Notes under the pieces: model-generated
What the model was told of the DNA's origin: nothing
What the model saw: only the letters and a program-made list of their open reading frames with translations
The model's database searches: none
Assembly (NCBI GenBank): GCA_902532525.1
Contig: CACAIK010000002.1
Location: 62,001 to 126,000 of the forward strand
Direction of reading: 5' to 3'
Source of the DNA: an uncultured Pelagibacteraceae bacterium
GTDB lineage: Bacteria > Pseudomonadota > Alphaproteobacteria > Pelagibacterales > Pelagibacteraceae
Length of the DNA stretch: 64,000 bases
Shown here: piece by piece, positions 1-64,000 of the stretch
How the letters are laid out: each line of letters opens with the position of its first letter
How positions within the stretch are numbered: the stretch's first letter is position 1
Translations under genes and position numbers: made by a program

Positions 1-674
1 AAATCAGTTTTATCACTTAAATATGGTATTATTTTATCTCCAAACATTTGGGTAAGTTCGTTTAATCTTTTTTCAGATTTATCTACAATATTAACTTTGG
101 CTTTCATGCCTGTTGCAATTATAGCGGCATTTTCTCCTACTACTCCACCTCCAAGTATAACTACATTTCCAGGCTCTACACCAGGAGCTCCTCCTAACAA
201 AAGACCACGGCCTTTTTGATTTTTTTCTAAACAATGTGCACCCGCTTGTACTGACATTCTTCCAGCTACTGCACTCATTGGTGCTAACAAAGGAAGTCTT
301 CCGTTATTATCTGTGACTGTTTCATAAGCGATGCATATTGATTTGCTGTCTATTAAACCTTGTGTCAGTTCCTTGGCTGCAGCAAGATGAAGATATGTAA
401 AGACAACTTGATTTTCTCTTATCATTCTTACTTCGCTAGATTGTGGCTCTTTGACTTTAACAATGATGTCGGAGTCGTTAAATATATCTTCAGCTGTATT
501 AACTATTTTTGCTCCACTTGATACGTAATGATCGTTTTCAAATCCTGCTTCAAAACCTCCATTATTTTCAATTAAAACTTCGTGGCCATTAGAAGTTAAT
601 GTCTTTACACTTTCGGGAGTGAGTCCGATTCTATTTTCTTGAGGCTTTATTTCTTTTGGAACCCCGATTTTCAT
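1..674 (-). CDS. ald: Alanine dehydrogenase (partial, runs off left edge)
   Basis: Minus-strand reading from ATG at 674 gives MKIGVPKEIKPQENRIGLTPESVKTLTSNGHEVLIENNGGFEAGF..., the classic alanine dehydrogenase/transhydrogenase N-terminus. Not in the ORF track because it is truncated. Confidence 0.88.
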   Translation of the reverse strand, partial: MKIGVPKEIKPQENRIGLTPESVKTLTSNGHEVLIENNGGFEAGFENDHYVSSGAKIVNTAEDIFNDSDIIVKVKEPQSSEVRMIRENQVVFTYLHLAAAKELTQGLIDSKSICIAYETVTDNNGRLPLLAPMSAVAGRMSVQAGAHCLEKNQKGRGLLLGGAPGVEPGNVVILGGGVVGENAAIIATGMKAKVNIVDKSEKRLNELTQMFGDKIIPYLSDKTD

Positions 675-683
675 AGAATTAAA

Positions 684-2045
684 TTAATTTTTTTTGCTTT
701 TTGAATAGTTTGTAATACCAGTTCTTAGTTTCTCGATTATTTCATCAATATGTTTTTTTTCACAGATAAACATTGGAGCAATAATTAAACAATCTCCAGT
801 CGCTTTAAAGTTAACTCCTGCATCATAGCAGTGTTTGAAACATGTAAATCCTGCTGCGCCAGGTTTTTTATGCATTTTAATATCAATACCACCCATCATT
901 CCATAACCTCTTATGTTATCAACAACATCAATATCTTTTAAAGACATTAAACCTTCCTGGAAATATGGAGATAAATTTTTTGCTCTATTAAAGATATCAT
1001 CTTTTTCAAAAATATCTTGAACCGCTAAGCCTGCAGCTACTGAGACAGGAATTCCAGAGTAAGTGTAACCATGGAATAATTCTATTGTTCCTTTTGGAGA
1101 TCCATCCATAACTGTGTCATAAATTTCTTCTTTACACGCAACTGCACCTAAAGGACTTATTCCATTTGTTGTAGCTTTAGCCATTGTAATAATATCTGGA
1201 GTAACACCGTATTCTTGCGATGCAAATGGTGAACCTGTCCTTCCCCATCCTGTGATAACTTCGTCAAAAACTAATAAAATACCATGCTTATCACAAATTT
1301 CTCGTAACCTTTGCAAATAACCTTTTGGTGGAACTAATGTTCCTGTTGATCCAGCAATTGGCTCAACAATACAAGCTGCTATGTTCTCTGATCCAAAATT
1401 TGTACAAATTCTCTCTAGATCTTCAGCCATCTCTGCGCCAGTTTCAGGTTGACCTGAAACAAATTTATGTTCTGGTAAATGTGTATGTCTCATGTGAAGA
1501 ACACCTGGCATCAAAACATTGGCAAATGTTTTCACGTTGTTAATCATTCCGCCAACAGAAGTAGCTCCGATATTCATTCCATGATAGCCTCTTTCTCTTC
1601 CAACAAACCTAAATCTATGTCCTTCACCTCTTGCTTTATGATATGCAACTGCAATTTTAATTGCAGTCTCAACAGCAGTAGATCCACAAATTGTATAAAA
1701 AATTCTATTTAAATTTCCTGGTGTATGCTTAGAAATTTTTGTTGCAAGTTCAAATGAACCACCAAAACCTTGTTGAAATGGTTGAGCATAGTCTAATTTT
1801 TTTAATTGATTTGTAATTGCATTAATAATTTCTTCTCTTCCATGACCTAAAGGATTACAAAATAATCCCGAGCTTGCATCTATCTGAGTTTGACCTTGAT
1901 GATTTTTTAAATAAACGCCTTTTGCTTCTACAATTAATCTTGGAGACTCTTTAAAATCTCTATTAGATGTAAATGGCATCCAATGTTCATTTAAAGAATT
2001 TGGTATTTGAGGCTTTTCTGAACTCATAATTATGTTTTGATTCAT
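684..2045 (-). CDS. Class III aminotransferase, beta-alanine/taurine:pyruvate aminotransferase type
   Basis: NEHWMPFTSNRDFK...GSTAVETAIKIA...LLVFDEVITGWGRTG...MAKATTNG, PLP class III signatures; lies beside ald and tauABC. Confidence 0.85.
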   Translation of the reverse strand: MNQNIIMSSEKPQIPNSLNEHWMPFTSNRDFKESPRLIVEAKGVYLKNHQGQTQIDASSGLFCNPLGHGREEIINAITNQLKKLDYAQPFQQGFGGSFELATKISKHTPGNLNRIFYTICGSTAVETAIKIAVAYHKARGEGHRFRFVGRERGYHGMNIGATSVGGMINNVKTFANVLMPGVLHMRHTHLPEHKFVSGQPETGAEMAEDLERICTNFGSENIAACIVEPIAGSTGTLVPPKGYLQRLREICDKHGILLVFDEVITGWGRTGSPFASQEYGVTPDIITMAKATTNGISPLGAVACKEEIYDTVMDGSPKGTIELFHGYTYSGIPVSVAAGLAVQDIFEKDDIFNRAKNLSPYFQEGLMSLKDIDVVDNIRGYGMMGGIDIKMHKKPGAAGFTCFKHCYDAGVNFKATGDCLIIAPMFICEKKHIDEIIEKLRTGITNYSKSKKN

Positions 2046-2218
2046 AGACTAATTATATAAATTAACCAGTAAATTTTAGTCATACTTGCTATGTTAAATG
2101 ACCGCAACTATAGGTTGTAACTAATGACTTTTGAAGCCTGTGTAATTTATTCATCATTTACTTAAAAGAAAATTTAAACTTAAATATCGATAATTAAATT
2201 TAATTAACAGGAGATGAA

Positions 2219-3160
2219 ATGAAAAAAATAATTAGTTTCATTTTAGGAAGTTTATTTGCTCTAAACTTAACAATCACAGCAGCAAACTCTGCTGCGAACG
2301 AAGTTAGAGTTGCATACTTTCTAGAGTGGCCAAGTCCAAATTTAGAGGACATGCAAAAAAAGAATTTTGCTAAAGCTTTAGGAGTTCCAGTAAAATGGAC
2401 AAACTTCACAAATGGTGGAGCAATGACAGATGCAATGTTAGCAGGAGATATTGATATTTCTTACTCACAAGGTTTGGTACCATTTATTAATGCTGTAAAA
2501 TCAAATGCACCTATCAAATTAGTTGATATTGCAATGGAATACGGGATGGGAGGAACAACTTGTGTAACATCTAATGCTTCGGGAATAACAAAAGCGAATG
2601 CAACAGAATTAGAAGGTAAAAAAGTTGCTGTTCCGTTAGGTACTATGGCTGAGTACGTTTTCGACGAAAGTATGAAAGTTGTAGGAGCTGACAGAAGCAA
2701 AATGGATATTATTCAAATGGATCCTGAAGAAGGTGCGGCTGCATTAGTAAGTGGAGATGTAGTAATGGCATGTCTATTTGGTGGTAATTCTATCAAAGCT
2801 GCAGTTGCTGTAGGATCAAGACTTTTAACTGTTCAAGAAGCAAGAGATGCAGGTATTTTAGGAATAGATATTACTTCTGTAACAGACAAGTTTATGAAGG
2901 AAAATCCTGGAATGTTGAGAACTTTTATTGAAGTAACTCATGAAGCAAATGAAAGATATAGAAATGGAAAAAGTGATATGAATTCTATGTCTAAAGCTTC
3001 AGAGATGAAAATTGCTGATATGAAAGAAACTTTAAGTGGTTTCAAATTCTTAACTCCAGAAGAAACTAAAAAATCTATGGAAAGCGGAAACTTAGATGCA
3101 TTCTTAAAAGGAATGGGAACTCCAGGTGGAGCAGTAGACACTAGTTTCTTACCTTTATAA
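2219..3160 (+). CDS. tauA: ABC transporter substrate-binding protein, taurine-type (TauA-like)
   Basis: Signal peptide then VRVAYFLEWPSPNLEDMQ..., SBP fold; SD AGGAG upstream; followed by tauB and tauC genes. Confidence 0.8.
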   Translation: MKKIISFILGSLFALNLTITAANSAANEVRVAYFLEWPSPNLEDMQKKNFAKALGVPVKWTNFTNGGAMTDAMLAGDIDISYSQGLVPFINAVKSNAPIKLVDIAMEYGMGGTTCVTSNASGITKANATELEGKKVAVPLGTMAEYVFDESMKVVGADRSKMDIIQMDPEEGAAALVSGDVVMACLFGGNSIKAAVAVGSRLLTVQEARDAGILGIDITSVTDKFMKENPGMLRTFIEVTHEANERYRNGKSDMNSMSKASEMKIADMKETLSGFKFLTPEETKKSMESGNLDAFLKGMGTPGGAVDTSFLPL

Positions 3161-3181
3161 TTTAAAGATTAGAATAATTAA

Positions 3182-3215
3182 ATAGGCGCCAATTTTATTG
3201 GTGCCTATTTTTTTA
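3182..3215 (+). terminator. Intrinsic terminator/attenuator between tauA and tauB
   Basis: AATAGGCGCCAAT-TTT-ATTGGTGCCTATT (one G:U) followed by TTTTT. Confidence 0.8.
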
Positions 3216-3242
3216 AGTAAATATTTTATATAAAGTCAGCTA

Positions 3243-4040
3243 ATGAGTGATTTGATATCTCAAAATCTAAACATGATTTTCAAAACTCCAAAAGGAGAGA
3301 CTGTTCATGCTCTAAAAGATTTAAATTTCAAATTAAAAAAAGGAGAACTTCTAACAGTTCTTGGGCCTTCTGGTTGTGGAAAAACAACTTTGTTAAATAT
3401 TGCAGCTGGTTTCTTAAGACCAACATCTGGAAATATAACGTTGAATGGTAAAGAAATTGATGGACCTGGAGTTGAAAGAGGCATGGTTTTTCAACAAGGT
3501 GCATTATTTGAATGGTTGACTGTTGCGGAGAACGTAAACTTTGGTCTTAGAATGAAAAAAAAAGATCCTATAGAAACTTCAAAAAAAGTTGATGAGTGGC
3601 TGGAGATTGTTGGCTTAAAAGGATTTGGAAATACCCCAACATATCAATTGTCTGGAGGAATGCAGCAAAGAGTAGCTCTCGCAAGGTGTTTAATCAATGA
3701 TCCTGATTTGATTTTAATGGATGAGCCTTTAGGTGCTCTTGATGCTCTAACAAGAGAAAAAATGCAATCTTTAGTTTTGAAAATTTGGAAAGAAACTGGA
3801 AAAACAATTATTTTAATTACGCACTCAGTTGAGGAAGCACTTTTGCTTGGTGAAAGATTGTACGTAATGGCACCAAGACCAGGTAGGATACATAAAGAAT
3901 ATAATCTTCCATTTGCAGAGATGGGATTAAAAGAAGATTTAAGAGAAATAAAAAAAAATAAAGATTTTTCATCAAAAAGAGAAGAAATTTTATCCATGAT
4001 TTGGAACATGGAGGAAGAAATTATGGGAAAAGAAAATTAA
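3243..4040 (+). CDS. tauB: ABC transporter ATP-binding protein (TauB/SsuB-like)
   Basis: Walker A GPSGCGKTT, signature LSGGMQQRVALAR, Walker B LILMDEP. Confidence 0.88.
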   Translation: MSDLISQNLNMIFKTPKGETVHALKDLNFKLKKGELLTVLGPSGCGKTTLLNIAAGFLRPTSGNITLNGKEIDGPGVERGMVFQQGALFEWLTVAENVNFGLRMKKKDPIETSKKVDEWLEIVGLKGFGNTPTYQLSGGMQQRVALARCLINDPDLILMDEPLGALDALTREKMQSLVLKIWKETGKTIILITHSVEEALLLGERLYVMAPRPGRIHKEYNLPFAEMGLKEDLREIKKNKDFSSKREEILSMIWNMEEEIMGKEN

Positions 4041-5966
4041 ATGTTTACTCAAATAATAACAATATTAATTCTCGTATCAATTATCGGGTGCATACTTTAT
4101 GGAAGACGTTTAATAAAAACTGAAAAAGTTGATGCAGTTTTTGGAAATCCAGAAAGAGCAAAAGGTGGAACTCATTGGATAATTGTCGGAAGCAGTGCAA
4201 TATTGTTAGTTTGGCTTTATTATTCTTGGGATATTGCAAAAGGATTTTATCCAAAATCAGCAAATGAATTATGTCAGGTCGCAAAAATAAATGAGTCTTT
4301 ATTAGGATTAAAATATCAGTTTCCAATTGAAGAAAGAGAATTCAAAAGTACTTCAATAATAAAAATAGAAAATAAAAATCTTAAAAAAATAAGTTTAGAA
4401 ATTCAAAATTCGCCAGATTTAAGCAACATACAGAAAACTGCATTAGTTGGTTTTATTAATAAAACAAACAAATTAATTCCATTACTTACTAACGATAATC
4501 TAATGGAGATTAACACAAAAATTAAAATAAATGAGATGACTGATGAAATTAGATTGTTAAGCACTAATTTTCAAAAGAAAGATTATCCATTTGAAACACC
4601 AGAGCAAAAAAATGAAAGACAAAAGGCAATTGCTGAGCAAGGAAGCTGGGGCATAGTAACTGTAAGTGCCGGAACAGGATCAATAGAAAATACTATTGAA
4701 GTACCTTTGGTACCTGAAACTGATAGAGGGTTAAAATTTCACGCTGCAGCTGAACAATTAAAAAAAATTAATGATAAATTTTTTAAATTAAGAAACCATA
4801 ATCCTCAATTCAAAAATGCAATAAAAGAACTTAAATCAGAGATAAAATTATATAGAAAAAATTTAGATGACACTGAGGAAGTGGCATCTACTTATGCAAA
4901 AAACATTGTAAAAATTGCAAGAAGAATTGAATTTGCAAGCATTTATCCACCAAATGCTCTTAATGAAATGCAAAATGCAATTATTGAATTTGATAATCTT
5001 CAAAAAACTGAGCAAGGGGGTTTAAGATTAATTGACATTCTTTTATTCCCTGCTGGAACTATAGTTGCAAGTGGTCCTAGTTGTTCTGAGCAAGGTTCAG
5101 GTAGATGGTTACCAAAACCCTCAGATACACTTAATAAATTTATTTTAATGTCTAAGCCAAGTGTAGGTTACAAAAATATCCCACTTCTTTGGATTGATAT
5201 GATGGATGTAAGCCAAATAATTGGCTTTATATTGCCAGATTGGATAGCTGATGTTTTGCCTGGAGAATATCCGGTTCACACCAAAGATGGTGTGGTTAAG
5301 CAAAATTTTAAAGGGAAAGTTTTAAAAATTGTTACTGGCGATTTTAAATTATTTAAAATTCCTGTTCCTTATGGTCATATTTGGGATTCATTTTTAAGAG
5401 TCTTTCTTGGATTAGTTTTTGGAATATTGATTGGTGTACCATTAGGACTTTTCATGGGCTTAAATAGATTTGCTAAAGGTTTCTTTGATCCATTAATTGA
5501 ACTTTATAGACCGGTACCTCCTCTTGCATGGGCTCCTTTAATAATCTCGGTTTTAGGGATTGATAATACTGGAAAAGTATTTTTATTATTTATGGTTTCA
5601 TTGTCTATAATGATCATTTCAGCTAGAGCTGGAGCATCAGGTACACAGCTATCTAAAATACATGCAGCACATTCTCTTGGTGCTTCTAAAAGACAAATAC
5701 TTAGATATGTTATTTTTCCAAATTCTTTACCTGAAATTTTAACAGGTATTAGAGTAGCTGTTGGTATGTGCTGGGGTACTTTAGTTGCAGCAGAATTTTT
5801 AGCTGGTACAACTGGAATTGGATTTGTTGAAAATGTTGCCAAAAAGTATTTTCAATATGAAGTAATTTGGATCACAATTTTTATAATGGGTATGTTGGGT
5901 CTTCTTTTTGATGTAACTTTGAGAAAAATTATAGATAAGACAATACCTTGGAGAGGTAAAGGTTAA
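4041..5966 (+). CDS. tauC: ABC transporter permease (TauC-like) with about 400-residue N-terminal extension
   Basis: C-terminal ~200 aa is a binding-protein-dependent permease (GASKRQILRYVIFPNSLPEILTGIRVAVG); N-terminal part has two TM segments and a charged, probably coiled-coil region. Confidence 0.82.
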   Translation: MFTQIITILILVSIIGCILYGRRLIKTEKVDAVFGNPERAKGGTHWIIVGSSAILLVWLYYSWDIAKGFYPKSANELCQVAKINESLLGLKYQFPIEEREFKSTSIIKIENKNLKKISLEIQNSPDLSNIQKTALVGFINKTNKLIPLLTNDNLMEINTKIKINEMTDEIRLLSTNFQKKDYPFETPEQKNERQKAIAEQGSWGIVTVSAGTGSIENTIEVPLVPETDRGLKFHAAAEQLKKINDKFFKLRNHNPQFKNAIKELKSEIKLYRKNLDDTEEVASTYAKNIVKIARRIEFASIYPPNALNEMQNAIIEFDNLQKTEQGGLRLIDILLFPAGTIVASGPSCSEQGSGRWLPKPSDTLNKFILMSKPSVGYKNIPLLWIDMMDVSQIIGFILPDWIADVLPGEYPVHTKDGVVKQNFKGKVLKIVTGDFKLFKIPVPYGHIWDSFLRVFLGLVFGILIGVPLGLFMGLNRFAKGFFDPLIELYRPVPPLAWAPLIISVLGIDNTGKVFLLFMVSLSIMIISARAGASGTQLSKIHAAHSLGASKRQILRYVIFPNSLPEILTGIRVAVGMCWGTLVAAEFLAGTTGIGFVENVAKKYFQYEVIWITIFIMGMLGLLFDVTLRKIIDKTIPWRGKG

Positions 5967-5979
5967 TTTCATTCTATTA

Positions 5980-6990
5980 ATGTCTGTAAATAATACAAAA
6001 ATTAAATCTATTATTAAAAAAATTTTTATAAAAAGAGGGTTGAAAACAAATCATGCTATTATTTGTGCAAATGCAATTATCAATGCGGAACTTGTGGGTG
6101 CGCCTTCACATGGATTGTCTCGTTTAAAAATGTATTGTGAAAGAATCTCAAAAAAAGTAATTAATCCTAGACCTAAAATAACTATAAAAAATATATCAAA
6201 ATCTATATCAATAATTGATGCTGATAATTCTATTGGCTTTGTTGCAGCAGATGAAGCAATTAAAAAAACTATACAAAATGCAAAAAAAACAGGAATTGGG
6301 TTAGTTGCTGTAAAAAACAGCGGACACTATGGTCTATCTGGATACTACGTTGAGCAAGCAGTTAAAAAAAATTTAATAACATTCGCATTTACAAATGCAC
6401 CTCCAGCAATTGCACCTTTTGGAGGAAAAAAATCAGTCTTCGGAACTAATCCAATATGTTTTGGAACTCAAACAAATAGCAATGTTCCTTTTATACTGGA
6501 TACATCAATGTCTATGATAAATAGAGGTAAAATAAGGATTGCAGAAAAATTAGGTAAAAAAATACCATATGGGGTTGCTTTAAACAAACTAGGTAAACCA
6601 ACTACAAATGCAAAAGAAGCTCTAGCTGGAGTACAACTTCCAATAGCTGGATTTAGAGGATCTGGATTAGCTTGGATGGTAGATATTTTAACTGGAGTAT
6701 TTGTTGGAAGTAATCATGGTGGCAAAGTAAAAGACCCATTTGATGATTTCTCTGGGCCACAAAATATCGGTCACTTATTTTTAGCATTTAAAGACAATCT
6801 ATTTGTTAAAGATTATAAAAAAGAGATAAAAAAAAATATTAAAAGAATAAAAAAAATACCTAATTTAAAAGGACAAAAAATCTTTTATCCTGGCGAGCAA
6901 AAGTTTTTAAGAACAAAAACAAACTCTAAAAAATCTATAAAAATTCCAATAAATATTAAAAAGGATTTAGATATTCTCTTAGCTAATTAA
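5980..6990 (+). CDS. Malate/L-lactate dehydrogenase (Ldh2) family oxidoreductase; possible (R)-sulfolactate dehydrogenase ComC-like
   Basis: GLVAVKNSGHYGLSGYYVEQA, PFGGKKSVFGTNPICFG: Ldh2 family motifs. The sulfolactate role is inferred from context. Confidence 0.8.
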   Translation: MSVNNTKIKSIIKKIFIKRGLKTNHAIICANAIINAELVGAPSHGLSRLKMYCERISKKVINPRPKITIKNISKSISIIDADNSIGFVAADEAIKKTIQNAKKTGIGLVAVKNSGHYGLSGYYVEQAVKKNLITFAFTNAPPAIAPFGGKKSVFGTNPICFGTQTNSNVPFILDTSMSMINRGKIRIAEKLGKKIPYGVALNKLGKPTTNAKEALAGVQLPIAGFRGSGLAWMVDILTGVFVGSNHGGKVKDPFDDFSGPQNIGHLFLAFKDNLFVKDYKKEIKKNIKRIKKIPNLKGQKIFYPGEQKFLRTKTNSKKSIKIPINIKKDLDILLAN

Positions 6991-7193
6991 CCTGCAAAAT
7001 AACCTAGTATTCCAATAGATAAACAGACTGAAAGTATTATTATTTTTGACTGAAGTGCCTCTTTTTTCTTTTCAGTGATTACTCGTTTCTTTAGAACATC
7101 TATATTTACTTTACGAGGGGACATTCGAATTACTCTCGATTTTTTTTCAGGTATTTCAATATTAGATGTTCTGTTTAAGCTTTCAGTACTCAT
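6987..7193 (-). CDS. Small single-TM protein of unknown function (68 aa)
   Basis: Basic N-terminus and C-terminal TM segment KIIILSVCLSIGILGYFAG; overlaps the upstream convergent stop codon. Confidence 0.6.
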   Translation of the reverse strand: MSTESLNRTSNIEIPEKKSRVIRMSPRKVNIDVLKKRVITEKKKEALQSKIIILSVCLSIGILGYFAG

Positions 7194-7234
7194 TAAATTA
7201 TTAAATCATATAGTGAAAAAATTTTACAGAATTT

Positions 7235-7284
7235 AACTGTTCAAAATGGGTTGACTCAAGTTTTAAAATTGTTCAAATTGGGTT
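7235..7284. promoter_or_regulatory. Tandem direct repeat AA(C/T)TGTTCAAA(A/T)TGGGTT, probable operator
   Basis: Copies at 7235-7252 and 7267-7284, 16/18 identical, 32 bp apart, second copy ends 10 bp before the ATG at 7295. Confidence 0.6.
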
Positions 7285-7294
7285 TTGATACATT

Positions 7295-8257
7295 ATGAAG
7301 CAGCTACCAAGTGTAAATTCCGAACTAGATGATGAACTGATCGATAAAATTTTCAAAAATCATTTTGATATTTTAAGTCCTTTTTTTTTAAAACTTATGT
7401 CTGAATGGACAATCGGTGCTTATAAAGTGTTCAAAGATATAGATACTTACACAATTTTAATTTATTTGATTAGTAAGCAGTTTGATTTTTACAGAAGAAA
7501 TAATTTAAATATTACTTTCAATGATTTTTATAAGGATAAAATATTAGATATTGAGAAAATTAACCTTATAAGAATATCAAAGGATCTTAAAATACCAAAA
7601 GAAAGTGTCAGAAGAAAAGTTATATCCCTGGAAAAAAAGGGAATAATTAAAAAAAAAGGCAAGAAGATTACAATAGATAGAAGTGCTTACAATTCAACAC
7701 AGCCAAATGATACATTAAAAAATATATGCACACTTTTGTCTGTTTTTAGTCAAATTTTAAAAGAAGAAAAAGTTATAAAAAATGAAATGTCCAGTAATGA
7801 AATTAATAACTTAATAAAACATAATTTCTCATTTTGCTGGTATCAATTTTATAAATTTTTATTCCCTTACTGTTTGAGGTGGAAAAATTATTTTGGTGAT
7901 ATGGAAATATTTACTATTTTGGCAACTATAATTTTGAATAATAATTCAAAAATTGGAAGGCAACTTAAAGGAGTTGATAGTTATTTGGATAAATGGAGAG
8001 ATAAAATTATTAATAAAAAAATAAAAGGAATTAATGCAATGTCTATTTCTGAAATAACAGGAATACCAAGACCAACAGTAGTAAGAAAAATCAAAAAATT
8101 AACAAAAAATAAATTTATTTCTTTAGACAAAAATAAATTGATAAATTTTGATGTCAGCAAACAAAATTTTAAAGATATGTCGATAATCCAAGATGAAAAT
8201 TTAAAATCAATAAATGTTTTTATAAAAAGAACCTATAATCAAATAAATCTTAATTAG
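7295..8257 (+). CDS. Putative transcriptional regulator with two winged-HTH-like segments
   Basis: RISKDLKIPKESVRRKVISLEKKGIIKKKGKKITI and SISEITGIPRPTVVRKIKKLTKNKFISLDKNKL look like two wHTH units in one protein. Confidence 0.65.
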   Translation: MKQLPSVNSELDDELIDKIFKNHFDILSPFFLKLMSEWTIGAYKVFKDIDTYTILIYLISKQFDFYRRNNLNITFNDFYKDKILDIEKINLIRISKDLKIPKESVRRKVISLEKKGIIKKKGKKITIDRSAYNSTQPNDTLKNICTLLSVFSQILKEEKVIKNEMSSNEINNLIKHNFSFCWYQFYKFLFPYCLRWKNYFGDMEIFTILATIILNNNSKIGRQLKGVDSYLDKWRDKIINKKIKGINAMSISEITGIPRPTVVRKIKKLTKNKFISLDKNKLINFDVSKQNFKDMSIIQDENLKSINVFIKRTYNQINLN

Positions 8258-9098
8258 AATTTTTAAGAATATATATAAATATAAATCCAGTTATATACAT
8301 TATTAATGCATAAGCAGCTGTGGGAACCATGTAAGCCACATCATTGAAAATTTGTGTTGCTACAAATACAGCTAAAGTTCCGTTTTGTAACCCACATTCT
8401 AAAGAAATACATTTTCTCTGTGGTATTCCAGTTGCAAAACCTTTTGCAATGTAAAATGCCAAAGTCATCATGACTACGTTTAATATTAAAACAGCTAAAC
8501 CCGCTTGACCTAAATATGATATTATATTTTCTCTTTCCTCAATCCATATTGCTGCAAATACAACAATAAATAAAATACCTGTAATTCTATTTACAATATT
8601 AATATTTGACGAAATAAAGTTTTCAGCGAATCTTCTAATTATCATTCCTAGAATTACTGGTATAGTTACAACTAGTGCCATTTTAAGAGCAATACCAGTC
8701 ATCGTAATACTTGAGGATAAATCAGTTACACCTAATAATTTTGCTGAAGAAAAAACAATAAATGGAACAGAAAAAATACTAATTAAACTACCTACTGCTG
8801 TTAACGAAATAGATAATGCAACATCTCCATTTGCAAATTTTGTTAAGACATTTGATGTTACTCCTCCGGGAGCAGCAGCAATAATCATTAATCCTAATGC
8901 TAATTCAACTGGTAATCTTAATATTAAAAGTAAAATATAAGCAACGATTGGTAGAAGGATTAATTGACAAATTATTCCGACTGTAAAATCTTTTGGATTA
9001 TTTATAACTCTTAAAAAATCTCTAGTTGATAAGCCCAATCCCAGACCTAGCATTATAAGTGCTAACGCTATAGGTGCAATTTTTGTAACTATCTCCAT
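8250..9098 (-). CDS. Bile acid:sodium symporter (BASS) family transporter
   Basis: Polytopic protein with AAAPGGVTSNVLTKFANGDVALS and ECGLQNGTLA BASS motifs. Confidence 0.85.
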   Translation of the reverse strand: MEIVTKIAPIALALIMLGLGLGLSTRDFLRVINNPKDFTVGIICQLILLPIVAYILLLILRLPVELALGLMIIAAAPGGVTSNVLTKFANGDVALSISLTAVGSLISIFSVPFIVFSSAKLLGVTDLSSSITMTGIALKMALVVTIPVILGMIIRRFAENFISSNINIVNRITGILFIVVFAAIWIEERENIISYLGQAGLAVLILNVVMMTLAFYIAKGFATGIPQRKCISLECGLQNGTLAVFVATQIFNDVAYMVPTAAYALIMYITGFIFIYILKNSN

Positions 9099-9182
9099 CG
9101 TTTATTCAATTTTAAACTATTTTTATATCGAACGTAATAAAAAATATTGATATTTAGAACCATAACAAATATTTAAACTCAT

Positions 9183-10094
9183 ATGTTATCTGATAAATCT
9201 ACAGTTTGCCCTGTTAATCTACTTAATATAGCACATCAAAAAAGGGGTGTGAAAGCAGCCATTGTAAATGCAGGCAAAAAATTACCAATGATGTCGGTAA
9301 TGGATGCTGTCTCTGAAAAATTGATCTCCCCAATATTAATAGGTGATAAACAAAAAATACAAGAATGCGCAGATGAGCTTAAATTTGATATATCAAATTT
9401 TGAAATAATTAATGAGCCAGTTGAAAATAATACAGCAGGTATTGCAACAAAACTTGCATCGGAAGATAAAGTAAAAATTATTGTAAAAGGGCATATTCAT
9501 ACTGATATATTGATGAAAGAAGTTCTTAAAAGAGAATATAAATTAATTGGAAAAACAAGACTAAGTCATATTTGGCATATGACATTACAAAAAGATGATA
9601 AACCATTAATCATAACCGATGGAGCATTGAATGTTTCTCCTAACTTAAAAACTAAAATGCATATTTTAAGAAATGTTATAGATTTTAGTCATAGAATTAA
9701 TATTCCGAGACCAAAGATTTCCGTTCTTTCAGCAACAGAGGAAGTTATTGATAGTGTACAGAGTTCGGTTGAAGCTAAAGAATTGACTGAATTAGCAAGT
9801 AAAGAAAATTTTAATGCTGATATATTTGGACCCTTAGCATTTGACAATAGTATTTCAAAAAAATCTGCTTCTATTAAGGGAATTGAGAATATAGTTGCTG
9901 GAGAAGCTGATGTATTATTAGTTCCAAATGTCGAAACTGGAAATGCGCTTGTAAAAATGATGATTTATTTTATGGGAGCATGTGCAGCAGGCGTAGTTGT
10001 TGGAGGTAAAGTACCTGTTGTTATAACAAGTAGATCAGATGATGCGACAGCAAGACTTGCTTCTATAGCTGCAGCTGTTGTTGCTTTAGATTAA
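9183..10094 (+). CDS. Phosphate acetyl/butyryltransferase family protein
   Basis: VKGHIHTDILMKEVL, ITDGALNVSP, LVPNVETGNALVKMM: PTA_PTB family pattern. Confidence 0.85.
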   Translation: MLSDKSTVCPVNLLNIAHQKRGVKAAIVNAGKKLPMMSVMDAVSEKLISPILIGDKQKIQECADELKFDISNFEIINEPVENNTAGIATKLASEDKVKIIVKGHIHTDILMKEVLKREYKLIGKTRLSHIWHMTLQKDDKPLIITDGALNVSPNLKTKMHILRNVIDFSHRINIPRPKISVLSATEEVIDSVQSSVEAKELTELASKENFNADIFGPLAFDNSISKKSASIKGIENIVAGEADVLLVPNVETGNALVKMMIYFMGACAAGVVVGGKVPVVITSRSDDATARLASIAAAVVALD

Positions 10095-10153
10095 ACTTCT
10101 GTTGAATAAATATCTTTTATAATTTAAACATTTATAAAATTAGAGGAAAGACA

Positions 10154-11440
10154 ATGGCAATTAATTATATAAAAAAAGCTGAAAAAACTGCATTTACAGG
10201 TGAAGATGAAACAAGAACTAAAGTAAGTTCTATTTTAAAAGATTTAGAAAAAACAAAAGACCAAGGGGTTAAAGATATTTTAAAAAAATTTGATAATTAT
10301 GAAGGTGATATAATTGTTAGCAAAGAAAAAATTGAAGAAATAAATAAAACCTTAGATCAAAAGATTAAAGACGATATTCAGTTTTCTCATGAAAGAGTTA
10401 GGAAGTTTGCAGAACACCAGCTTGAAAATCTTGGAAAAGACTCAGAAATTGAATTATCACCTGGTTTAATAGCAGGACAAAAATTAATACCTGTAAATAC
10501 TGTTGGGTGTTATGTGCCAGGTGGAAGATATAACAATATCGCCTCTGCTATAATGAGTGTCACAACTGCAAAAGTTGCAGGAGTAAAGAATGTAATTGCA
10601 ACAAGTCCACCAAAAGATTCAAATGGTGCAAACCCAATTATAATTTATACAGCTAACCTTTGTGGTGCAGATGTAATTATGAACATTGGCGGTATAGGAG
10701 CAATTGGTGCACTAGCTTATGGTTGCTTTGGTAATCCTGAAGTAGATATGATTGTTGGACCTGGAAATAAATTTGTAGCAGAGTCTAAAAGAATTTTATT
10801 TGGAAAAGTTGGAATTGATTTGTTTGCAGGACCAACCGAAATAGGCATTATTGCAGATCATACAGCTGATAAAGAAATAATTGCTTATGATTTAGTTGGA
10901 CAGGCTGAACATGGTCCTGACTCTCCAGCTTGGCTTTACACTACTGATAAATCTTTATGTGATTATGTTATGAAAAGAGTTCCAGAAATTATTCAAGAAC
11001 TACCTGAACATAACAGAAATAATGCTGATGCTGCATGGAGAGATTATGGAGAAGTAATTATGTGTGATACCAAAGAAGAAATGATGAAAGTGAGTGATGA
11101 ATATGCACCTGAACATTTGGAGGTTCAAGCTGAAAACTTAGACTGGTATTTAAAAAATCTTAAAAATTATGGTTCTTTATTTTTAGGTGAAGAAACAACA
11201 GTTGCATATGGAGATAAATGCTCTGGACCAAATCATATTCTACCAACAAAAGGTGCAGGAAAATATACTGGAGGCTTATACGTTGGAAAATTTATAAAAA
11301 CAGTCACTTACCAAAAGATGAATAAAGAATCTAACAAAGAAGTTGGTGCTGCAGCTGCTAGAATTTCTAGATATGAAGGTATGGAAGCTCATGCTAGAAC
11401 TGGTGATGTAAGACTTCGAAAATATGGTTTTTCAAATTAG
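10154..11440 (+). CDS. Histidinol dehydrogenase family protein; possible sulfopropanediol 3-dehydrogenase (HpsN-like)
   Basis: GCYVPGGRYNNIASAIM, GQAEHGPDS, DKCSGPNHILPTKGAGKYTGGL: HisD fold with metal ligands retained; sulfonate-gene context rather than his operon. Confidence 0.8.
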   Translation: MAINYIKKAEKTAFTGEDETRTKVSSILKDLEKTKDQGVKDILKKFDNYEGDIIVSKEKIEEINKTLDQKIKDDIQFSHERVRKFAEHQLENLGKDSEIELSPGLIAGQKLIPVNTVGCYVPGGRYNNIASAIMSVTTAKVAGVKNVIATSPPKDSNGANPIIIYTANLCGADVIMNIGGIGAIGALAYGCFGNPEVDMIVGPGNKFVAESKRILFGKVGIDLFAGPTEIGIIADHTADKEIIAYDLVGQAEHGPDSPAWLYTTDKSLCDYVMKRVPEIIQELPEHNRNNADAAWRDYGEVIMCDTKEEMMKVSDEYAPEHLEVQAENLDWYLKNLKNYGSLFLGEETTVAYGDKCSGPNHILPTKGAGKYTGGLYVGKFIKTVTYQKMNKESNKEVGAAAARISRYEGMEAHARTGDVRLRKYGFSN

Positions 11441-11453
11441 AGAACTTTGGTTT

Positions 11454-12530
11454 TCAAGATTTAAAAATATCAATTCCAATCTGACTTAATATATGCGCTA
11501 GATCTATCGGTACCCAATTTTCTCTGATTTTTCCCTCATCATGATGATAAAAATCCATAACTCTCATAGTTACTTTATTTTTATTTGAATTATATCCTAG
11601 CCAATCATTTGAATCATACACTGCTTGTATACTGTGCCATCCAGCAGTAAGTGAAAATTTACCATCTCCTAATTCACAATAATGTCCTAATTCCCAGTAA
11701 TTTCTTTCTTTAAATGTTTTTCTAAAAGGAAGTTGATGATGATCAATGAAACCTTCCAAAGAGCGTGCTGTTCCTATACCGCTAGGTCCATACCAAATCA
11801 TTTTTTCATGCCAAAAATCTTTTTGTGGGTGATTAATAAGTTTTTCTTTTAAATCAGAGTCAGATGATGCTTCTAATTCTGGTTTAATATTTAAACTTCT
11901 TTGCATAGTAAGAGATTGATCTAGAGTGGCTTTTGAAACTTCTAAATTGTTTTCGTAAAAATTTACACCATCTGTATTTATTGGTGTCATCCAAATGCCC
12001 TCATACCCTCTTGAAGGATTTACTGGAAACTTCCCTACTTGATTTAGAAAATTTATTGTGTCGATTAAAATGTGACTTTCAATAATTTTATCGTTTTTTA
12101 ATTCGTGTATCTCACAGCATCTTAAATTTACCATTTTAAAATTTGGCTCTACATTTAGCCATTTCTTTTTAAAAATTCCTGATAAGGTAGATATTGTTCC
12201 AACTTGAAATTTATCTCTAAAGGCTCCGCCTATAACGAGTTGTTCTCTTCTCTCTAAATCAGGAAACGCATCAAAAAGTGGGGTCCAAAATTTATCCCTA
12301 AAATTAGACAAACCTTTAAATTCATTTAATGGAAAAAAACATTTAATGTTTACATCTTCGCTAAAATATTTGCTTAAATTTTCTTCTATTTTAGATGGTC
12401 CAATCTTGTAAATATTGTTCAAATAATTTCTAACTATTTGTTTATTTTGTTTATTTTCTTCAGCTGTGATTTTTAATTCTTGAAAATTATTTTGATTTTT
12501 AAGTCCTGTATCAAATTGTTCTATTTGCAT
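11454..12530 (-). CDS. Two-domain SnoaL/NTF2-like (ester cyclase-like) protein
   Basis: Two SnoaL-like halves (NIKCFFPLNEFKGLSNFRDKFWTPLFDAFPDLERREQ... and MIWYGPSGIGTARSLEGFIDHHQLPFRKTF...). ORF extends to 12590 but MQIEQFD at 12530 is the more plausible start. Confidence 0.7.
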   Translation of the reverse strand: MQIEQFDTGLKNQNNFQELKITAEENKQNKQIVRNYLNNIYKIGPSKIEENLSKYFSEDVNIKCFFPLNEFKGLSNFRDKFWTPLFDAFPDLERREQLVIGGAFRDKFQVGTISTLSGIFKKKWLNVEPNFKMVNLRCCEIHELKNDKIIESHILIDTINFLNQVGKFPVNPSRGYEGIWMTPINTDGVNFYENNLEVSKATLDQSLTMQRSLNIKPELEASSDSDLKEKLINHPQKDFWHEKMIWYGPSGIGTARSLEGFIDHHQLPFRKTFKERNYWELGHYCELGDGKFSLTAGWHSIQAVYDSNDWLGYNSNKNKVTMRVMDFYHHDEGKIRENWVPIDLAHILSQIGIDIFKS

Positions 12531-12542
12531 AAATTGCAATTT
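12531..12542. promoter_or_regulatory. 12-bp perfect palindrome AAATTGCAATTT between divergent genes
   Basis: Read directly; occupies half of the 23-bp gap between the divergent starts at 12530 and 12554. Confidence 0.35.
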
Positions 12543-12553
12543 ATATTTAAATA

Positions 12554-13510
12554 ATGATAAATAACAAGAATATGATTGATAGATTAGCAAAATTTAATGA
12601 GCTCGTTCCGAGTAGCCTTCCTTTTGTAGAGGGTAGATTAGAAGGTCATAAAGAAAGAAAAAATTATACAATTATTGGACGTGGTGTCGCTGAAGACACC
12701 AAACAACTAATAAAAATACAGTCTTTACATGGGTATAATTTAGGAGCAGTGAGTGCTATGCCAAAAAATGGATCTGGTCTTCACAGTCATACTACGGCTG
12801 AAGTATTTGTAATTTACTCAGGTAAATGGAGATTTTATTGGGGTGCTGATGGAAAACAAGAAACAATATTAGAAGCAGGCGACATAATTTCAATGCCTAC
12901 AAATATGTTCAGAGCATTTGAAAATGTTGGAGATAAAGAAAGTTTGATGTTTGTTGTATTAGGTGGAGATGATCCTGGTATAATAACATGGATTCCAGAA
13001 ATTTTAAAAAAGGCAAAAGAGACCGGTATGGCATTGCTTGATGATAATTCGTTAATAGATTTAAAAAAGGTTGAAGTGCCTAACGGTAGAAAGATGATAG
13101 AGCCTATCACTCAAGATGAATTAGAAAGATTTGATAATTATTTGCCAGAAGAATTAGAAAAAAATATTTATAGAAATAAACAAAACAATATTAGCGATGA
13201 AGTTAATGGTATTAAATTATATCAAGTATTAGGAAACAAATTTAATAAAAAAACTTATGAACCTTCAATCAAACAAGATACTGGATTTAATTTAACAACA
13301 TTAAATTCTATATCTGGTGAAATTAAAGGTATTGAATGTATAAAGCCTACCGTTCTTTTTGCTCAAGAAGGTAATTGGAAAATAGTAATAAGAAACTCAA
13401 ATATAAAGTTAGAAAAAGGAGACACTTTTTCAGTTCCTTTGAGTAGCAAAATAGATATCTCGTGTAATAATTCAGAAAATAGTATTTTAAATTTTGTTAG
13501 TCAGATCTAA
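12554..13510 (+). CDS. Bicupin protein
   Basis: GSGLHSHTTAEVFVIYSGKWRFYWGADGKQETILEAGDIISMP cupin motifs plus a degenerate second cupin. Start may be 12572 (MIDRLAKF). Confidence 0.75.
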   Translation: MINNKNMIDRLAKFNELVPSSLPFVEGRLEGHKERKNYTIIGRGVAEDTKQLIKIQSLHGYNLGAVSAMPKNGSGLHSHTTAEVFVIYSGKWRFYWGADGKQETILEAGDIISMPTNMFRAFENVGDKESLMFVVLGGDDPGIITWIPEILKKAKETGMALLDDNSLIDLKKVEVPNGRKMIEPITQDELERFDNYLPEELEKNIYRNKQNNISDEVNGIKLYQVLGNKFNKKTYEPSIKQDTGFNLTTLNSISGEIKGIECIKPTVLFAQEGNWKIVIRNSNIKLEKGDTFSVPLSSKIDISCNNSENSILNFVSQI

Positions 13511-14469
13511 TGAAAGGATTTGATAGTAATTATAAAAATTTAACTGATTACATTTTAAAAATTACTAAACAAATTTGGGAAGGGAAAGATGTCGAGTCGA
13601 TATCTAAATATTATTCAGAGAATATACCTGTAAGATCACCCTTTGGGATAACCTATGGTTTTAAACCTGTTATTGATGCAACTTATAAAACTTTAGACGA
13701 ATTTCCAGACAGACAATTATTAGGTGAGGATGTAATTTGGAGTGGAAATGACGATGAAGGATATCATTCATCTCACAGAATTCTGAGCAAAGCTACACAT
13801 TTAAATGACGGGTATTATGGAAAAAAAACAGGAAACAAAATTGTTTATAGAGTTATAGCTGACTGTGCATGTAAAAATAATCAGGTTTATGATGAGTGGA
13901 TTGTGAGAGATCAAGGTGCAATGGTTCGACAGCTAGGTTATACACCTGAGCAATTTGCAAGGCATTTAATTGATAAAGAAGGTGGGGTATCTAAAGCTAT
14001 CAAAGTTTTTAATAGATCTTCTGATAAAAAGTCAGATTATACTCCAGTAAAAGTAAATGAAGTTTCATCAGGTTATATATATTCCAATATTTTAAAGAAA
14101 ATATTTAATAATGATTATGATTTTGAAGATTATGATAGAGCAGCCAGTCTATTTTGGCCAAGTAATAAAGTTGGAAATGGCAGTGAAGATATAATTAAAT
14201 ATTGGAGCTCTTTAAAAAATATATTTTCTGAAATAAAGTTTACAATCGAACATGTTGCATCATTGGATGAAAAAAATAACAATCAAAAAGCTACAATCAG
14301 ATGGTTTTTAAGTGGTAAGCACTCTAAAGACAGTGAAGAATTTGGGAAAAAGACTGACAAAGATTTATTTATAATGGGTATAAATCATGCAGAATTAAGA
14401 GATTATAAAATAATAAGAGAATGGGTATTGTTTGATGAAGTGGCTATTTGGAAACAAATATTAATGTAA
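13510..14469 (+). CDS. Two-domain SnoaL/NTF2-like protein
   Basis: IWEGKDVESISKYYSENIPVRSPFGITYGFKPVIDATYKTLDEFPDRQLLGEDVIW plus a second SnoaL-like half; abuts the bicupin gene. Confidence 0.7.
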   Translation: MKGFDSNYKNLTDYILKITKQIWEGKDVESISKYYSENIPVRSPFGITYGFKPVIDATYKTLDEFPDRQLLGEDVIWSGNDDEGYHSSHRILSKATHLNDGYYGKKTGNKIVYRVIADCACKNNQVYDEWIVRDQGAMVRQLGYTPEQFARHLIDKEGGVSKAIKVFNRSSDKKSDYTPVKVNEVSSGYIYSNILKKIFNNDYDFEDYDRAASLFWPSNKVGNGSEDIIKYWSSLKNIFSEIKFTIEHVASLDEKNNNQKATIRWFLSGKHSKDSEEFGKKTDKDLFIMGINHAELRDYKIIREWVLFDEVAIWKQILM

Positions 14470-14474
14470 AAACA

Positions 14475-15602
14475 ATGGATAAAATTAAAACCACACATGT
14501 TGGAAGTCTGCCAAGATCAAAAAAGTTATCTGAAATACTTTTTAAAAAAGATAAAAATGAATTATTTGATCAAGGAGAACTTGATGAGATTATTGAAGAA
14601 GATGTAAACAAAATTGTAAAAAAACAAATTGATATCGGGATTGATATTATAAGTGATGGTGAAATGTCAAAAATAAGTTATGCTACCTACGTCAAGGATC
14701 GATTACATGGCTTTAGTGGCGAAAGTGAGAGAAGAGCTCCTAAAGACTTAGATGATTTTCCATCATATAAAGAAAAAATTGCAAAATCAGGAGGTACACC
14801 TACTTATACAAGACCATGTTGTACTGCTGATTTAAAAATTAAAGATACTAAGTCTCTAACTAAAGATATCAGTAATTTAAAATCTGCATTAAAAAAAAAT
14901 AATCATTCTCAAGGATTTATTAACTCTGCATCACCAGGAGTAATTTCAAATTTCCTTCCAAACAAATTTTATAAAAATGACGATGATTATTTGGTGGCAT
15001 TATCAAAAATGATGAAAACTGAATATGATGAAATAACAAATAATGATTTATTATTGCAAATTGATTGTCCAGATCTTGCGCTTGCAAGACATATGACTTT
15101 TAAAAATGTATCAGATGAAGAATTTTTAGTAAGAGCTGAAAAACAAATCGAATGTCTTAATGAAGCAATCAAAGATATCGATGCCTCTAAGTTGAGAATG
15201 CATATCTGCTGGGGAAATTATGAAGGACCACATATTCACGATATTGGATTAGAAAAAATATTACCTATTGCTTTAAAAGCAAATATCCAAACTTATTTAA
15301 TTGAATCCTCGAACCCAAGACATGCTCATGAATGGCAGGTTTTTGAAAATATAAAACTTCCTAATGATAAAGTAATAGTTCCTGGTGTAATAGACTCAAC
15401 CTCAAACTTTATAGAGCATGAAGAATTAGTAAAAAATAGAATAATTCAGTATTCAAAAGTAATTGATAAAAATCAACTAATGGCTGGAAGTGATTGTGGA
15501 TTTAGTACTTTTGCTGGCTTTGGAAATGTGGATGAAAATATTGTTTACAAAAAATTTGAATCTTTGGTCGCAGGTGCAGAGCTTGCGTCAAATGCGATTT
15601 AA
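14475..15602 (+). CDS. Cobalamin-independent methionine synthase (MetE C-terminal domain)-like zinc protein
   Basis: THVGSLPRS start, MHICWG (HxC), LIESS (E), AGSDCGF (C): MetE zinc site retained; no MetE N-terminal domain. The ORF start at 14448 overlaps the upstream gene, MDKIKTTHVG at 14475 preferred. Confidence 0.8.
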   Translation: MDKIKTTHVGSLPRSKKLSEILFKKDKNELFDQGELDEIIEEDVNKIVKKQIDIGIDIISDGEMSKISYATYVKDRLHGFSGESERRAPKDLDDFPSYKEKIAKSGGTPTYTRPCCTADLKIKDTKSLTKDISNLKSALKKNNHSQGFINSASPGVISNFLPNKFYKNDDDYLVALSKMMKTEYDEITNNDLLLQIDCPDLALARHMTFKNVSDEEFLVRAEKQIECLNEAIKDIDASKLRMHICWGNYEGPHIHDIGLEKILPIALKANIQTYLIESSNPRHAHEWQVFENIKLPNDKVIVPGVIDSTSNFIEHEELVKNRIIQYSKVIDKNQLMAGSDCGFSTFAGFGNVDENIVYKKFESLVAGAELASNAI

Positions 15603-15675
15603 AAACTACTTTTAAATTCCCTAAGGAATATATATCCTTTCATACATAAATTTAAATTTAATGAGGGAAACAAAT

Positions 15676-16896
15676 ATGAAAAAAATATTAATATCTTTAT
15701 TGTTTCTTCTTTTTGGAACTTCTGCTTACGCAGATTGTAACATTAAGAGTGGATCAATAAATATTTTAGCTAATGATTTTCCAGCTTTAAGAACTTTCGT
15801 GGAAACTGCTAAAGGATGTAAAGGAAGTGCGGATTTTAAAGTCACACACTCATCTGAGCACAATAAAATTGCTGTGCCAGCTCTAACTGCAAATCCATCA
15901 GAGTTTTCTGCAAGAATTGCAGCAAATAGCTCTATAGTTCCTTTGATGAACCAAGACTTAATTAGACCACTTGATGATCTTGTTAAGAAATATGGAAAAG
16001 GAATACAAGACTCTCAATTGATAACAATTGATGGAAAAATAATGGCAGTTGCTTTTATGGCAAACACTCAGCACTTATATTACAGAGAAGATGTTTTAAA
16101 AGAATTGGGTATAGCTGTTCCTAAAACATATGAGGAAGTAGTTGCGGCATCAGAAAAAATAAGAGCATCTGGTAAAATGCAATATCCTTACGCAGCAGCA
16201 TACAAAGCTGGTTGGAATTTAGCAGAAGAATTCGTTAACATGTACATTGGACATGGAGGAGAATTCTTTAAAGCAGGAACTGCTCAGCCAAGCATTAACA
16301 ATGCAAAAGGTGTAGCAACATTAAATATGCTAAAAAAATTAGCAGGTTTAAGTAACCCAGATTATTTAACTCACGATAGTGAAGCTATTAAAGTTGAATG
16401 GGAATCTGGAAATGTTGCATTAATGACTCTTTGGGCATCAAGATCAGGAACATTGCTTGATGATGATGGTGATGCAAAAATTACAGCAGCAACTAAATTA
16501 ACTGGACCAGCAACAGTTGCTGGAGGAAACATACCAGCAGCGACTTTATGGTGGGACGGTTTCACATTAGCAAAAAATAGATCTGACGCTGATGCTGAAG
16601 CAACATTTAGAGCTTTGGCACACGCAGCTGCTAACAAAAAGATGGTTGCAGATGCAGCGGATCAAGCTGTTTGGTTAATTGAAGGTTTCAAGCCTGGACC
16701 AAAATCAATTGGAGTTATCGAAGCTGTTAAAATGAAAGCTAAACCATATCCAATGTTACCACAAATGGGTTTAATGCATGGTGCATTAGGAAGTGAGATT
16801 GTTGAATTTTTACAAGGTAAAGAGTCAGCAGAACAAGCTTTAAAAGATGTGGAAGCAGCTTACATGAGTAAAGCAAAAGAACAAGGCTTTCTATAA
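15676..16896 (+). CDS. ABC sugar-type substrate-binding protein (family 1)
   Basis: Signal peptide MKKILISLLFLLFGTSAYA; MANTQHLYYREDVLKELGIAVPKTYEEVVAASEKI. ATG at 15676 preferred over 15661 (GAGGG SD). Confidence 0.82.
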   Translation: MKKILISLLFLLFGTSAYADCNIKSGSINILANDFPALRTFVETAKGCKGSADFKVTHSSEHNKIAVPALTANPSEFSARIAANSSIVPLMNQDLIRPLDDLVKKYGKGIQDSQLITIDGKIMAVAFMANTQHLYYREDVLKELGIAVPKTYEEVVAASEKIRASGKMQYPYAAAYKAGWNLAEEFVNMYIGHGGEFFKAGTAQPSINNAKGVATLNMLKKLAGLSNPDYLTHDSEAIKVEWESGNVALMTLWASRSGTLLDDDGDAKITAATKLTGPATVAGGNIPAATLWWDGFTLAKNRSDADAEATFRALAHAAANKKMVADAADQAVWLIEGFKPGPKSIGVIEAVKMKAKPYPMLPQMGLMHGALGSEIVEFLQGKESAEQALKDVEAAYMSKAKEQGFL

Positions 16897-16910
16897 TCAA
16901 TAAATTTTAG

Positions 16911-16930
16911 GTGGGGATGAAAATCCCCAC
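16911..16930 (+). other. Perfect stem-loop GTGGGGAT-GAAA-ATCCCCAC between SBP and permease genes
   Basis: 8-bp GC-rich stem with GAAA (GNRA) loop; no clear T-tract. Confidence 0.8.
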
Positions 16931-16941
16931 TTATTACATTA

Positions 16942-17970
16942 ATGCCTAACAAAACTTTTTTTTGGTTTTTCTTGCCAACTGGATTGGCAATGATTTTATT
17001 TATAGGTCTTCCTATTATTTCAACAGGTATACAATCATTTTATGCGCAGCACGACCAAGTTGTTAAGGAAGTAAAAAAATGTGATCCTTTTGGGTGTACA
17101 GTTTCAATAGTTGTTGACCAAGAAAAAACCTCTAAAATTCGAGAAGAAAAACCTTTAGGAAAATTCAATGGGTTTGGGACTTATGTAGATAGAAATCATC
17201 TTGCAATAGAAGAAATTGGAAAATTTTGGAGTGAAACAAATAGTTTTGGGGAATTTGTAGATCAAGTTACCAACCTACCCTTTTACAAGGCTCTAATTTT
17301 TACTTTAACTTATTGCTTGTTTGTAACACCTAACGTTTTACTTTTGGGCTTTATAATTGCTTTAAGTCTTAATGCAGTAACTAGAAGAATTAGAGGACCA
17401 TTAATATTTGGAACCATATTGCCGATGATTGTTACTCCATTGGTAGGTTCTTTAGTTTTATTTTGGATGATAGATGCAGAAGGAATTATTGGCGCGAATT
17501 TGCAAATGTTAATGGATGACCCTTATTTATCGTTAAAATCCTCAAAAACTCTTACTTGGATAACTATAATAATTTATGGAATTTGGCACCATTCACCATT
17601 TGCTTTTGTAGTATTTTATGCAGCTTTACAAACTGTTCCCCAAGAACCTGTTGAAGCAGCTATTATTGATGGAGCATCAAGATGGCAGAGAGTAAGACAT
17701 ATTGTTTTGCCTCATATTTATCCTGTAGTTACATTTGTTGCTCTCATATCCTTGATGGATAATTTTAGAGTTTTTGAGCCTATAATTGGTTTTAGTGCTG
17801 AAGGAAGTGCTCAATCTTTATCATGGTTAATTTATGATAACCTCGTTAATGAGGAAGTAATATTATTTGGTTCGGCTGCAGCCACCTCAATGATGACGAT
17901 TGTTGGGATAGCCATACTTTTAGCACCAGTTTTAATAAGAACATGGAAGGAATTTAGGACAGCGAGATAA
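16942..17970 (+). CDS. ABC sugar transporter permease (MalF-like)
   Basis: EAA loop EAAIIDGASRWQRVRHIVLPHIYP. Confidence 0.82.
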   Translation: MPNKTFFWFFLPTGLAMILFIGLPIISTGIQSFYAQHDQVVKEVKKCDPFGCTVSIVVDQEKTSKIREEKPLGKFNGFGTYVDRNHLAIEEIGKFWSETNSFGEFVDQVTNLPFYKALIFTLTYCLFVTPNVLLLGFIIALSLNAVTRRIRGPLIFGTILPMIVTPLVGSLVLFWMIDAEGIIGANLQMLMDDPYLSLKSSKTLTWITIIIYGIWHHSPFAFVVFYAALQTVPQEPVEAAIIDGASRWQRVRHIVLPHIYPVVTFVALISLMDNFRVFEPIIGFSAEGSAQSLSWLIYDNLVNEEVILFGSAAATSMMTIVGIAILLAPVLIRTWKEFRTAR

Positions 17971-18852
17971 ATGGAATACGGACTTGATAAAAGATCAAAT
18001 GCTTTAAAAATTTTTAATACAACCTTTATAATAGTTTGGCTTTTGGTTGCATGCTTTCCTTTTATTTGGACTTTCTGGGGGTCATTTAAAGTAAGAGCTG
18101 ACTTTTTTTCAAGAGCTGACTGGTGGTATGCTATCACAGCATTCAATACATTGTTAGAAACTGGAGGAAAGTTTACAACAGATGCTTATAGTCAAGCTTG
18201 GACTGAAGGAGAGTTTTGGAAGGCATCTAGGAATACAGTTATAGTTACATTTTTTGTTGTAACCATTTCTCTGTTCCTCGGGACCTTGGGAGCTTATGCT
18301 TTATCTAGATCTACAAGAAATTATGCATTTTGGATTTTAATTGCAGCATTAATTTTTAGAGCAATGCCACACATTACTCTAGTCTCTGGTTATTTATTTC
18401 CCTTTTTTCAATTACAAATTTGGGGAATACTACCTACGACCATAGTTGTTCTTGTAGCAATAAATCAACCATTTACTTTGTGGTTATTGTATTCATTTTT
18501 TAAAACTGTTCCTAAAGAACTTGATGAAAGTGCTTTAATTGATGGCTGTTCTTATTTTCAAGCATTTAGACATATCATTATGCCAGTTATGTGGCCTGGA
18601 GTAATAACAGCTGGATTATTTAGTTTAATGCTTGCGTATAACGATTTTACAGTGACTGCTCTTTTATTGAATCAGGAAAATCATACTATGGTTCCTAAAA
18701 TACAAAGTTATCTTGGAACAAATCAACATGAAGGTAATTTGATGTGGGCTGTTTCTGCAGTTGTTTCGGCTACCGCTCCTTTATTTATGTTAGTTATGTT
18801 TTTCCAAAGACAAGTAATCAGTGGATTAACAGCTGGTGCTGTGAAGGGATAA
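17971..18852 (+). CDS. ABC sugar transporter permease (MalG-like)
   Basis: EAA loop DESALIDGCSYFQAFRHIIMPVMWPGV. Confidence 0.85.
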   Translation: MEYGLDKRSNALKIFNTTFIIVWLLVACFPFIWTFWGSFKVRADFFSRADWWYAITAFNTLLETGGKFTTDAYSQAWTEGEFWKASRNTVIVTFFVVTISLFLGTLGAYALSRSTRNYAFWILIAALIFRAMPHITLVSGYLFPFFQLQIWGILPTTIVVLVAINQPFTLWLLYSFFKTVPKELDESALIDGCSYFQAFRHIIMPVMWPGVITAGLFSLMLAYNDFTVTALLLNQENHTMVPKIQSYLGTNQHEGNLMWAVSAVVSATAPLFMLVMFFQRQVISGLTAGAVKG

Positions 18853-19511
18853 TGAGTTACAAAGCTGTTTTATTTGGTTCTATTGGAACTTTAGCTGAGA
18901 CGTCAGATCTTCAAAGAGATGCATTTAATGAAGCTTTTAAAATAAGTGGATTAGACTGGTTTTGGGATGAAGATATTTACAGAAAACTATTGTCAAAATC
19001 AGGTGGAACTACGAGAATTAATGATTACGCAAAAGATACTAGTGTTGAAATAGACGGAAAAAAAATAAGAAATTTAAAAACCAAAATTTTTAATGAATAT
19101 TTAAACAAACACAAAGTTGAGCCTAGAGACGGTGTAAAAGAAATAATTCAATTTTGCAAAAAGAACAAAATAAAAATTGGGCTTGCTAGCTCAACAACAA
19201 GTAACAATATCAATTCTATATTTAACTCGTTAAGAGGAAGAATTGAAAAAAAAGATTTTGATTTTATCGGCAATAATGAATTCATATTAAGAGAAAAACC
19301 ATATCCTGATATTTATAATTATGCTTTAAAATACTTAAATATTAACTCAGACGAATGTGTGGCAATTGAAGATACAGAAGAAAGTTTAAATTCTGCTTTA
19401 AGTGCAGACATAAAATGTGTTGCATTTCCTGGAAAATATCACACTCAATACGGATTTGATGGGAACCATTTAAAGGTTAATAAATTATCAAAAAAAATCT
19501 TTAATAAATAA
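18852..19511 (+). CDS. HAD-superfamily protein (CbbY/beta-phosphoglucomutase-like) with altered motif I
   Basis: MSYKAVLFGSIGTLAETS... with motifs II-IV present (GLASSTTS, REKPYPDIY, AIEDTEESL). Starts at the TAATG overlap with the permease. Confidence 0.75.
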   Translation: MSYKAVLFGSIGTLAETSDLQRDAFNEAFKISGLDWFWDEDIYRKLLSKSGGTTRINDYAKDTSVEIDGKKIRNLKTKIFNEYLNKHKVEPRDGVKEIIQFCKKNKIKIGLASSTTSNNINSIFNSLRGRIEKKDFDFIGNNEFILREKPYPDIYNYALKYLNINSDECVAIEDTEESLNSALSADIKCVAFPGKYHTQYGFDGNHLKVNKLSKKIFNK

Positions 19512-20115
19512 TATCTCTAATAATGTAAAAAACTATACCTGACATAAATATTATAATAAAAATATTTATATATTTCCAAAAGCTTCTATTATTTAATTTG
19601 TTTGAAAAAATCTTAGATAAGTATCCTAAAGAAAAGAAAAATAAAAAAGAAGCTATAGAAGCACCTATTCCAAAGTAAATTTTGTTTTCAATATTAAAGG
19701 ATTTTGAAAAATTTCCTAAAAAAAATACTGTATCAGAATATACGTGAGGATTTAAATATGTAAAACCTAAGGTCTTAATAAAGATATTAAATGAGCTCTG
19801 TGCTATGACATTATTTTTAAATTCTAAAGATCTAAATTTAAATATTTCTTTAATTTTTCCATAAATAAAAAAAGATAAAAAAATAATTAAAAGGATATTT
19901 AAAATCAGCTCCACTATATTATTAAAATAATAAGAAAAATAATTAAATAAAAAGATACCTAAGAAAATTAAAATCAAATCAGATAATGCACAGACTAAGC
20001 AAACTAAAAATATGTATTGTTTTTTTAGTCCTTGCTCTATTACAAAAACATTTTGTGGTCCTATTGCAAAAATTAATGTTAAGCCCGTCAAAAAACCTAA
20101 AAAAAGAAAAGACAT
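19501..20115 (-). CDS. LysE family amino-acid exporter
   Basis: GFLTGLTLIFAIGPQNVFVIEQGL: LysE/ArgO signature. Confidence 0.85.
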   Translation of the reverse strand: MSFLFLGFLTGLTLIFAIGPQNVFVIEQGLKKQYIFLVCLVCALSDLILIFLGIFLFNYFSYYFNNIVELILNILLIIFLSFFIYGKIKEIFKFRSLEFKNNVIAQSSFNIFIKTLGFTYLNPHVYSDTVFFLGNFSKSFNIENKIYFGIGASIASFLFFFSLGYLSKIFSNKLNNRSFWKYINIFIIIFMSGIVFYIIRDIIY

Positions 20116-20117
20116 GT

Positions 20118-21287
20118 TTAAGAAACTGATTTTTTATCGGCCATATAACTTACAAAAATAATTAATACTAAAAAAGGTATGCAAATAAGATTCATCATTT
20201 TCCATCCAATAGAATTTAGTAAAATTCCAGCAGATAAACTGGCCAAAGCCATAGTTGAAAAAACAATTAAATCATTTATCCCTTGTACTTTAAATTTTTC
20301 TTCTTTGTTATAAGTCAAAACTACTAAGCTGGTACCTGATATAAACAAAAAATTCCAACCGAGACCTAAAAAAATTAATGAGAGCATATAATTAAGATAT
20401 GTCTGTTCAAATAAACTTAAAAGAACTGTAATAAAAAAAAATAAAACTCCACCATAAATTATTGCACTGTGTCCATATTTTTTTATTAAATTACCTGTTA
20501 TTAGCGAAGGTAAAAACATTGCAACCACATGAAATTGTAATACTAACCCAGTTTCTTTTAAGCTCATATTTTCCATAACATGCATACTTAAAGGAGTTGC
20601 TGTCATTAGAAATGACATTACTGCGTAAGCAAAAGCTGCTGCAGTAATTGCTTGTAAAAACCTTGGTTGTAATACGATAGATTTTAGATTTCTTATATTT
20701 CCTTCCTTTAGACTATCCTTCTGAATATTTTCTACATTTTTAAAAAAAAATAAAAAAACCCCAGGCATGAAAGATAGGAAAGATAATAAAAGATAAGAAC
20801 CAACATACAATTGATCTTGGATTAAATCTTTAGTGTAATTTGCAAGACTTATGCCTAAAAATGCTGAAACAATCCCTGCCAATAGAAGAGTAGAAATTGC
20901 TTTTGGTATTTTGTCTTTTTCAACACTTTCAGCTGCTGCAAATCTATATTGATGATTAAATGCAGCTCCCATTCCAAGAATTAAGCAAGATAGACAAAAT
21001 AAATTAAAACTTTTCTGACTGATTGCAAAAGCAGCAAGTAGTGCAGAACATGAACTTCCTATAGCCGCAAATACAAAACCATTTCTCCTTCCAATTTTAC
21101 TCATAATATTTGCCGCTAAGACAGTAAAACTTGCAGTTCCAACTACAAATAAAGCAGTTGGTAAGGTTGATAAAGATTGATTTGAGCTAATTTGAGAACC
21201 AACTATTCCGCTAAGAAATACTGTTATTGTTGCTGTGGTAAAACCAAATATCTGACTTAACGTAAGTAAGGATAAATTTCTGTTCAT
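20118..21287 (-). CDS. Major facilitator superfamily transporter
   Basis: 12-TM pattern, MSKIGRRNGFVFAAIGSSCSALLAAFA. Confidence 0.8.
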   Translation of the reverse strand: MNRNLSLLTLSQIFGFTTATITVFLSGIVGSQISSNQSLSTLPTALFVVGTASFTVLAANIMSKIGRRNGFVFAAIGSSCSALLAAFAISQKSFNLFCLSCLILGMGAAFNHQYRFAAAESVEKDKIPKAISTLLLAGIVSAFLGISLANYTKDLIQDQLYVGSYLLLSFLSFMPGVFLFFFKNVENIQKDSLKEGNIRNLKSIVLQPRFLQAITAAAFAYAVMSFLMTATPLSMHVMENMSLKETGLVLQFHVVAMFLPSLITGNLIKKYGHSAIIYGGVLFFFITVLLSLFEQTYLNYMLSLIFLGLGWNFLFISGTSLVVLTYNKEEKFKVQGINDLIVFSTMALASLSAGILLNSIGWKMMNLICIPFLVLIIFVSYMADKKSVS

Positions 21288-21370
21288 ATTTAGCGATAAT
21301 ATATTTCTGCTGTTATTTAAATATCTATATAGATGTTTTGTATTTTAATATAGAAGATATTATTTAAATT

Positions 21371-22072
21371 ATGATTGGAATATTAGGTGGCATGGGAACT
21401 CAAGCGGGCTTAGACTTTTGTGATAAGCTTGCAAAATTAAACAGAGGAAAATTAGATCAAAAATATCCGATGTTTGTCCTCTATAATAAATCAAATACAC
21501 CACGAAGAGCAGAGAATTTAAAGCAATACAAAAATGTTTTAAAAGAATTAATTGCTGGTTGTCGAATGCTTGAAAAAAATAAATGCAAGTTTATTGTAAT
21601 GCCATGTAACACAGCACACTATTGGCATGAAGATATTCAAAAAAAAATATCTGTACCATTTCTTAGTATGCCAAAAGAAGTATATTTAAACACACAAAAA
21701 AGATTTAAGAAAGATTCAACTATAGGATTGTTATGTACTGAGGCTACTTTAGATACAAAAATCTACCATAAGTATTTTGAAAAAAATTATAATTTGATAA
21801 GTCCGAGTGAAAGATTACAAAAGAGTTCAGTAAATACTGCTATTAAATATGTAAAAAAAGGTAAAGTAAAAGATGCTGAAAAAGCTTTAAAACCAGCGGT
21901 TAAATTTTTAATGAAAAAAAAATGTAAAAAAATAATTCTTGGTTGTACGGAACTACCAATAGCTATTTTTGCTTACAAATCTTTTAAAAAAGCAAAAGAT
22001 TCAAAATTATTTATAGACCCAAATCTTTTGTTAGCTCAAGTTTGTATGAAAAAATATAAAAGTTTAAAATAA
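21371..22072 (+). CDS. Aspartate/glutamate racemase family protein
   Basis: MIGILGGMGTQAGLDF, VMPCNTAHYW, IILGCTELPI: racemase motifs with both cysteines. Confidence 0.88.
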   Translation: MIGILGGMGTQAGLDFCDKLAKLNRGKLDQKYPMFVLYNKSNTPRRAENLKQYKNVLKELIAGCRMLEKNKCKFIVMPCNTAHYWHEDIQKKISVPFLSMPKEVYLNTQKRFKKDSTIGLLCTEATLDTKIYHKYFEKNYNLISPSERLQKSSVNTAIKYVKKGKVKDAEKALKPAVKFLMKKKCKKIILGCTELPIAIFAYKSFKKAKDSKLFIDPNLLLAQVCMKKYKSLK

Positions 22073-22074
22073 AT

Positions 22075-22728
22075 TTAATTTTTTTTATTACAAATAAAGT
22101 ATAATTTTCTTGGAAACGATCCTTCTTCAAAATAGTCAATACTTATGTTTTTAAATCCACTTGTTAAATTAAGTATTTTATCTTTTGAAAAAAAATGAAT
22201 AATAAATCCATCTATTTCATATAGATCTTCTCCTCTATGAATTCCTTTTTTATAGTCCCCATCATCAGTATTTCTGACTGTGTAAATATTTATTCCACCT
22301 GGTTTTAAAATTCTATGAATCTCGCTATTAAGTTTGTCCAAATCTTTCTGAGTTAAAGCCATGCAATAAAGCATATGTGAATAACAAGCATCAACTGAAT
22401 TATTCTCAAATGGCAAGTCCTCTCTTATATCAAATTTTAATGTAGAAATTGAAGATGTTAGATTTTCTTTTTTTATTTTTTCATTGATAACTTTAATTCC
22501 ATTTTCACTATAGTCTAATGCTGTCACGTTTATCGAATTCTTTCCAAAGTAAATGCTATCTCTTCCTAGACCTGCTCCTAGCTCAACAATTTTAGAATAA
22601 TTGTTTTCTTTGAAAATATTTAAAGCTTTTTTTGCAGGTAAACTTGGTTCTAAACCAAACATCTCAGGCTTATTTGAGAAATTAGTTTCCCAATGCTGAG
22701 ATTGTCGGTTTAAAATATTTTTATCCAA
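22075..22728 (-). CDS. SAM-dependent class I methyltransferase
   Basis: IVELGAGLGRDSIYFG motif I. Confidence 0.82.
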   Translation of the reverse strand: MDKNILNRQSQHWETNFSNKPEMFGLEPSLPAKKALNIFKENNYSKIVELGAGLGRDSIYFGKNSINVTALDYSENGIKVINEKIKKENLTSSISTLKFDIREDLPFENNSVDACYSHMLYCMALTQKDLDKLNSEIHRILKPGGINIYTVRNTDDGDYKKGIHRGEDLYEIDGFIIHFFSKDKILNLTSGFKNISIDYFEEGSFPRKLYFICNKKN

Positions 22729-22729
22729 T

Positions 22730-23389
22730 TTACTTAGAAGGATCTGGAACCTTTCTTAGATAAGGTTTTACAGTTTCCCATCCATCTGGATATATTTTTT
22801 TAGCTTCGTCATCTTTAATCGCTGGCAAAATAACAACATCCTCTCCCTTTTTCCAATTAGCAGGAGTAGCTACTTTATGTTTAGCTGTTAGCTGCATAGA
22901 GTCTATTGCACGCAAAATCTCTAAAAAGTTTCTTCCAGTTGCCATAGGATATGTAAGATATAATCCAATTCTCTTATCAGGTCTGATTACAAAAATAGTT
23001 CTTACAGTTTCATTATCAACTGCAGTTCTACCCATTGAAGTTGTTCCAGCATCTGCTTCCAACATATTAAACAATTTTGCTACTTTTAAATCTTCATCAG
23101 CAATAATTGGATAATTTGGTTTTGTGCCAGATACGTCTTTAATATCATCTAACCATTTTTTATGATCCTCTACTCCATCAACACTTAAACCAATCACTTT
23201 TACATTTCTTTTATCGAATTCATCTTTCATTAAACCTAAAGCACCAAGTTCAGTAGTACAAACTGGTGTAAAATCTTTAGGGTGTGAAAAAATAACTCCC
23301 CAACTATCACCTAACCATTCGTGAAAAGAAATATCTCCTTCAGTTGTTTTAGCTTGAAAATCAGGACACATACTATTTATTTTTAACAT
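22730..23389 (-). CDS. 1-Cys peroxiredoxin (Prx6-like)
   Basis: SHPKDFTPVCTTELGAL; Prx6-type C-terminus GEDVVILPAIKDDEAKKIYPDGW. Confidence 0.88.
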   Translation of the reverse strand: MLKINSMCPDFQAKTTEGDISFHEWLGDSWGVIFSHPKDFTPVCTTELGALGLMKDEFDKRNVKVIGLSVDGVEDHKKWLDDIKDVSGTKPNYPIIADEDLKVAKLFNMLEADAGTTSMGRTAVDNETVRTIFVIRPDKRIGLYLTYPMATGRNFLEILRAIDSMQLTAKHKVATPANWKKGEDVVILPAIKDDEAKKIYPDGWETVKPYLRKVPDPSK

Positions 23390-23463
23390 TGTCTCCTCCT
23401 TATAAAAAAAATATTATATGAAAGATTGTTTTACTAAGCAAACTTTTATAAAGTTAAGTATTT

Positions 23464-24159
23464 ATGATATTTGAACAACTTTTCGATCAAAAATCTTCTA
23501 CATACACTTATATAATTGCAAGTGGTGAAGGTAGAGAAGCATTAATAATTGATCCAGTCATTGAACATTCTGATGAGTATTCAACTATATTAAATAATTT
23601 AGATCTTAAACTTGTAAAAGTAATTGATACTCACATTCATGCTGATCACATCTCAGCATTAAATGAATTAAATAAAAGAACAAACTGTATAAGAGTTATG
23701 GGAGAAAAATCTAAATCAGAAGTGATAGATCTAAGAATTAAAGATGGTGAAAAAATTAAAGTTGAAGAAGTTGACCTTCAAGCAATTTATACTCCTGGTC
23801 ATACTGACTGCTCTTATAGTTTTTTGATGAATGATAGAGTTTTTACTGGAGATACACTTTTAATAAATGGAAGTGGTAGAACAGATTTTCAAAATGGTAA
23901 TGCTTATGATGCTTACGACTCTATATTTAATAAATTATTAAAATTACCCGAAAAAACTCTCGTATTTCCAGCTCATGATTATAATGGCAAGAAATTTTCC
24001 ACTATTGAAAATGAAAAAAATAATAATCCAAGATTACAAGTAAGTTCAAAGGAAGAATACGCGGATATAATGAATAATCTAAATCTTGCAAATCCAAAAA
24101 TGATGGATGTCGCAGTGCCAGCTAATGTAAAAGGGCTTACTTTAGACAATATTAATTAA
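23464..24159 (+). CDS. MBL-fold persulfide dioxygenase (ETHE1-like)
   Basis: DTHIHADHISA, TPGHTDCS, GSGRTDFQNG, PAHDYNG. Confidence 0.82.
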   Translation: MIFEQLFDQKSSTYTYIIASGEGREALIIDPVIEHSDEYSTILNNLDLKLVKVIDTHIHADHISALNELNKRTNCIRVMGEKSKSEVIDLRIKDGEKIKVEEVDLQAIYTPGHTDCSYSFLMNDRVFTGDTLLINGSGRTDFQNGNAYDAYDSIFNKLLKLPEKTLVFPAHDYNGKKFSTIENEKNNNPRLQVSSKEEYADIMNNLNLANPKMMDVAVPANVKGLTLDNIN

Positions 24160-24196
24160 CTTTAAATTCCAACATTAATAACTATATAGGCAGTCT

Positions 24197-24772
24197 ATGA
24201 ATGACTATTTGCAATCAATTATTGATAGGGATCCAGCGGCAAGATCTAAGTTAAGTGTAATATTAACGTACCCTGGCGTTAAGGCTGTATTTTTTCACAG
24301 AATTGCAAATTTTTTTGCTACTGCAAAATTCGATCTTATCGCAAGAATAATTTCTCAATTTTCAAGATTTTTAACTGGTATTGAAATTCATCCAAGAGCT
24401 AAAATAGGTAAAAATTTATTTATTGATCACGGTATGGGCGTTGTTATAGGTGAAACATCTGACATTGCAGATAACGTAACAATTTATCATATGGTTACTT
24501 TAGGTGGAATATCTCCAAGCATAAATTCCAATGATCAAAGAGAAATTAAAAGACACCCTACTCTTCATGATAATGTTGTTGTTGGTTCAGGGGCACAAAT
24601 TTTGGGGCCTGTAGTTGTAGGGAAAAATGCAAGAATTGGTGCTAATGCAGTTGTAACAAAAAATGTTCCTGAAAATGCTGTTATGGTAGGAATACCTGCT
24701 AAGAATGTTGGAACAGCAACTGAAGAATTTAAACCTTATGCTGTTACAAATGGCAATGAGGAAAAAGAATAA
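24197..24772 (+). CDS. cysE: Serine O-acetyltransferase
   Basis: Hexapeptide repeats, [30 protein letters not shown]. Confidence 0.9.
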
Positions 24773-25773
24773 TGAAAAATTACAAGGATGATTTTATCCA
24801 ATCAATTGGAAATACTCCTTTAATAAAACTGAAAGCTGCATCTGAAATAACTGGCTGTAACATTTATGGTAAAGCCGAATATTTAAATCCAGGAGGATCT
24901 GTAAAAGACAGAGCAGCACTTGCTTTAATAAGGGATGCTGAACAAAAAAAATTGATATCTAAAGGTGGAATAATTGTAGAAGGAACTGCAGGAAACACTG
25001 GCATTGGTTTATGCCTTATTGGAAATTCACTTGGTTACAAAACGATTATTGTAATGAATGATAATCAAACTCAAGAAAAAAAAGATACATTAAGAAATAT
25101 TGGTGCAGAATTAAAATTAGTTCCACCAAAACCTTATAAAGATGAAAATAACTTTGTTAAAGTTGCTGCTAGAATGGCTGAAGACCTAAAAAGTTCAAAT
25201 AATCACGGAGTTGTTTGGGCAAATCAATTTGATAATACAGCAAACTCAAAAGGTCACTATAATACAACGGGTCCTGAGATATGGGAACAAACTGAAGGTA
25301 AAGTTGATGGATTTGTATGTTCTTCTGGAACTGGGGGAACAATTGGTGGAGTAAGTAGTTTTTTAAAAGAAAAAAATAAAGATATAAAAATTTATCTATC
25401 AGATCCAAAGGGATCCTCTCTTTACAATCACATTGAAAACGGTGAGTTAAAAGCTGAAGGTGGATCAATAACTGAAGGCATTGGATCCAGCAGAGTAACT
25501 GCTAATTTTGCAGAAGCAAAAATAGATGGAGCCTTTTCAATTGAAGATAAAGAGTCTTTGCCAATACTATATGATTTAATCAAAAATGAAGGTTTAAGTC
25601 TTGGAACAAGTTGTGGAGTAAATATTGCAGGCGCAATAAGATTGGGTAAAAAATTAGGACCAGGAAAAACTATTGTCACTATTCTTTGCGACAAATCAGA
25701 CAGATACAACTCAAAGATGTTTAATAAACCTTTTTTAATTGAAAAAGGTTTACCTTATCCCGATTGGATATAA
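24772..25773 (+). CDS. cysK: Cysteine synthase
   Basis: IGNTPLIKL, LNPGGSVKDRAAL PLP lysine, GTAGNTGIGL. Confidence 0.9.
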   Translation: MKNYKDDFIQSIGNTPLIKLKAASEITGCNIYGKAEYLNPGGSVKDRAALALIRDAEQKKLISKGGIIVEGTAGNTGIGLCLIGNSLGYKTIIVMNDNQTQEKKDTLRNIGAELKLVPPKPYKDENNFVKVAARMAEDLKSSNNHGVVWANQFDNTANSKGHYNTTGPEIWEQTEGKVDGFVCSSGTGGTIGGVSSFLKEKNKDIKIYLSDPKGSSLYNHIENGELKAEGGSITEGIGSSRVTANFAEAKIDGAFSIEDKESLPILYDLIKNEGLSLGTSCGVNIAGAIRLGKKLGPGKTIVTILCDKSDRYNSKMFNKPFLIEKGLPYPDWI

Positions 25774-25789
25774 TAACGCATATCAGCAC

Positions 25790-25812
25790 TGTAATAAAAC
25801 CATTACATTTTT
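25790..25812 (+). terminator. Weak candidate terminator after cysK
   Basis: TGTAAT-AAAACC-ATTACA followed by TTTTT; short AT-rich stem. Confidence 0.35.
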
Positions 25813-25855
25813 AATTTACAATAAATAATAATAATTAAAAAATTAAGGAAATTTT

Positions 25856-26230
25856 ATGGACGCAAAAGAAGTAGTTAAAAAAGGATATGAACTTTTTGGC
25901 AAAGGAGATATGGAGGGATTTATGGAAATGGTACATGATGATATCACTTGGATTTATCCTGGGGATAAGCATCCAATGTCAGGAACTCATAAAGGCAAAG
26001 AGGCATATATGAAAACCATGATGCAAGTTCCAAATCTTTGGAGTAATTTTTCAGTAACCCCTGATATGATGATTAGTGAGGGGAATAAAGTGTTTGTTAA
26101 AGCAACTGCTAAGGCAGATGGCATGGATACTATTTTTGGTCATTATTTTGAAGTAGGCGATGATGGTAAACTGACATTATTTATTGCGTTTGATGACACA
26201 CTAAGCATGTTCAATGCAATTAAGAAGTAA
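25856..26230 (+). CDS. SnoaL/NTF2-like small protein
   Basis: YELFGKGDMEGFMEMVHDDITWIYPGDKHPMSGTHKGKEAYMKTM. Confidence 0.8.
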   Translation: MDAKEVVKKGYELFGKGDMEGFMEMVHDDITWIYPGDKHPMSGTHKGKEAYMKTMMQVPNLWSNFSVTPDMMISEGNKVFVKATAKADGMDTIFGHYFEVGDDGKLTLFIAFDDTLSMFNAIKK

Positions 26231-26236
26231 TAGTTT

Positions 26237-26704
26237 ATGAAAAAATTATATTTTATTTTAATTTTCGTATTTATGTCGAGTACAGCTTTTGCTGAGCAAG
26301 GACAAATTAAACAAACTGGTTTTTTCTCTGGCACTTCTAAAGTTATAGGTGATGATAAAGGCAATTTTTCGATAATATATGAAGGAACTATTGGTAATAA
26401 AGCTATTGAGGGAACAACTTTTGGTGACAGATCTTCATCATATTGTGTTGGATCAATTGTTGGACTTAAAGGAAAAGGTTTTGAGACAGGCGTTTGTATA
26501 AACAAATTTGAAGATGGTAGTACTACAACAACACATTACGAAGGCGTAATGGGAAAAATATTAAGATGGAAGTTTGTAAGTGGAACAGGTAAATATGAGA
26601 ATATTTCTGGAGGTGGAACAACATCTTATGCGCAAATTGATTCAGCTAAAGATGGAGTTGTACAATCTTACAATCAAATCGTTGGTACTTATAATTTGAA
26701 CTAA
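26237..26704 (+). CDS. Secreted protein of unknown function
   Basis: Signal peptide MKKLYFILIFVFMSSTAFA; repeated Gly-rich beta pattern. Confidence 0.65.
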   Translation: MKKLYFILIFVFMSSTAFAEQGQIKQTGFFSGTSKVIGDDKGNFSIIYEGTIGNKAIEGTTFGDRSSSYCVGSIVGLKGKGFETGVCINKFEDGSTTTTHYEGVMGKILRWKFVSGTGKYENISGGGTTSYAQIDSAKDGVVQSYNQIVGTYNLN

Positions 26705-26717
26705 CTGAAAGAAAAAA

Positions 26718-27116
26718 ATGAAAAAAACAATTTTAGTATTAATTTTAAGTTTATTTACAGCTAATGTTTACGCAGATAGCCATGTAAAGAGAATTTTATC
26801 AACAAGTCAAACAGGAATGGGAAATGATATTGTATACCCTACAGGAAAAGCAAAAATAACAGCTTTTGAATTTACTGTACCCGTAGGAGCTCCAGTAACT
26901 CCTCATACGCACTCATTTCCAGTTCTAATTATGATTCAGCAAGGTGAAATTGAATTAATTCATGAAGGAAAAACCCAAGTATTCAAAGCTGGTGATGCAT
27001 TTGTTGAAGATGTTGGAATTGTACACGAGTCGAAAAATATTGGAAATGTTCCAGTTAAAGCGATTGTAGTTGCAATTGGTGTCGAAGGACAGAAAATTAT
27101 GACACCGGTAAAATAA
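26718..27116 (+). CDS. Secreted cupin-domain protein
   Basis: Signal peptide; GAPVTPHTHSFPVLIMIQQGEIELIHEGKTQVFKAGDAFVEDVGIVHE. Confidence 0.8.
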   Translation: MKKTILVLILSLFTANVYADSHVKRILSTSQTGMGNDIVYPTGKAKITAFEFTVPVGAPVTPHTHSFPVLIMIQQGEIELIHEGKTQVFKAGDAFVEDVGIVHESKNIGNVPVKAIVVAIGVEGQKIMTPVK

Positions 27117-27129
27117 AAAGGAAAAAGAA

Positions 27130-27420
27130 ATGATCATAAAAATAGAAGAAAATATAAAATCATTTTCATCTTGGATGAATATGGTAAAGGCGAATGCTGA
27201 AAAAATTAAAGGATTTGGTGCTACTATTATTTTTGCGGGTGTATCTAAAGAAGACCCTTCAAAATTTACTGTAATCGTTAAGTATGCAACCATGCAAGGT
27301 TTTGAAGCATTTAAAAATGACAAAGAACTTCATGCAGCAAGAGCTGAAGCAGGTGTGGATTTAGATTCAGCAAAGGTTACACCAATGCATGAAGATTTTA
27401 TGGAAAATTTTAGTGGATAA
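27130..27420 (+). CDS. Small protein, probable dimeric alpha/beta-barrel (DUF3764-like)
   Basis: 96 aa; overall pattern only. Confidence 0.55.
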   Translation: MIIKIEENIKSFSSWMNMVKANAEKIKGFGATIIFAGVSKEDPSKFTVIVKYATMQGFEAFKNDKELHAARAEAGVDLDSAKVTPMHEDFMENFSG

Positions 27421-27447
27421 ACAATTAATATAAAGAAAGGATAAATT

Positions 27448-27738
27448 ATGGAAACAGAAACATTAGTCGTAGCTCACCTTAAAGAAGGGATGCTAGAAAA
27501 GTTTATGGGCTTTATGCAATCGGATGCTGGTATGGCAGAGAGATCGAAAGTTGCAAATGTATCAAAAACAATTGGAACAGTTGCACCTGACAAAAAAACA
27601 GTAATGTTTAAAATTTTTGTGACCGATAAAGCTGCTCTAAAAGCGTTTATAGATGGAAGCAATCCAGTATCAGCTCCTGTTATGAAAGAAGTTATGGAGA
27701 GTTACAGTGTCTACGAATTAAATAAAGTAGATATGTAA
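27448..27738 (+). CDS. Small protein, probable dimeric alpha/beta-barrel (ABM/DUF3764-like)
   Basis: 96 aa; weak visible resemblance to the preceding ORF around PDKKTVMFKIFVTDKAALKAFI. Confidence 0.5.
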   Translation: METETLVVAHLKEGMLEKFMGFMQSDAGMAERSKVANVSKTIGTVAPDKKTVMFKIFVTDKAALKAFIDGSNPVSAPVMKEVMESYSVYELNKVDM

Positions 27739-27761
27739 TAATTTTTGTAATAAGGTTTGTA

Positions 27762-28052
27762 ATGCCTTCAGGATATATCATATTAAATATTAATGTGTTA
27801 AATCCTGAAAATTACAAAGAGTATTTGGAAAAAGCTCCTCCAACTGCTCAAATGTTTGGTGGAGAATACATTATAAGAGGTGGCGAAAATGAAGTCATTG
27901 AAGGTGAGTGGAAATATCCAAGAACTGTTGTAATTAAATTCCCATCTTATGAAAAAGTTTTTGAGTGGTACAATTCAGAAATATATAAACCTATCAGACA
28001 GATTAGATTAGATAATACTGTATCAAATACATTAATAATTAAAGGAGCATAA
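27762..28052 (+). CDS. DUF1330 family protein
   Basis: GYIILNINVLNPENYKEYLEKAPPTAQMFGGEYIIRGGENEVIEGEWKYPRTVVIKFPS. Confidence 0.8.
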   Translation: MPSGYIILNINVLNPENYKEYLEKAPPTAQMFGGEYIIRGGENEVIEGEWKYPRTVVIKFPSYEKVFEWYNSEIYKPIRQIRLDNTVSNTLIIKGA

Positions 28053-28064
28053 AGGAGAAAAAAA

Positions 28065-28385
28065 ATGTCAATATTAGAAAAATATAGTGCTGCAATTAAA
28101 AATAAAGATGAAGCAGCAATGAATGAACTTTTGCATGATGATTTTAAATTCACAATGCATAAATCAGGGAGTGTTTTAACTAAAAGTGATGTTATCAAAT
28201 GGGCAATGAGTGGTGACATTAAGCAAGATAAAACTAGAATTGTTTATGAAAATGATGAAGTTGGTGTTCACCATGCGTTTGTAACATTTGATGATGGTAA
28301 TGTAGAAGCAGTTATGGCAGTCTACAAATACAAAGATGGCAAAATGATTAGTTTAGAAACTGGCGCAACGCCAATGCCAAAATAA
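28065..28385 (+). CDS. SnoaL/NTF2-like small protein
   Basis: YSAAIKNKDEAAMNELLHDDFKFTMHKSGSVLTKSDVIKWA. Confidence 0.78.
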   Translation: MSILEKYSAAIKNKDEAAMNELLHDDFKFTMHKSGSVLTKSDVIKWAMSGDIKQDKTRIVYENDEVGVHHAFVTFDDGNVEAVMAVYKYKDGKMISLETGATPMPK

Positions 28386-28982
28386 GTGAACAACATAGAT
28401 TTTTATTTTTCTATTGGAAGTACTTATACTTATCTTTCGGTTACTCGAGCATTAGAAGCAGAAAAACAACATCAAATTAAGTTTAACTGGACTCCTTTTA
28501 GTGTGAGAGCAATAATGAAAGAAATGAACAATGTTCCGTTTCCTAAAGAAAAAAAAAATAAAGTAGATTACATGTGGAGGGACATAGAAAGACGAGCAAA
28601 AAATTATGGATTTTTTGCTAAAACACCAGTCCCTTACCCTTTAACAGAATTTGATTTAGCTAATAAAATTGCAATATTAGGCTTAAAAAATAACTGGGGT
28701 GTAGATTACGTTCAGCTTACGTATAAAAGATGGTTTCAAGAAGGAAAAGAGCCTGCTGTTGAACCCAACTTGAGTGAAATCTGCGAAAAACTAAACTTAG
28801 ATAAAGAAAAGATTGTTTCAGAGGCAAGCTCTGAGGAAATAAATAATATTTATTTATCAAATACAGAAAAAGCTAGAAAAAATAAAATATTTGGAAGTCC
28901 GTCATTTGTTGTAAAAAATGAAATATTCTGGGGAGATGATAGAATGGAAGATGCAATCAAATGGTCGAAGGCAAATGAATAA
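28386..28982 (+). CDS. 2-hydroxychromene-2-carboxylate isomerase / kappa-GST-like DsbA family protein
   Basis: GTG start; IDFYFSIGSTYTYLS with Ser at the active-site position, IFGSPSFVVKNEIFWGDDRMEDAI. Confidence 0.8.
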   Translation: MNNIDFYFSIGSTYTYLSVTRALEAEKQHQIKFNWTPFSVRAIMKEMNNVPFPKEKKNKVDYMWRDIERRAKNYGFFAKTPVPYPLTEFDLANKIAILGLKNNWGVDYVQLTYKRWFQEGKEPAVEPNLSEICEKLNLDKEKIVSEASSEEINNIYLSNTEKARKNKIFGSPSFVVKNEIFWGDDRMEDAIKWSKANE

Positions 28983-29310
28983 TATAACTGCTTATATAAT
29001 TTTATTAATCGCAGTAATTCTTGGAACAGCATCTAACAGTTTTGCTAAAAGTGCTCAAGGTTTTACATTATTAATACCTAGTATAATCACAGCAGTAACA
29101 ATTGTTGGATGCATGTATACTTTGTCTTTAGTTATGAAAAGTATACCAGTTGGAATAACGTATGCCTCTTTTGCGGGCCTATGTATAATTGCTACAGCTG
29201 CTGTTGGTGTTATAAAATTTAATCAAGTACCAAATTTTTATACAATAATTGGATTGATTTTAATTATATCGGGTGTCTTAATAGTTAACTTATTAGGAAC
29301 AAATAAATGA
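28975..29310 (+). CDS. SMR-like membrane protein, subunit 1, lacking the TM1 glutamate
   Basis: Four TM segments; SAQGFT, IPVGITYA, ILIISGVLIVNLLG match SMR; ATG at 28975 overlaps the upstream gene. Confidence 0.78.
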   Translation: MNNITAYIILLIAVILGTASNSFAKSAQGFTLLIPSIITAVTIVGCMYTLSLVMKSIPVGITYASFAGLCIIATAAVGVIKFNQVPNFYTIIGLILIISGVLIVNLLGTNK

Positions 29311-29642
29311 AACCATTATCTGGTTATATTTATTTAGTATTAGCTATATCAACAGGAATTGCCGCAAATAGTTTTGCTAAAATTTCAGATGGATTTTCAA
29401 AATTAACTCCAACGATATTATCAATAGCTTTTATGTGTATAACTATGTATGGACTTGCAAAAGCTATGTCTATGATACCAGTAGGTTTTACTTATGCTAC
29501 TTATAGTGGGATAACAGTGGCTGCTATTTTAGTTTTCGGAATGATTAAATATAACCAGATACCAAATATATATGGTTTAATTGGGATTTTTTTAATTATT
29601 ATTGGCGTTGTAATGGTTAATTATCTTGGAAGAATTAATTAG
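29307..29642 (+). CDS. SMR-like membrane protein, subunit 2, lacking the TM1 glutamate
   Basis: Four TM segments; ISDGFSKL, IPVGFTYATYSG, IIGVVMVNYLG; 4-nt ATGA overlap with subunit 1. Confidence 0.78.
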   Translation: MKPLSGYIYLVLAISTGIAANSFAKISDGFSKLTPTILSIAFMCITMYGLAKAMSMIPVGFTYATYSGITVAAILVFGMIKYNQIPNIYGLIGIFLIIIGVVMVNYLGRIN

Positions 29643-30538
29643 CTCTTATTAAGTAATAAAATTAGTACACCTACTACAAATATAATTATCCCTAAAATTT
29701 CTGTAATTTTGACTTTTTCTTTAAACATATACTTTGAAGACACATAACTAAATAATAATTCTATTTGGCCGATAGCTCTAACAAATGAAGACTGTATTAA
29801 CGTAAAAGCATAAAACCAAGATAATGTTGCAAGAAATCCAGCTAACCCTGCTGTCAAACATTCATACTTGTTCTCATATAATTTTTTAAACTGCGACTTT
29901 TCAAATATAATTAAATAAATAGTAACTAATGTTGTTTGTATAACTAGACCAAAAAATAGTGTTGCTATAGCTTTTTCAAAGTTATTACTAAAATTTTCCA
30001 ATGTTAATGCTGCTGCTCTAAAATATACAACACTTAAACCTAAGAATAGTCCTGCGGATAAACCAATTAAAGTTGTTTTTGAAAATAAGTTTTTTAGAAA
30101 TAAACTTAAATCTTTAATCGATAATATAATTACTCCAATTGTAGATACAATAATTCCTGTTATTCCAAATTTATTTAATTTATCCCCTATTATTAAATAT
30201 TCAAAAATTGCGACTTGAATAACTTCAGTCTTGCTCAATGAAGTTCCAACTACAAAATTAGCAAATCTAAATAAATAGAGTAAAACAAATGTAAAAATTA
30301 TTTGGAAAATTGAACCTAATAATACGTTAAATATAAATTTTTTTTGACTTAGGATTTCAGGAATTACATTTAAATCTTGGAAATACAAAAAAAATAAAAT
30401 AGTCCCGAATGGTAACGCAAAAGCAAATCTTACATAAGTTGATGCAATAGTAGATACTTTTTGATTAAGTTTTTTCTGTAAAGTTGATCTAAGATTTTGA
30501 AAAAAAGCCCCAGAAATAGCTACAATTATCCAATTCAT
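29639..30538 (-). CDS. EamA/DMT superfamily transporter
   Basis: About 10 TM segments in two repeats; ILGIIIFVVGVLIL end. Confidence 0.75.
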   Translation of the reverse strand: MNWIIVAISGAFFQNLRSTLQKKLNQKVSTIASTYVRFAFALPFGTILFFLYFQDLNVIPEILSQKKFIFNVLLGSIFQIIFTFVLLYLFRFANFVVGTSLSKTEVIQVAIFEYLIIGDKLNKFGITGIIVSTIGVIILSIKDLSLFLKNLFSKTTLIGLSAGLFLGLSVVYFRAAALTLENFSNNFEKAIATLFFGLVIQTTLVTIYLIIFEKSQFKKLYENKYECLTAGLAGFLATLSWFYAFTLIQSSFVRAIGQIELLFSYVSSKYMFKEKVKITEILGIIIFVVGVLILLLNKS

Positions 30539-30613
30539 TGATGATTATTAATATTGTATTTAATTTTAAAGTCGACTTAAATAGTCTCATTTAACAAAAA
30601 AGAGGGAAATAAC

Positions 30614-31603
30614 ATGAAAATCTTTAAAAGAATAATATTTTCTCTAATTTTCGTTTCTTTTGCCAGTGCAAGTTTGGCGGAAACAAAAATGAGAATTACA
30701 CTTCAATTACCATTAAAGGCTCACTTAGGTCAGAACCTTTTGGTATTTAAAAAAGAATTAGAATCAAGATCAGACATTAAAGTAGAGATTTACGACTCCG
30801 CACAACTTTACAAAGATAAAGAGGTTCCGCAAGCTGTAGGTTCAGGAGCGATCGAAGCTGGTGTTGCATCTATAACAAGATTTGCAGGAACTAATCCTGA
30901 AGTTGATGTTTTCTATCTTCCATTCTTATTTGATTCAGAACAAAAAGTAAGAAAAGCAACTCAAGCTGGATCTGAGATAAGAGCTATTCTTGATCCTGCA
31001 ATAGCAAAGACAGGAGCAGTTCCACTTTATTATCAAGCTTATGGATCAGCAATTATGTTATCCAATGGTGGTCCAATGAAAACTCCGGCTGATTTTAAAG
31101 ACAAAAAAATCAGAGTTTTTGGAAAAACACTTGGAGCTTTTGTGAGTTCTTTAGGTGGCAAACCAGCATTAATATCTGGATCTGAGCAATATTTAGCTTA
31201 CCAAAGAAATACTGTTGATGCAGGTATGACTGGTGTATCTGGTGTAAAATCTAGAAAATTATATCAAGTAATGGATACTTTAACAGTTACAAATCATGGC
31301 GATATCGAATTCGTAGTTGTTGCTAATGACAAATGGCTAAGCTCATTAACTCAAAAACAAAGAGACGCTATAGCTGAAGCATCAAAAGTAGCTGAAAAAG
31401 CTGTAAGAGATGACATGGCTAACATCGAAGCTGGTGCTTACAAAGAAGCAAAAGCAAATGGAATGAACATTGTAAACCTAAGTAGTTCTGAAGTTTCTGC
31501 TCTTAAAAAAGCATCGTCATCTGTTATTGATGATTACATTTCTAGAACAGGTGGAGCTGGTGGAGTTGGTGATCAACTTGTAAAAGCTGCAAACAAACTT
31601 TAA
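30614..31603 (+). CDS. dctP: TRAP transporter substrate-binding protein (DctP)
   Basis: Signal peptide; FKDKKIRVFGKTLGAFVSSLGGKPALI with the conserved Arg; followed by DctQ and DctM genes. Confidence 0.88.
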   Translation: MKIFKRIIFSLIFVSFASASLAETKMRITLQLPLKAHLGQNLLVFKKELESRSDIKVEIYDSAQLYKDKEVPQAVGSGAIEAGVASITRFAGTNPEVDVFYLPFLFDSEQKVRKATQAGSEIRAILDPAIAKTGAVPLYYQAYGSAIMLSNGGPMKTPADFKDKKIRVFGKTLGAFVSSLGGKPALISGSEQYLAYQRNTVDAGMTGVSGVKSRKLYQVMDTLTVTNHGDIEFVVVANDKWLSSLTQKQRDAIAEASKVAEKAVRDDMANIEAGAYKEAKANGMNIVNLSSSEVSALKKASSSVIDDYISRTGGAGGVGDQLVKAANKL

Positions 31604-31614
31604 ATCGTATAAAT

Positions 31615-31636
31615 ACCCCGCACTTAAGTGCGGGGT
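31615..31636 (+). terminator. Perfect 22-bp palindromic hairpin ACCCCGCACTTAAGTGCGGGGT then TTT, between dctP and dctQ
   Basis: Read directly; GC-rich stem with short T run. Confidence 0.75.
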
Positions 31637-31642
31637 TTTCAA

Positions 31643-32119
31643 ATGAATACCTACGACAAAATTGTAAAATATTCTGGCTATTTAGCTTCAGCGTTATTTA
31701 TTATGATAGGCTTTATAGTTTCTTATGAAGTTATCATGAGATACATATTTAATTCACCTACTATTTGGGTAAACGAAATTTCTCGATTTTTACAAATTTG
31801 GGCTACTTATTTAGCTTTAACTTATACTTTTCATAAAAATGATTTTATCAGAATAACAGTTATATATGACAAAGTAGGAGATAAAGGAAAAAAGATATTA
31901 GATTTAATAAGTGCAATATTCATTTTAATTTTTAGTGGATTTGTACTTTATTATGGATGGTTAATTGCTTATGACTCTCTTAAAGTTGGAAGAACAAGCT
32001 CTACAATTTTAGATGTTCCATCCTTTCTTACAGAATTTGCGATACCATTATGTTTTGCATTTTTGGTATTAAGAGTGCTTTTCGAAGTACCTAAATACAT
32101 CAAAGATATAATTAAATGA
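31643..32119 (+). CDS. dctQ: TRAP transporter small permease (DctQ)
   Basis: MNTYDKIVKYSGYLASALFIMIGFIVSYEVIMRYIFNSPTIWVNEISRFLQIWATYLA. Track start at 31628 (GTG) lies inside the hairpin. Confidence 0.85.
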   Translation: MNTYDKIVKYSGYLASALFIMIGFIVSYEVIMRYIFNSPTIWVNEISRFLQIWATYLALTYTFHKNDFIRITVIYDKVGDKGKKILDLISAIFILIFSGFVLYYGWLIAYDSLKVGRTSSTILDVPSFLTEFAIPLCFAFLVLRVLFEVPKYIKDIIK

Positions 32120-33387
32120 CAGTAGCAATAATCTTATTTTTGTTATTTTTTGTGCTTTTTTTAGGAGTGCCAATAGCATTTGGTTTAGGTTCTATAGGAT
32201 TGGGTTTAATGTTATTTGGAGATATTTCTCCTTTAATGATCCCACAAACTTTTTACAGTGTGGCAGATAACTTTATTTTATTAGCTGTTCCGATGTTTTT
32301 GATGATGTCTAATATACTGTTAAAAGCAGGTGTTGGAGAAGATCTTTTTAATTTTGCTCAAAGCTGGGTTGGAAATTTTCCAGGGGGTTTAGCTATAGCA
32401 ACTATAGTTTCTTGCAGTATTTTTGCTGCTATATCTGGATCATCAGTGGCAACTGCAGCAACAATCTCAACTGTAGCATTTCCTGCAATGATTAATAGAG
32501 GTTATCACAGAAACTTTACTTTAGGTATTTTGGCAGCGGGTGGAACTTTAGGGATTTTAATTCCTCCATCAATTCCAATGATTGTTTATGCATTTGTTGT
32601 TGAAGAGTCTGTACTAAGTATGTTTCTTGCAGGAATTGGGCCAGGAATAGTTTTAGCATTATTTTTTATTATCTTTTCAGTTTTTTACGTGAAATTTTTT
32701 AATAAAGAAGTTCAAAATGTATCCAGTACTTTGGAAGAAAAAATTAAATACACAAAAAGAGGTTTGCCAATATTATTAATGGCCTTCATCATGCTAGGTG
32801 GAATTTATGCTGGAATTTATACACCAACAGAAGCAGGTGGTATTGGTTTTTTAATATCATTTATCTATGTTGTGGCTAAAAAAAGATTAGATTTTAAAGG
32901 TTTTATCGAAGCTGGTTTGGAGACAATGAAAACTACAGTTACTATATTTATAATTATAGCAGGAGCTAAAGTTTTTGGTAAAGCAATTTCTCTTTATAGA
33001 ATTCCTCAAGATTTATCATCTTTCATAGTTACTAATATTAATGAGACTGGTTTATTTATACTTGTTGTTTGTATTACTTTGTTAATCTTAGGATTTATAA
33101 TGGAAACCCTGTCATTAATTTTAATCATGATGCCTATATTTTCGATTTCAATTGCTGCAATGAATATTGATTTAATTTGGTTTGGAATAATTTTTACGTT
33201 AATGATTGAGTGCGCATTAATTACACCTCCGGTTGGACTAAATATTTATGTTCTCCAAGCAATTGGTAAAGCAAAAATGTCAGAAATAGCTAAAGGTGTG
33301 ATACCTTTTGTCATCATAATGTTATTTACAGTATTTGTTATTTACTTATTCCCTGACCTAGCATTATATATACCTTTTAAATTATAA
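32116..33387 (+). CDS. dctM: TRAP transporter large permease (DctM)
   Basis: FAAISGSSVATAATISTVAFPAMINRGYHRNFTLGILAAGGTLGILIPPSIPMIVYAFV. Confidence 0.9.
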   Translation: MTVAIILFLLFFVLFLGVPIAFGLGSIGLGLMLFGDISPLMIPQTFYSVADNFILLAVPMFLMMSNILLKAGVGEDLFNFAQSWVGNFPGGLAIATIVSCSIFAAISGSSVATAATISTVAFPAMINRGYHRNFTLGILAAGGTLGILIPPSIPMIVYAFVVEESVLSMFLAGIGPGIVLALFFIIFSVFYVKFFNKEVQNVSSTLEEKIKYTKRGLPILLMAFIMLGGIYAGIYTPTEAGGIGFLISFIYVVAKKRLDFKGFIEAGLETMKTTVTIFIIIAGAKVFGKAISLYRIPQDLSSFIVTNINETGLFILVVCITLLILGFIMETLSLILIMMPIFSISIAAMNIDLIWFGIIFTLMIECALITPPVGLNIYVLQAIGKAKMSEIAKGVIPFVIIMLFTVFVIYLFPDLALYIPFKL

Positions 33388-33389
33388 AT

Positions 33390-34265
33390 ATGTTTTCAAA
33401 AATAAAATCAAAAGATAAAGCAGAACAATTAAGACAACTATTAAATGGACCAGAAATAATTGTAATGCCTGGATGCTTTGATGCATTATCAGCAAAATTA
33501 ATTGAAAGAGAAGGTTTGAAAGTTGGATTTATGTCTGGCTTCAGTGTTTCATCTACAAAGCTTGGTATGCCGGACACAGGTTTAATTTCTTTTTCTGAAA
33601 TGGCAGAACAAGTAAGAAATATATGCAATGCTACATCAATTCCAATAATATTTGATGGGGATACTGGATATGGAAATTCAGTGAACGTATTTAGAACTGT
33701 AAGAGGATATGCGGATGCAGGAGCAGCTGGTGTGATGATTGAAGACCAAAAGTGGCCAAAAAAATGTGGTCATACAAAGGGTAAGGATGTTGTAGATCTT
33801 GATGAAGCAAACTCAAGAATTAAAGCTGCAGTGGATGCAAGAGAATATGGAAATAAAGATATCTTAATAATGGCAAGAACTGATGCCATAGCAACTAGAG
33901 GATTAGATGATGCAATTAAAAGAATGCAATCTTTTTCAAAACTTGGTGTTGATATTTTATTTATTGAAGCTGTTAAAAATAAAGAAGATATGAAAAGAAT
34001 TATCAAAGAAGTTCCAGGTCATCATATGTTAAATTTGATCGAAGATGGTGAAACCCCATTATTAGAAATTAATGAAATAGAGGAAATTGGTTATAAAATT
34101 GCTGTAATGCCTCTAACCTTAATGAGTGCATCAGTAAAAACGATGCAAGAATGTTTGAATAATATGAAAAATAAAGTTTATAATAAAAACGTTTCTAAAT
34201 TTTCAGACTTAAGAGATATAGTTGGCTTCAACGAATATTACAATATTGAAGACAAATATAAATAA
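33390..34265 (+). CDS. Isocitrate lyase/PEP mutase family protein, lyase-type (KKCGH motif)
   Basis: DGDTGYGN; EDQKWPKKCGHTKGKDVV; MARTDAIATRGLDDAI. Confidence 0.85.
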   Translation: MFSKIKSKDKAEQLRQLLNGPEIIVMPGCFDALSAKLIEREGLKVGFMSGFSVSSTKLGMPDTGLISFSEMAEQVRNICNATSIPIIFDGDTGYGNSVNVFRTVRGYADAGAAGVMIEDQKWPKKCGHTKGKDVVDLDEANSRIKAAVDAREYGNKDILIMARTDAIATRGLDDAIKRMQSFSKLGVDILFIEAVKNKEDMKRIIKEVPGHHMLNLIEDGETPLLEINEIEEIGYKIAVMPLTLMSASVKTMQECLNNMKNKVYNKNVSKFSDLRDIVGFNEYYNIEDKYK

Positions 34266-34486
34266 TGTTTCCAAAAAAATTCTCTAAAATTCTTTTCGTT
34301 TTTTTTATGGGTTTAGGAATGAGTTTGTTAATGACCCTAATTATTACATTTATAAATACAGGTTATGATGAATTTTATTATAAAAGATTTTTCAAAGCTT
34401 GGTCTATTAGTTTGCCAGTTGCATTAGTTGCAACAACTTTTGTTGCACCGTTGGTTAATAAATTAGTGGAAAAAATTACTAAATAG
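34265..34486 (+). CDS. DUF2798-like small membrane protein
   Basis: Two TM segments; MGLGMSLLMTLIITFINTG...FFKAWSISLPVALVATTFVAPLVNKLV. Confidence 0.7.
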   Translation: MFPKKFSKILFVFFMGLGMSLLMTLIITFINTGYDEFYYKRFFKAWSISLPVALVATTFVAPLVNKLVEKITK

Positions 34487-34498
34487 AGAGGATGTCAT

Positions 34499-35413
34499 AT
34501 GAGTGAAAATATAGCTTTTATAGGAGTTGGTAATATGGGAAACCCAATGGCCTGTAATTTAAAGAACGCAGGGAAAAAGGTTAAGGTTTTTGATGTTTCT
34601 AAAGAAATGATTGATAAAGCAGTTGAAAATAATCTTGATGTTGAGAAGGATTTTGGAAAACTAATCAATAGTGAAACGTCTGTAGTAATCACTATGTTAC
34701 CCGAGGGAAAACATTCAAAAGAAGTTTATTTAAAAGAAAATGGTGTTCTAGATAAAGTTTCTAAAAATTGTCTACTAATAGATTGTTCAACAATCGATAT
34801 AGATACCTCTAAAGAAATAGGAAAGAAAGCAAATGAAAAAGGTATTAAGATGATTGATGCACCAGTAAGTGGTGGAGTGATGGGTGCACAAAAAGCAACT
34901 TTAAATATTATGGTTGGTGGATCAAATGATGCATTTAATCAAGCTTTACCTATTTTAAAATTAATGGGTAAAAATATTTATCATGCTGGAGAGATAGGAA
35001 GCGGAAACGGTGCAAAGATTTGTAACAACATGTCTCTTGGAATAACAATGATTGCTGCTTCAGAGTCATTAATGTTAGCAAGAAGATTGAATATAGATAT
35101 AAAGAAAGTTCATGAAATTATGAAAAATGCTTCCGGAAATAGTTGGCCTATTTCAGTTTATCCACCTTTACCTGGATTAATTGAAGGAACTCCATCTAAC
35201 AATAAATATAAGCCAGGCTTTTCTGCAGGTATGATGAACAAAGATTTAAAACTTGCAAATGAATGTGCTAAAAATGCAAATGCATCTACTCCATTAGGAG
35301 AGATGGCATTAGAAATATATTCAAAGTTTTGTGAGGATGGAAACAGTTCGAAAGATTTTTCTGCTATATCAAAGGTAATTGGTGGAGATGCTTGGGATTA
35401 TCCAATAGAATAA
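34499..35413 (+). CDS. mmsB: 3-hydroxyisobutyrate dehydrogenase
   Basis: IAFIGVGNMGNPMA; DAPVSGGVMGAQKATL; GSGNGAKICNNM catalytic Lys. Confidence 0.82.
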   Translation: MSENIAFIGVGNMGNPMACNLKNAGKKVKVFDVSKEMIDKAVENNLDVEKDFGKLINSETSVVITMLPEGKHSKEVYLKENGVLDKVSKNCLLIDCSTIDIDTSKEIGKKANEKGIKMIDAPVSGGVMGAQKATLNIMVGGSNDAFNQALPILKLMGKNIYHAGEIGSGNGAKICNNMSLGITMIAASESLMLARRLNIDIKKVHEIMKNASGNSWPISVYPPLPGLIEGTPSNNKYKPGFSAGMMNKDLKLANECAKNANASTPLGEMALEIYSKFCEDGNSSKDFSAISKVIGGDAWDYPIE

Positions 35414-35986
35414 TTACCAAGAGGAATTTGGACTCTCCAAAAATTTTAACTCATCCGGTGTAGATTTTCTCCCCATAACTTTATTTCGATGCGGATATCT
35501 ATGAAATCGTTTAATTGCAGCGGTATGATCTTTCCAAAATTTTTTTATCTCATTATAGTTTGGATGATTAGATAAATAATTATCTAACAATTTATATGCT
35601 CTATCATGATCTATAACTTCTTCACTGTGAATGTATGGCAATAGCATGAAAAAACGTTGATATTCATCCATTTGATCAAGATACCCGTTATAGACTGCAT
35701 CATTTACAATCAGTCTTGCTTTATGATCAAACTCAAAAGCTTTTTTATCATCTCTATATAAATTTCTTGAAAATTGATCCAATAAAATAACTAAAGCTAG
35801 AGTACTTAATGGTTCATCTTGCCAATCATCATATTCATTTAAAGTAGCTTTTTCATGATCATCTTTGAATTTGTCTCTAATCAATTGATCAAAATTATCA
35901 TCTCTTTTAAATCGCTTTTCAACGACCATATCATCAAACCAAAAATCTAATATTGCTTTGGCTCTATCATTCATAAACTTTGTCAA
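35414..35986 (-). CDS. DUF924 family protein
   Basis: ILDFWFDD...LALVILLDQFSRNLYRDDKKAFEFD...YQRFFMLLPYIHSE. Confidence 0.85.
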   Translation of the reverse strand: MTKFMNDRAKAILDFWFDDMVVEKRFKRDDNFDQLIRDKFKDDHEKATLNEYDDWQDEPLSTLALVILLDQFSRNLYRDDKKAFEFDHKARLIVNDAVYNGYLDQMDEYQRFFMLLPYIHSEEVIDHDRAYKLLDNYLSNHPNYNEIKKFWKDHTAAIKRFHRYPHRNKVMGRKSTPDELKFLESPNSSW

Positions 35987-36359
35987 CTTTTACCTGATAT
36001 GATTCAACAAGTCTGTTAGTTTCATTTGCCATTGCAACAACTGCAATAAGTTCGCTTAACATCTCTGTAGTAGCGCCTTTAGATTTAGCAGCGATACTGT
36101 GAGATTTAATACAATACTCACAACTATTTGTCATTGAAACTGCAACATAAATAAGCTCTTTTGTCATTTCATCCAAAGCACCTTTTTTCATCACTTGCTG
36201 TATAGAAGTCCAAGTTCTCTCTAAAGTTTCTGGGTTGTTGGCCAACATTTTCCAAAAATTGTTTATGTAGTCTGTATTTCTCTTCTTTTTTATATCTTCA
36301 AATACCTCTTTCACTTTTCCTGTAGCATCAGCTTCTTCAATCATATTAAAAACTGCCAT
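35967..36359 (-). CDS. Carboxymuconolactone decarboxylase/AhpD-like protein
   Basis: MTNSCEYCIKSHSIAAK CxxC...H motif. Confidence 0.85.
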   Translation of the reverse strand: MAVFNMIEEADATGKVKEVFEDIKKKRNTDYINNFWKMLANNPETLERTWTSIQQVMKKGALDEMTKELIYVAVSMTNSCEYCIKSHSIAAKSKGATTEMLSELIAVVAMANETNRLVESYQVKVDKVYE

Positions 36360-36368
36360 TTCACCTCC

Positions 36369-38051
36369 TTAATTGTAAATTGTTTCTATTTTAGGCATTA
36401 ATCTTAATAATTCCTTAGTATATTCATGATTTGGATTTTTAAACAACTCTTCCGTCTCAGACACCTCGCATAGTTTTCCATTCCTTAAAACTCCAATATC
36501 ATCACACATTTGTCGAACAACTGGTAGATCATGACTTATAAAAAGGATAGTTAAATTAAGTTGTTCTTGTAAATCTTTAAGTAAATTTAGTATTTGAGCC
36601 TGAATACTCACATCCAAAGCAGATGTTGGCTCATCACAAACTAATAATCTTGGTTTTGTTGCTAATGCTCTTGCAATAGAAATTCTTTGTCTCTGTCCTC
36701 CTGAAAACTCATGAGGATATCTTTCGGCTGAAGACTTGGATAACTCCACAGAGTCTAAGAGATCATTTATATACTCATTTAATTCATTAGAGCTAATATT
36801 TGCATCATGTAACTTTATAGGTTCAGCAATGATATCTTTAACCTTAAGCCTACCATTCAACGAAGAGTACGGATCTTGGAATATCATTTGAATTTGTTTT
36901 CTAAATTTAAGTAATTCTTTGTTACTTTTTATATTATTAATACATACATCATCAAAATAAATTTCACCTGAGGTGGGTTTAAATAAATTAACAATCATTT
37001 TTGCAATTGTAGTTTTTCCACTGCCACTTTCACCAACAAGTCCAAAAGATTTTCCCTCTTGTATATTAAATGAAACAGTATCAACTGCTAATACATTATT
37101 TTGAGATTTTTCTGTAAAAAAACCTTCATTAAAAGTTTTACAGAGATTTTTTATTTGAACTAAATCTTTTTTTAAAATCTCTCTTTTATTCCATCTGTTT
37201 AAAATTTTTAAATTAATGTTTTCCTGGTTATTGCTTTCTTTCTCTATAATTTTAAATCTGGATATTTTTTTATTTGTTGGAGGAACAGAACTAACTAAAC
37301 TTTTCGTATAAGTTTCTTTTGGCTCTGTTAATATTTGCTTTGTTGTTCCCAATTCTACCAAATTGCCATTTTTCATGACAGCAACTCTATTGGTAGTCTC
37401 TGCTATAACTCCCATATCATGTGTAATTAATATAACTGCTAAGTTTCTCTCTTTAGTCAGTTTTTTGATAAGTTCTAATATTTGTGATTGTATTGATACA
37501 TCAAGTGCAGTTGTGGGCTCATCTGCAATTAACAACTCTGGTTCACAACATAGAGAAAGTGATATAACAACCCTTTGTCTCATACCTCCTGAAAATTGAT
37601 GAGGATAATCATTAAATCTTTTTTCAGCATCTTTTATGCCTACTTCTTTTAAAAGATTTATTGCTTTTTCTTTTGCTTTTGAGTTACTGAGGTTTAAATG
37701 AGTTTGGATTGTTTCAATAAGTTGTTGTCCAATTGTTAAGATAGGATTTAAAGATGTCTGAGGATCTTGAAAAATAAATCCAATTTTTTTTCCTCTTAAA
37801 CTTAGAATATTTTTTTTATTTTCATGAATATTTATATCGCTTAAATAAATTGATCCTTCAGATACTTTCCCTGGTTCGTCAATTAAATCAATTATTGCAT
37901 TTGCTACAGTACTTTTTCCAGACCCAGATTCCCCAACTAGTCCTACAATTTCTCCTCTTTTTATCTCAATATTAATATCTTTTGCAGCATGAACTGTCTC
38001 TTTTCTCAATTTATAATCCACACTTAAATTTTGTATTTTTAAAAAACTCAT
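36369..38051 (-). CDS. Peptide-type ABC transporter, two ATPase domains fused (DppD-DppF)
   Basis: Two Walker A motifs (GESGSGKST, GESGSGKTT) and two signature motifs (FSGGMRQRV, FSGGQRQRI) in one ORF. Confidence 0.88.
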   Translation of the reverse strand: MSFLKIQNLSVDYKLRKETVHAAKDINIEIKRGEIVGLVGESGSGKSTVANAIIDLIDEPGKVSEGSIYLSDINIHENKKNILSLRGKKIGFIFQDPQTSLNPILTIGQQLIETIQTHLNLSNSKAKEKAINLLKEVGIKDAEKRFNDYPHQFSGGMRQRVVISLSLCCEPELLIADEPTTALDVSIQSQILELIKKLTKERNLAVILITHDMGVIAETTNRVAVMKNGNLVELGTTKQILTEPKETYTKSLVSSVPPTNKKISRFKIIEKESNNQENINLKILNRWNKREILKKDLVQIKNLCKTFNEGFFTEKSQNNVLAVDTVSFNIQEGKSFGLVGESGSGKTTIAKMIVNLFKPTSGEIYFDDVCINNIKSNKELLKFRKQIQMIFQDPYSSLNGRLKVKDIIAEPIKLHDANISSNELNEYINDLLDSVELSKSSAERYPHEFSGGQRQRISIARALATKPRLLVCDEPTSALDVSIQAQILNLLKDLQEQLNLTILFISHDLPVVRQMCDDIGVLRNGKLCEVSETEELFKNPNHEYTKELLRLMPKIETIYN

Positions 38052-38977
38052 TTTTTCAATTTAGGATTAAGAGTGTCTCTCATCCAGTCTCCTAATAGAT
38101 TAATGGAAAAAGCCAAAACAACTAAGAATATTGCTGGAAAAAAAGTTATCCACCATTCACCAGAAAATAAAAAGTCATTTCCAAGTCTTATTAATGTTCC
38201 TAAAGAAGGAGTAGTTGGAGGAATGCCAACACCTAGAAAACTCAATGTGGCTTCTGCAATTATTGCTAATGCAAGACCTATAGTTCCTATAACAAGTACT
38301 GGTCTCATAATGTTTGGAAGAATATGTTTAAACATTACTATAAAATTAGAAACTCCAATAATTGTTGATGCTGATACATAATCTTTATTTTTTTCAACTA
38401 AAGTTGCTGCTCTTGATACTCTTGCAAACTGTGGCCACTCTGAAATACCAATTGCAAAAATTAAAACATATATTGCCATCTCGTCATGAAGTTCACGCGA
38501 AATTATACCTCGCGCAATACCATCAACAAGAAGTGCCATCAAAATACTTGGAACCGTTAACTGAACATCTGTTAATCTCATAACAATCATTTCATACTTG
38601 CCGCCAAAAAAACCAGCAGTAAGACCTAATCCAACTCCTAAAATTAAACTAAATAAAATTGCTGAGAAACCAACAATCAAAGATATTCTAGATCCATAAA
38701 GAATAGTTGATAACATATCTCTTCCTTGTCCATCAGTACCAAGTAAAAATTCTACTTTTCCTTCGCTAGTCCAAGATGGTGGGGTGAATGCATCCATTAA
38801 AGATAAAGAAGATGGGTCGAATGGATTATAAGGTGTAATAAATTCTACAAAAAATGAACAGAAAAATATTATTGCTAATAAAATTGATGAAACTATTGCT
38901 GTAGGAGATTTTATAAAACTAAAATAAATTTCACTATCTTTTATTTTATCCAAAGTTGTTAAAGCTTTGTTATCCAC
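38048..38977 (-). CDS. Peptide-type ABC transporter permease (DppC-like)
   Basis: LGTDGQGRDMLSTILYGSRISLIVG; FLGVGIPPTTPSLGTLI. Confidence 0.88.
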   Translation of the reverse strand: MDNKALTTLDKIKDSEIYFSFIKSPTAIVSSILLAIIFFCSFFVEFITPYNPFDPSSLSLMDAFTPPSWTSEGKVEFLLGTDGQGRDMLSTILYGSRISLIVGFSAILFSLILGVGLGLTAGFFGGKYEMIVMRLTDVQLTVPSILMALLVDGIARGIISRELHDEMAIYVLIFAIGISEWPQFARVSRAATLVEKNKDYVSASTIIGVSNFIVMFKHILPNIMRPVLVIGTIGLALAIIAEATLSFLGVGIPPTTPSLGTLIRLGNDFLFSGEWWITFFPAIFLVVLAFSINLLGDWMRDTLNPKLKK

Positions 38978-39953
38978 TAGCTGAATCTCCTTTAACTCTA
39001 ATTCTTGGATCTATAAAGTAATACAAGATATCGACTATAAAATTTATCATTACAAAAACGAATGCTATAAATACTAAATATGCTGACATAATTGGAATAT
39101 CTACAAACTGAACAGCTTGAATAAAAAGAAATCCCATACCTGGCCATTGAAATACTGTTTCCGTAATTATTGAAAAAGCAATTAATGTTCCAATATTTAT
39201 TCCAGCAATAGTTATTACTGGAATTAGTCCATTTTTAAGTGCGTGCTTATAATTAATGCTTTTTTCATTAATGCCTCTAGCTCTTGCAAACTTTATGTAA
39301 TCAGTCTGAAGTATTTCCATCATTTCAGCTCTGACGAGTCTTATTATATAGGTCATTTGAAAAAGACTTAAAGTAACTGATGGTAATATAATTGCTTTTA
39401 AACCTGATAAGGTTAAAAAGCCTGTCGACCAAAATCCTAGATCTACCACCTCACCTCTTCCAAACGATGGTAGAACGCCTAATATAACTGCAAAAAGATA
39501 AATAAATAAAATACCAATTACAAAAGTTGGAAGAGAAACACCTAATAAAGAAACTGCTAAGATAAAATCACTCAAAAAACCTTTTCTTTTTATGCCTGTA
39601 TATACTCCCAATAAAGTACCAGAAACCAATGCAATTAGAGCAGATATTAAAACTAATTCAATTGTTGCTGGTAATCTTTCAATGATTAATTCAGATACAG
39701 GTCTTCTTAATTGATAAGATATTCCAAATTCTCCTTTAGAGGCATTAATTATAAACCTAGTAAATTGTACATGAATTGGGTCCATTAAACCCAAGGTTTC
39801 TCTTAACTCAGCTCTTTCTTCATCTGATGTTTCCTCACCCACCATATTATTTATTGGGTCTCCTACAAAATTAAAAAGAGAAAAAGATACAAAAGCTACG
39901 ACAAGCATAACCATTGCAGATTGAAACAATCGTTTAAAAAAATACTTTATCAA
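38970..39953 (-). CDS. Peptide-type ABC transporter permease (DppB-like)
   Basis: Typical DppB N-terminus; TDYIKFARARGINEKSINYKHALKNGLIPVIT. Confidence 0.88.
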   Translation of the reverse strand: MIKYFFKRLFQSAMVMLVVAFVSFSLFNFVGDPINNMVGEETSDEERAELRETLGLMDPIHVQFTRFIINASKGEFGISYQLRRPVSELIIERLPATIELVLISALIALVSGTLLGVYTGIKRKGFLSDFILAVSLLGVSLPTFVIGILFIYLFAVILGVLPSFGRGEVVDLGFWSTGFLTLSGLKAIILPSVTLSLFQMTYIIRLVRAEMMEILQTDYIKFARARGINEKSINYKHALKNGLIPVITIAGINIGTLIAFSIITETVFQWPGMGFLFIQAVQFVDIPIMSAYLVFIAFVFVMINFIVDILYYFIDPRIRVKGDSASG

Positions 39954-39974
39954 TTTATGAAATTTTATTTTTAT

Positions 39975-40004
39975 ACAAGCCCTTTAATTAAAAAGGGCTT
40001 GTAA
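39975..40004 (-). other. 12-bp perfect stem-loop between the peptide-type SBP and DppB-like genes
   Basis: TACAAGCCCTTT...AAAGGGCTTGTA with 6-nt loop; no clean T-tract in the minus orientation. Confidence 0.75.
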
Positions 40005-40012
40005 TAAATTAT

Positions 40013-41575
40013 TTAGTCAAAGCTCGCAAAACGGAATAACGGCTCGTTATTCGGTCTTATCGGAACATTGACATCTTTTTTTGCAGCCCAAGATATAACT
40101 TGGTGATGTAAAGGAAGATAAGAAATATCATCTTTTACTATTTTCCAAGCTTTAGCTATCGCAGCATTTCTCTTATCTAGGTTAACTTCACCTTCCATAA
40201 CTCTTATCGCAGCATCTACATCAGAGTTGCTAAAGTTAACTCTGTTCCAGCTTGCTCCACTTTCATATAAGTAATGGAAAACATAATGACTATCTAAAGT
40301 TGGAACTCCCCAACCTAACATATAAAAGTCACCTTGATTATCTTTTAGTTCTTTAAAGTGCTTACTTTTTGTTTGGGCAAATAAATTTACTTTAACACCG
40401 ATTTTACCTAACATACCAACAACAGCTGTGCATATAGCTTCATCATTTACATATCTGTCATTTGGACATCTAAGCTCAACTTCAAATCCATTCGGATATC
40501 CAGCATCAGCTAGAAGTTTTTTTGCAGCAGCTACATCATAAGGAAGTCTTTTATCAAGTTCCTCTGTGTATCCATTAACACCTGGAAAAGTAATTATTCC
40601 AGCAGGTTCACTTAAACCTCTCATTACTTTTTTCTTAATTGCCTCAATATCTATAGCTTGATAAAGAGCTTGTCTAACTGCTTTCTTTTTGAATGGATTA
40701 TCACCTGTATTACCTGTTCTAAGTTTATCTGCTCCCTGATCCATACCAAGGAATATAGTTCTCATTTGAGCAGTGCTTTCAACTTTGTGAGCAGGTGAAT
40801 TTTTAATTCTAGCTAAATCTTGCACAGGTGCATCAGTAACAACATCAATTTCACCAGATAAAAGAGCTGCAACTCTAGTAGCTGCATTTTTTATAGGTAG
40901 TAGATGAATTTCTGTTACTTTGTCATCCTTCATAGTACCCCACCATTTTTTATTACGTTTGAAAACTGTTTTAGTATTTGGTTCTCTTAATGTAATTTTA
41001 AATGGTCCAGTTCCCATAGCATTTGTAGCTGAAAATGTTTCTTGTCCAGCATCCCAGTTCTGCGCCATGACTGCAAAATTCTTTTCACTCCATTTTTTTG
41101 ACATTATAAAAATGTTTGAAAGTTGGTTTAAAAGAATTGGATTTGGTTTACTTGTTGTAATTTCTACTGTGTAGTCATTAACTGCTTTTACACCTGATAC
41201 TGTACTAATATATTCTTTAAAATCAGATGTTCTTTGTTTTGCTCTTAAAATACTAAATACAACGTCTTCAGATGTAAATGGAGTTCCATCAGAAAATTTA
41301 ACATCTTCTCTTAATTTAAAGATCCAAGTATTAGGACCTTGAGTTCTCCACTCTGTTGCTAGTTGAGGTCCAATTTTCATATCTAATCCTCTGGTAACTA
41401 GAGCTTCGTATACTTGTCTAGATACTTGAGTGGTAGGACCTTCGTTTTGAGCATGAGGATCAAGTGTTAAACTATCACCCTGCATTGACCATTTAATAGT
41501 TTTTGCAAACGCTTGTGTTGGAGCAAAAGCTAGAAAAAAAGCCAATAAAATTTTTATAAAATACCCATACTTCAT
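40013..41575 (-). CDS. ABC transporter substrate-binding protein, peptide/nickel family 5
   Basis: Signal peptide; DSLTLDPHAQNEGPTTQVSRQVYEALV...WKFKLREDVKFSDGTPFTSEDVVFS-type pattern. Confidence 0.88.
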   Translation of the reverse strand: MKYGYFIKILLAFFLAFAPTQAFAKTIKWSMQGDSLTLDPHAQNEGPTTQVSRQVYEALVTRGLDMKIGPQLATEWRTQGPNTWIFKLREDVKFSDGTPFTSEDVVFSILRAKQRTSDFKEYISTVSGVKAVNDYTVEITTSKPNPILLNQLSNIFIMSKKWSEKNFAVMAQNWDAGQETFSATNAMGTGPFKITLREPNTKTVFKRNKKWWGTMKDDKVTEIHLLPIKNAATRVAALLSGEIDVVTDAPVQDLARIKNSPAHKVESTAQMRTIFLGMDQGADKLRTGNTGDNPFKKKAVRQALYQAIDIEAIKKKVMRGLSEPAGIITFPGVNGYTEELDKRLPYDVAAAKKLLADAGYPNGFEVELRCPNDRYVNDEAICTAVVGMLGKIGVKVNLFAQTKSKHFKELKDNQGDFYMLGWGVPTLDSHYVFHYLYESGASWNRVNFSNSDVDAAIRVMEGEVNLDKRNAAIAKAWKIVKDDISYLPLHHQVISWAAKKDVNVPIRPNNEPLFRFASFD

Positions 41576-41636
41576 TTCTCTCTCCTATATTATTAAAATA
41601 AAAATCTAACTTATTAATTATGTAAACTAAAGTGAT

Positions 41637-42362
41637 TTAATTCACTATTTTTTTGAAGTTTTCGTAAAGAATTTTAGAATATTTGTTCATAGATTGAATA
41701 TTGTCTTTCGCATCACTATCAAATTTATCAAGAGCTCCCTGTCCTAACTGACTCTCTAATGCAGACTTATATTCAGGCACACATCCCCATTCTCCTACAG
41801 TGGTATCTTTTATCTCTATGTGAAATTGAATACCGTAAGCATGTTTTTTGTATTTAAAAATTTGGTATTTCGTTTCAGGAGACGACGCTAAAAGAGTTAT
41901 ATCATTATTATTTTCTAGATTTTGAACTTCATATGAATGCCATTGGAGTGATTTAATAATATCAGGATATTCTTTAAATAATAAATCGTCCTTTTTACTG
42001 TTTAAAAAATTAATGTCTAAAATACCTATCTCTGGATTTTTTGATTTAACTACTTTACCTCCAACTACCTCTCCTAATAATTGACAACCTAAACAAAAAC
42101 CTAAATATGGTTTATTTAAGTCTACTACAAATTCTTTGATTTTTTTTTTCTCTTCTATTAACCAAGGGTAATCTTTTTCCATCCAAGTATCCATTGGTCC
42201 GCCCATACAAAACATTGCATCAAATCCAGTTAAATCATCAGGTATTTTTTCTCCTTCGTCAAGTTCTACAGTTTTAATATGAACTTTATCCTTTAACATT
42301 AAATCTTTAATATAACCAGGATCCTCAATTTTAATGTGTTGAAGAACAATTATATTTTTCAT
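41637..42362 (-). CDS. Class I glutamine amidotransferase (GMP synthase-like)
   Basis: LGFCLGCQLLGEVVGG catalytic Cys; AYGIQFHIEI His-x-Glu. Confidence 0.85.
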   Translation of the reverse strand: MKNIIVLQHIKIEDPGYIKDLMLKDKVHIKTVELDEGEKIPDDLTGFDAMFCMGGPMDTWMEKDYPWLIEEKKKIKEFVVDLNKPYLGFCLGCQLLGEVVGGKVVKSKNPEIGILDINFLNSKKDDLLFKEYPDIIKSLQWHSYEVQNLENNNDITLLASSPETKYQIFKYKKHAYGIQFHIEIKDTTVGEWGCVPEYKSALESQLGQGALDKFDSDAKDNIQSMNKYSKILYENFKKIVN

Positions 42363-43162
42363 GTAGCTGGCTTGAGTAATTTTAAAATTTTTTTATGATT
42401 TGATAAATTATTTGAAACAATTATGTTTCCACCTAATGAAGCATCTTTATTATCCCATGTAGTAATTATTCCACCTGATGCTTTAATAATTGGTATTATC
42501 GGATGTATATCCCAAATTTTGTTTGCACATTGAGCTACAATATCTAGTCTTCCCTCTGCTAATTGGCAATATGTTAGTGCATCGAAACATGGAAACTGCA
42601 TTCTCTTGATAAATTTCATTATTTTTTTTTGTTTTTGAAAAGATAAAGTTCCGTGAAAAGCAGCAGCGAATTTCAAATAATCAAATTTTATTTTTTTGTT
42701 TACTTTTAATTTTCTTTTTTTTCCATTTTCAAACACAAAAGCAGATTTATCATCTTGATTTAAATAGTATCTTTTCATTCTTGGAAAATTTGCTAAACCA
42801 ACTATAGGGGCGTCGTTATAATTTAGAGAAATTAAATTGCTCCATGTAGGATTTCCAGCGACAAATGATCTTGTCCCATCAATTGGGTCAATTATCCATG
42901 AAAATAGACTTTTTGTTTTTTTTGCACCAAACTCTTCACCGATAATTTGATGATCTGGGAACTTATCATTAATCTTTTTTCTTATAAATTTTTCAAAAGC
43001 TTTATCAGCACTGGTAACGGGATCATAACCTTTACCTTTTAACTTGTTATTAATTGTAAAAGTTTTGTTAAGTTTAGTGTAATAAAAATTAGTTAAATCC
43101 TTAGCAAGCTTATTCAAAAAGGTGTAATAAATCTTGAAATCTTTTGTTTTTTTGAAGGTCAT
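42359..43162 (-). CDS. Inositol monophosphatase family (histidinol-phosphatase-like)
   Basis: GEEFG...WIIDPIDGTRSFVAGNPTW. Confidence 0.85.
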   Translation of the reverse strand: MTFKKTKDFKIYYTFLNKLAKDLTNFYYTKLNKTFTINNKLKGKGYDPVTSADKAFEKFIRKKINDKFPDHQIIGEEFGAKKTKSLFSWIIDPIDGTRSFVAGNPTWSNLISLNYNDAPIVGLANFPRMKRYYLNQDDKSAFVFENGKKRKLKVNKKIKFDYLKFAAAFHGTLSFQKQKKIMKFIKRMQFPCFDALTYCQLAEGRLDIVAQCANKIWDIHPIIPIIKASGGIITTWDNKDASLGGNIIVSNNLSNHKKILKLLKPAT

Positions 43163-43249
43163 TTATCTGACGAGTAATAGTTAAAATATACAACTAGTTC
43201 AAATAAAATATCTTGAAAATTTTAGAATTTGATAGAAGAATCCAGGTAG

Positions 43250-44353
43250 ATGAAAATAGAAATCGATTCTAAAAAAGTATTTATAAATAGTGGGAATAAT
43301 AAAGAAGAAATACATCCATTTTGGCTTAGAGAAAGAATAAATAACGAAGATGCTCTGGATAAAGGAAATCAACAAAGATTATTTGATCCAAATTCTATAA
43401 ATACTAACATTGATATAGAAAAAATTGAGTATGAAGGTGGATTACTTAATTTATTTTTCAATGATGGAACCAATTATAAAATAAAAGAAGATCAAATATT
43501 AAATGAGTATAAATCGCAAAATCTTGATCCTATTTCAATTGATAAAATTAAATGGGATTCAAATTTTAATAATTTTCAAAAATTTAAATTTGAAAATGAT
43601 ATTTTTGAAAAAAAAATCATGTATGATTTATTAGTATCATTCTATAAATATGGTTTTGTAGTTTTAACTAATGTTAGAACTGAAGATAATTTTATTATTA
43701 AATTTGCAAATTCAATTGGCAGTGTAAGAAGAACTAATTTTGGGGAATTTTTTAATGTAAGATCTGTACCTAATCCAAATGATTTGGCTTATACATCGTT
43801 AGCATTATCTCCACATACAGATAATCCGTATAGAAAACCAGTTCCTTGTGTTCAATTATTGCATTGTATTACAAATAATGTGAGTGGAGGAAATTCTACC
43901 TTGGTTGATGGTTACACAGTAAGTGAAAAAATCAAAGAGGATTATCCAGAATATTATGAAATTTTATCTTCAGTTAAAGTAAAATTTAAATTTATAGACA
44001 ATACAGTTGTTCTAGAAGATATGTCTGAGTTAATTAAATTGGATGAAAAAAATAATTTTAAACAAGTTAGATTTAGTCCAAGATTAGATTATGCGCCGAT
44101 ATTAGAAAAATCAAAATTGGATTTATTCTATAAAGCTAGAAATAAAATTTCTGAATTATATAACTCTGATAAATATAAAGTTGAATTTAAATTAGAAACC
44201 GGAGATTTATTAATGATGGACAATCATAGATTACTTCATGGAAGAACAAAGTATGATGTTAACGAAGGTGATAGATATTTACAAGGATGCTACATTGATT
44301 TCGATAGTACAGAAGGTAAACTTAGACATTTAAAAAGAAAATTTAATCTTTAA
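43250..44353 (+). CDS. TauD/gamma-butyrobetaine hydroxylase-like Fe(II)/2OG dioxygenase
   Basis: N-terminal HPFWLRERINNEDALDKGNQQRLFDP; SPHTDNPY HxD; MDNHRLLHGRTKYD distal His. Confidence 0.82.
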   Translation: MKIEIDSKKVFINSGNNKEEIHPFWLRERINNEDALDKGNQQRLFDPNSINTNIDIEKIEYEGGLLNLFFNDGTNYKIKEDQILNEYKSQNLDPISIDKIKWDSNFNNFQKFKFENDIFEKKIMYDLLVSFYKYGFVVLTNVRTEDNFIIKFANSIGSVRRTNFGEFFNVRSVPNPNDLAYTSLALSPHTDNPYRKPVPCVQLLHCITNNVSGGNSTLVDGYTVSEKIKEDYPEYYEILSSVKVKFKFIDNTVVLEDMSELIKLDEKNNFKQVRFSPRLDYAPILEKSKLDLFYKARNKISELYNSDKYKVEFKLETGDLLMMDNHRLLHGRTKYDVNEGDRYLQGCYIDFDSTEGKLRHLKRKFNL

Positions 44354-44930
44354 ATAATTCTTTTATTCTTTCTTCAGCGTTTTTTATAGACTTTTCATAA
44401 TCTATAGCCATTTGATCTGCTGCAACTATATCGATTTTTTTAATACCAAAAAAATTTAACATATGTATCAACCACGGGGTTAAAAAGTCTTCTTCACCTT
44501 GTATTTTTGTTCCACCAGAAGTAATTACTAAATAGACCTGCTTATCTTCTAATAAACCTTTTCTTCTTCCATCTTCTCCGTATTTAAATGTCAATTTTAC
44601 TCTGGCTGCAAGATCAGCCCAAGCTTTCAGTGTTGCTGGTGGGCCAAAATTATAAATTGGAACTGATATAATGATTACATCACATTCTTTTAACTCCGAT
44701 ACTAACTTGTCAGACAATTCAAACATTTTTTTATGTTCATCTGTTTGTTCATTCTCTGGAATTTTCATTCCAGATTCAGTTAAACCAGATATAAAAAGCA
44801 TTTCATCATCTAGGTCTCTATAAATGACCTCATCATTATCTTTTTTAACTTTATCAAGTATTTTTTTTGCAAGCATCCTTGAGGTAGAACCTTCTTTTCT
44901 AGCACTGCAATCGATTTGGTATATTTTCAT
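44343..44930 (-). CDS. FMN-dependent NADH:quinone/azoreductase-like flavodoxin-fold protein
   Basis: MKIYQIDCSARKEGSTSRMLAKKILDKV...SVPIYNFGPPATLKAWADLAAR. The track ORF extends to 45242 through ccdA antisense-frame sequence; start at 44930 preferred. Confidence 0.8.
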   Translation of the reverse strand: MKIYQIDCSARKEGSTSRMLAKKILDKVKKDNDEVIYRDLDDEMLFISGLTESGMKIPENEQTDEHKKMFELSDKLVSELKECDVIIISVPIYNFGPPATLKAWADLAARVKLTFKYGEDGRRKGLLEDKQVYLVITSGGTKIQGEEDFLTPWLIHMLNFFGIKKIDIVAADQMAIDYEKSIKNAEERIKELFKD

Positions 44931-44932
44931 TT

Positions 44933-45640
44933 TTATCCAAGTTTTTGAAGTATAGGAAAATACTTTAATATGTAAAATCCTAAAGCTTGCAACTGGTTTG
45001 TAATCATTAATATTCCTGTTATCAATAATAATCCTCCACCAACTCTTGAAATAGTTATCATTTTTGATTTTAGATTTTTTGTAACAACCATAAAACGTTG
45101 AATCAAATAACCTGATGCAATAAATGGCAATGCTAACCCAAGCGAATAAGACACAAGTAACAATATACCTTGGTTCAAACTTTGCTCGATCGAAGCTAAA
45201 GCTAATATTGATCCCAAAATAGGACCAATACATGGTGTCCATCCAAATCCAAAAGCCATACCAACTAATATGGAGCTAAAATTTCCTGATTTAATCTCAG
45301 TATTAATTCTTTTTTCATAATTTAAAAACTTAATATTAATTAATCCCATAATATGAAGGGAGAAAATGATTATAATACTTCCTGCAATAATTCTTAATTC
45401 AAAAGAGTTACTTAAAATTAAAGAACCTAAAAAAGTTGCGGTAGCTCCAAAGCTTATAAAAACAATTGAAAAACCAAAAGTAAATAAAACTATAGGGAAT
45501 ATATTAATTGTTTTTTTTTCTAATAACTCATTTAAAGAGCTTCCAGAAATATAAGATATATATCCAGGTATTAATGGAAGTACACATGGAGACAAAAAGC
45601 TTATCAATCCAGCTCCAAATGCAACAAATAATTCTATCAT
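44933..45640 (-). CDS. ccdA: Cytochrome c biogenesis CcdA-like thiol:disulfide membrane protein
   Basis: GLISFLSPCVLPLIPGYISYISG; FGWTPCIGPILGSI. Confidence 0.88.
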   Translation of the reverse strand: MIELFVAFGAGLISFLSPCVLPLIPGYISYISGSSLNELLEKKTINIFPIVLFTFGFSIVFISFGATATFLGSLILSNSFELRIIAGSIIIIFSLHIMGLINIKFLNYEKRINTEIKSGNFSSILVGMAFGFGWTPCIGPILGSILALASIEQSLNQGILLLVSYSLGLALPFIASGYLIQRFMVVTKNLKSKMITISRVGGGLLLITGILMITNQLQALGFYILKYFPILQKLG

Positions 45641-48322
45641 TTAACCAGTATTTTTCATTGCAGCTGAAATACCTGCAATAGATGTTAATAATGCATCATT
45701 AAGATCATTTTTTTTATCTGAATTTAATTTTTTGTTTTTAATTTTATTCATAACTACTGCTTGAATTATATTTAAAACCTCTGTGTAAATATTTCTTACA
45801 ATAACTCCTGATCTAAATTTTTTTCTTTCATTTATAATTTCTTTTGGCGTAATTTTTTTATTTAATTTCTTAATAACTTCGAATTGGAACCTAAGTTTTT
45901 TTCCAACTCTTTTTAAATCTTTGTCTGCTAAATACTCCTCATATATTTTTGAAATATCTGGGTCCACTTTTGAAATTACCATATCCAAGATATCCATCAT
46001 TGAATTGAAGAAAGGCCAGTTTTTTTCCATATCTATTAGTGTTTTTTCAAATTTTTTAATTGATGAATATCTTAAAGCTTCTGCACTTCCAAGCCATGCT
46101 GGGAGCATTAGTCTTATTTGTGTCCAAGCAAATACCCAGGGTATTGCTCTTAAACCTTTGATATTATCAATATTCTTTCTTTTAGACGGTCTTGATCCAA
46201 TTGAAAGTTTTCCTAAAGACACATGTGGCGTAACGGTTTTAAAATATTTAATAAAATCTGAACTTTGATTAATATTTTTTCTATATGAGCTTTTTGAAAT
46301 ATCAGACATTTTTTCAATTAGATTTCTCCAATCTTTTTTAGGGACTGGCGGTGGGGTTAATGTTGCCTCCATTACCGCTCCTATATAGCTACATAAATTA
46401 TAAATTGCTAAAGGCTGATATCCATATTTCTGTTGAATTACTTCTCCTTGATCTGTTATTCTGATTTTTCCATTTACAGTATTTGGTGGTTGAGATTTTA
46501 AAGTAGCTTGAATTGGACCTCCTCCTCTACCCGCAGAACCTCCTCTTCCATGAAAGAACGTAACATCTATGTTATATTTTTTAGCAATTTTAATAATTTC
46601 TTCTTGAGCCTTATATTGATGCCAACTTGCACAAATTTTTCCAGCATCTTTACTTGAGTCTGAATATCCAATCATGACTTCTTGTTTATTTTTTATTAAA
46701 TCTCTGTACCACTTTAATGAAAACAAACTGGCCATTATTGATTTTGCGTTAATTAAGTCATCTAATGTTTCAAATAAAGGGACAACTCTTAATTTGTTTT
46801 TAATATTTGCTTCTTTTTGCAAATATAAAACAGAGAGAATGTCAGATGCAGATGATGTCATTGAAATAACATAAGCTCCTAAACATTCAGGCGGCTCTTC
46901 AGATAAAATTTTAAATGTTGACCAAACTTCTTTATTTTCTTTATTTTTAAAATTAAAGTTTTTTATGAAATTTGATTTTTTTTTCATCTTAGAAGATAAA
47001 AATTTAATTTTTTCCTCCTCACTCCATTTTAAATAATTAAGTTTATTTTTTTTCTTAATAAGTTCATTAATTAACTGTGAGTGTCTAGTTGACTCTTGTC
47101 TAATATCTAGTTTTGCAAGATTAACTCCAAAACATTTTGCTCTTCTCATTAAATCTAATAATTCGCCACTTGCTATATTTTCACTTTGATTTTCCTCTAA
47201 AGACTCACGGACAATTCTAAGAGGTTTTAAAATTTCCTCTTTTGAGTTTAGCAATTTTTTATAGTCCAAAGGTTTTTTATTCACTATGAACTGTTCAATT
47301 GCTCTGTGAGTAAATCTCATTTTATCCCTTAGAGGTCTTAAGAAAACTCTGTAAGGCTCAAATGATTTTCCTGTTAGTTTTTGAATTTTTTTAGAACATT
47401 TTCTCATTGAATACGATCTAATTAATTTAGTAAGTTCTTTTTCATACAATTTTGCTGCTTCCCATCTTGATAATAACAAAACTTCTTTGGTTACTTTTGA
47501 AGTTACATTTGGATTTCCATCTCTATCACCTCCCATCCATGATCCAAACTCAATAGGATTAAAATTTTTTGGCAAACCTTTACCCATATTTTTCAAAAAT
47601 ATATCATTGAGTCTTCTGTAGACTTTTGGAATAGTTTCCCAAAGACTATCCTCTATTATTGCAAGACCCCATCGCGCTTCATCGGCTGGAGACGGTTTTG
47701 ATCTTTTTAAGTCATCTGTATTCCAGATAATGGTAAATTCATCATGAATTTTTTTATTTAAAGATTTTATTTTTAAAGCGTGATCTTTAAATAACTCTCT
47801 TTCTTCAAGTATTTCTGTAATTTTATGATATTTTTGAATTAAAGTTCTTCTTTTGACCTCTGTTGGATGAGCTGTCAAAACTATTCCAATATTTAAATTT
47901 TTCGCAAAATTATATATTTTATTATTATTAATTTTTTTATTTTTAAATAATTTCTCAAAAATTTCTTCTATAAAAATATTTTTTTGATTTTTACCGTCTC
48001 TTTTATTTTCATATTGGTTGAGTTGTCTAGATGCATCAATAGACTCGGCTAGATTTATAAAATTCATAAAATGATTAAATGCTCTTGCAAGCTTGTAAGT
48101 ATTTTTAGGATTAATACTTTTTATTTCACTAGAAATTTTTTTATATGATCTTTTTTGGATTTTATTTGCTTTTGATAACTTTCTAATTTTCTCAACAAGA
48201 TTATAAAAGCTTTTACCTTCTTGTTCTTTAATTACATTTCCTAATGAATTTCCTAAAAACCTAACATCCTCTCTTAAAGATTTTGTTGGAATTCTTTCAT
48301 AATATAAGTCTCTTTTGATCAC
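45641..48322 (-). CDS. ppc: Phosphoenolpyruvate carboxylase
   Basis: TAHPTEVKRRT; IGYSDSSKDAGKICASWH; FFHGRGGSAGRGGGP; C-terminal MKNTG. Confidence 0.96.
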   Translation of the reverse strand: MIKRDLYYERIPTKSLREDVRFLGNSLGNVIKEQEGKSFYNLVEKIRKLSKANKIQKRSYKKISSEIKSINPKNTYKLARAFNHFMNFINLAESIDASRQLNQYENKRDGKNQKNIFIEEIFEKLFKNKKINNNKIYNFAKNLNIGIVLTAHPTEVKRRTLIQKYHKITEILEERELFKDHALKIKSLNKKIHDEFTIIWNTDDLKRSKPSPADEARWGLAIIEDSLWETIPKVYRRLNDIFLKNMGKGLPKNFNPIEFGSWMGGDRDGNPNVTSKVTKEVLLLSRWEAAKLYEKELTKLIRSYSMRKCSKKIQKLTGKSFEPYRVFLRPLRDKMRFTHRAIEQFIVNKKPLDYKKLLNSKEEILKPLRIVRESLEENQSENIASGELLDLMRRAKCFGVNLAKLDIRQESTRHSQLINELIKKKNKLNYLKWSEEEKIKFLSSKMKKKSNFIKNFNFKNKENKEVWSTFKILSEEPPECLGAYVISMTSSASDILSVLYLQKEANIKNKLRVVPLFETLDDLINAKSIMASLFSLKWYRDLIKNKQEVMIGYSDSSKDAGKICASWHQYKAQEEIIKIAKKYNIDVTFFHGRGGSAGRGGGPIQATLKSQPPNTVNGKIRITDQGEVIQQKYGYQPLAIYNLCSYIGAVMEATLTPPPVPKKDWRNLIEKMSDISKSSYRKNINQSSDFIKYFKTVTPHVSLGKLSIGSRPSKRKNIDNIKGLRAIPWVFAWTQIRLMLPAWLGSAEALRYSSIKKFEKTLIDMEKNWPFFNSMMDILDMVISKVDPDISKIYEEYLADKDLKRVGKKLRFQFEVIKKLNKKITPKEIINERKKFRSGVIVRNIYTEVLNIIQAVVMNKIKNKKLNSDKKNDLNDALLTSIAGISAAMKNTG

Positions 48323-48356
48323 AATTTATTATACCAAAAAAGAGATTATATTTGGA

Positions 48357-49199
48357 TTAAATTGCTACTACTTTTGATTTTTGTTCACCAAGAAGTTCAA
48401 TTGAAAGCCTCATTTCATCACCTGCTTTTAAAAATTTTTGTGGCTTCATTCCCATTCCAACTCCTGGGGGTGTTCCTGTGGTAATGATATCTCCTGGTTG
48501 AAGGGACATATATCGACTAACATATGAAACAATATGATCTACATTAAAAATCATTGTTTTTGTATTACCTGTTTGCATTCGTTCACCATTTAAATCTAAT
48601 TCCATGTTTAGGTTGTTTACATCATTAATCTCATCTTTGGTCACAAGGTATGGACCAATAGGACCAAATGTATCGTGCGACTTACCTTTTACCCACTGTC
48701 CCATTTTTTCTATTTGCCACTCTCTTTCACTTACATCATTCACTAAACAATAACCTAAGATATAATCTTGTGAATTTTTCTCTGGGATATTTTTAGCATT
48801 TTTTCCTATAACTAAACCTAGCTCAACTTCCCAATCTAGTTTTTTTGAATAGCTTGTAATTTCAATATCATCATTTGGTCCATTGATTGAACTACTGGCT
48901 TTCATAAACACAATTGGTTCTGTTGGTGGTTTTGCTCCAGTTTCCGCTGCATGGTCAGAAAAATTTAATCCAATTGCAATAAATTTTCCTGGTTTAGTTA
49001 TGCATGAACCAATCCTTGTATTATTTGAAATCACAGGCAAGGATGATAAATCAATTTGTTTAATTTTTTCAATTGTTTCAAAATTTAAATGAGTTGGATC
49101 TAAATCATTTATATGTTTGGATATATCTCTCAACTTTCCATCTTTATCTAATATAGCTGGCTTTTCTTGACTTTTTTCTCCCACTCTTAGTAATTTCAT
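48357..49199 (-). CDS. Fumarylacetoacetate hydrolase family protein
   Basis: AIGLNFSDHAAETGAKPPTEPIVFMKASSSINGP; ITTGTPPGVGMG. Confidence 0.88.
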   Translation of the reverse strand: MKLLRVGEKSQEKPAILDKDGKLRDISKHINDLDPTHLNFETIEKIKQIDLSSLPVISNNTRIGSCITKPGKFIAIGLNFSDHAAETGAKPPTEPIVFMKASSSINGPNDDIEITSYSKKLDWEVELGLVIGKNAKNIPEKNSQDYILGYCLVNDVSEREWQIEKMGQWVKGKSHDTFGPIGPYLVTKDEINDVNNLNMELDLNGERMQTGNTKTMIFNVDHIVSYVSRYMSLQPGDIITTGTPPGVGMGMKPQKFLKAGDEMRLSIELLGEQKSKVVAI

Positions 49200-49213
49200 T
49201 TTATCTCCAATAA

Positions 49214-50068
49214 TTATTTATAGCTTTTGTATAACGAACTATGATCATAATTACCCAATCCTTTTTTAACGAGATTATTATACATTTTTTTAACTATTTT
49301 AGATAAAGGTAATTCTAGCTTTTTATTTTTTGCACAATCAAGGATGTTGTTCATATCTTTTAATTGAGAAAAATTTTTTCCTCTTGGTTTAAAATCTTTT
49401 TTGATCATTCTTAATCCATGAGTTTGTAAAACTTTACTGTCAGCCCACCCCCCTTTTAATGCTTTGAGAATATTTATTGGATTTACATTATTTTTTTGTG
49501 CTAATTTAATAGCCTCTGCAACAGATCCAATTGTAATTCCTACTATTATTTGATTAGCTAATTTTGCTATTTGACCTGCAGAATTTTTTCCAACTAAAAC
49601 AGGATTGCCTAATTTCTTTAGTATATTTAAATTTTTAGAAAAAACTTTCTTATCTCCGCCAACCATTATGGCCAGCTGAGCATTCTCTGCACCATTTGTG
49701 CCTCCAGAAACTGGCGCGTCCAAAAAATTAACTTTATATTTTTTTAATAATTTTGATAAATTAATTGCTGTTTTAGGATTTGCAGAACTCATATCTATAA
49801 CTGTAGATCCTGCTTTTAAATTTTTTAAAAATTCTAAGTTTGAATATATTTTTTTTAGAGCCTTATCATCAGATAACATAGTAATTATTAAATCCTGGTC
49901 AGAAACAACTTCCTTTAATGAATTACATACTTTTGCGCCATAATTTTTTAATTTATCAGCTTTTTTTTTAGTTCTATTAAAAACTTTGACTTGATATTTA
50001 GATTTTAGAAGATTTTTTGCCATAGGAGCACCCATTAATCCAATTCCTATAAAACCGATTTTTGTCAT
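49214..50068 (-). CDS. 3-hydroxyisobutyrate dehydrogenase / 2-hydroxy-3-oxopropionate reductase-like protein
   Basis: IGFIGIGLMGAPMAKNLLKS; DAPVSGGTNGAENAQ; GQIAKLANQI. Confidence 0.85.
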   Translation of the reverse strand: MTKIGFIGIGLMGAPMAKNLLKSKYQVKVFNRTKKKADKLKNYGAKVCNSLKEVVSDQDLIITMLSDDKALKKIYSNLEFLKNLKAGSTVIDMSSANPKTAINLSKLLKKYKVNFLDAPVSGGTNGAENAQLAIMVGGDKKVFSKNLNILKKLGNPVLVGKNSAGQIAKLANQIIVGITIGSVAEAIKLAQKNNVNPINILKALKGGWADSKVLQTHGLRMIKKDFKPRGKNFSQLKDMNNILDCAKNKKLELPLSKIVKKMYNNLVKKGLGNYDHSSLYKSYK

Positions 50069-50069
50069 A

Positions 50070-50945
50070 TTAATAATTCAACCGTGCCGCTCCTCTTACT
50101 CCACTTGCATCTCCATACTTAGCCTTTAAAAATTTCGTATTTATATATTTAATTTCCATATTTTTTGTAACCATTTTCTTTAATTCATTTAATGAAGAGA
50201 TTTCATTAGATAATCCACCTCCAAATACAAATACATCAGGATCAATTGTATAAATTAAGTTAACAAGTGCTCTAGCCAACCGTATTTTAAAATGTTTAAT
50301 AAAAATTGATTTTGTAAACTTATCAGATTTATTAAATATTTCTCTCGCAGTAATTTTTTTATGATAAAGTTTTTCCAAACCTTTTCCTGAGGTAAACTTT
50401 TGTATTTGCATAAGTGATATCTTTTTTTTAATATATTTTTTATCGTTTAGATTTCCAAAAATTGGTAGAGGAAGATGTCCCCACTCTCCAGAAATATAAT
50501 TTGCACCTTTTAAGATTTTCTTATTAATAACTATTCCACCTCCAGTGCCTGATCCAATAATTATTCCGAAAACAACATTATAATTTTTTGCAGCTCCATC
50601 CATTGCTTCAGATAATGCAAAACAATTTGCATCATTTTCACATTTTATATTTCTTTTTAAAGCTTTTGATAAATCTATGTTTAATTTTTTATTATTTAAT
50701 TGTTTGGCATTTACTGAATTTTTAAGTAGTCCAGTTTTATAATCTATAGATCCGGGATGACACACGCCTACTTGAAATTTTTTTTTATACTTCCGATCTA
50801 GTGAAAAAACTATTTTACTAACATCTTTTATTATTTTTTTATAACTCTTTGGGCAAGGGATCCTTGATCTCTCAATTTCATCACCATTTTTTTTTAAGAT
50901 GACGCTTTCAATTTTTGTTGCCCCAATATCTATTCCAATTTTCAT
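50070..50945 (-). CDS. ROK family sugar kinase-like protein (lacks CxCGxxGC zinc motif)
   Basis: MKIGIDIGATKIESVIL; IIIGSGTGGGIVINKK; SGEWGHLPL; DPDVFVFGGGLSN. Confidence 0.8.
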   Translation of the reverse strand: MKIGIDIGATKIESVILKKNGDEIERSRIPCPKSYKKIIKDVSKIVFSLDRKYKKKFQVGVCHPGSIDYKTGLLKNSVNAKQLNNKKLNIDLSKALKRNIKCENDANCFALSEAMDGAAKNYNVVFGIIIGSGTGGGIVINKKILKGANYISGEWGHLPLPIFGNLNDKKYIKKKISLMQIQKFTSGKGLEKLYHKKITAREIFNKSDKFTKSIFIKHFKIRLARALVNLIYTIDPDVFVFGGGLSNEISSLNELKKMVTKNMEIKYINTKFLKAKYGDASGVRGAARLNY

Positions 50946-50946
50946 T

Positions 50947-51975
50947 TTAGTAAGAGCTTGATTCTTTCCAAATATTTATATCCCCTTCTTTAGCGGTTTT
51001 ATTAATTATTCTCATTTCAGAAGGTGTAAAATTAAGTTTGTTTAGACTTTCTATATTTTCTTTTAACTGGTTAATATTTCTAACTCCGATTAGAGCAGAT
51101 GTTACATAATTATTTGACAAGACCCAGGAAATTGCCATTTGAGATAAAGATTGACCTCTTTTATTTGCAATCTTATTTAAATCTGAAACTATCTTTAAGT
51201 TTTTTTTTGTTATTAAAGATTTATCTAAATAAGATGTAACATCACTCGCTCTTGAAACTCTAGGTATCTTTTTTAAATATTTGTCTGATAGCATTCCTTG
51301 AGCAAGAGGAGAAAAGGCAATACATCCAATTTTAAGTTTTTTTATAGTTTTAGTTAAATCTTTTTCAATCCATCTATTAATTAAAGAATATGAAGGCTGG
51401 TGAATAAACAATTTAATATTTCTTGATTTTAGAATTTTGTAAATTTGGTTCGTCTTTTTGGAAGAATAAGATGATATACCAACATATAAAGCTTTTCCCG
51501 ATTTATAAATACTCTCTAATGCATCTGCTGTTTCTTCTAAAGGTGTATTTGGATCAAATCTATGTGAGTAAAATATATCAAAGTAATCAATTTTCATTCT
51601 TTTTAAACTTTGATCACAACTTGCGATAATATGTTTTTTTGACCCCCATTCTCCATAAGGTCCTTCCCACATATCATAACCAGCTTTTGATGATATAATC
51701 AGTTCATCTCTATATTTTTTTAAATCTTTGCTTATTATTTTTCCAAAATTACTTTCTGTACTACCGTAAGGGGGGCCATAATTATTTGCCAAATCAAAAT
51801 GAGTGATGCCTTTATCAAAAGCATAGAATAATATTTTTTTAATATTAGAAAGTGGAACTTTACCTCCAAAGTTATGCCAAAGCCCAAGGCTTATTAGTGG
51901 TAATTTAACTCCACTATCGCCACAAGTTCTATATAACATCTCTGAATATCTTTTATTATCAGCGTTATATTTCAT
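50947..51975 (-). CDS. Aldo/keto reductase (YghZ-like)
   Basis: GITHFDLANNYGPPYGSTESNFGKII; IDYFDIFYSHRFDPNTPLEET. Confidence 0.88.
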   Translation of the reverse strand: MKYNADNKRYSEMLYRTCGDSGVKLPLISLGLWHNFGGKVPLSNIKKILFYAFDKGITHFDLANNYGPPYGSTESNFGKIISKDLKKYRDELIISSKAGYDMWEGPYGEWGSKKHIIASCDQSLKRMKIDYFDIFYSHRFDPNTPLEETADALESIYKSGKALYVGISSYSSKKTNQIYKILKSRNIKLFIHQPSYSLINRWIEKDLTKTIKKLKIGCIAFSPLAQGMLSDKYLKKIPRVSRASDVTSYLDKSLITKKNLKIVSDLNKIANKRGQSLSQMAISWVLSNNYVTSALIGVRNINQLKENIESLNKLNFTPSEMRIINKTAKEGDINIWKESSSY

Positions 51976-51977
51976 AT

Positions 51978-52892
51978 TTAGTAAACCTCGACCTCTTCAT
52001 ATGTTGGCATGGAATTCGCGGCTCCTTCTTTAGTTGTAGAAATACCAGCAACTTTATTAGAAAATTCTAATGCATCAACAATTTTTAATGATTTGGCTAA
52101 TGCTACACTAAAAGCTCCATTAAAAGCATCACCTGCTCCAGTAGTATCTTTTACATCCTCTTTTAATTCATGGGCGTCTACAAAATGGCTTTCAGTTCCA
52201 TTTGAAAAATAAACTCCTTTAGAACCTAGAGTTATTAAGATATTTTTTATTCCTTTTTTTAAAAATTCTTTAGCTGCATTTTCTATTTCAGATTTTGTTT
52301 CTATTTTTTTTTCTAAATAAAAACTAGCTTCAGTTTCATTTGGTGTAAAATAGTCTATATTTTTAAAGTCATTCTCAGATATTTTCGAAGCAGGAGCTGG
52401 ATTTAATATTGTAATTGAACCAGTATCTTTAGCTTTTTGTAAAGCATAGCTTGTAACATCATATGGTGTTTCTAATTGTGTTAAGAATATATCTGACTTG
52501 TCGATTGCTTTTAAATTATTATCTATATCAGAACTATTTAAAGTGCCAGCAGCGCCTGGTATGATGTTTATTGCATTATCACCTGTATTAGCATTAATCA
52601 TAATACCAGCAACGCCAGTTGATTGATTTTTATCTTTGATAATATAATCGGTATTTACTCCAGAGGATTTATATAAATTTAGTGCCATTTCAGCATTATT
52701 ATCATCACCTATTTTTGTAATAAAACTTATGTTTCCGCCAAGTCTTGCTGCGGCAATGGCTTGGTTAGATCCTTTTCCACCAGGTCCTATTAAGTGTTTT
52801 GTTCCTAAAATAGTTTGCCCCACTTCAGGAATTTTTTCACCAATAAAACATAAGTCTGCAACAAATACCCCAAATACACATATAGACTTCAT
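51978..52892 (-). CDS. rbsK: Ribokinase (PfkB family)
   Basis: GPGGKGSNQAIAAARLGG; DTTGAGDAFNGAF. Confidence 0.88.
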   Translation of the reverse strand: MKSICVFGVFVADLCFIGEKIPEVGQTILGTKHLIGPGGKGSNQAIAAARLGGNISFITKIGDDNNAEMALNLYKSSGVNTDYIIKDKNQSTGVAGIMINANTGDNAINIIPGAAGTLNSSDIDNNLKAIDKSDIFLTQLETPYDVTSYALQKAKDTGSITILNPAPASKISENDFKNIDYFTPNETEASFYLEKKIETKSEIENAAKEFLKKGIKNILITLGSKGVYFSNGTESHFVDAHELKEDVKDTTGAGDAFNGAFSVALAKSLKIVDALEFSNKVAGISTTKEGAANSMPTYEEVEVY

Positions 52893-52896
52893 TTAA

Positions 52897-53358
52897 TTAA
52901 GACCAGACTTTACCGTCAGGAAGAATAACTCCTTTAGTTATAATAAAACATCCAAAAGGTCGAGCATCTGTAGTGGTTACAATACAATATGCTTTTTTTG
53001 CTTCTTCATAAAAATTTTGTCTTGAAATTGATCCAACTTTCCATTGGGGACCAGAATTATTTTTTACTGCTTCAATAAATTCTTTATGAGTTTCAGTTAG
53101 TTCTTCTGGTTTATCATCTACTTCCATTCTAAGTGCAGGTGAGCCCCCTTGTGATACGGTAAAACTATCTAATGGAAAAACAGATAAAATTGCATTTGCT
53201 GCACTTTTAATATCTACACCATCTAATCGTATTACATTCTTGTTCATAGAGTTTGCAGGAAAATTAGCATCAGCAAGAATAATTTTCTCACCATGACCCA
53301 TAGATCTTAAATGAAAGAGTAAATCAGGGCTTAAAACTGGGTTAATATTTATTAACAT
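52897..53358 (-). CDS. RbsD/FucU mutarotase family protein
   Basis: MGHGEKIILADANFPA; FYEEAKKAYCIVTTTDARPFGCFIITKGVI. Confidence 0.85.
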   Translation of the reverse strand: MLININPVLSPDLLFHLRSMGHGEKIILADANFPANSMNKNVIRLDGVDIKSAANAILSVFPLDSFTVSQGGSPALRMEVDDKPEELTETHKEFIEAVKNNSGPQWKVGSISRQNFYEEAKKAYCIVTTTDARPFGCFIITKGVILPDGKVWS

Positions 53359-53376
53359 TAAAAGATTATATTACAT

Positions 53377-53412
53377 AAAAAAAAAGGGTGGAATAAAAAT
53401 TCCACCCTTTTT
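53377..53412 (-). terminator. Intrinsic terminator after the Rbs-like SBP gene
   Basis: AAAAAGGGTGGAA-TAAAAA-TTCCACCCTTTTT, 13-bp perfect stem; the + strand poly-A at 53377-53385 gives a U-tract in the minus transcript. Confidence 0.85.
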
Positions 53413-53431
53413 AAATGTTATATACTAATGA

Positions 53432-54364
53432 TTATTTAAAATCGTTAGCGTTTTCTTTTGTCACTAGTTGTGTTCCAGTATCAATGTTTGGATCAATACT
53501 TCCACCATTAGCTAGCTCAAGTGCATATTTAACACCGTAAGCACCCATGTTATATGAGAACTGAGCAATAGTTGCAGTCATTTCACCTTTTAAGATACTT
53601 GTAGCAGCATCTGGAGTTGCATCAAAACCAACAACAACAACATCATTCATATCTGCATCTTTAAGAGCTTGCATAGCACCTAAGCCCATATTGTCATTTG
53701 AAGCAAAAATTGCTTTGATGTTAGGATTTTTCAAAATAATAGACTCTGTAACTGATCTACCTTTTGCAGTATCCCACTCAGCTGTTTGAGTAGCAACTAT
53801 ATTTAAACCACAATTTTTAAATCCTTTAATTGCACCGTCTCTTCTTAGTAAAGCTGTTGATTGAGACTCTATTCCAGTCAAAATTGCAACATCTGAACCT
53901 TTTGGAGTTTTATCACAAATGAATTTAGCAGCTAATTCTGCTCCATTCATATTGTTAGTTCCAATAAAAGTAACACCTTCATTAATCCCTTTTGTATCTA
54001 CGAATACAACTGGAACACCACTTTTGATAGCGTCATCTACAATTGGAGCAAATGCATTTGGATCTCCTGGTGCAAGAGCTAAAGCATCAACACCTTTAGC
54101 AAGTTGGTCTTCAACTTGGTTAATTTGTGCTTGAACATCACCTTCTTGAGGTGGCGCAACCAAGATTAACTTAACACCTAATTTTTTAGCTTCTTCTTCA
54201 GCACCTTTTGTAACAGAAGCCCAGAAAGGATTTCCAGACCCAGGACCTTTAATACTGAACAAGATTTTTTTACCATGACCATCAGCAAAAGAAGCTGAAA
54301 TCATGCTTATCGATAAAAAAATTGCTGATACTAAAACAGCAATTTTTCTTGATAGTTCTCTCAT
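53432..54364 (-). CDS. ABC sugar transporter substrate-binding protein (RbsB-like)
   Basis: Signal peptide; GSGNPFWASVTKGAEEEAKKLGVKL; VDALALAPGDP; IFASNDNMGLGAMQAL. Confidence 0.87.
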   Translation of the reverse strand: MRELSRKIAVLVSAIFLSISMISASFADGHGKKILFSIKGPGSGNPFWASVTKGAEEEAKKLGVKLILVAPPQEGDVQAQINQVEDQLAKGVDALALAPGDPNAFAPIVDDAIKSGVPVVFVDTKGINEGVTFIGTNNMNGAELAAKFICDKTPKGSDVAILTGIESQSTALLRRDGAIKGFKNCGLNIVATQTAEWDTAKGRSVTESIILKNPNIKAIFASNDNMGLGAMQALKDADMNDVVVVGFDATPDAATSILKGEMTATIAQFSYNMGAYGVKYALELANGGSIDPNIDTGTQLVTKENANDFK

Positions 54365-54471
54365 AAATTTCCCCTTTAATAATTATTAAAGCTTAATTTA
54401 ATAAAATTTTTAAAAAAAATTCAACTGTTTACAGGGTCTCTTATGATAGCATCTATTCAACTTTGACGTGT

Positions 54472-55485
54472 TTATTTTCTCGTACCGAAATCTCTTCTTA
54501 AAACATCCACGTAAACTGCTAATACAATGATCGAGCCAATCAATACCTGTTGCCAGAATGAGCTTACATCCATCAAATTAAGTCCATTTCTTAAAATTCC
54601 CATAATCATTACTCCGGCAAAAACTCCAAGAACAGTTCCTCTACCACCAAAGAAACTAGCTCCACCAATTATACATGCTGCGATAGCATCCAATTCAGAT
54701 TGTAATCCTGCATTAGGATAACCAGAGTCTGTTCTTCCTGCTAAAATTAATGCTCCAATACCTGATAAAAATCCACAAAGTGAATAAACAATTATTAAAA
54801 TTTTATTAACATTAATTCCTGAAGCTCTTGCTGCGCTTGGGTTGCCACCAATTGCATAAATCCACTTTCCTGTTCGACTATGATTCAAGAAAACCCAAAA
54901 AACAAAATATACAACCGCGATTAAAACTAAACTTACGGGAAGATATTGAGATTTCTCTAATCCTAACCAAGTAAGATCTATTCTACCATGACCTAAGTAC
55001 CTAACTTCATCGGTAAATCCACTTATGGGTGTTCCGCCTGAAATTAAGTTTCCTGTTCCTCTAAAAATATAAAGAGTTCCTAAAGTCATTATAAAAGGAT
55101 GAGGCATTCTTAAAAGTGTTATCCCCAAACCATTTATCAACCCACATAAAAATCCAGCAAATAAAGGAACTAGAACAACTATAAACCAAGGTGCTCCAGC
55201 TTTAGCTACTATTGCTAAAATCATCAATGAAAGCATCATTATTGAGCCAACTGATAGATCTATTCCCGCAGTCACAATCACCATAAAAACACCTAAAGCT
55301 AACATTGATTGCCAAGATATTTGTTTGAATACGTTTGTTACATTTCTCCAAGACAAGAAGACATCTGGTTGCAAAATATGCATTACCAAGATCATGATAA
55401 CTAATAATAGTAAAATCCCATATTTTTCAAAATATGGAATAAGTTTTACATATAAGCTATCTTGTTTTTTTTCCTTATCGTCCAT
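54472..55485 (-). CDS. ABC sugar transporter permease (RbsC-like)
   Basis: VIVTAGIDLSVGSIMMLS; SELDAIAACIIGGASFFGGRGTVLG. ORF to 55521 overlaps the ATPase; ATG at 55485 preferred. Confidence 0.87.
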   Translation of the reverse strand: MDDKEKKQDSLYVKLIPYFEKYGILLLLVIMILVMHILQPDVFLSWRNVTNVFKQISWQSMLALGVFMVIVTAGIDLSVGSIMMLSLMILAIVAKAGAPWFIVVLVPLFAGFLCGLINGLGITLLRMPHPFIMTLGTLYIFRGTGNLISGGTPISGFTDEVRYLGHGRIDLTWLGLEKSQYLPVSLVLIAVVYFVFWVFLNHSRTGKWIYAIGGNPSAARASGINVNKILIIVYSLCGFLSGIGALILAGRTDSGYPNAGLQSELDAIAACIIGGASFFGGRGTVLGVFAGVMIMGILRNGLNLMDVSSFWQQVLIGSIIVLAVYVDVLRRDFGTRK

Positions 55486-55486
55486 T

Positions 55487-56236
55487 TTATTTTTTTCCCA
55501 TAATCCAACCAATGACTTCATCTCTTGAAGTTTTATCTAATTGAGACTCAGCAAAGTTTGTTCCTTGAAAAAGTGCCATTACTCTGTCGCAAACAGTAAA
55601 AATATCATCCATTCTATGACTTATTACTATAACACCTACGCCAGTACTCTTTAATTTATTAATTAAGTCTAATACTTTTCCAACTTCTTTTATTGCTAAA
55701 GCTGCAGTTGGTTCATCCATTATAACAACTTTAGCATTAAATGCTGTTGACCTAGCTATCGCAACTGCTTGTCTTTGTCCTCCAGATAATTCCTCCACTT
55801 TTTGGTCAGCACTTTTAACATTTATTTTTAGTTTCTCTAAGTGAGCACTAGTCATTTCTTGAATTTTTTTAAAATCTAGAAATTTTAAGAAGCCAATATT
55901 TTTTGTAGGCTCTCTTCCTAAGAATATATTTTCTCCAATGGGTAAATTACCTGCCAATGCAAGATCTTGATAAACCATTTCTAAACCTAAATTTTGAGAG
56001 TCTTTTGGGCTATCTAATATATGTTCTTTGCCCTCGAAAAATAAAGCGCCTGCACTCGGTTTGTACAAACCAGATAAAACTTTCATTAGTGTAGATTTGC
56101 CTGCACCATTATCTCCCACAACACCTAAACATTCACCTTCGTGTACTTTTAAATTTACATTTTCTAGAGCAGTTATTGTTCCAAAATACTTTGTGATACC
56201 TTTAGCCTCTAAGAGCAATTTATTTGTTGAAGTCAT
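55487..56236 (-). CDS. ABC sugar transporter ATP-binding protein, single NBD (RbsA N-half-like)
   Basis: VVGDNGAGKSTLMKVLSG; ELSGGQRQAVAIARS; VVIMDEPTAAL. Confidence 0.87.
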   Translation of the reverse strand: MTSTNKLLLEAKGITKYFGTITALENVNLKVHEGECLGVVGDNGAGKSTLMKVLSGLYKPSAGALFFEGKEHILDSPKDSQNLGLEMVYQDLALAGNLPIGENIFLGREPTKNIGFLKFLDFKKIQEMTSAHLEKLKINVKSADQKVEELSGGQRQAVAIARSTAFNAKVVIMDEPTAALAIKEVGKVLDLINKLKSTGVGVIVISHRMDDIFTVCDRVMALFQGTNFAESQLDKTSRDEVIGWIMGKK

Positions 56237-56258
56237 TTAATTTAAATTAAAAAAAAAA

Positions 56259-57278
56259 TTAATTAATTGCAACAGGTTTTGACCTTAAAAGATGAACAGT
56301 TTTTCTTAGAGCTTTTTTACAAAATCTTGGATTAAGATTTTTTGAAATTAATTTCATATCTTCAAAAACAATATTGCCCATTTCCTTGAATGCCTCGTCT
56401 AAAGCACCCGCTCTATGTGCAGAAAATAAAACATTTTTTAATTTTCTTATTGGGTCATTTTTTTTAACTGGTTCTTCCGGAAAAACATCAAGCGCTGCAT
56501 AAATATCACCTTTTTTAAGCCTATTTTTTAAATCTTCAAAGTTAACAACTGCAGCTCTACTCATTAATATAAAAAGTGAGTTCGATTTCATAAGATTGAG
56601 TAATTTTTTATTAATCAGTCCTTTGTTTTTTGTAGTAATTGCAGCAAGCACATAAATAACTTCGCATTCTTTAAACATTTTTTTTAAAGTAATTGGTTTA
56701 AATCCTTGATTAATAATTTTTTTGTTTGGTATCCAAGGATCATAGATATTTATTTTACTCGAAAATGGTTTCAATAATGGAACCAAAGCTTTCCCTAGGT
56801 CTCCAAATCCCAATAATCCAATTTTTTTGTCTGATAATAATGAAGCCTTAAGATTTCCATCTAATCCATACTTTTCCTTTTTATTAATGAAATCCTGATT
56901 TGCTCCATGAATATTTCTAAGAAGAGAAAGTGTAAATCCAAGAGCAATTTCTGCGACTGGTTTCGAGAAAACGGGTGAAGTTGCAATAACATGAATACCT
57001 TTATCAAAGCAATAATTATAATCCATATTATCTAGAAAGTTACTTTCGACATTTATTACTGCTTTCAACTTTTTTGCTTTCATTAATAAAAATTTAGGAA
57101 GATTAGGCTGTCCAATTATAAATTTCGCTTTATGAATATTATTAATATAAAATTTTTGTTTATTTGTTTTTGGTGCGAAAATAAGATTAAATTTATTTTT
57201 TAACTCATTTAATTTAGGTTTTGAAAAAATAAGCTCCATGGTTCTTGGATATGGATCAACAATTGCAATATCTTTCAT
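56259..57278 (-). CDS. D-isomer-specific 2-hydroxyacid dehydrogenase family protein
   Basis: KIGLLGFGDLGKALVPLLKPF; SRAAVVNFEDL; ALDVFPEEPVKKNDPI; SAHRAG. Confidence 0.85.
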   Translation of the reverse strand: MKDIAIVDPYPRTMELIFSKPKLNELKNKFNLIFAPKTNKQKFYINNIHKAKFIIGQPNLPKFLLMKAKKLKAVINVESNFLDNMDYNYCFDKGIHVIATSPVFSKPVAEIALGFTLSLLRNIHGANQDFINKKEKYGLDGNLKASLLSDKKIGLLGFGDLGKALVPLLKPFSSKINIYDPWIPNKKIINQGFKPITLKKMFKECEVIYVLAAITTKNKGLINKKLLNLMKSNSLFILMSRAAVVNFEDLKNRLKKGDIYAALDVFPEEPVKKNDPIRKLKNVLFSAHRAGALDEAFKEMGNIVFEDMKLISKNLNPRFCKKALRKTVHLLRSKPVAIN

Positions 57279-57281
57279 GAT

Positions 57282-58436
57282 CTATAAGAGAATTTTTTTT
57301 ACTTCTTCTTCTGTAAATCTTTTTGGCTTTTCACACTTAGTTTTTATTTTTTGAGGTACTCCAGTTGTTGCGGCTTTCATAGTAGACTCAATTATATCTA
57401 AAACATGAAGAGATAGTTCTCCTGAACATCGATGTTTTTTCTTTTTTTCAATTGAATATAACATCTCAGACATTCCAACACTTCTATAGTTAGCATTTGT
57501 TGGTGACTCATTGGATCTACCACTTGCAGATGTAACATTTATTTTTCCTAAATGCATTTTATCAGTTTTATGTTCGCCCCAACGACCACCTTCAGTAACA
57601 GAAATATAAACAGATCCACCAAACATATTTGGATCAGGAACAATAATTGAACCTTTAGTTCCATAAAGTTCCATATGATTTCTTTGATGATTTATCACAT
57701 CAAAGGATAAAGTGACTTGAATAATTGCTTCATTATGAAATTGAATCGTTGCTAAATAAGTTGTTGGTGTTTCAACCTTAAATGTTTTTCCTTTATTTGG
57801 ACCTGCTCTATAATTTCTTCTTTTAAATGCCGTTAATGTTCTTCCTTGCACCTGCTTAGCTGGACCTAATAGATTAACAAGCGTTGTAAAAAAATAAGGA
57901 CCCATATCTATGACTGGTCCTCCCTCTTTTTTATACCAAGACTCTGGTTTTGGATGAAAGTTTTCAACACCAGGAAATGCAAAGATTGCGTTTCCAAGTT
58001 TGATTTGTCCAATTAAATCAGAGTCGATTAATTCCTTTGCTTTTTGTCCACCTCCTCCAAGAAAAGTATCTGGCGCATTACCAATGTATAATTTTTTTTG
58101 TTTTGCCAAAGCCACTAGCTCTTTTCCTTTTTGAAAGTATGTTGCTAATGGTTTTTCTGAATAAACATGCTTTCCTGCGTTTAATACTTTTTTTGACACA
58201 GAATAATGTGATTGAGGAATTGTTAAATTTAAAATTACCTCGATATCTTTATCTTTTAGTATTTCATTAACAGTCATTGATTTGATGTTGTATAATTTTG
58301 CACATTTTTCAGCTGCTTTTTGATTAATATCTGCACAAGCAATAATTTTGAAATTATTAAAATGTTGGTGTCCTCTAAAATATGTTTCTGCGATATGGCC
58401 ACATCCTATGAGACCAACCTTAAAAACTTTATTCAT
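57282..58436 (-). CDS. Gfo/Idh/MocA family oxidoreductase
   Basis: VGLIGCGHIAETYFRGHQ; HVYSEKPLATYF; GGPVIDMGPYFFTTLVNLLG. Confidence 0.88.
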   Translation of the reverse strand: MNKVFKVGLIGCGHIAETYFRGHQHFNNFKIIACADINQKAAEKCAKLYNIKSMTVNEILKDKDIEVILNLTIPQSHYSVSKKVLNAGKHVYSEKPLATYFQKGKELVALAKQKKLYIGNAPDTFLGGGGQKAKELIDSDLIGQIKLGNAIFAFPGVENFHPKPESWYKKEGGPVIDMGPYFFTTLVNLLGPAKQVQGRTLTAFKRRNYRAGPNKGKTFKVETPTTYLATIQFHNEAIIQVTLSFDVINHQRNHMELYGTKGSIIVPDPNMFGGSVYISVTEGGRWGEHKTDKMHLGKINVTSASGRSNESPTNANYRSVGMSEMLYSIEKKKKHRCSGELSLHVLDIIESTMKAATTGVPQKIKTKCEKPKRFTEEEVKKILL

Positions 58437-58441
58437 GAATT

Positions 58442-60286
58442 TTAGACACCTTGTCTTTGCTTAGATTTTCCTTCTTTATGAAGTTTTAATGCCTCTTCAT
58501 TTTCTTTTGTAGATGGCATTTCTAAAGTAGGACTTTCCCAATAAGCTGAACCTTCTAGCCACTCATAAGAATGAGTTTTTATTGAAATTAAGTAAGTCAC
58601 ATCAGATTTTTTAGCTCTTTTAAATGCTTCCTCTAATTCAGAAATAGATGATACCTCCTCAGATTTTGCACCCATACTCTCTGCATGTTTAGCAAAATTA
58701 ACAGGGACTAGATTTGGAGCTTTTGAACTATTAAATAGACAATTAAATTCTTTTCCACCTTTAAATAATTGTAGCCTATTAATAACGGCATGGCCTCCAT
58801 TATCACATAAAACTATTATTAATTTATTATTTGTTATAACTGATGAATAAATATCTGAATTAAAAAGTAAATAAGATCCATCTCCTACAAAAGCTATTAC
58901 TTCTTTATCTGGGTTGGCCATTTTAACTCCTAATGCACCAGAAATTTCATAACTCATACAACTAAAACCCCATTCGGTTTCATGTGTATTTAATTCTTTT
59001 GGCCTCCAAATTTGTACAACTTCTCCAACCAATCCCCCTGCAGCGGTAACAGCAATGTCTGTTGGATCTGAATTACGATATATTGCTCCTACAGCATGTG
59101 CATAACTAGGTAGTTCTTGATTTGTTGGACCGCTTTCTTTATCTACATAATCATTCCAATTTTTTAATTCATCTCTTGATTTTTTATGCCATTCATCAGG
59201 TGCTTTCCAATCTCCCAAGGCATTTGATAGCTCTTGTAAGCTTACTTTTGCATCACCTATTACTGATTGCGCCAAATGCTTACTGGCATCAAATCTAGAG
59301 ACATTAACACTAACAAGTGAAAAGTCTGGGTTCTCAAAATTTGCCCACGAACCAGTTGTGAAATCAGCTAACTTTGTTCCAACAGCAATAGCTAGGTCAG
59401 TTTGTTTTGCTAAATTATTTGCTGCTTTGCCACCAAGACCACCTATGGGACCTAAGAAATGAGAGTGGTCTCTCTTCATTGTAGAGTAGCCCATAACTGT
59501 TTGTGTAACTGGTATATTGTGTTTAATTGCAAAATTACTTAGATCTTCCATTGCATCAGAGTAGAAAACCCCTCCACCTGAAATCAATAAAGGATTTTTA
59601 GATATTTTAATTTGCTCAGCTGCTTGTTTTATTTGAAAATCATCGGGTCTTGGTCGTCTAATATTGTGAACTCTCTCTTTAAAAAATTCTTCAGGATATT
59701 CATATGTTTCACCTTGAACATCTTGTGATAATGATAAGCAAGCAGGTCCACAATCTGCTGGGTCTAACATTGTTTGGATTGCTTGAGGTAATGTTTGTAA
59801 AATTTGTTCTGGTCTTGTAATTCTATCAAAATATTTTGTTACTGGCTTGAAAGCATCATTCTGAGTAATGCCAGGATTATTAAAATGCTCAACTTGTTGA
59901 AGAACTGGGTCAGGCATTCTGTTTGCATATGTGTCTCCAGGTAAAAATAAAATTGGTAATCTGTTGCTCATAGCAACAGCCGAGGCTGTAACCATATTTG
60001 TAGATCCTGGTCCAACTGAACTAGTTGCAACAAAAAATTGTTTTCTTCTTTTAGCTCTAGCATATGCTATTCCAGTCAGAGCCATATTTTGCTCATGATG
60101 CCCTCTATAAGTTGGTAATTTATCTTGATTTTCTTGTAGAGCTTGTCCTAAACAAGCAACATTGCCATGTCCAAAAATACCAAAAGCTCCAGCAAATAAC
60201 TGCTCTTTTTTACCGTCTATTAAAATTTTTTGAGCAATAAGATGTTTTATTATTGCATGTGCACAAGTGAGCTTTATTTTTTTCAT
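58442..60286 (-). CDS. iolD: 3D-(3,5/4)-trihydroxycyclohexane-1,2-dione acylhydrolase (IolD-like, TPP enzyme)
   Basis: GAFGIFGHGNVACLGQAL; YRGHHEQNMALTGIAYA; ATSSVGPGSTNMVTA; PDPVLQQVEHF; DVQGETYEYPEEFF; VGDGSYLLFNSDIYSS TPP motif. Confidence 0.88.
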   Translation of the reverse strand: MKKIKLTCAHAIIKHLIAQKILIDGKKEQLFAGAFGIFGHGNVACLGQALQENQDKLPTYRGHHEQNMALTGIAYARAKRRKQFFVATSSVGPGSTNMVTASAVAMSNRLPILFLPGDTYANRMPDPVLQQVEHFNNPGITQNDAFKPVTKYFDRITRPEQILQTLPQAIQTMLDPADCGPACLSLSQDVQGETYEYPEEFFKERVHNIRRPRPDDFQIKQAAEQIKISKNPLLISGGGVFYSDAMEDLSNFAIKHNIPVTQTVMGYSTMKRDHSHFLGPIGGLGGKAANNLAKQTDLAIAVGTKLADFTTGSWANFENPDFSLVSVNVSRFDASKHLAQSVIGDAKVSLQELSNALGDWKAPDEWHKKSRDELKNWNDYVDKESGPTNQELPSYAHAVGAIYRNSDPTDIAVTAAGGLVGEVVQIWRPKELNTHETEWGFSCMSYEISGALGVKMANPDKEVIAFVGDGSYLLFNSDIYSSVITNNKLIIVLCDNGGHAVINRLQLFKGGKEFNCLFNSSKAPNLVPVNFAKHAESMGAKSEEVSSISELEEAFKRAKKSDVTYLISIKTHSYEWLEGSAYWESPTLEMPSTKENEEALKLHKEGKSKQRQGV

Positions 60287-60338
60287 TATTCTATATATAA
60301 ATATTTAACTTTTAACAATTAAACACAATTTAAAAAAT

Positions 60339-61781
60339 ATGTATAGCAATTTTGGTCAATTCATTAATGGTCAGTGGCAACAAGCAGAAAAAAAAGAAAC
60401 TTATAAAGTTATCAATCCAGCAACAGAAGAAGTTTTAGGAGAAGCATCAAAAGCATCGTCTGTTGACGTTCAAAAAGCATTAAAATCAGCAGAGAAAGGA
60501 CTCGAAACTTGGAAAAATACTACTCCATGGCAAAGGTCTTATGTAATAAGAAAAATTGCAGATTTGATGCGTGAAAGAAAAGATGTATTGGCCAAATGGC
60601 TTACACTTGAAGTTGGAAAACCTCTTAAAGAAGCAATTGGAGAAGTTGGTGGTGGAGCAGATATATTTGAATGGAATGCAGAAGAAACTAAAAGAATTTA
60701 TGGTGAAACATTACAAAGTAGATTTCCAGAAACAAGAGTTCATGTTTACTATCAGCCAGTAGGTGTTGTAGCAGCACTTGTGCCATGGAATTTTCCTATA
60801 GTTTTAGCATCTAGAAAAATTTCAACTGCACTGGCTGCTGGTTGTTCAGTTATTTGTAAACCAGATGTGATTACGCCTGGAGCAGTTATGGAACTTGTAA
60901 ATATTTGTAAAGATGCTGGAGTTCCTGATGGAGTAGTCAATTTATTATCTGGAGACCCAGCTGAAATATCAAATGAATTACTTGAATCAGATATAATAAA
61001 AAAAGTTTCTATAACTGGCTCAACACGTGTTGGAAAATTAATACTTAAAAAAGCTGCAGATAAAGTTCAAAGAGTTACAATGGAATTAAGTGGTCATTCT
61101 CCATTTATAGTATTTGACGATGTTGACATGAATAAAGTTGCAGATATGGCAATAACAGCAAAATTTCGTAACAATGGTCAAGTTTGTATATCCCCAAATA
61201 GGTTTTATATTCAAGAAACAAGAAAAGAAGAATTTATAAACGCTTTCGTAGATAGAGCAAAAAAATTAAAAATTGGAAATGGTATGGATGAAGGCACTGA
61301 CTTAGGACCTTTAACAACAGCAAAACGTTTGGAGGAGATTGAAAAATTAGTTGAAACGACAAAGAGTGAAGGCGCAAAAGTTGTTTTAGGTGGGGGTAGA
61401 CCTTCAGGATTTAATAAAGGTTATTATTTTGAACCAACTGTATTTGATGAAGTGCAGGACAATTTTACAATTATGAAAGAAGAACCTTTTGGTCCCTTAG
61501 TGCCCGTTTTAACTTTCAAGGATTTTGACGAAGTAGTAGAGAGAGCAAATAATAATGACCTGGGGCTTTGTAGCTATTTATATACAAACTCAATGGACAA
61601 AGCTAATAGGGCATCAGAGATGATGGAAACCGGTTGTGTAGCAGTAAATACAGCTGCAGTTGCAGTTGCTGAAGCTCCATTCGGTGGAATAAAACAAACC
61701 GGTTATGGTCGTGAAGGTGGATCTATGGCTATAAAAGATTACCTTAATATAAAGTATACCCATATGGGTCTCAAAACCTGA
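60339..61781 (+). CDS. Aldehyde dehydrogenase (succinate-semialdehyde dehydrogenase-like)
   Basis: PWNFPIVLASRKISTALAAGC; VTMELSGHSPFIV; NNGQVCISPNRFYI catalytic Cys. Confidence 0.9.
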   Translation: MYSNFGQFINGQWQQAEKKETYKVINPATEEVLGEASKASSVDVQKALKSAEKGLETWKNTTPWQRSYVIRKIADLMRERKDVLAKWLTLEVGKPLKEAIGEVGGGADIFEWNAEETKRIYGETLQSRFPETRVHVYYQPVGVVAALVPWNFPIVLASRKISTALAAGCSVICKPDVITPGAVMELVNICKDAGVPDGVVNLLSGDPAEISNELLESDIIKKVSITGSTRVGKLILKKAADKVQRVTMELSGHSPFIVFDDVDMNKVADMAITAKFRNNGQVCISPNRFYIQETRKEEFINAFVDRAKKLKIGNGMDEGTDLGPLTTAKRLEEIEKLVETTKSEGAKVVLGGGRPSGFNKGYYFEPTVFDEVQDNFTIMKEEPFGPLVPVLTFKDFDEVVERANNNDLGLCSYLYTNSMDKANRASEMMETGCVAVNTAAVAVAEAPFGGIKQTGYGREGGSMAIKDYLNIKYTHMGLKT

Positions 61782-61785
61782 CTTA

Positions 61786-62577
61786 ATGAGAAAAAATAAA
61801 GCCAAAGAAATAATTAAAAATGGCAAAGCTGTAATCAATGGTTGGTTACAAATTCCAAGTACTGTTTCGGCAGAAACAATGGCTCAACAAGGATGGGATT
61901 CATTAACAATTGATATGCAACACGGGCTCGTTGATTACACGAATGCAATGCCAATGATGCAAGTGATTTCAGCGACTGAAGTCGTGCCTTTGGCAAGAGT
62001 TAATTGGAATGAACCTGGTCAAATTATGAAAATTTTAGATGCCGGATGTTATGGAATCATTTGCCCAATGGTAAGTAATCGAAATGAAGCAGAAAGATTT
62101 GTTCAAGCATGTAAATATCCACCAGATGGATATAGAAGTTTCGGTCCAATGAGAGGGTTAATCTATGGAGGACCTGATTATGGAGATCATGCAAACGATG
62201 AAATATTAAAAATGGCTATGATTGAAACTAAAGAAGCTTTAGAAAATCTTGATGAAATTATGAGTACCCCAGGCCTTGATGGAATCTATATAGGGCCCGC
62301 TGATTTAAGTTTGGCTATAGGAGAAAAGCCTGGTTTTGACAAAGGTGAAGATACTAAAGCTTATTCAGAAATACTTAGAATATTAGAGCATGCAAAAAAA
62401 AATAATATATTTGCTGGAATTCATAACGGAAGCACTGACTATGCAAAAAAAATGATTGAAAAAGGTTTTCAATTTGTAACAGTTGGAGCAGACTCCAGAT
62501 TTATAAGTTCGGGTGCGAAAAATACAGTTGAAAATTTAAAAGGCACAGTGAAATCAGAATTATCTAAAGCCTATTAA
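61786..62577 (+). CDS. HpcH/HpaI aldolase family protein
   Basis: WDSLTIDMQHGLVDY; AGCYGIICPMVSNRNEAERFVQACKYPPDGYRSFGPMR; YIGPADLSLAIG. Confidence 0.9.
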   Translation: MRKNKAKEIIKNGKAVINGWLQIPSTVSAETMAQQGWDSLTIDMQHGLVDYTNAMPMMQVISATEVVPLARVNWNEPGQIMKILDAGCYGIICPMVSNRNEAERFVQACKYPPDGYRSFGPMRGLIYGGPDYGDHANDEILKMAMIETKEALENLDEIMSTPGLDGIYIGPADLSLAIGEKPGFDKGEDTKAYSEILRILEHAKKNNIFAGIHNGSTDYAKKMIEKGFQFVTVGADSRFISSGAKNTVENLKGTVKSELSKAY

Positions 62578-62601
62578 TAAATAAAGTATAAACTTTTACT
62601 T

Positions 62602-63561
62602 ATGAAAAAAATCTTAATAATAGGATCGATACATAATCATGGTATTGATTTACTAAAAGGAAATAAAAAATTTGAATTTGAAGTTGTAGACAATACAGAT
62701 ACAGAATTTTTGAAAGATAAAATAAAAGACTGTGATGGAATAAGTATTAGAACATCTAAATTGTCAAAAGAAATTATAGACTCAGCTAAGAATTTAAAAG
62801 TGATATCTAGACATGGTGTAGGCTATGACAATATAGATCTTAAAGCAACCAAGCAAAACAATATCACATTAGCAATAACAGCTACAGCAAATGCTCAAGC
62901 TGTAGCAGAACATGTTTTATTCATGCTATTCAGCATTGCAAAAAGAAATAATATGTACAACGAGACTGTAAAAACTGGAAAGTTCAGTGATAGAACTAAG
63001 CTTCCTAAAACAATTGAGTTATGGAATAAAAGTATCTTAATTGCAGGTTTTGGTCGAATTGGAAAATGCTTACTTAAAAAATGTAAGGGTTTAGAAATGA
63101 ACATTTTTGTTTATGATCCTTTTGTCAGCGAAGAGGAAATTAAAAAAGTTGGTGGTACTAAAATTAATGATTTAAATGAGAGTTTAAATAAAATGGATGC
63201 AATTTCAATTCATATGCCTCTAAACGAAAATACAAAACATTTAATCAATTATGAAATGATAAAAAAAATGAAAAAAAATTGTATTTTAATTAATGCTGCA
63301 AGAGGTGGTATTATTAACGAGGAAGATCTTAATAAGGCATTAAATGAAGATTTAATTTTTGGTGCAGGGCTTGATGTTTTTGAAAAGGAGCCTCCATCTT
63401 TAGATAATCCATTGCTAAAAAATAAGAAAGCATTTTTAAGCCCTCATTCAGCAGTATTTACCGAAGAATGTTTGTCTAGAATGGGTATTGAAACAGTCCA
63501 AAATATTATTGATTTTTTTGACAATAAATTGGAAAAGTCAAAAATAGTAAAAATCTCATGA
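62602..63561 (+). CDS. D-3-phosphoglycerate dehydrogenase-like 2-hydroxyacid dehydrogenase
   Basis: VISRHGVGYDNIDLKA; IAGFGRIGKCLLKKCKGL; INAARGGIINEEDL; SPHSA. Confidence 0.87.
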   Translation: MKKILIIGSIHNHGIDLLKGNKKFEFEVVDNTDTEFLKDKIKDCDGISIRTSKLSKEIIDSAKNLKVISRHGVGYDNIDLKATKQNNITLAITATANAQAVAEHVLFMLFSIAKRNNMYNETVKTGKFSDRTKLPKTIELWNKSILIAGFGRIGKCLLKKCKGLEMNIFVYDPFVSEEEIKKVGGTKINDLNESLNKMDAISIHMPLNENTKHLINYEMIKKMKKNCILINAARGGIINEEDLNKALNEDLIFGAGLDVFEKEPPSLDNPLLKNKKAFLSPHSAVFTEECLSRMGIETVQNIIDFFDNKLEKSKIVKIS

Positions 63562-64000
63562 GCTTAAAATTAAAAAATTTTGGATTGTTAGAGTTTCTTA
63601 TCATTATATCAGCTGTTTATGTGGTAGGAATGTTGATATGGACAGCGAGTACAAGGCCTGAAGTTGAAGCTCGTGCAAATTTAGTAAAAGAAAATCATAA
63701 AAAAGTTGTCGATTTTATTAATGGCGAAATTAATAATTGTGGAAATAATGATGAAGGGAAGATAACAGTTTGGGGTGATCCATGTAATGCTGAATGGATA
63801 GCTGAAAAGGTTGTTAATCATATAAATGATAATCTTAAGATTGAAAATCCATTTTCAGATGACAATAAAGTTAAAACAGACCCTGACCCAAGAATAAAAG
63901 CAGAAGGAAAAGCTGGTCAGTCAGTTGAAATGGGAGTTATTTTTATAATGTCATCAAATTTTTTAGCAGAACCAGGATCAGAATGGATAGTTGGTACTTG
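63558..64000 (+). CDS. Hypothetical protein with N-terminal TM segment (partial, runs off right edge)
   Basis: Open frame from ATG at 63558 (overlaps upstream TGA): MSLKLKNFGLLEFLIIISAVYVVGMLIWTASTRPEVEARANLVKENHKKVVDFINGEINNCGNN... Not in the ORF track because truncated. Confidence 0.6.
   Translation, partial: MSLKLKNFGLLEFLIIISAVYVVGMLIWTASTRPEVEARANLVKENHKKVVDFINGEINNCGNNDEGKITVWGDPCNAEWIAEKVVNHINDNLKIENPFSDDNKVKTDPDPRIKAEGKAGQSVEMGVIFIMSSNFLAEPGSEWIVGT

Follow-up and report, generated by a model that had tools for sequence, protein, structure and literature searches.

The window (the whole 64,000-nucleotide stretch of Pelagibacteraceae DNA analysed here) carries a run of ten small genes directly after cysK, which raises the question of whether these genes form one functional unit and, if so, what such a unit would do.

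Organization of the ten-gene run

All ten open reading frames (g1–g10) are confirmed on the plus strand within the window, with gaps of 6, 13, 13, 27, 23, 12 and 0 nt followed by overlaps of 8 and 4 nt, matching exactly an earlier preliminary description of this DNA. The genes and the upstream boundary are as follows.

cysK, 24772-25773, plus strand: bounds the locus upstream at a fixed position in the genus; outside the cassette
g1, 25856-26230, plus strand: SnoaL_2-like, 124 aa (Pfam SnoaL_2, 1.8e-12)
g2, 26237-26704, plus strand: 155 aa, signal-peptide-like N-terminus, predicted AOC/dirigent-like beta-barrel
g3, 26718-27116, plus strand: 132 aa, signal-peptide-like N-terminus, then Cupin_2 (Pfam, 4e-12)
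g4, 27130-27420, plus strand: DUF3764, 96 aa (Pfam, 6e-6)
g5, 27448-27738, plus strand: 96 aa, near-constant family, predicted dimeric alpha/beta-barrel (DABB) fold
g6, 27762-28052, plus strand: DUF1330, 96 aa (Pfam, 4e-29)
g7, 28065-28385, plus strand: DUF4440/SnoaL (NTF2-like), 106 aa, near-constant family (Pfam, 2e-7)
g8, 28386-28982, plus strand: kappa-GST/HCCA-isomerase-like, 198 aa, GTG start codon (Pfam DSBA/kappa-GST, PF01323, 6e-27)
g9, 28975-29310, plus strand: SMR fold without the central Glu, 111 aa (Pfam SMR, 3e-15)
g10, 29307-29642, plus strand: SMR fold without the central Glu, 111 aa (Pfam SMR, 1e-18)

The Pfam search returned nothing above cut-off for g2 and g5. Of the two proteins previously described as DUF3764/ABM-like, g4 is indeed a DUF3764 protein, and g5 is not by sequence but does fall there by predicted fold class. 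Because the median intergenic spacer in SAR11 is 3 nt (PMC5069961), tight same-strand spacing is weak evidence in this group, and the evidence beyond chance for g1–g10 is comparative: order is kept, the genes co-occur, and they have a common cis element.

Modular arrangements of the locus in SAR11

The comparison set consists of more than 110 SAR11 loci, 111 of them complete, with about 57 distinct arrangements. Within the Pelagibacter-type genus the operon is modular, the run in the window being one of these arrangements, and the exact gene set of this run is present at 17 of the 111 complete loci. The loci contain 2–18 genes, all on the same strand, drawn from a pool of about 25 small-protein families, and the usual ending of an arrangement is g7 (SnoaL) plus SMR. 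Some three families (g5, g7 and SMR) are near-constant and the remainder come and go; the g7 family is in 54 of the 57 arrangements and an SMR gene is last in 50, with the g1 family in 14. In complete cysK-linked arrangements g5 is invariably accompanied by g7 (49 of 49), and gene order is 95% consistent, as compared to 62% when shuffled (shuffle maximum 65%). A second genus also carries the cassette, there away from cysK, and outside the order a distant lineage (family f32) has the minimal forms g5-g7, g5-c15-g7 and g5-c15-c11-g7, with order kept. A literature search on SAR11 and these families found no paper describing the locus.

The preliminary description proposed one coherent pathway of ten genes, with neighbourhood conservation as its check. 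Its coherence is borne out, as the neighbourhood is conserved across Pelagibacteraceae behind one conserved upstream element, and the genes are thus not scattered among relatives; the fixed set of ten is not, with only the three or so near-constant families persisting. Whether g8, cupredoxin, TPR and VOC genes strictly exclude one another from the slot before SMR was also considered; this nearly holds, with one locus (L299) as an exception, and no such rule is claimed. Some loci include unrelated-looking extras, such as a photolyase/cryptochrome-like set and an LldD-like oxidase.

This variability could instead reflect a replacement-type flexible island, in which a hotspot after cysK gathers unrelated accessory genes that exploit a conserved promoter and have no common pathway. 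Islands of this type have been described from aquatic prokaryotes (excerpts of PMC4033161), and the cassette resembles them and the SAR11 HVR1-4 in having a fixed site with variable content between close relatives, some 57 arrangements occupying one site. Most families have undergone 6–13 gains or losses (counted as the minimum number of state changes on a 56-tip cysK tree), and the occasional unrelated-looking insertions fit a generic insertion site. However, the cassette differs from HVR1-4 and replacement islands in being small, same-strand and order-preserving with one conserved control box; g5 and g7 stay together even in a far-removed family of the same class, the same core motif and cassette are found at unrelated sites in another genus, and a few fold classes keep recurring. 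We consider the island unlikely, although with an appreciable chance of being correct. In excerpts of the HVR text of PMC2217521, cysK and cysE were not found. No integrase was seen at the cassette loci, and carriage by phages was dropped as a candidate, as viral contigs yielded no relatives of g5 or g7.

A conserved box upstream of the cassette

The 32-bp box upstream of the cassette is new here, and its parts in the window are as follows.

25778-25810, plus strand: conserved cis-regulatory box, core and dyad (GCATATCAG), the 32 bp being 25779-25810
25790-25807, plus strand: dyad TGTAAT-AAAACC-ATTACA, part of the 32-bp box
25817-25822, plus strand: putative -10 element TACAAT, 9 nt after the dyad at a fixed distance

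The consensus is GCATAnCwG, followed by the dyad TGTAAY-N6-RTTACA and then TAnAAT, which an alignment of 89 leaders shows at a constant offset. The box in the window has 0 mismatches to the motif, with 0 expected in shuffles. It is present in 104 of the 297 genomes of the order at about one site per genome, all matches being within the Pelagibacter-type genus except for one weak match, and a reversed-motif control matched in 1 of 297. The box is positioned upstream of whichever gene heads the cassette. The GCATAnCwG core is in 90 of 107 family leaders, where 0.0017 are expected per leader, and is found in all three contexts (57/72, 29/31 and 4/4 leaders, with the same expectation in each), including a second genus where the cassette is away from cysK and a clade in which the neighbour gene is divergent. 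The other 17 leaders do not have the exact core, and it is absent altogether from leaders of the HIMB59-like lineage. A canonical -35 was not found ahead of the putative -10, matches in a sigma-70 scan were no more numerous than in shuffles, and no dedicated regulator adjoins the locus among the flanking genes examined.

A conserved control site together with an order that is kept despite reshuffling argues for a real, regulated unit, and the reading of the ten genes as one such unit is well supported. SAR11 cells, which rank with the most abundant on Earth, are noted for how little they switch transcription. Here, a genus-wide SAR11 operon is broadly conserved yet rearranged, with a control site that is nearly its own in each genome; the box is a direct handle on the regulator and inducer, and hence on the compound that the cells sense.

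Two other readings of this region were considered. The box could be a cysK terminator or RNA element (a hairpin UGUAAY/RUUACA, then U) rather than an operator: its arms do pair into a weak hairpin with a T-run after it, and one hairpin pair covaries (T-A in 42 and C-G in 29 of 89 leaders). We find this improbable, as the box gains little in folding over shuffled sequences (z about -1.2) and has no Rfam match, its AAAA loop and upstream GCATAnCwG are among its best-conserved parts, and the core recurs in other contexts with different 3' sequence; the same folding score and Rfam result led us to reject an RNA-leader or riboswitch reading. The cassette might also be a cysteine or sulfur stress module tied to its cysE-cysK, persulfide-dioxygenase-like and 1-Cys peroxiredoxin neighbours, a proposal consistent with its fixed position in the genus directly after cysK, with a metallo-beta-lactamase-fold protein and a 1-Cys peroxiredoxin nearby, and with the glutathione-type family of g8. 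This has the least to recommend it of the readings considered, since a control box of its own precedes the cassette, which occurs away from cysK in another genus and another order; moreover, sulfur limitation does not induce cysK and cysE in HTCC1062 (PMC5069961), and a link to sulfur limitation was dropped on those grounds.

Predicted folds, the SMR pair and a proposed function

The g5 model (pLDDT 95) has DABB proteins as its top PDB matches (E 1e-4 to 1e-3), including OAC cyclase, LsrG and NIPSNAP structures, and g5 is predicted to be of the dimeric alpha/beta-barrel class with a ferredoxin-like fold. The predicted fold is like that of the DABB family (LsrG, olivetolic acid cyclase OAC, ABM, NIPSNAP), and g4 and g6 are in the same Pfam class, although g5 itself has no Pfam match and no more than 20% identity to the listed structures. 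The g2 model, built on five sequences (pLDDT 78), suggests an eight-stranded dirigent/AOC-like barrel with a GGTGKY-type motif; its matches to dirigent proteins, PloI4 cyclase and allene oxide cyclase (AOC) are marginal (best E 1.5e-4, TM about 0.55, 8–15% identity), and g2 differs in being bacterial with a signal-peptide-like N-terminus. The g8 product is HCCA-isomerase-like or kappa-GST-like with a putative activity, aligning over its full length with the 2-hydroxychromene-2-carboxylate (HCCA) isomerase 2imd (E 2e-15) with the active-site-type Ser in place; a difference is that the cassette has no naphthalene-degradation genes. A tailoring, isomerising or cyclising type of fold is thereby supported for g5 and g8 and, by marginal matches, for g2. 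The fold classes of the cassette are often cofactor-independent, and the DABB, SnoaL and cupin folds are also found in binding proteins with no enzymatic role.

The g9 and g10 products belong to the SMR fold family (Pfam Multi_Drug_Res, E 3e-15 and 1e-18) and, like EmrE, Gdx and ArnE/F, have the fold and switch tyrosine and are encoded as a gene pair; Tyr60 is retained in 36/36 cassette SMRs. The central membrane glutamate is essential in the Gdx, Qac and polyamine subtypes (PMC9574504), whereas all 36 cassette SMRs have Gly at EmrE Glu14 and Asn at Thr18. This pair is therefore not an ordinary exporter, and the 'own membrane exit' of the preliminary description, in the sense of proton-driven export, is not supported. 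Lipid-type SMRs (ArnE/F; lipid substrates) likewise have no central Glu, often having Asn in its place (PMC9574504); the cassette SMRs have Gly there, and the NCBIfam ArnE model matches weakly (17.6 bits, cut-off 92). The pair is most likely an uncoupled flippase or permease, the direction of which we infer, rather than a proton-driven drug pump.

From the direct results (gene content, modular conservation, order, cis element, predicted folds and loss of the SMR glutamate) we propose that g1–g10 would be a single, presumably co-transcribed unit, the window's variant of an operon that is modular across Pelagibacteraceae, switched on and off by a private cis element (GCATAnCwG, dyad and -10) that a regulator would bind. 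The products (DABB proteins g4, g5 and g6, NTF2/SnoaL proteins g1 and g7, and the glutathione-type isomerase relative g8, with the cupin g3 and AOC/dirigent-like barrel g2 probably secreted) would be small, probably cofactor-independent enzymes. From their folds, their most likely role is to neutralise, by isomerisation, cyclisation or other means, a reactive or cyclic small metabolite when it is present, perhaps an aromatic, lactone, quinone or oxylipin; as stated earlier, no substrate can be named from sequence. Strain-to-strain exchange of genes other than g5, g7 and SMR would adjust the substrate range. We give an even chance to this reading as a whole, an inducible modular operon of small enzymes acting on one reactive metabolite under a private cis element.

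Another candidate, following the preliminary description's pathway of modification or isomerisation plus export, is biosynthesis and export of a small natural product. Polyketide-type cyclase, isomerase and pericyclase folds and the SMR pair closing the run are compatible with this, but neither the window cassette nor the recurrent families include a scaffold-building enzyme (synthase, ligase or prenyltransferase), the minimal forms have two genes, and the SMRs do not have the essential glutamate; we regard it as slightly more improbable still than the terminator. A bolder reading of the locus falls a little short of an even chance: that this is SAR11's own cassette system of reshuffled small enzymes, with a conserved operator read by a regulator and a hitherto unrecognised subtype of SMR protein, with Gly for Glu14 and Asn for Thr18, that does not act as a proton/cation antiporter. 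Such a glutamate-less subfamily would test the reach of the SMR fold without proton coupling.

A modular cassette that keeps its gene order

The ten-gene run is both a unit and modular. In the window genome (1.18 Mb, 38 contigs), it is set among the following features:

Upstream: genes for a 1-Cys peroxiredoxin, a metallo-beta-lactamase-fold protein (by our reading persulfide-dioxygenase-like), cysE and cysK
25779-25810: conserved box
25856-29642: g1-g10, all on one strand
Downstream: genes for an EamA permease, then TRAP-type genes

The ten reading frames, their strand and each gap and overlap in the preliminary description are correct, and its domain calls mostly agree with Pfam; g5 (96 aa) and g2 (a signal-peptide-like segment plus a predicted barrel) have no Pfam assignment above cut-off. 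Tight spacing by itself is little proof of a unit, since the median spacer in SAR11 strain HTCC1062 is 3 nt (PMC5069961). Near-identical loci in the public collection carry the label Pelagibacteraceae, from single-amplified or metagenome-assembled genomes.

Small genes, most of them on the same strand, form a cassette that fills the interval from cysK to the following conserved gene in this Pelagibacter-type genus. The 111 complete loci, which were gathered by g5 and g8 searches and therefore over-represent close relatives, draw on roughly 25 families, which they combine in about 57 distinct arrangements, the commonest (17 loci) being the exact ten-gene set of the window. The DUF4440/SnoaL gene g7 and an SMR gene are each present in 54 of the 57 arrangements, and g5 in 49, never without g7 in this set. 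Pairwise gene order agrees at 95%, compared with 62% when shuffled (shuffle maximum 65%), and SMR is at the final position in 50/57 arrangements; when mapped on a 56-tip cysK tree, most families have to be gained or lost 6-13 times.

A g5 profile search was positive for 143 of the 297 genomes of the order Pelagibacterales, in four genera of one family, with one copy per genome and a single exception with two. Outside the order it matched only three genomes in one family of the class, which we take to be probably the HIMB59 lineage. Cassettes of this HIMB59-like lineage are minimal (g5-g7, g5-c15-g7 or g5-c15-c11-g7, where c denotes other cassette families) with the order unchanged, and a second Pelagibacteraceae genus has a c4-g6-g5-c9-c5-c12 version that is not at cysK. 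Locus L300 (PATA01000017.1) has a Pelagibacter-like g5 on a contig labelled Flavobacteriaceae, likely a misbinned SAR11 contig. A g5-matching stretch in another genome (G009:C2:17575-17859) is reported with one in-frame TAG, which may mean that it is a pseudogene, that the assembly is in error there or that the match extends beyond the natural stop.

A shared cis element

The cassette shares a cis element, CATAnCnGnnnTGTAAYAAAAnnnTTACATTT, common to all canonical loci and located 5' of whichever gene comes first. The window copy is an exact match (zero expected in shuffles). The box is present, as a single copy each, in 29/61 genomes of the genus, and in 104/297 genomes of the order, with only one weak match lying outside this genus; the reversed box matched one genome in the order-wide scan. 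The 89 aligned leaders contain a dyad, TGTAAY-N6-RTTACA, whose inner pair covaries (T-A 42, C-G 29), with TAnAAT nine bases 3' of it and no canonical -35. An RNA element or terminator is the less likely reading of the box, because its RNA folding is little better than that of shuffles and the leader has no Rfam match. No regulator adjoins the locus among the flanking genes.

The core GCATAnC[A/T]G is found in 57/72 cysK-type, 29/31 divergent-c5-type and 4/4 second-genus leaders (chance expectation 0.0017 per leader), and is missing from HIMB59-like leaders. In one clade (L107, L108, L110, L136, L243 and relatives) the membrane gene c5 is inverted and adjoins cysK, and the cassette begins at a divergent intergenic region, where the core reads GCATATCTGTCGCG. 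In the window genome the shorter GCATAYCWG matches at 19 sites, mostly intragenic, versus 4 for the reversed control. A second intergenic GCATATCAG, with another GCATATC close behind, lies outside the window, flanked by a SufA/IscA-like gene and an ORF of 54 aa (L332, G000:C2:137060-137068), possibly a second member of the cassette-box regulon.

Predicted folds, SMR glutamate loss and proposed function

The g5 model (pLDDT 95) is of the predicted dimeric alpha/beta-barrel class, and its structure matches include OAC cyclase, LsrG and NIPSNAP; g2 is modelled, with moderate confidence, as a dirigent/AOC/PloI4-class barrel. g8 is an HCCA-isomerase relative with an active-site-type serine.

The SMR pair g9/g10, previously described as the membrane exit, should not be termed proton-driven: all 36 distinct cassette SMR sequences, aligned to EmrE, have Gly at position 14, replacing the central glutamate that guanidinium, drug and polyamine SMRs strictly require (2022 review, PMC9574504). 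These sequences also have Asn at position 18 and retain the switch tyrosine; in lipid SMRs the central glutamate site is often Asn (PMC9574504).

We propose that a regulator would bind the box and switch the whole block, that the small enzymes would act, largely cofactor-free, on a reactive or cyclic metabolite with exchange of side genes tuning substrate range, and that the SMR would serve as a flippase or permease without coupling. Among the rival readings, the strongest is that of a replacement island gathering unrelated genes behind one promoter; it is made less likely by the conserved gene order, by the persistence of the g5-g7 pair beyond Pelagibacterales and by the recurrence of the same core at unlinked sites. 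Among flexible islands, an established class, a putatively box-controlled, order-keeping cassette of small enzymes with this SMR variant is a new form. Our literature search found no paper describing the locus; it is unmentioned in the searched portion of the text of a SAR11 hypervariable-region paper, and a structured-RNA survey mentions neither cysK nor cysE.

Two adjoining DUF1330 paralogues are located at a separate genomic site (G000:C1:11908-12495), a pairing also seen in several relatives. In two genomes (L133, L135) the genes 3' of the cassette are read by eye as photolyase-related, cryptochrome-like, SDR and ABM-like, which could connect the locus with light or oxidative stress.

Follow-up and report, generated by a model that had tools for sequence, protein, structure and literature searches.

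It was found that two adjacent genes of a SAR11 bacterium, here named smrA and smrB, encode proteins that belong to the SMR family by homology and carry a glycine at the position of the central glutamate (Glu14 of EmrE, whose numbering is used below). The SMR family is the textbook example of a minimal proton antiporter, in which Glu14 is held to be indispensable, and the SAR11 bacteria are among the most abundant bacteria of the ocean. The replacement is fixed throughout a conserved family consisting of an A type (smrA) and a B type (smrB). Judging from the sequences, I consider it on balance probable that these proteins are uncoupled alternating-access carriers of a non-cationic or amphipathic solute.

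The genes and their surroundings in the window (the whole stretch of 64,000 nucleotides analysed here) are summarized in Table 1. The genome, placed in Pelagibacteraceae by the closest named relatives, is 1.18 Mb in size and consists of 38 contigs. The DsbA-fold protein gene is a frequent but not universal neighbour of smrA, and the content of the small-gene run to which it belongs differs among close SAR11 genomes. On the other side, the EamA-type permease gene, the TRAP transporter set, and the PEP-mutase/isocitrate-lyase family gene are kept together in the closest genomes. A riboswitch upstream of the pair was considered and rejected, as the window has no Rfam match, and a scan for promoters and terminators gave a signal no higher than in shuffled sequences.

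Table 1. Features of the smrA-smrB locus, in window coordinates.
Feature	Position	Strand	Description
Small genes between cysK and the SMR pair	25856-28982		SnoaL-like, cupin, DUF3764, DUF1330, DUF4440, and DsbA-fold genes
DsbA-fold protein gene (PF01323)	28386-28982	+	upstream of smrA; 8-base overlap with smrA
smrA	28975-29310	+	111-aa SMR protein of the Gly14/Asn18/Phe63 type; Asp, Glu, and His absent throughout
smrA codon 17	29023-29025	+	GGA (Gly); EmrE Glu14 position by sequence and alignment
smrA codon 21	29035-29037	+	AAC (Asn); EmrE position 18, invariant across the family
smrB	29307-29642	+	111-aa SMR protein of the Gly14/Asn18/Tyr63 type; ATGA overlap with the smrA stop codon
smrB codon 17	29355-29357	+	GGA (Gly); EmrE Glu14 position by sequence and alignment
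smrB codon 21	29367-29369	+	AAT (Asn); EmrE position 18, invariant across the family
EamA-type gene	29639-30538	-	convergent, tail to tail with smrB
TRAP transporter set and following gene	30614-34265		DctP-type TRAP set, then a PEP-mutase/isocitrate-lyase family gene
DUF2798 gene (PF11391)	34265-34486	+	small two-helix membrane protein; homologs elsewhere in SAR11 often adjoin or separate smrA and smrB

Membership in the SMR family is supported by several lines of comparison. Against the Pfam SMR family (PF00893; cut-off 23.7 bits), smrA scores 57.1 bits and smrB 67.9 bits. Both proteins are about 110 residues long with four transmembrane (TM) helices in their models, and the profile alignment to EmrE runs from TM1 to TM4 without a gap in either. 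The structures, predicted from SAR11-only alignments (pLDDT 84 for B and 71 for A), have EmrE and Gdx-Clo in the top rows of their matches, with Z scores of 13-15 over ~104-108 residues. In the superposition on EmrE the offset is a constant 3 (model residues 4-111 on chain residues 1-108); thus, residue 17 of smrA and smrB superposes on EmrE residue 14. The first-pass annotation had placed Gly opposite Glu14 in both proteins, and the profile alignment and the superposition agree on this assignment. It had also described TM1 as free of Asp and Glu, and neither the alignments nor the structures place an acid there. A misalignment of TM1 that hides an acid one turn off was rejected on the same gap-free alignments.

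The subfamily was assessed with the profile search that had been suggested together with these claims. The best score against the NCBIfam Qac/Gdx subtype is 74 bits, below the cut-off of 160 bits, and the QacCGHJ profiles (70-74 bits) are the closest by profile. Defining residues of the Qac/Gdx subtype are missing, namely Glu14 (Gly in 153/153 sequences), Trp63 (Phe or Tyr instead), and the GXG fulcrum of TM3. The NCBIfam ArnE cut-off of 92 bits is far off, with 17.6 bits for smrA and no match for smrB. Since the defining residues of Qac/Gdx fail and the ArnE cut-off is so distant, smrA and smrB would best be regarded as an SMR subtype of their own, one without a name as yet. The label 'multidrug/QAC efflux SMR' for these genes is probably wrong.

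Is the loss of Glu14 a sporadic mutation? Homologs were collected from genome contigs and by whole-genome searches at genus, family, order, class, and phylum level, and the conservation set comprises 153 distinct, classified SAR11 sequences, 86 of type A and 67 of type B. Gly14, Asn18, Lys22, and Tyr60, the last being the switch residue, are fixed in all of them (Gly14 with Asn18 in 86/86 A and 67/67 B), as the homolog alignment proposed at the outset was meant to reveal; every homolog in the Gly14 subfamily has Gly. Position 63 served to sort the two types: A has Phe there and B has Tyr. At position 67, where the GXG fulcrum is lost, A has Cys, Thr, or Ala, and B has Thr or, once, Gln. Gly90 and Gly97 are invariant in the family. 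TM2 carries basic residues, a nearly invariant Lys/Arg at 49 in smrB and an invariant Lys at 52 in smrA. The TM segments of A and B have no acidic residue, and 26 of the 86 A and 8 of the 67 B sequences are acid-free throughout; the only Asp of the window smrB lies in loop 1. The NSFAK motif that was described as common to both proteins stands in part: Asn18 and Lys22 are invariant, whereas position 19 may be Ser, Gly, or Ala, position 20 Phe, Leu, or Tyr, and position 21 Ala or Leu. In pairwise comparisons with the window genes, the median dN/dS is 0.094 for A and 0.155 for B. Both genes are under purifying selection and thus maintained. A sporadic mutation or a pseudogene is ruled out by this conservation together with the dN/dS values.

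The nearest relatives indicate where the replacement took place. A Glu14-bearing SMR paralog of SAR11, here called the C type (e.g. L183 and L162), keeps Glu14, Thr18, Trp63, and GXG. The first tree united A, B, and C in one group with a support of 100, and across the trees A and B group with the C type at 95-100. The three types share an NQ-x-PN loop. Identity to the C type is 42-46% (46% for smrA), and smrA and smrB are 44% identical to each other. The 12 nearest relatives in SAR11 invariably have Glu14 and Thr18, and 36/36 other SMRs compared also have Glu14. Beyond Pelagibacterales, Glu14 is present in the 28 best-matching sequences from the class search and in all 31 SMR sequences at the best loci of the phylum search. 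Since the nearest relatives are Glu14-bearing SMRs of SAR11 and the outside matches all have Glu14, the sequences place the replacement within Pelagibacterales. A and B lie on one side of a branch with a support of 99; without the diagnostic columns, the support is 82-88. In raw identity, smrA is no further from the C type than from smrB. A monophyletic A+B group is therefore favoured by the trees, and two parallel losses of Glu14 are possible given the reduced support. A phage origin was rejected because the phage matches are distant Qac/EmrE-type proteins with 30-37% identity. Several Escherichia phages (records H2-H12) carry such a distant SMR gene, with ~33% identity to smrB, and some of these are annotated as EmrE or QacE. 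Six loci (L183, L162, L175, L170, L157, and L153) carry the C type, which is specific to SAR11, retains Glu14, and offers a natural control.

The first-pass annotation had regarded the two proteins as a pair of subunits. The genes are indeed adjacent on the same strand in the window and at at least 71 loci, but some loci are arranged otherwise, and genomes with only A or only B exist. In a Pfam search of 28 genomes, in which the fetched sequences were Gly14 proteins, B was the sole SMR in nine genomes of the genus g4 (92-98% complete) and in G112, G140, G151, G197, and G004; the G140 genome is a single contig, 100% complete, with B as the only SMR found. A was the sole SMR found in G222 and G179. 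The Gly14 pair is thus not obligate, and a Glu14 partner is not needed in those genomes. Where a single Gly14 gene occurs, its product presumably forms a homodimer. Rescue by a Glu14 partner was rejected as a general explanation, since some genomes have no other SMR, although the window genome has an ordinary Glu14 SMR elsewhere (L001, contig C12). The K/R charge bias is near zero in both proteins (-0.28 for A and -0.07 for B), and the subunits show no opposite bias. This fits dual-topology proteins rather than an obligate pair of opposite topology.

The clusters around the pair vary by lineage, with SnoaL-like, DUF1330, cupin, DsbA-fold, and other genes. Because of these differences between lineages, the neighbours were rejected as a clue to the substrate. 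In the window, no gene of lipid or sugar biosynthesis adjoins the pair, and no such gene recurs in other lineages; the tested window neighbours include no genes of an arn-type operon. In another genus, smrA adjoins mtnA/mtnP-like methylthioadenosine salvage genes, named by eye from sequence (L103, L108, L148, and L150). The sole recurrent neighbour is the DUF2798 gene, whose placement varies: it lies no more than two genes away from 42/78 distinct A, 25/77 distinct B, and 1/41 other SMRs, counts that are non-independent because the genomes are related. The DUF2798 protein is a possible functional partner of smrA and smrB. The same proximity would suit the idea that the Gly14 proteins are no longer transporters, being either decaying paralogs or structural partners of membrane proteins such as DUF2798, and Bacillus subtilis YvaD is an SMR protein that is reported to have lost Glu14 and to be under little selection (PMC2716321). 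I consider this idea quite improbable, as the purifying selection is strong, Tyr60, Gly90, and Gly97 are invariant, and the genes are kept in minimal genomes, even as the sole SMR.

The claim that the pair is unlikely to be a canonical H+/drug antiporter has gained support, at the level of sequence, from the loss of Glu14 across a conserved family, from the carboxylate-free smrA, and from the literature: the central glutamates are essential in the Gdx, Qac, and polyamine subtypes (PMC9574504), and E14Q-EmrE serves as a non-functional control in published work (PMC9741644). With Glu14 replaced by Gly, the proteins probably move a cargo different from the toxic cations typical of SMRs, and do so without the usual proton coupling. 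It is very improbable that the proteins are still ion-coupled cation transporters in which Asn18, Tyr60, the backbone, a lipid, or Na+ stands in for Glu14; the SMR fold and Tyr60 are kept and the Qac-type families are the closest by profile, but smrA has neither a carboxylate nor a His to work with, and the Gln variant of EmrE is described as dead.

The favoured reading, an uncoupled carrier, can be put as follows. smrA and smrB would be four-helix carriers of the SMR fold, derived within SAR11 from an ordinary Glu14 SMR and probably working as antiparallel dimers, with an A-B heterodimer where both are made and homodimers where one gene exists. The machinery of alternating access may have been kept in the fold and the Tyr60 switch, described as fundamental for SMR transport (PMC9574504). 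The proton/cation site, in contrast, seems to have been swapped: Glu14 for Gly, Thr18 for Asn, Trp63 for Phe or Tyr, with loss of the GXG fulcrum. A pocket free of carboxylates would turn the protein into an uncoupled facilitator, i.e. a uniporter or a flippase, through which a non-cationic or amphipathic compound might equilibrate downhill across the inner membrane. Since the fold and Tyr60 are retained and the proton and cation parts are lost, the simplest mechanism would be a facilitator that is neither proton-driven nor cation-selective. The narrower proposal, that a carboxylate-free SMR clade outside ArnE/ArnF had its site replaced as a set and so became an uncoupled carrier of non-cationic solutes or lipids in SAR11, is offered tentatively, at a little below an even chance.

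In one concrete version of the uncoupled carrier, the proteins would be overflow facilitators of a streamlined cell, exporters or leak valves of low specificity whose cargo would be small metabolites that are neutral or zwitterionic. A pocket without any charge suits a neutral ligand, and the variable clusters of small metabolic genes around the pair, together with the mtnA-like salvage genes beside smrA in the other genus, would agree with such a role. The neighbours, however, change in every lineage, and I regard this version as somewhat unlikely. The other version, a strict lipid flippase that moves a lipid-linked sugar or a membrane lipid between the leaflets like ArnE/ArnF, is considered below; both versions overlap with the uncoupled-carrier reading and do not exclude it.

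If the uncoupled-carrier reading is true, SAR11 offers a recent and traceable case of a proton antiporter turned facilitator, with a likeness to the lipid-flippase SMRs at the very sites that were exchanged. A strongly conserved Glu-free clade that is widespread in SAR11, with a living Glu14 sister paralog in the same order, would allow one to study by which changes an antiporter becomes an uncoupled carrier. The probable mis-annotation affects a group that ranks among the most abundant of marine bacteria. A limited search of open-access papers found no prior description of a Gly14 SMR subtype.

How do the SAR11 proteins compare with known SMR systems? The ArnE/ArnF proteins, which form the undecaprenyl-phosphate-Ara4N flippase, are a precedent for the loss of Glu14 and may be uncoupled (PMC9574504). 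Lipid SMRs of this type, those of Escherichia coli included, mostly have a small or neutral residue at 14 and a near-invariant Gln18, and they lack Trp63 and GXG. The SAR11 proteins have in common with them the neutral residue 14, the amide at 18 (Asn in SAR11), Lys/Arg at 22 as a rule, Tyr60, and the missing Trp63 and GXG; the combination of a neutral 14 and an amide 18 is a pattern described in this analysis and not a curated definition. These matches at the replaced sites would speak for the lipid flippase, and so might Lys/Arg49 of smrB and Lys52 of smrA: they lie in TM2, the helix bordering the membrane portal (PMC9574504), where contact with lipid head groups is conceivable. I nevertheless consider the strict flippase unlikely, with lipid and sugar biosynthesis genes missing beside the pair and an identity to lipid SMRs of only 16-19%; ArnE/ArnF also differ in a longer loop 1 and in the arn genes, which are not near the SAR11 pair. 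Thus, of the link to ArnE/ArnF drawn in the first-pass annotation, the resemblance of residues holds and membership does not, given the ArnE profile score. In the AU test, a clade of A, B, and the lipid SMRs had a p value of 0.65, or 0.46 without the diagnostic columns. Convergence with the lipid SMRs appears to be the likelier reading and not a proven one, since the tree test is compatible with a common clade without demonstrating one.

With the Qac/EmrE proteins, the SAR11 proteins share length, four TM helices, fold, Tyr60, Lys22, and profile homology. They differ in having no Glu14, Trp63, GXG fulcrum, or C-terminal His, and in having Asn18 instead of Thr18. The C type differs from A and B in its K/R bias (about -1.9 against ~0) and in being the only one of the three with Glu14, Thr18, Trp63, and GXG. 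MdtI/MdtJ and EbrA/EbrB are likewise encoded by two adjacent SMR genes. Escherichia coli MdtI has Asn18 together with Glu14, and thus Asn18 alone is not diagnostic of a loss of coupling. In MdtIJ, Glu14 is kept in both subunits, whereas the SAR11 A and B proteins both lack it and also occur singly. YvaD resembles the SAR11 proteins as an SMR protein reported without Glu14. In contrast, YvaD is poorly conserved (PMC2716321) and lies with YvaE, while A and B both lack Glu14 and are strongly conserved.
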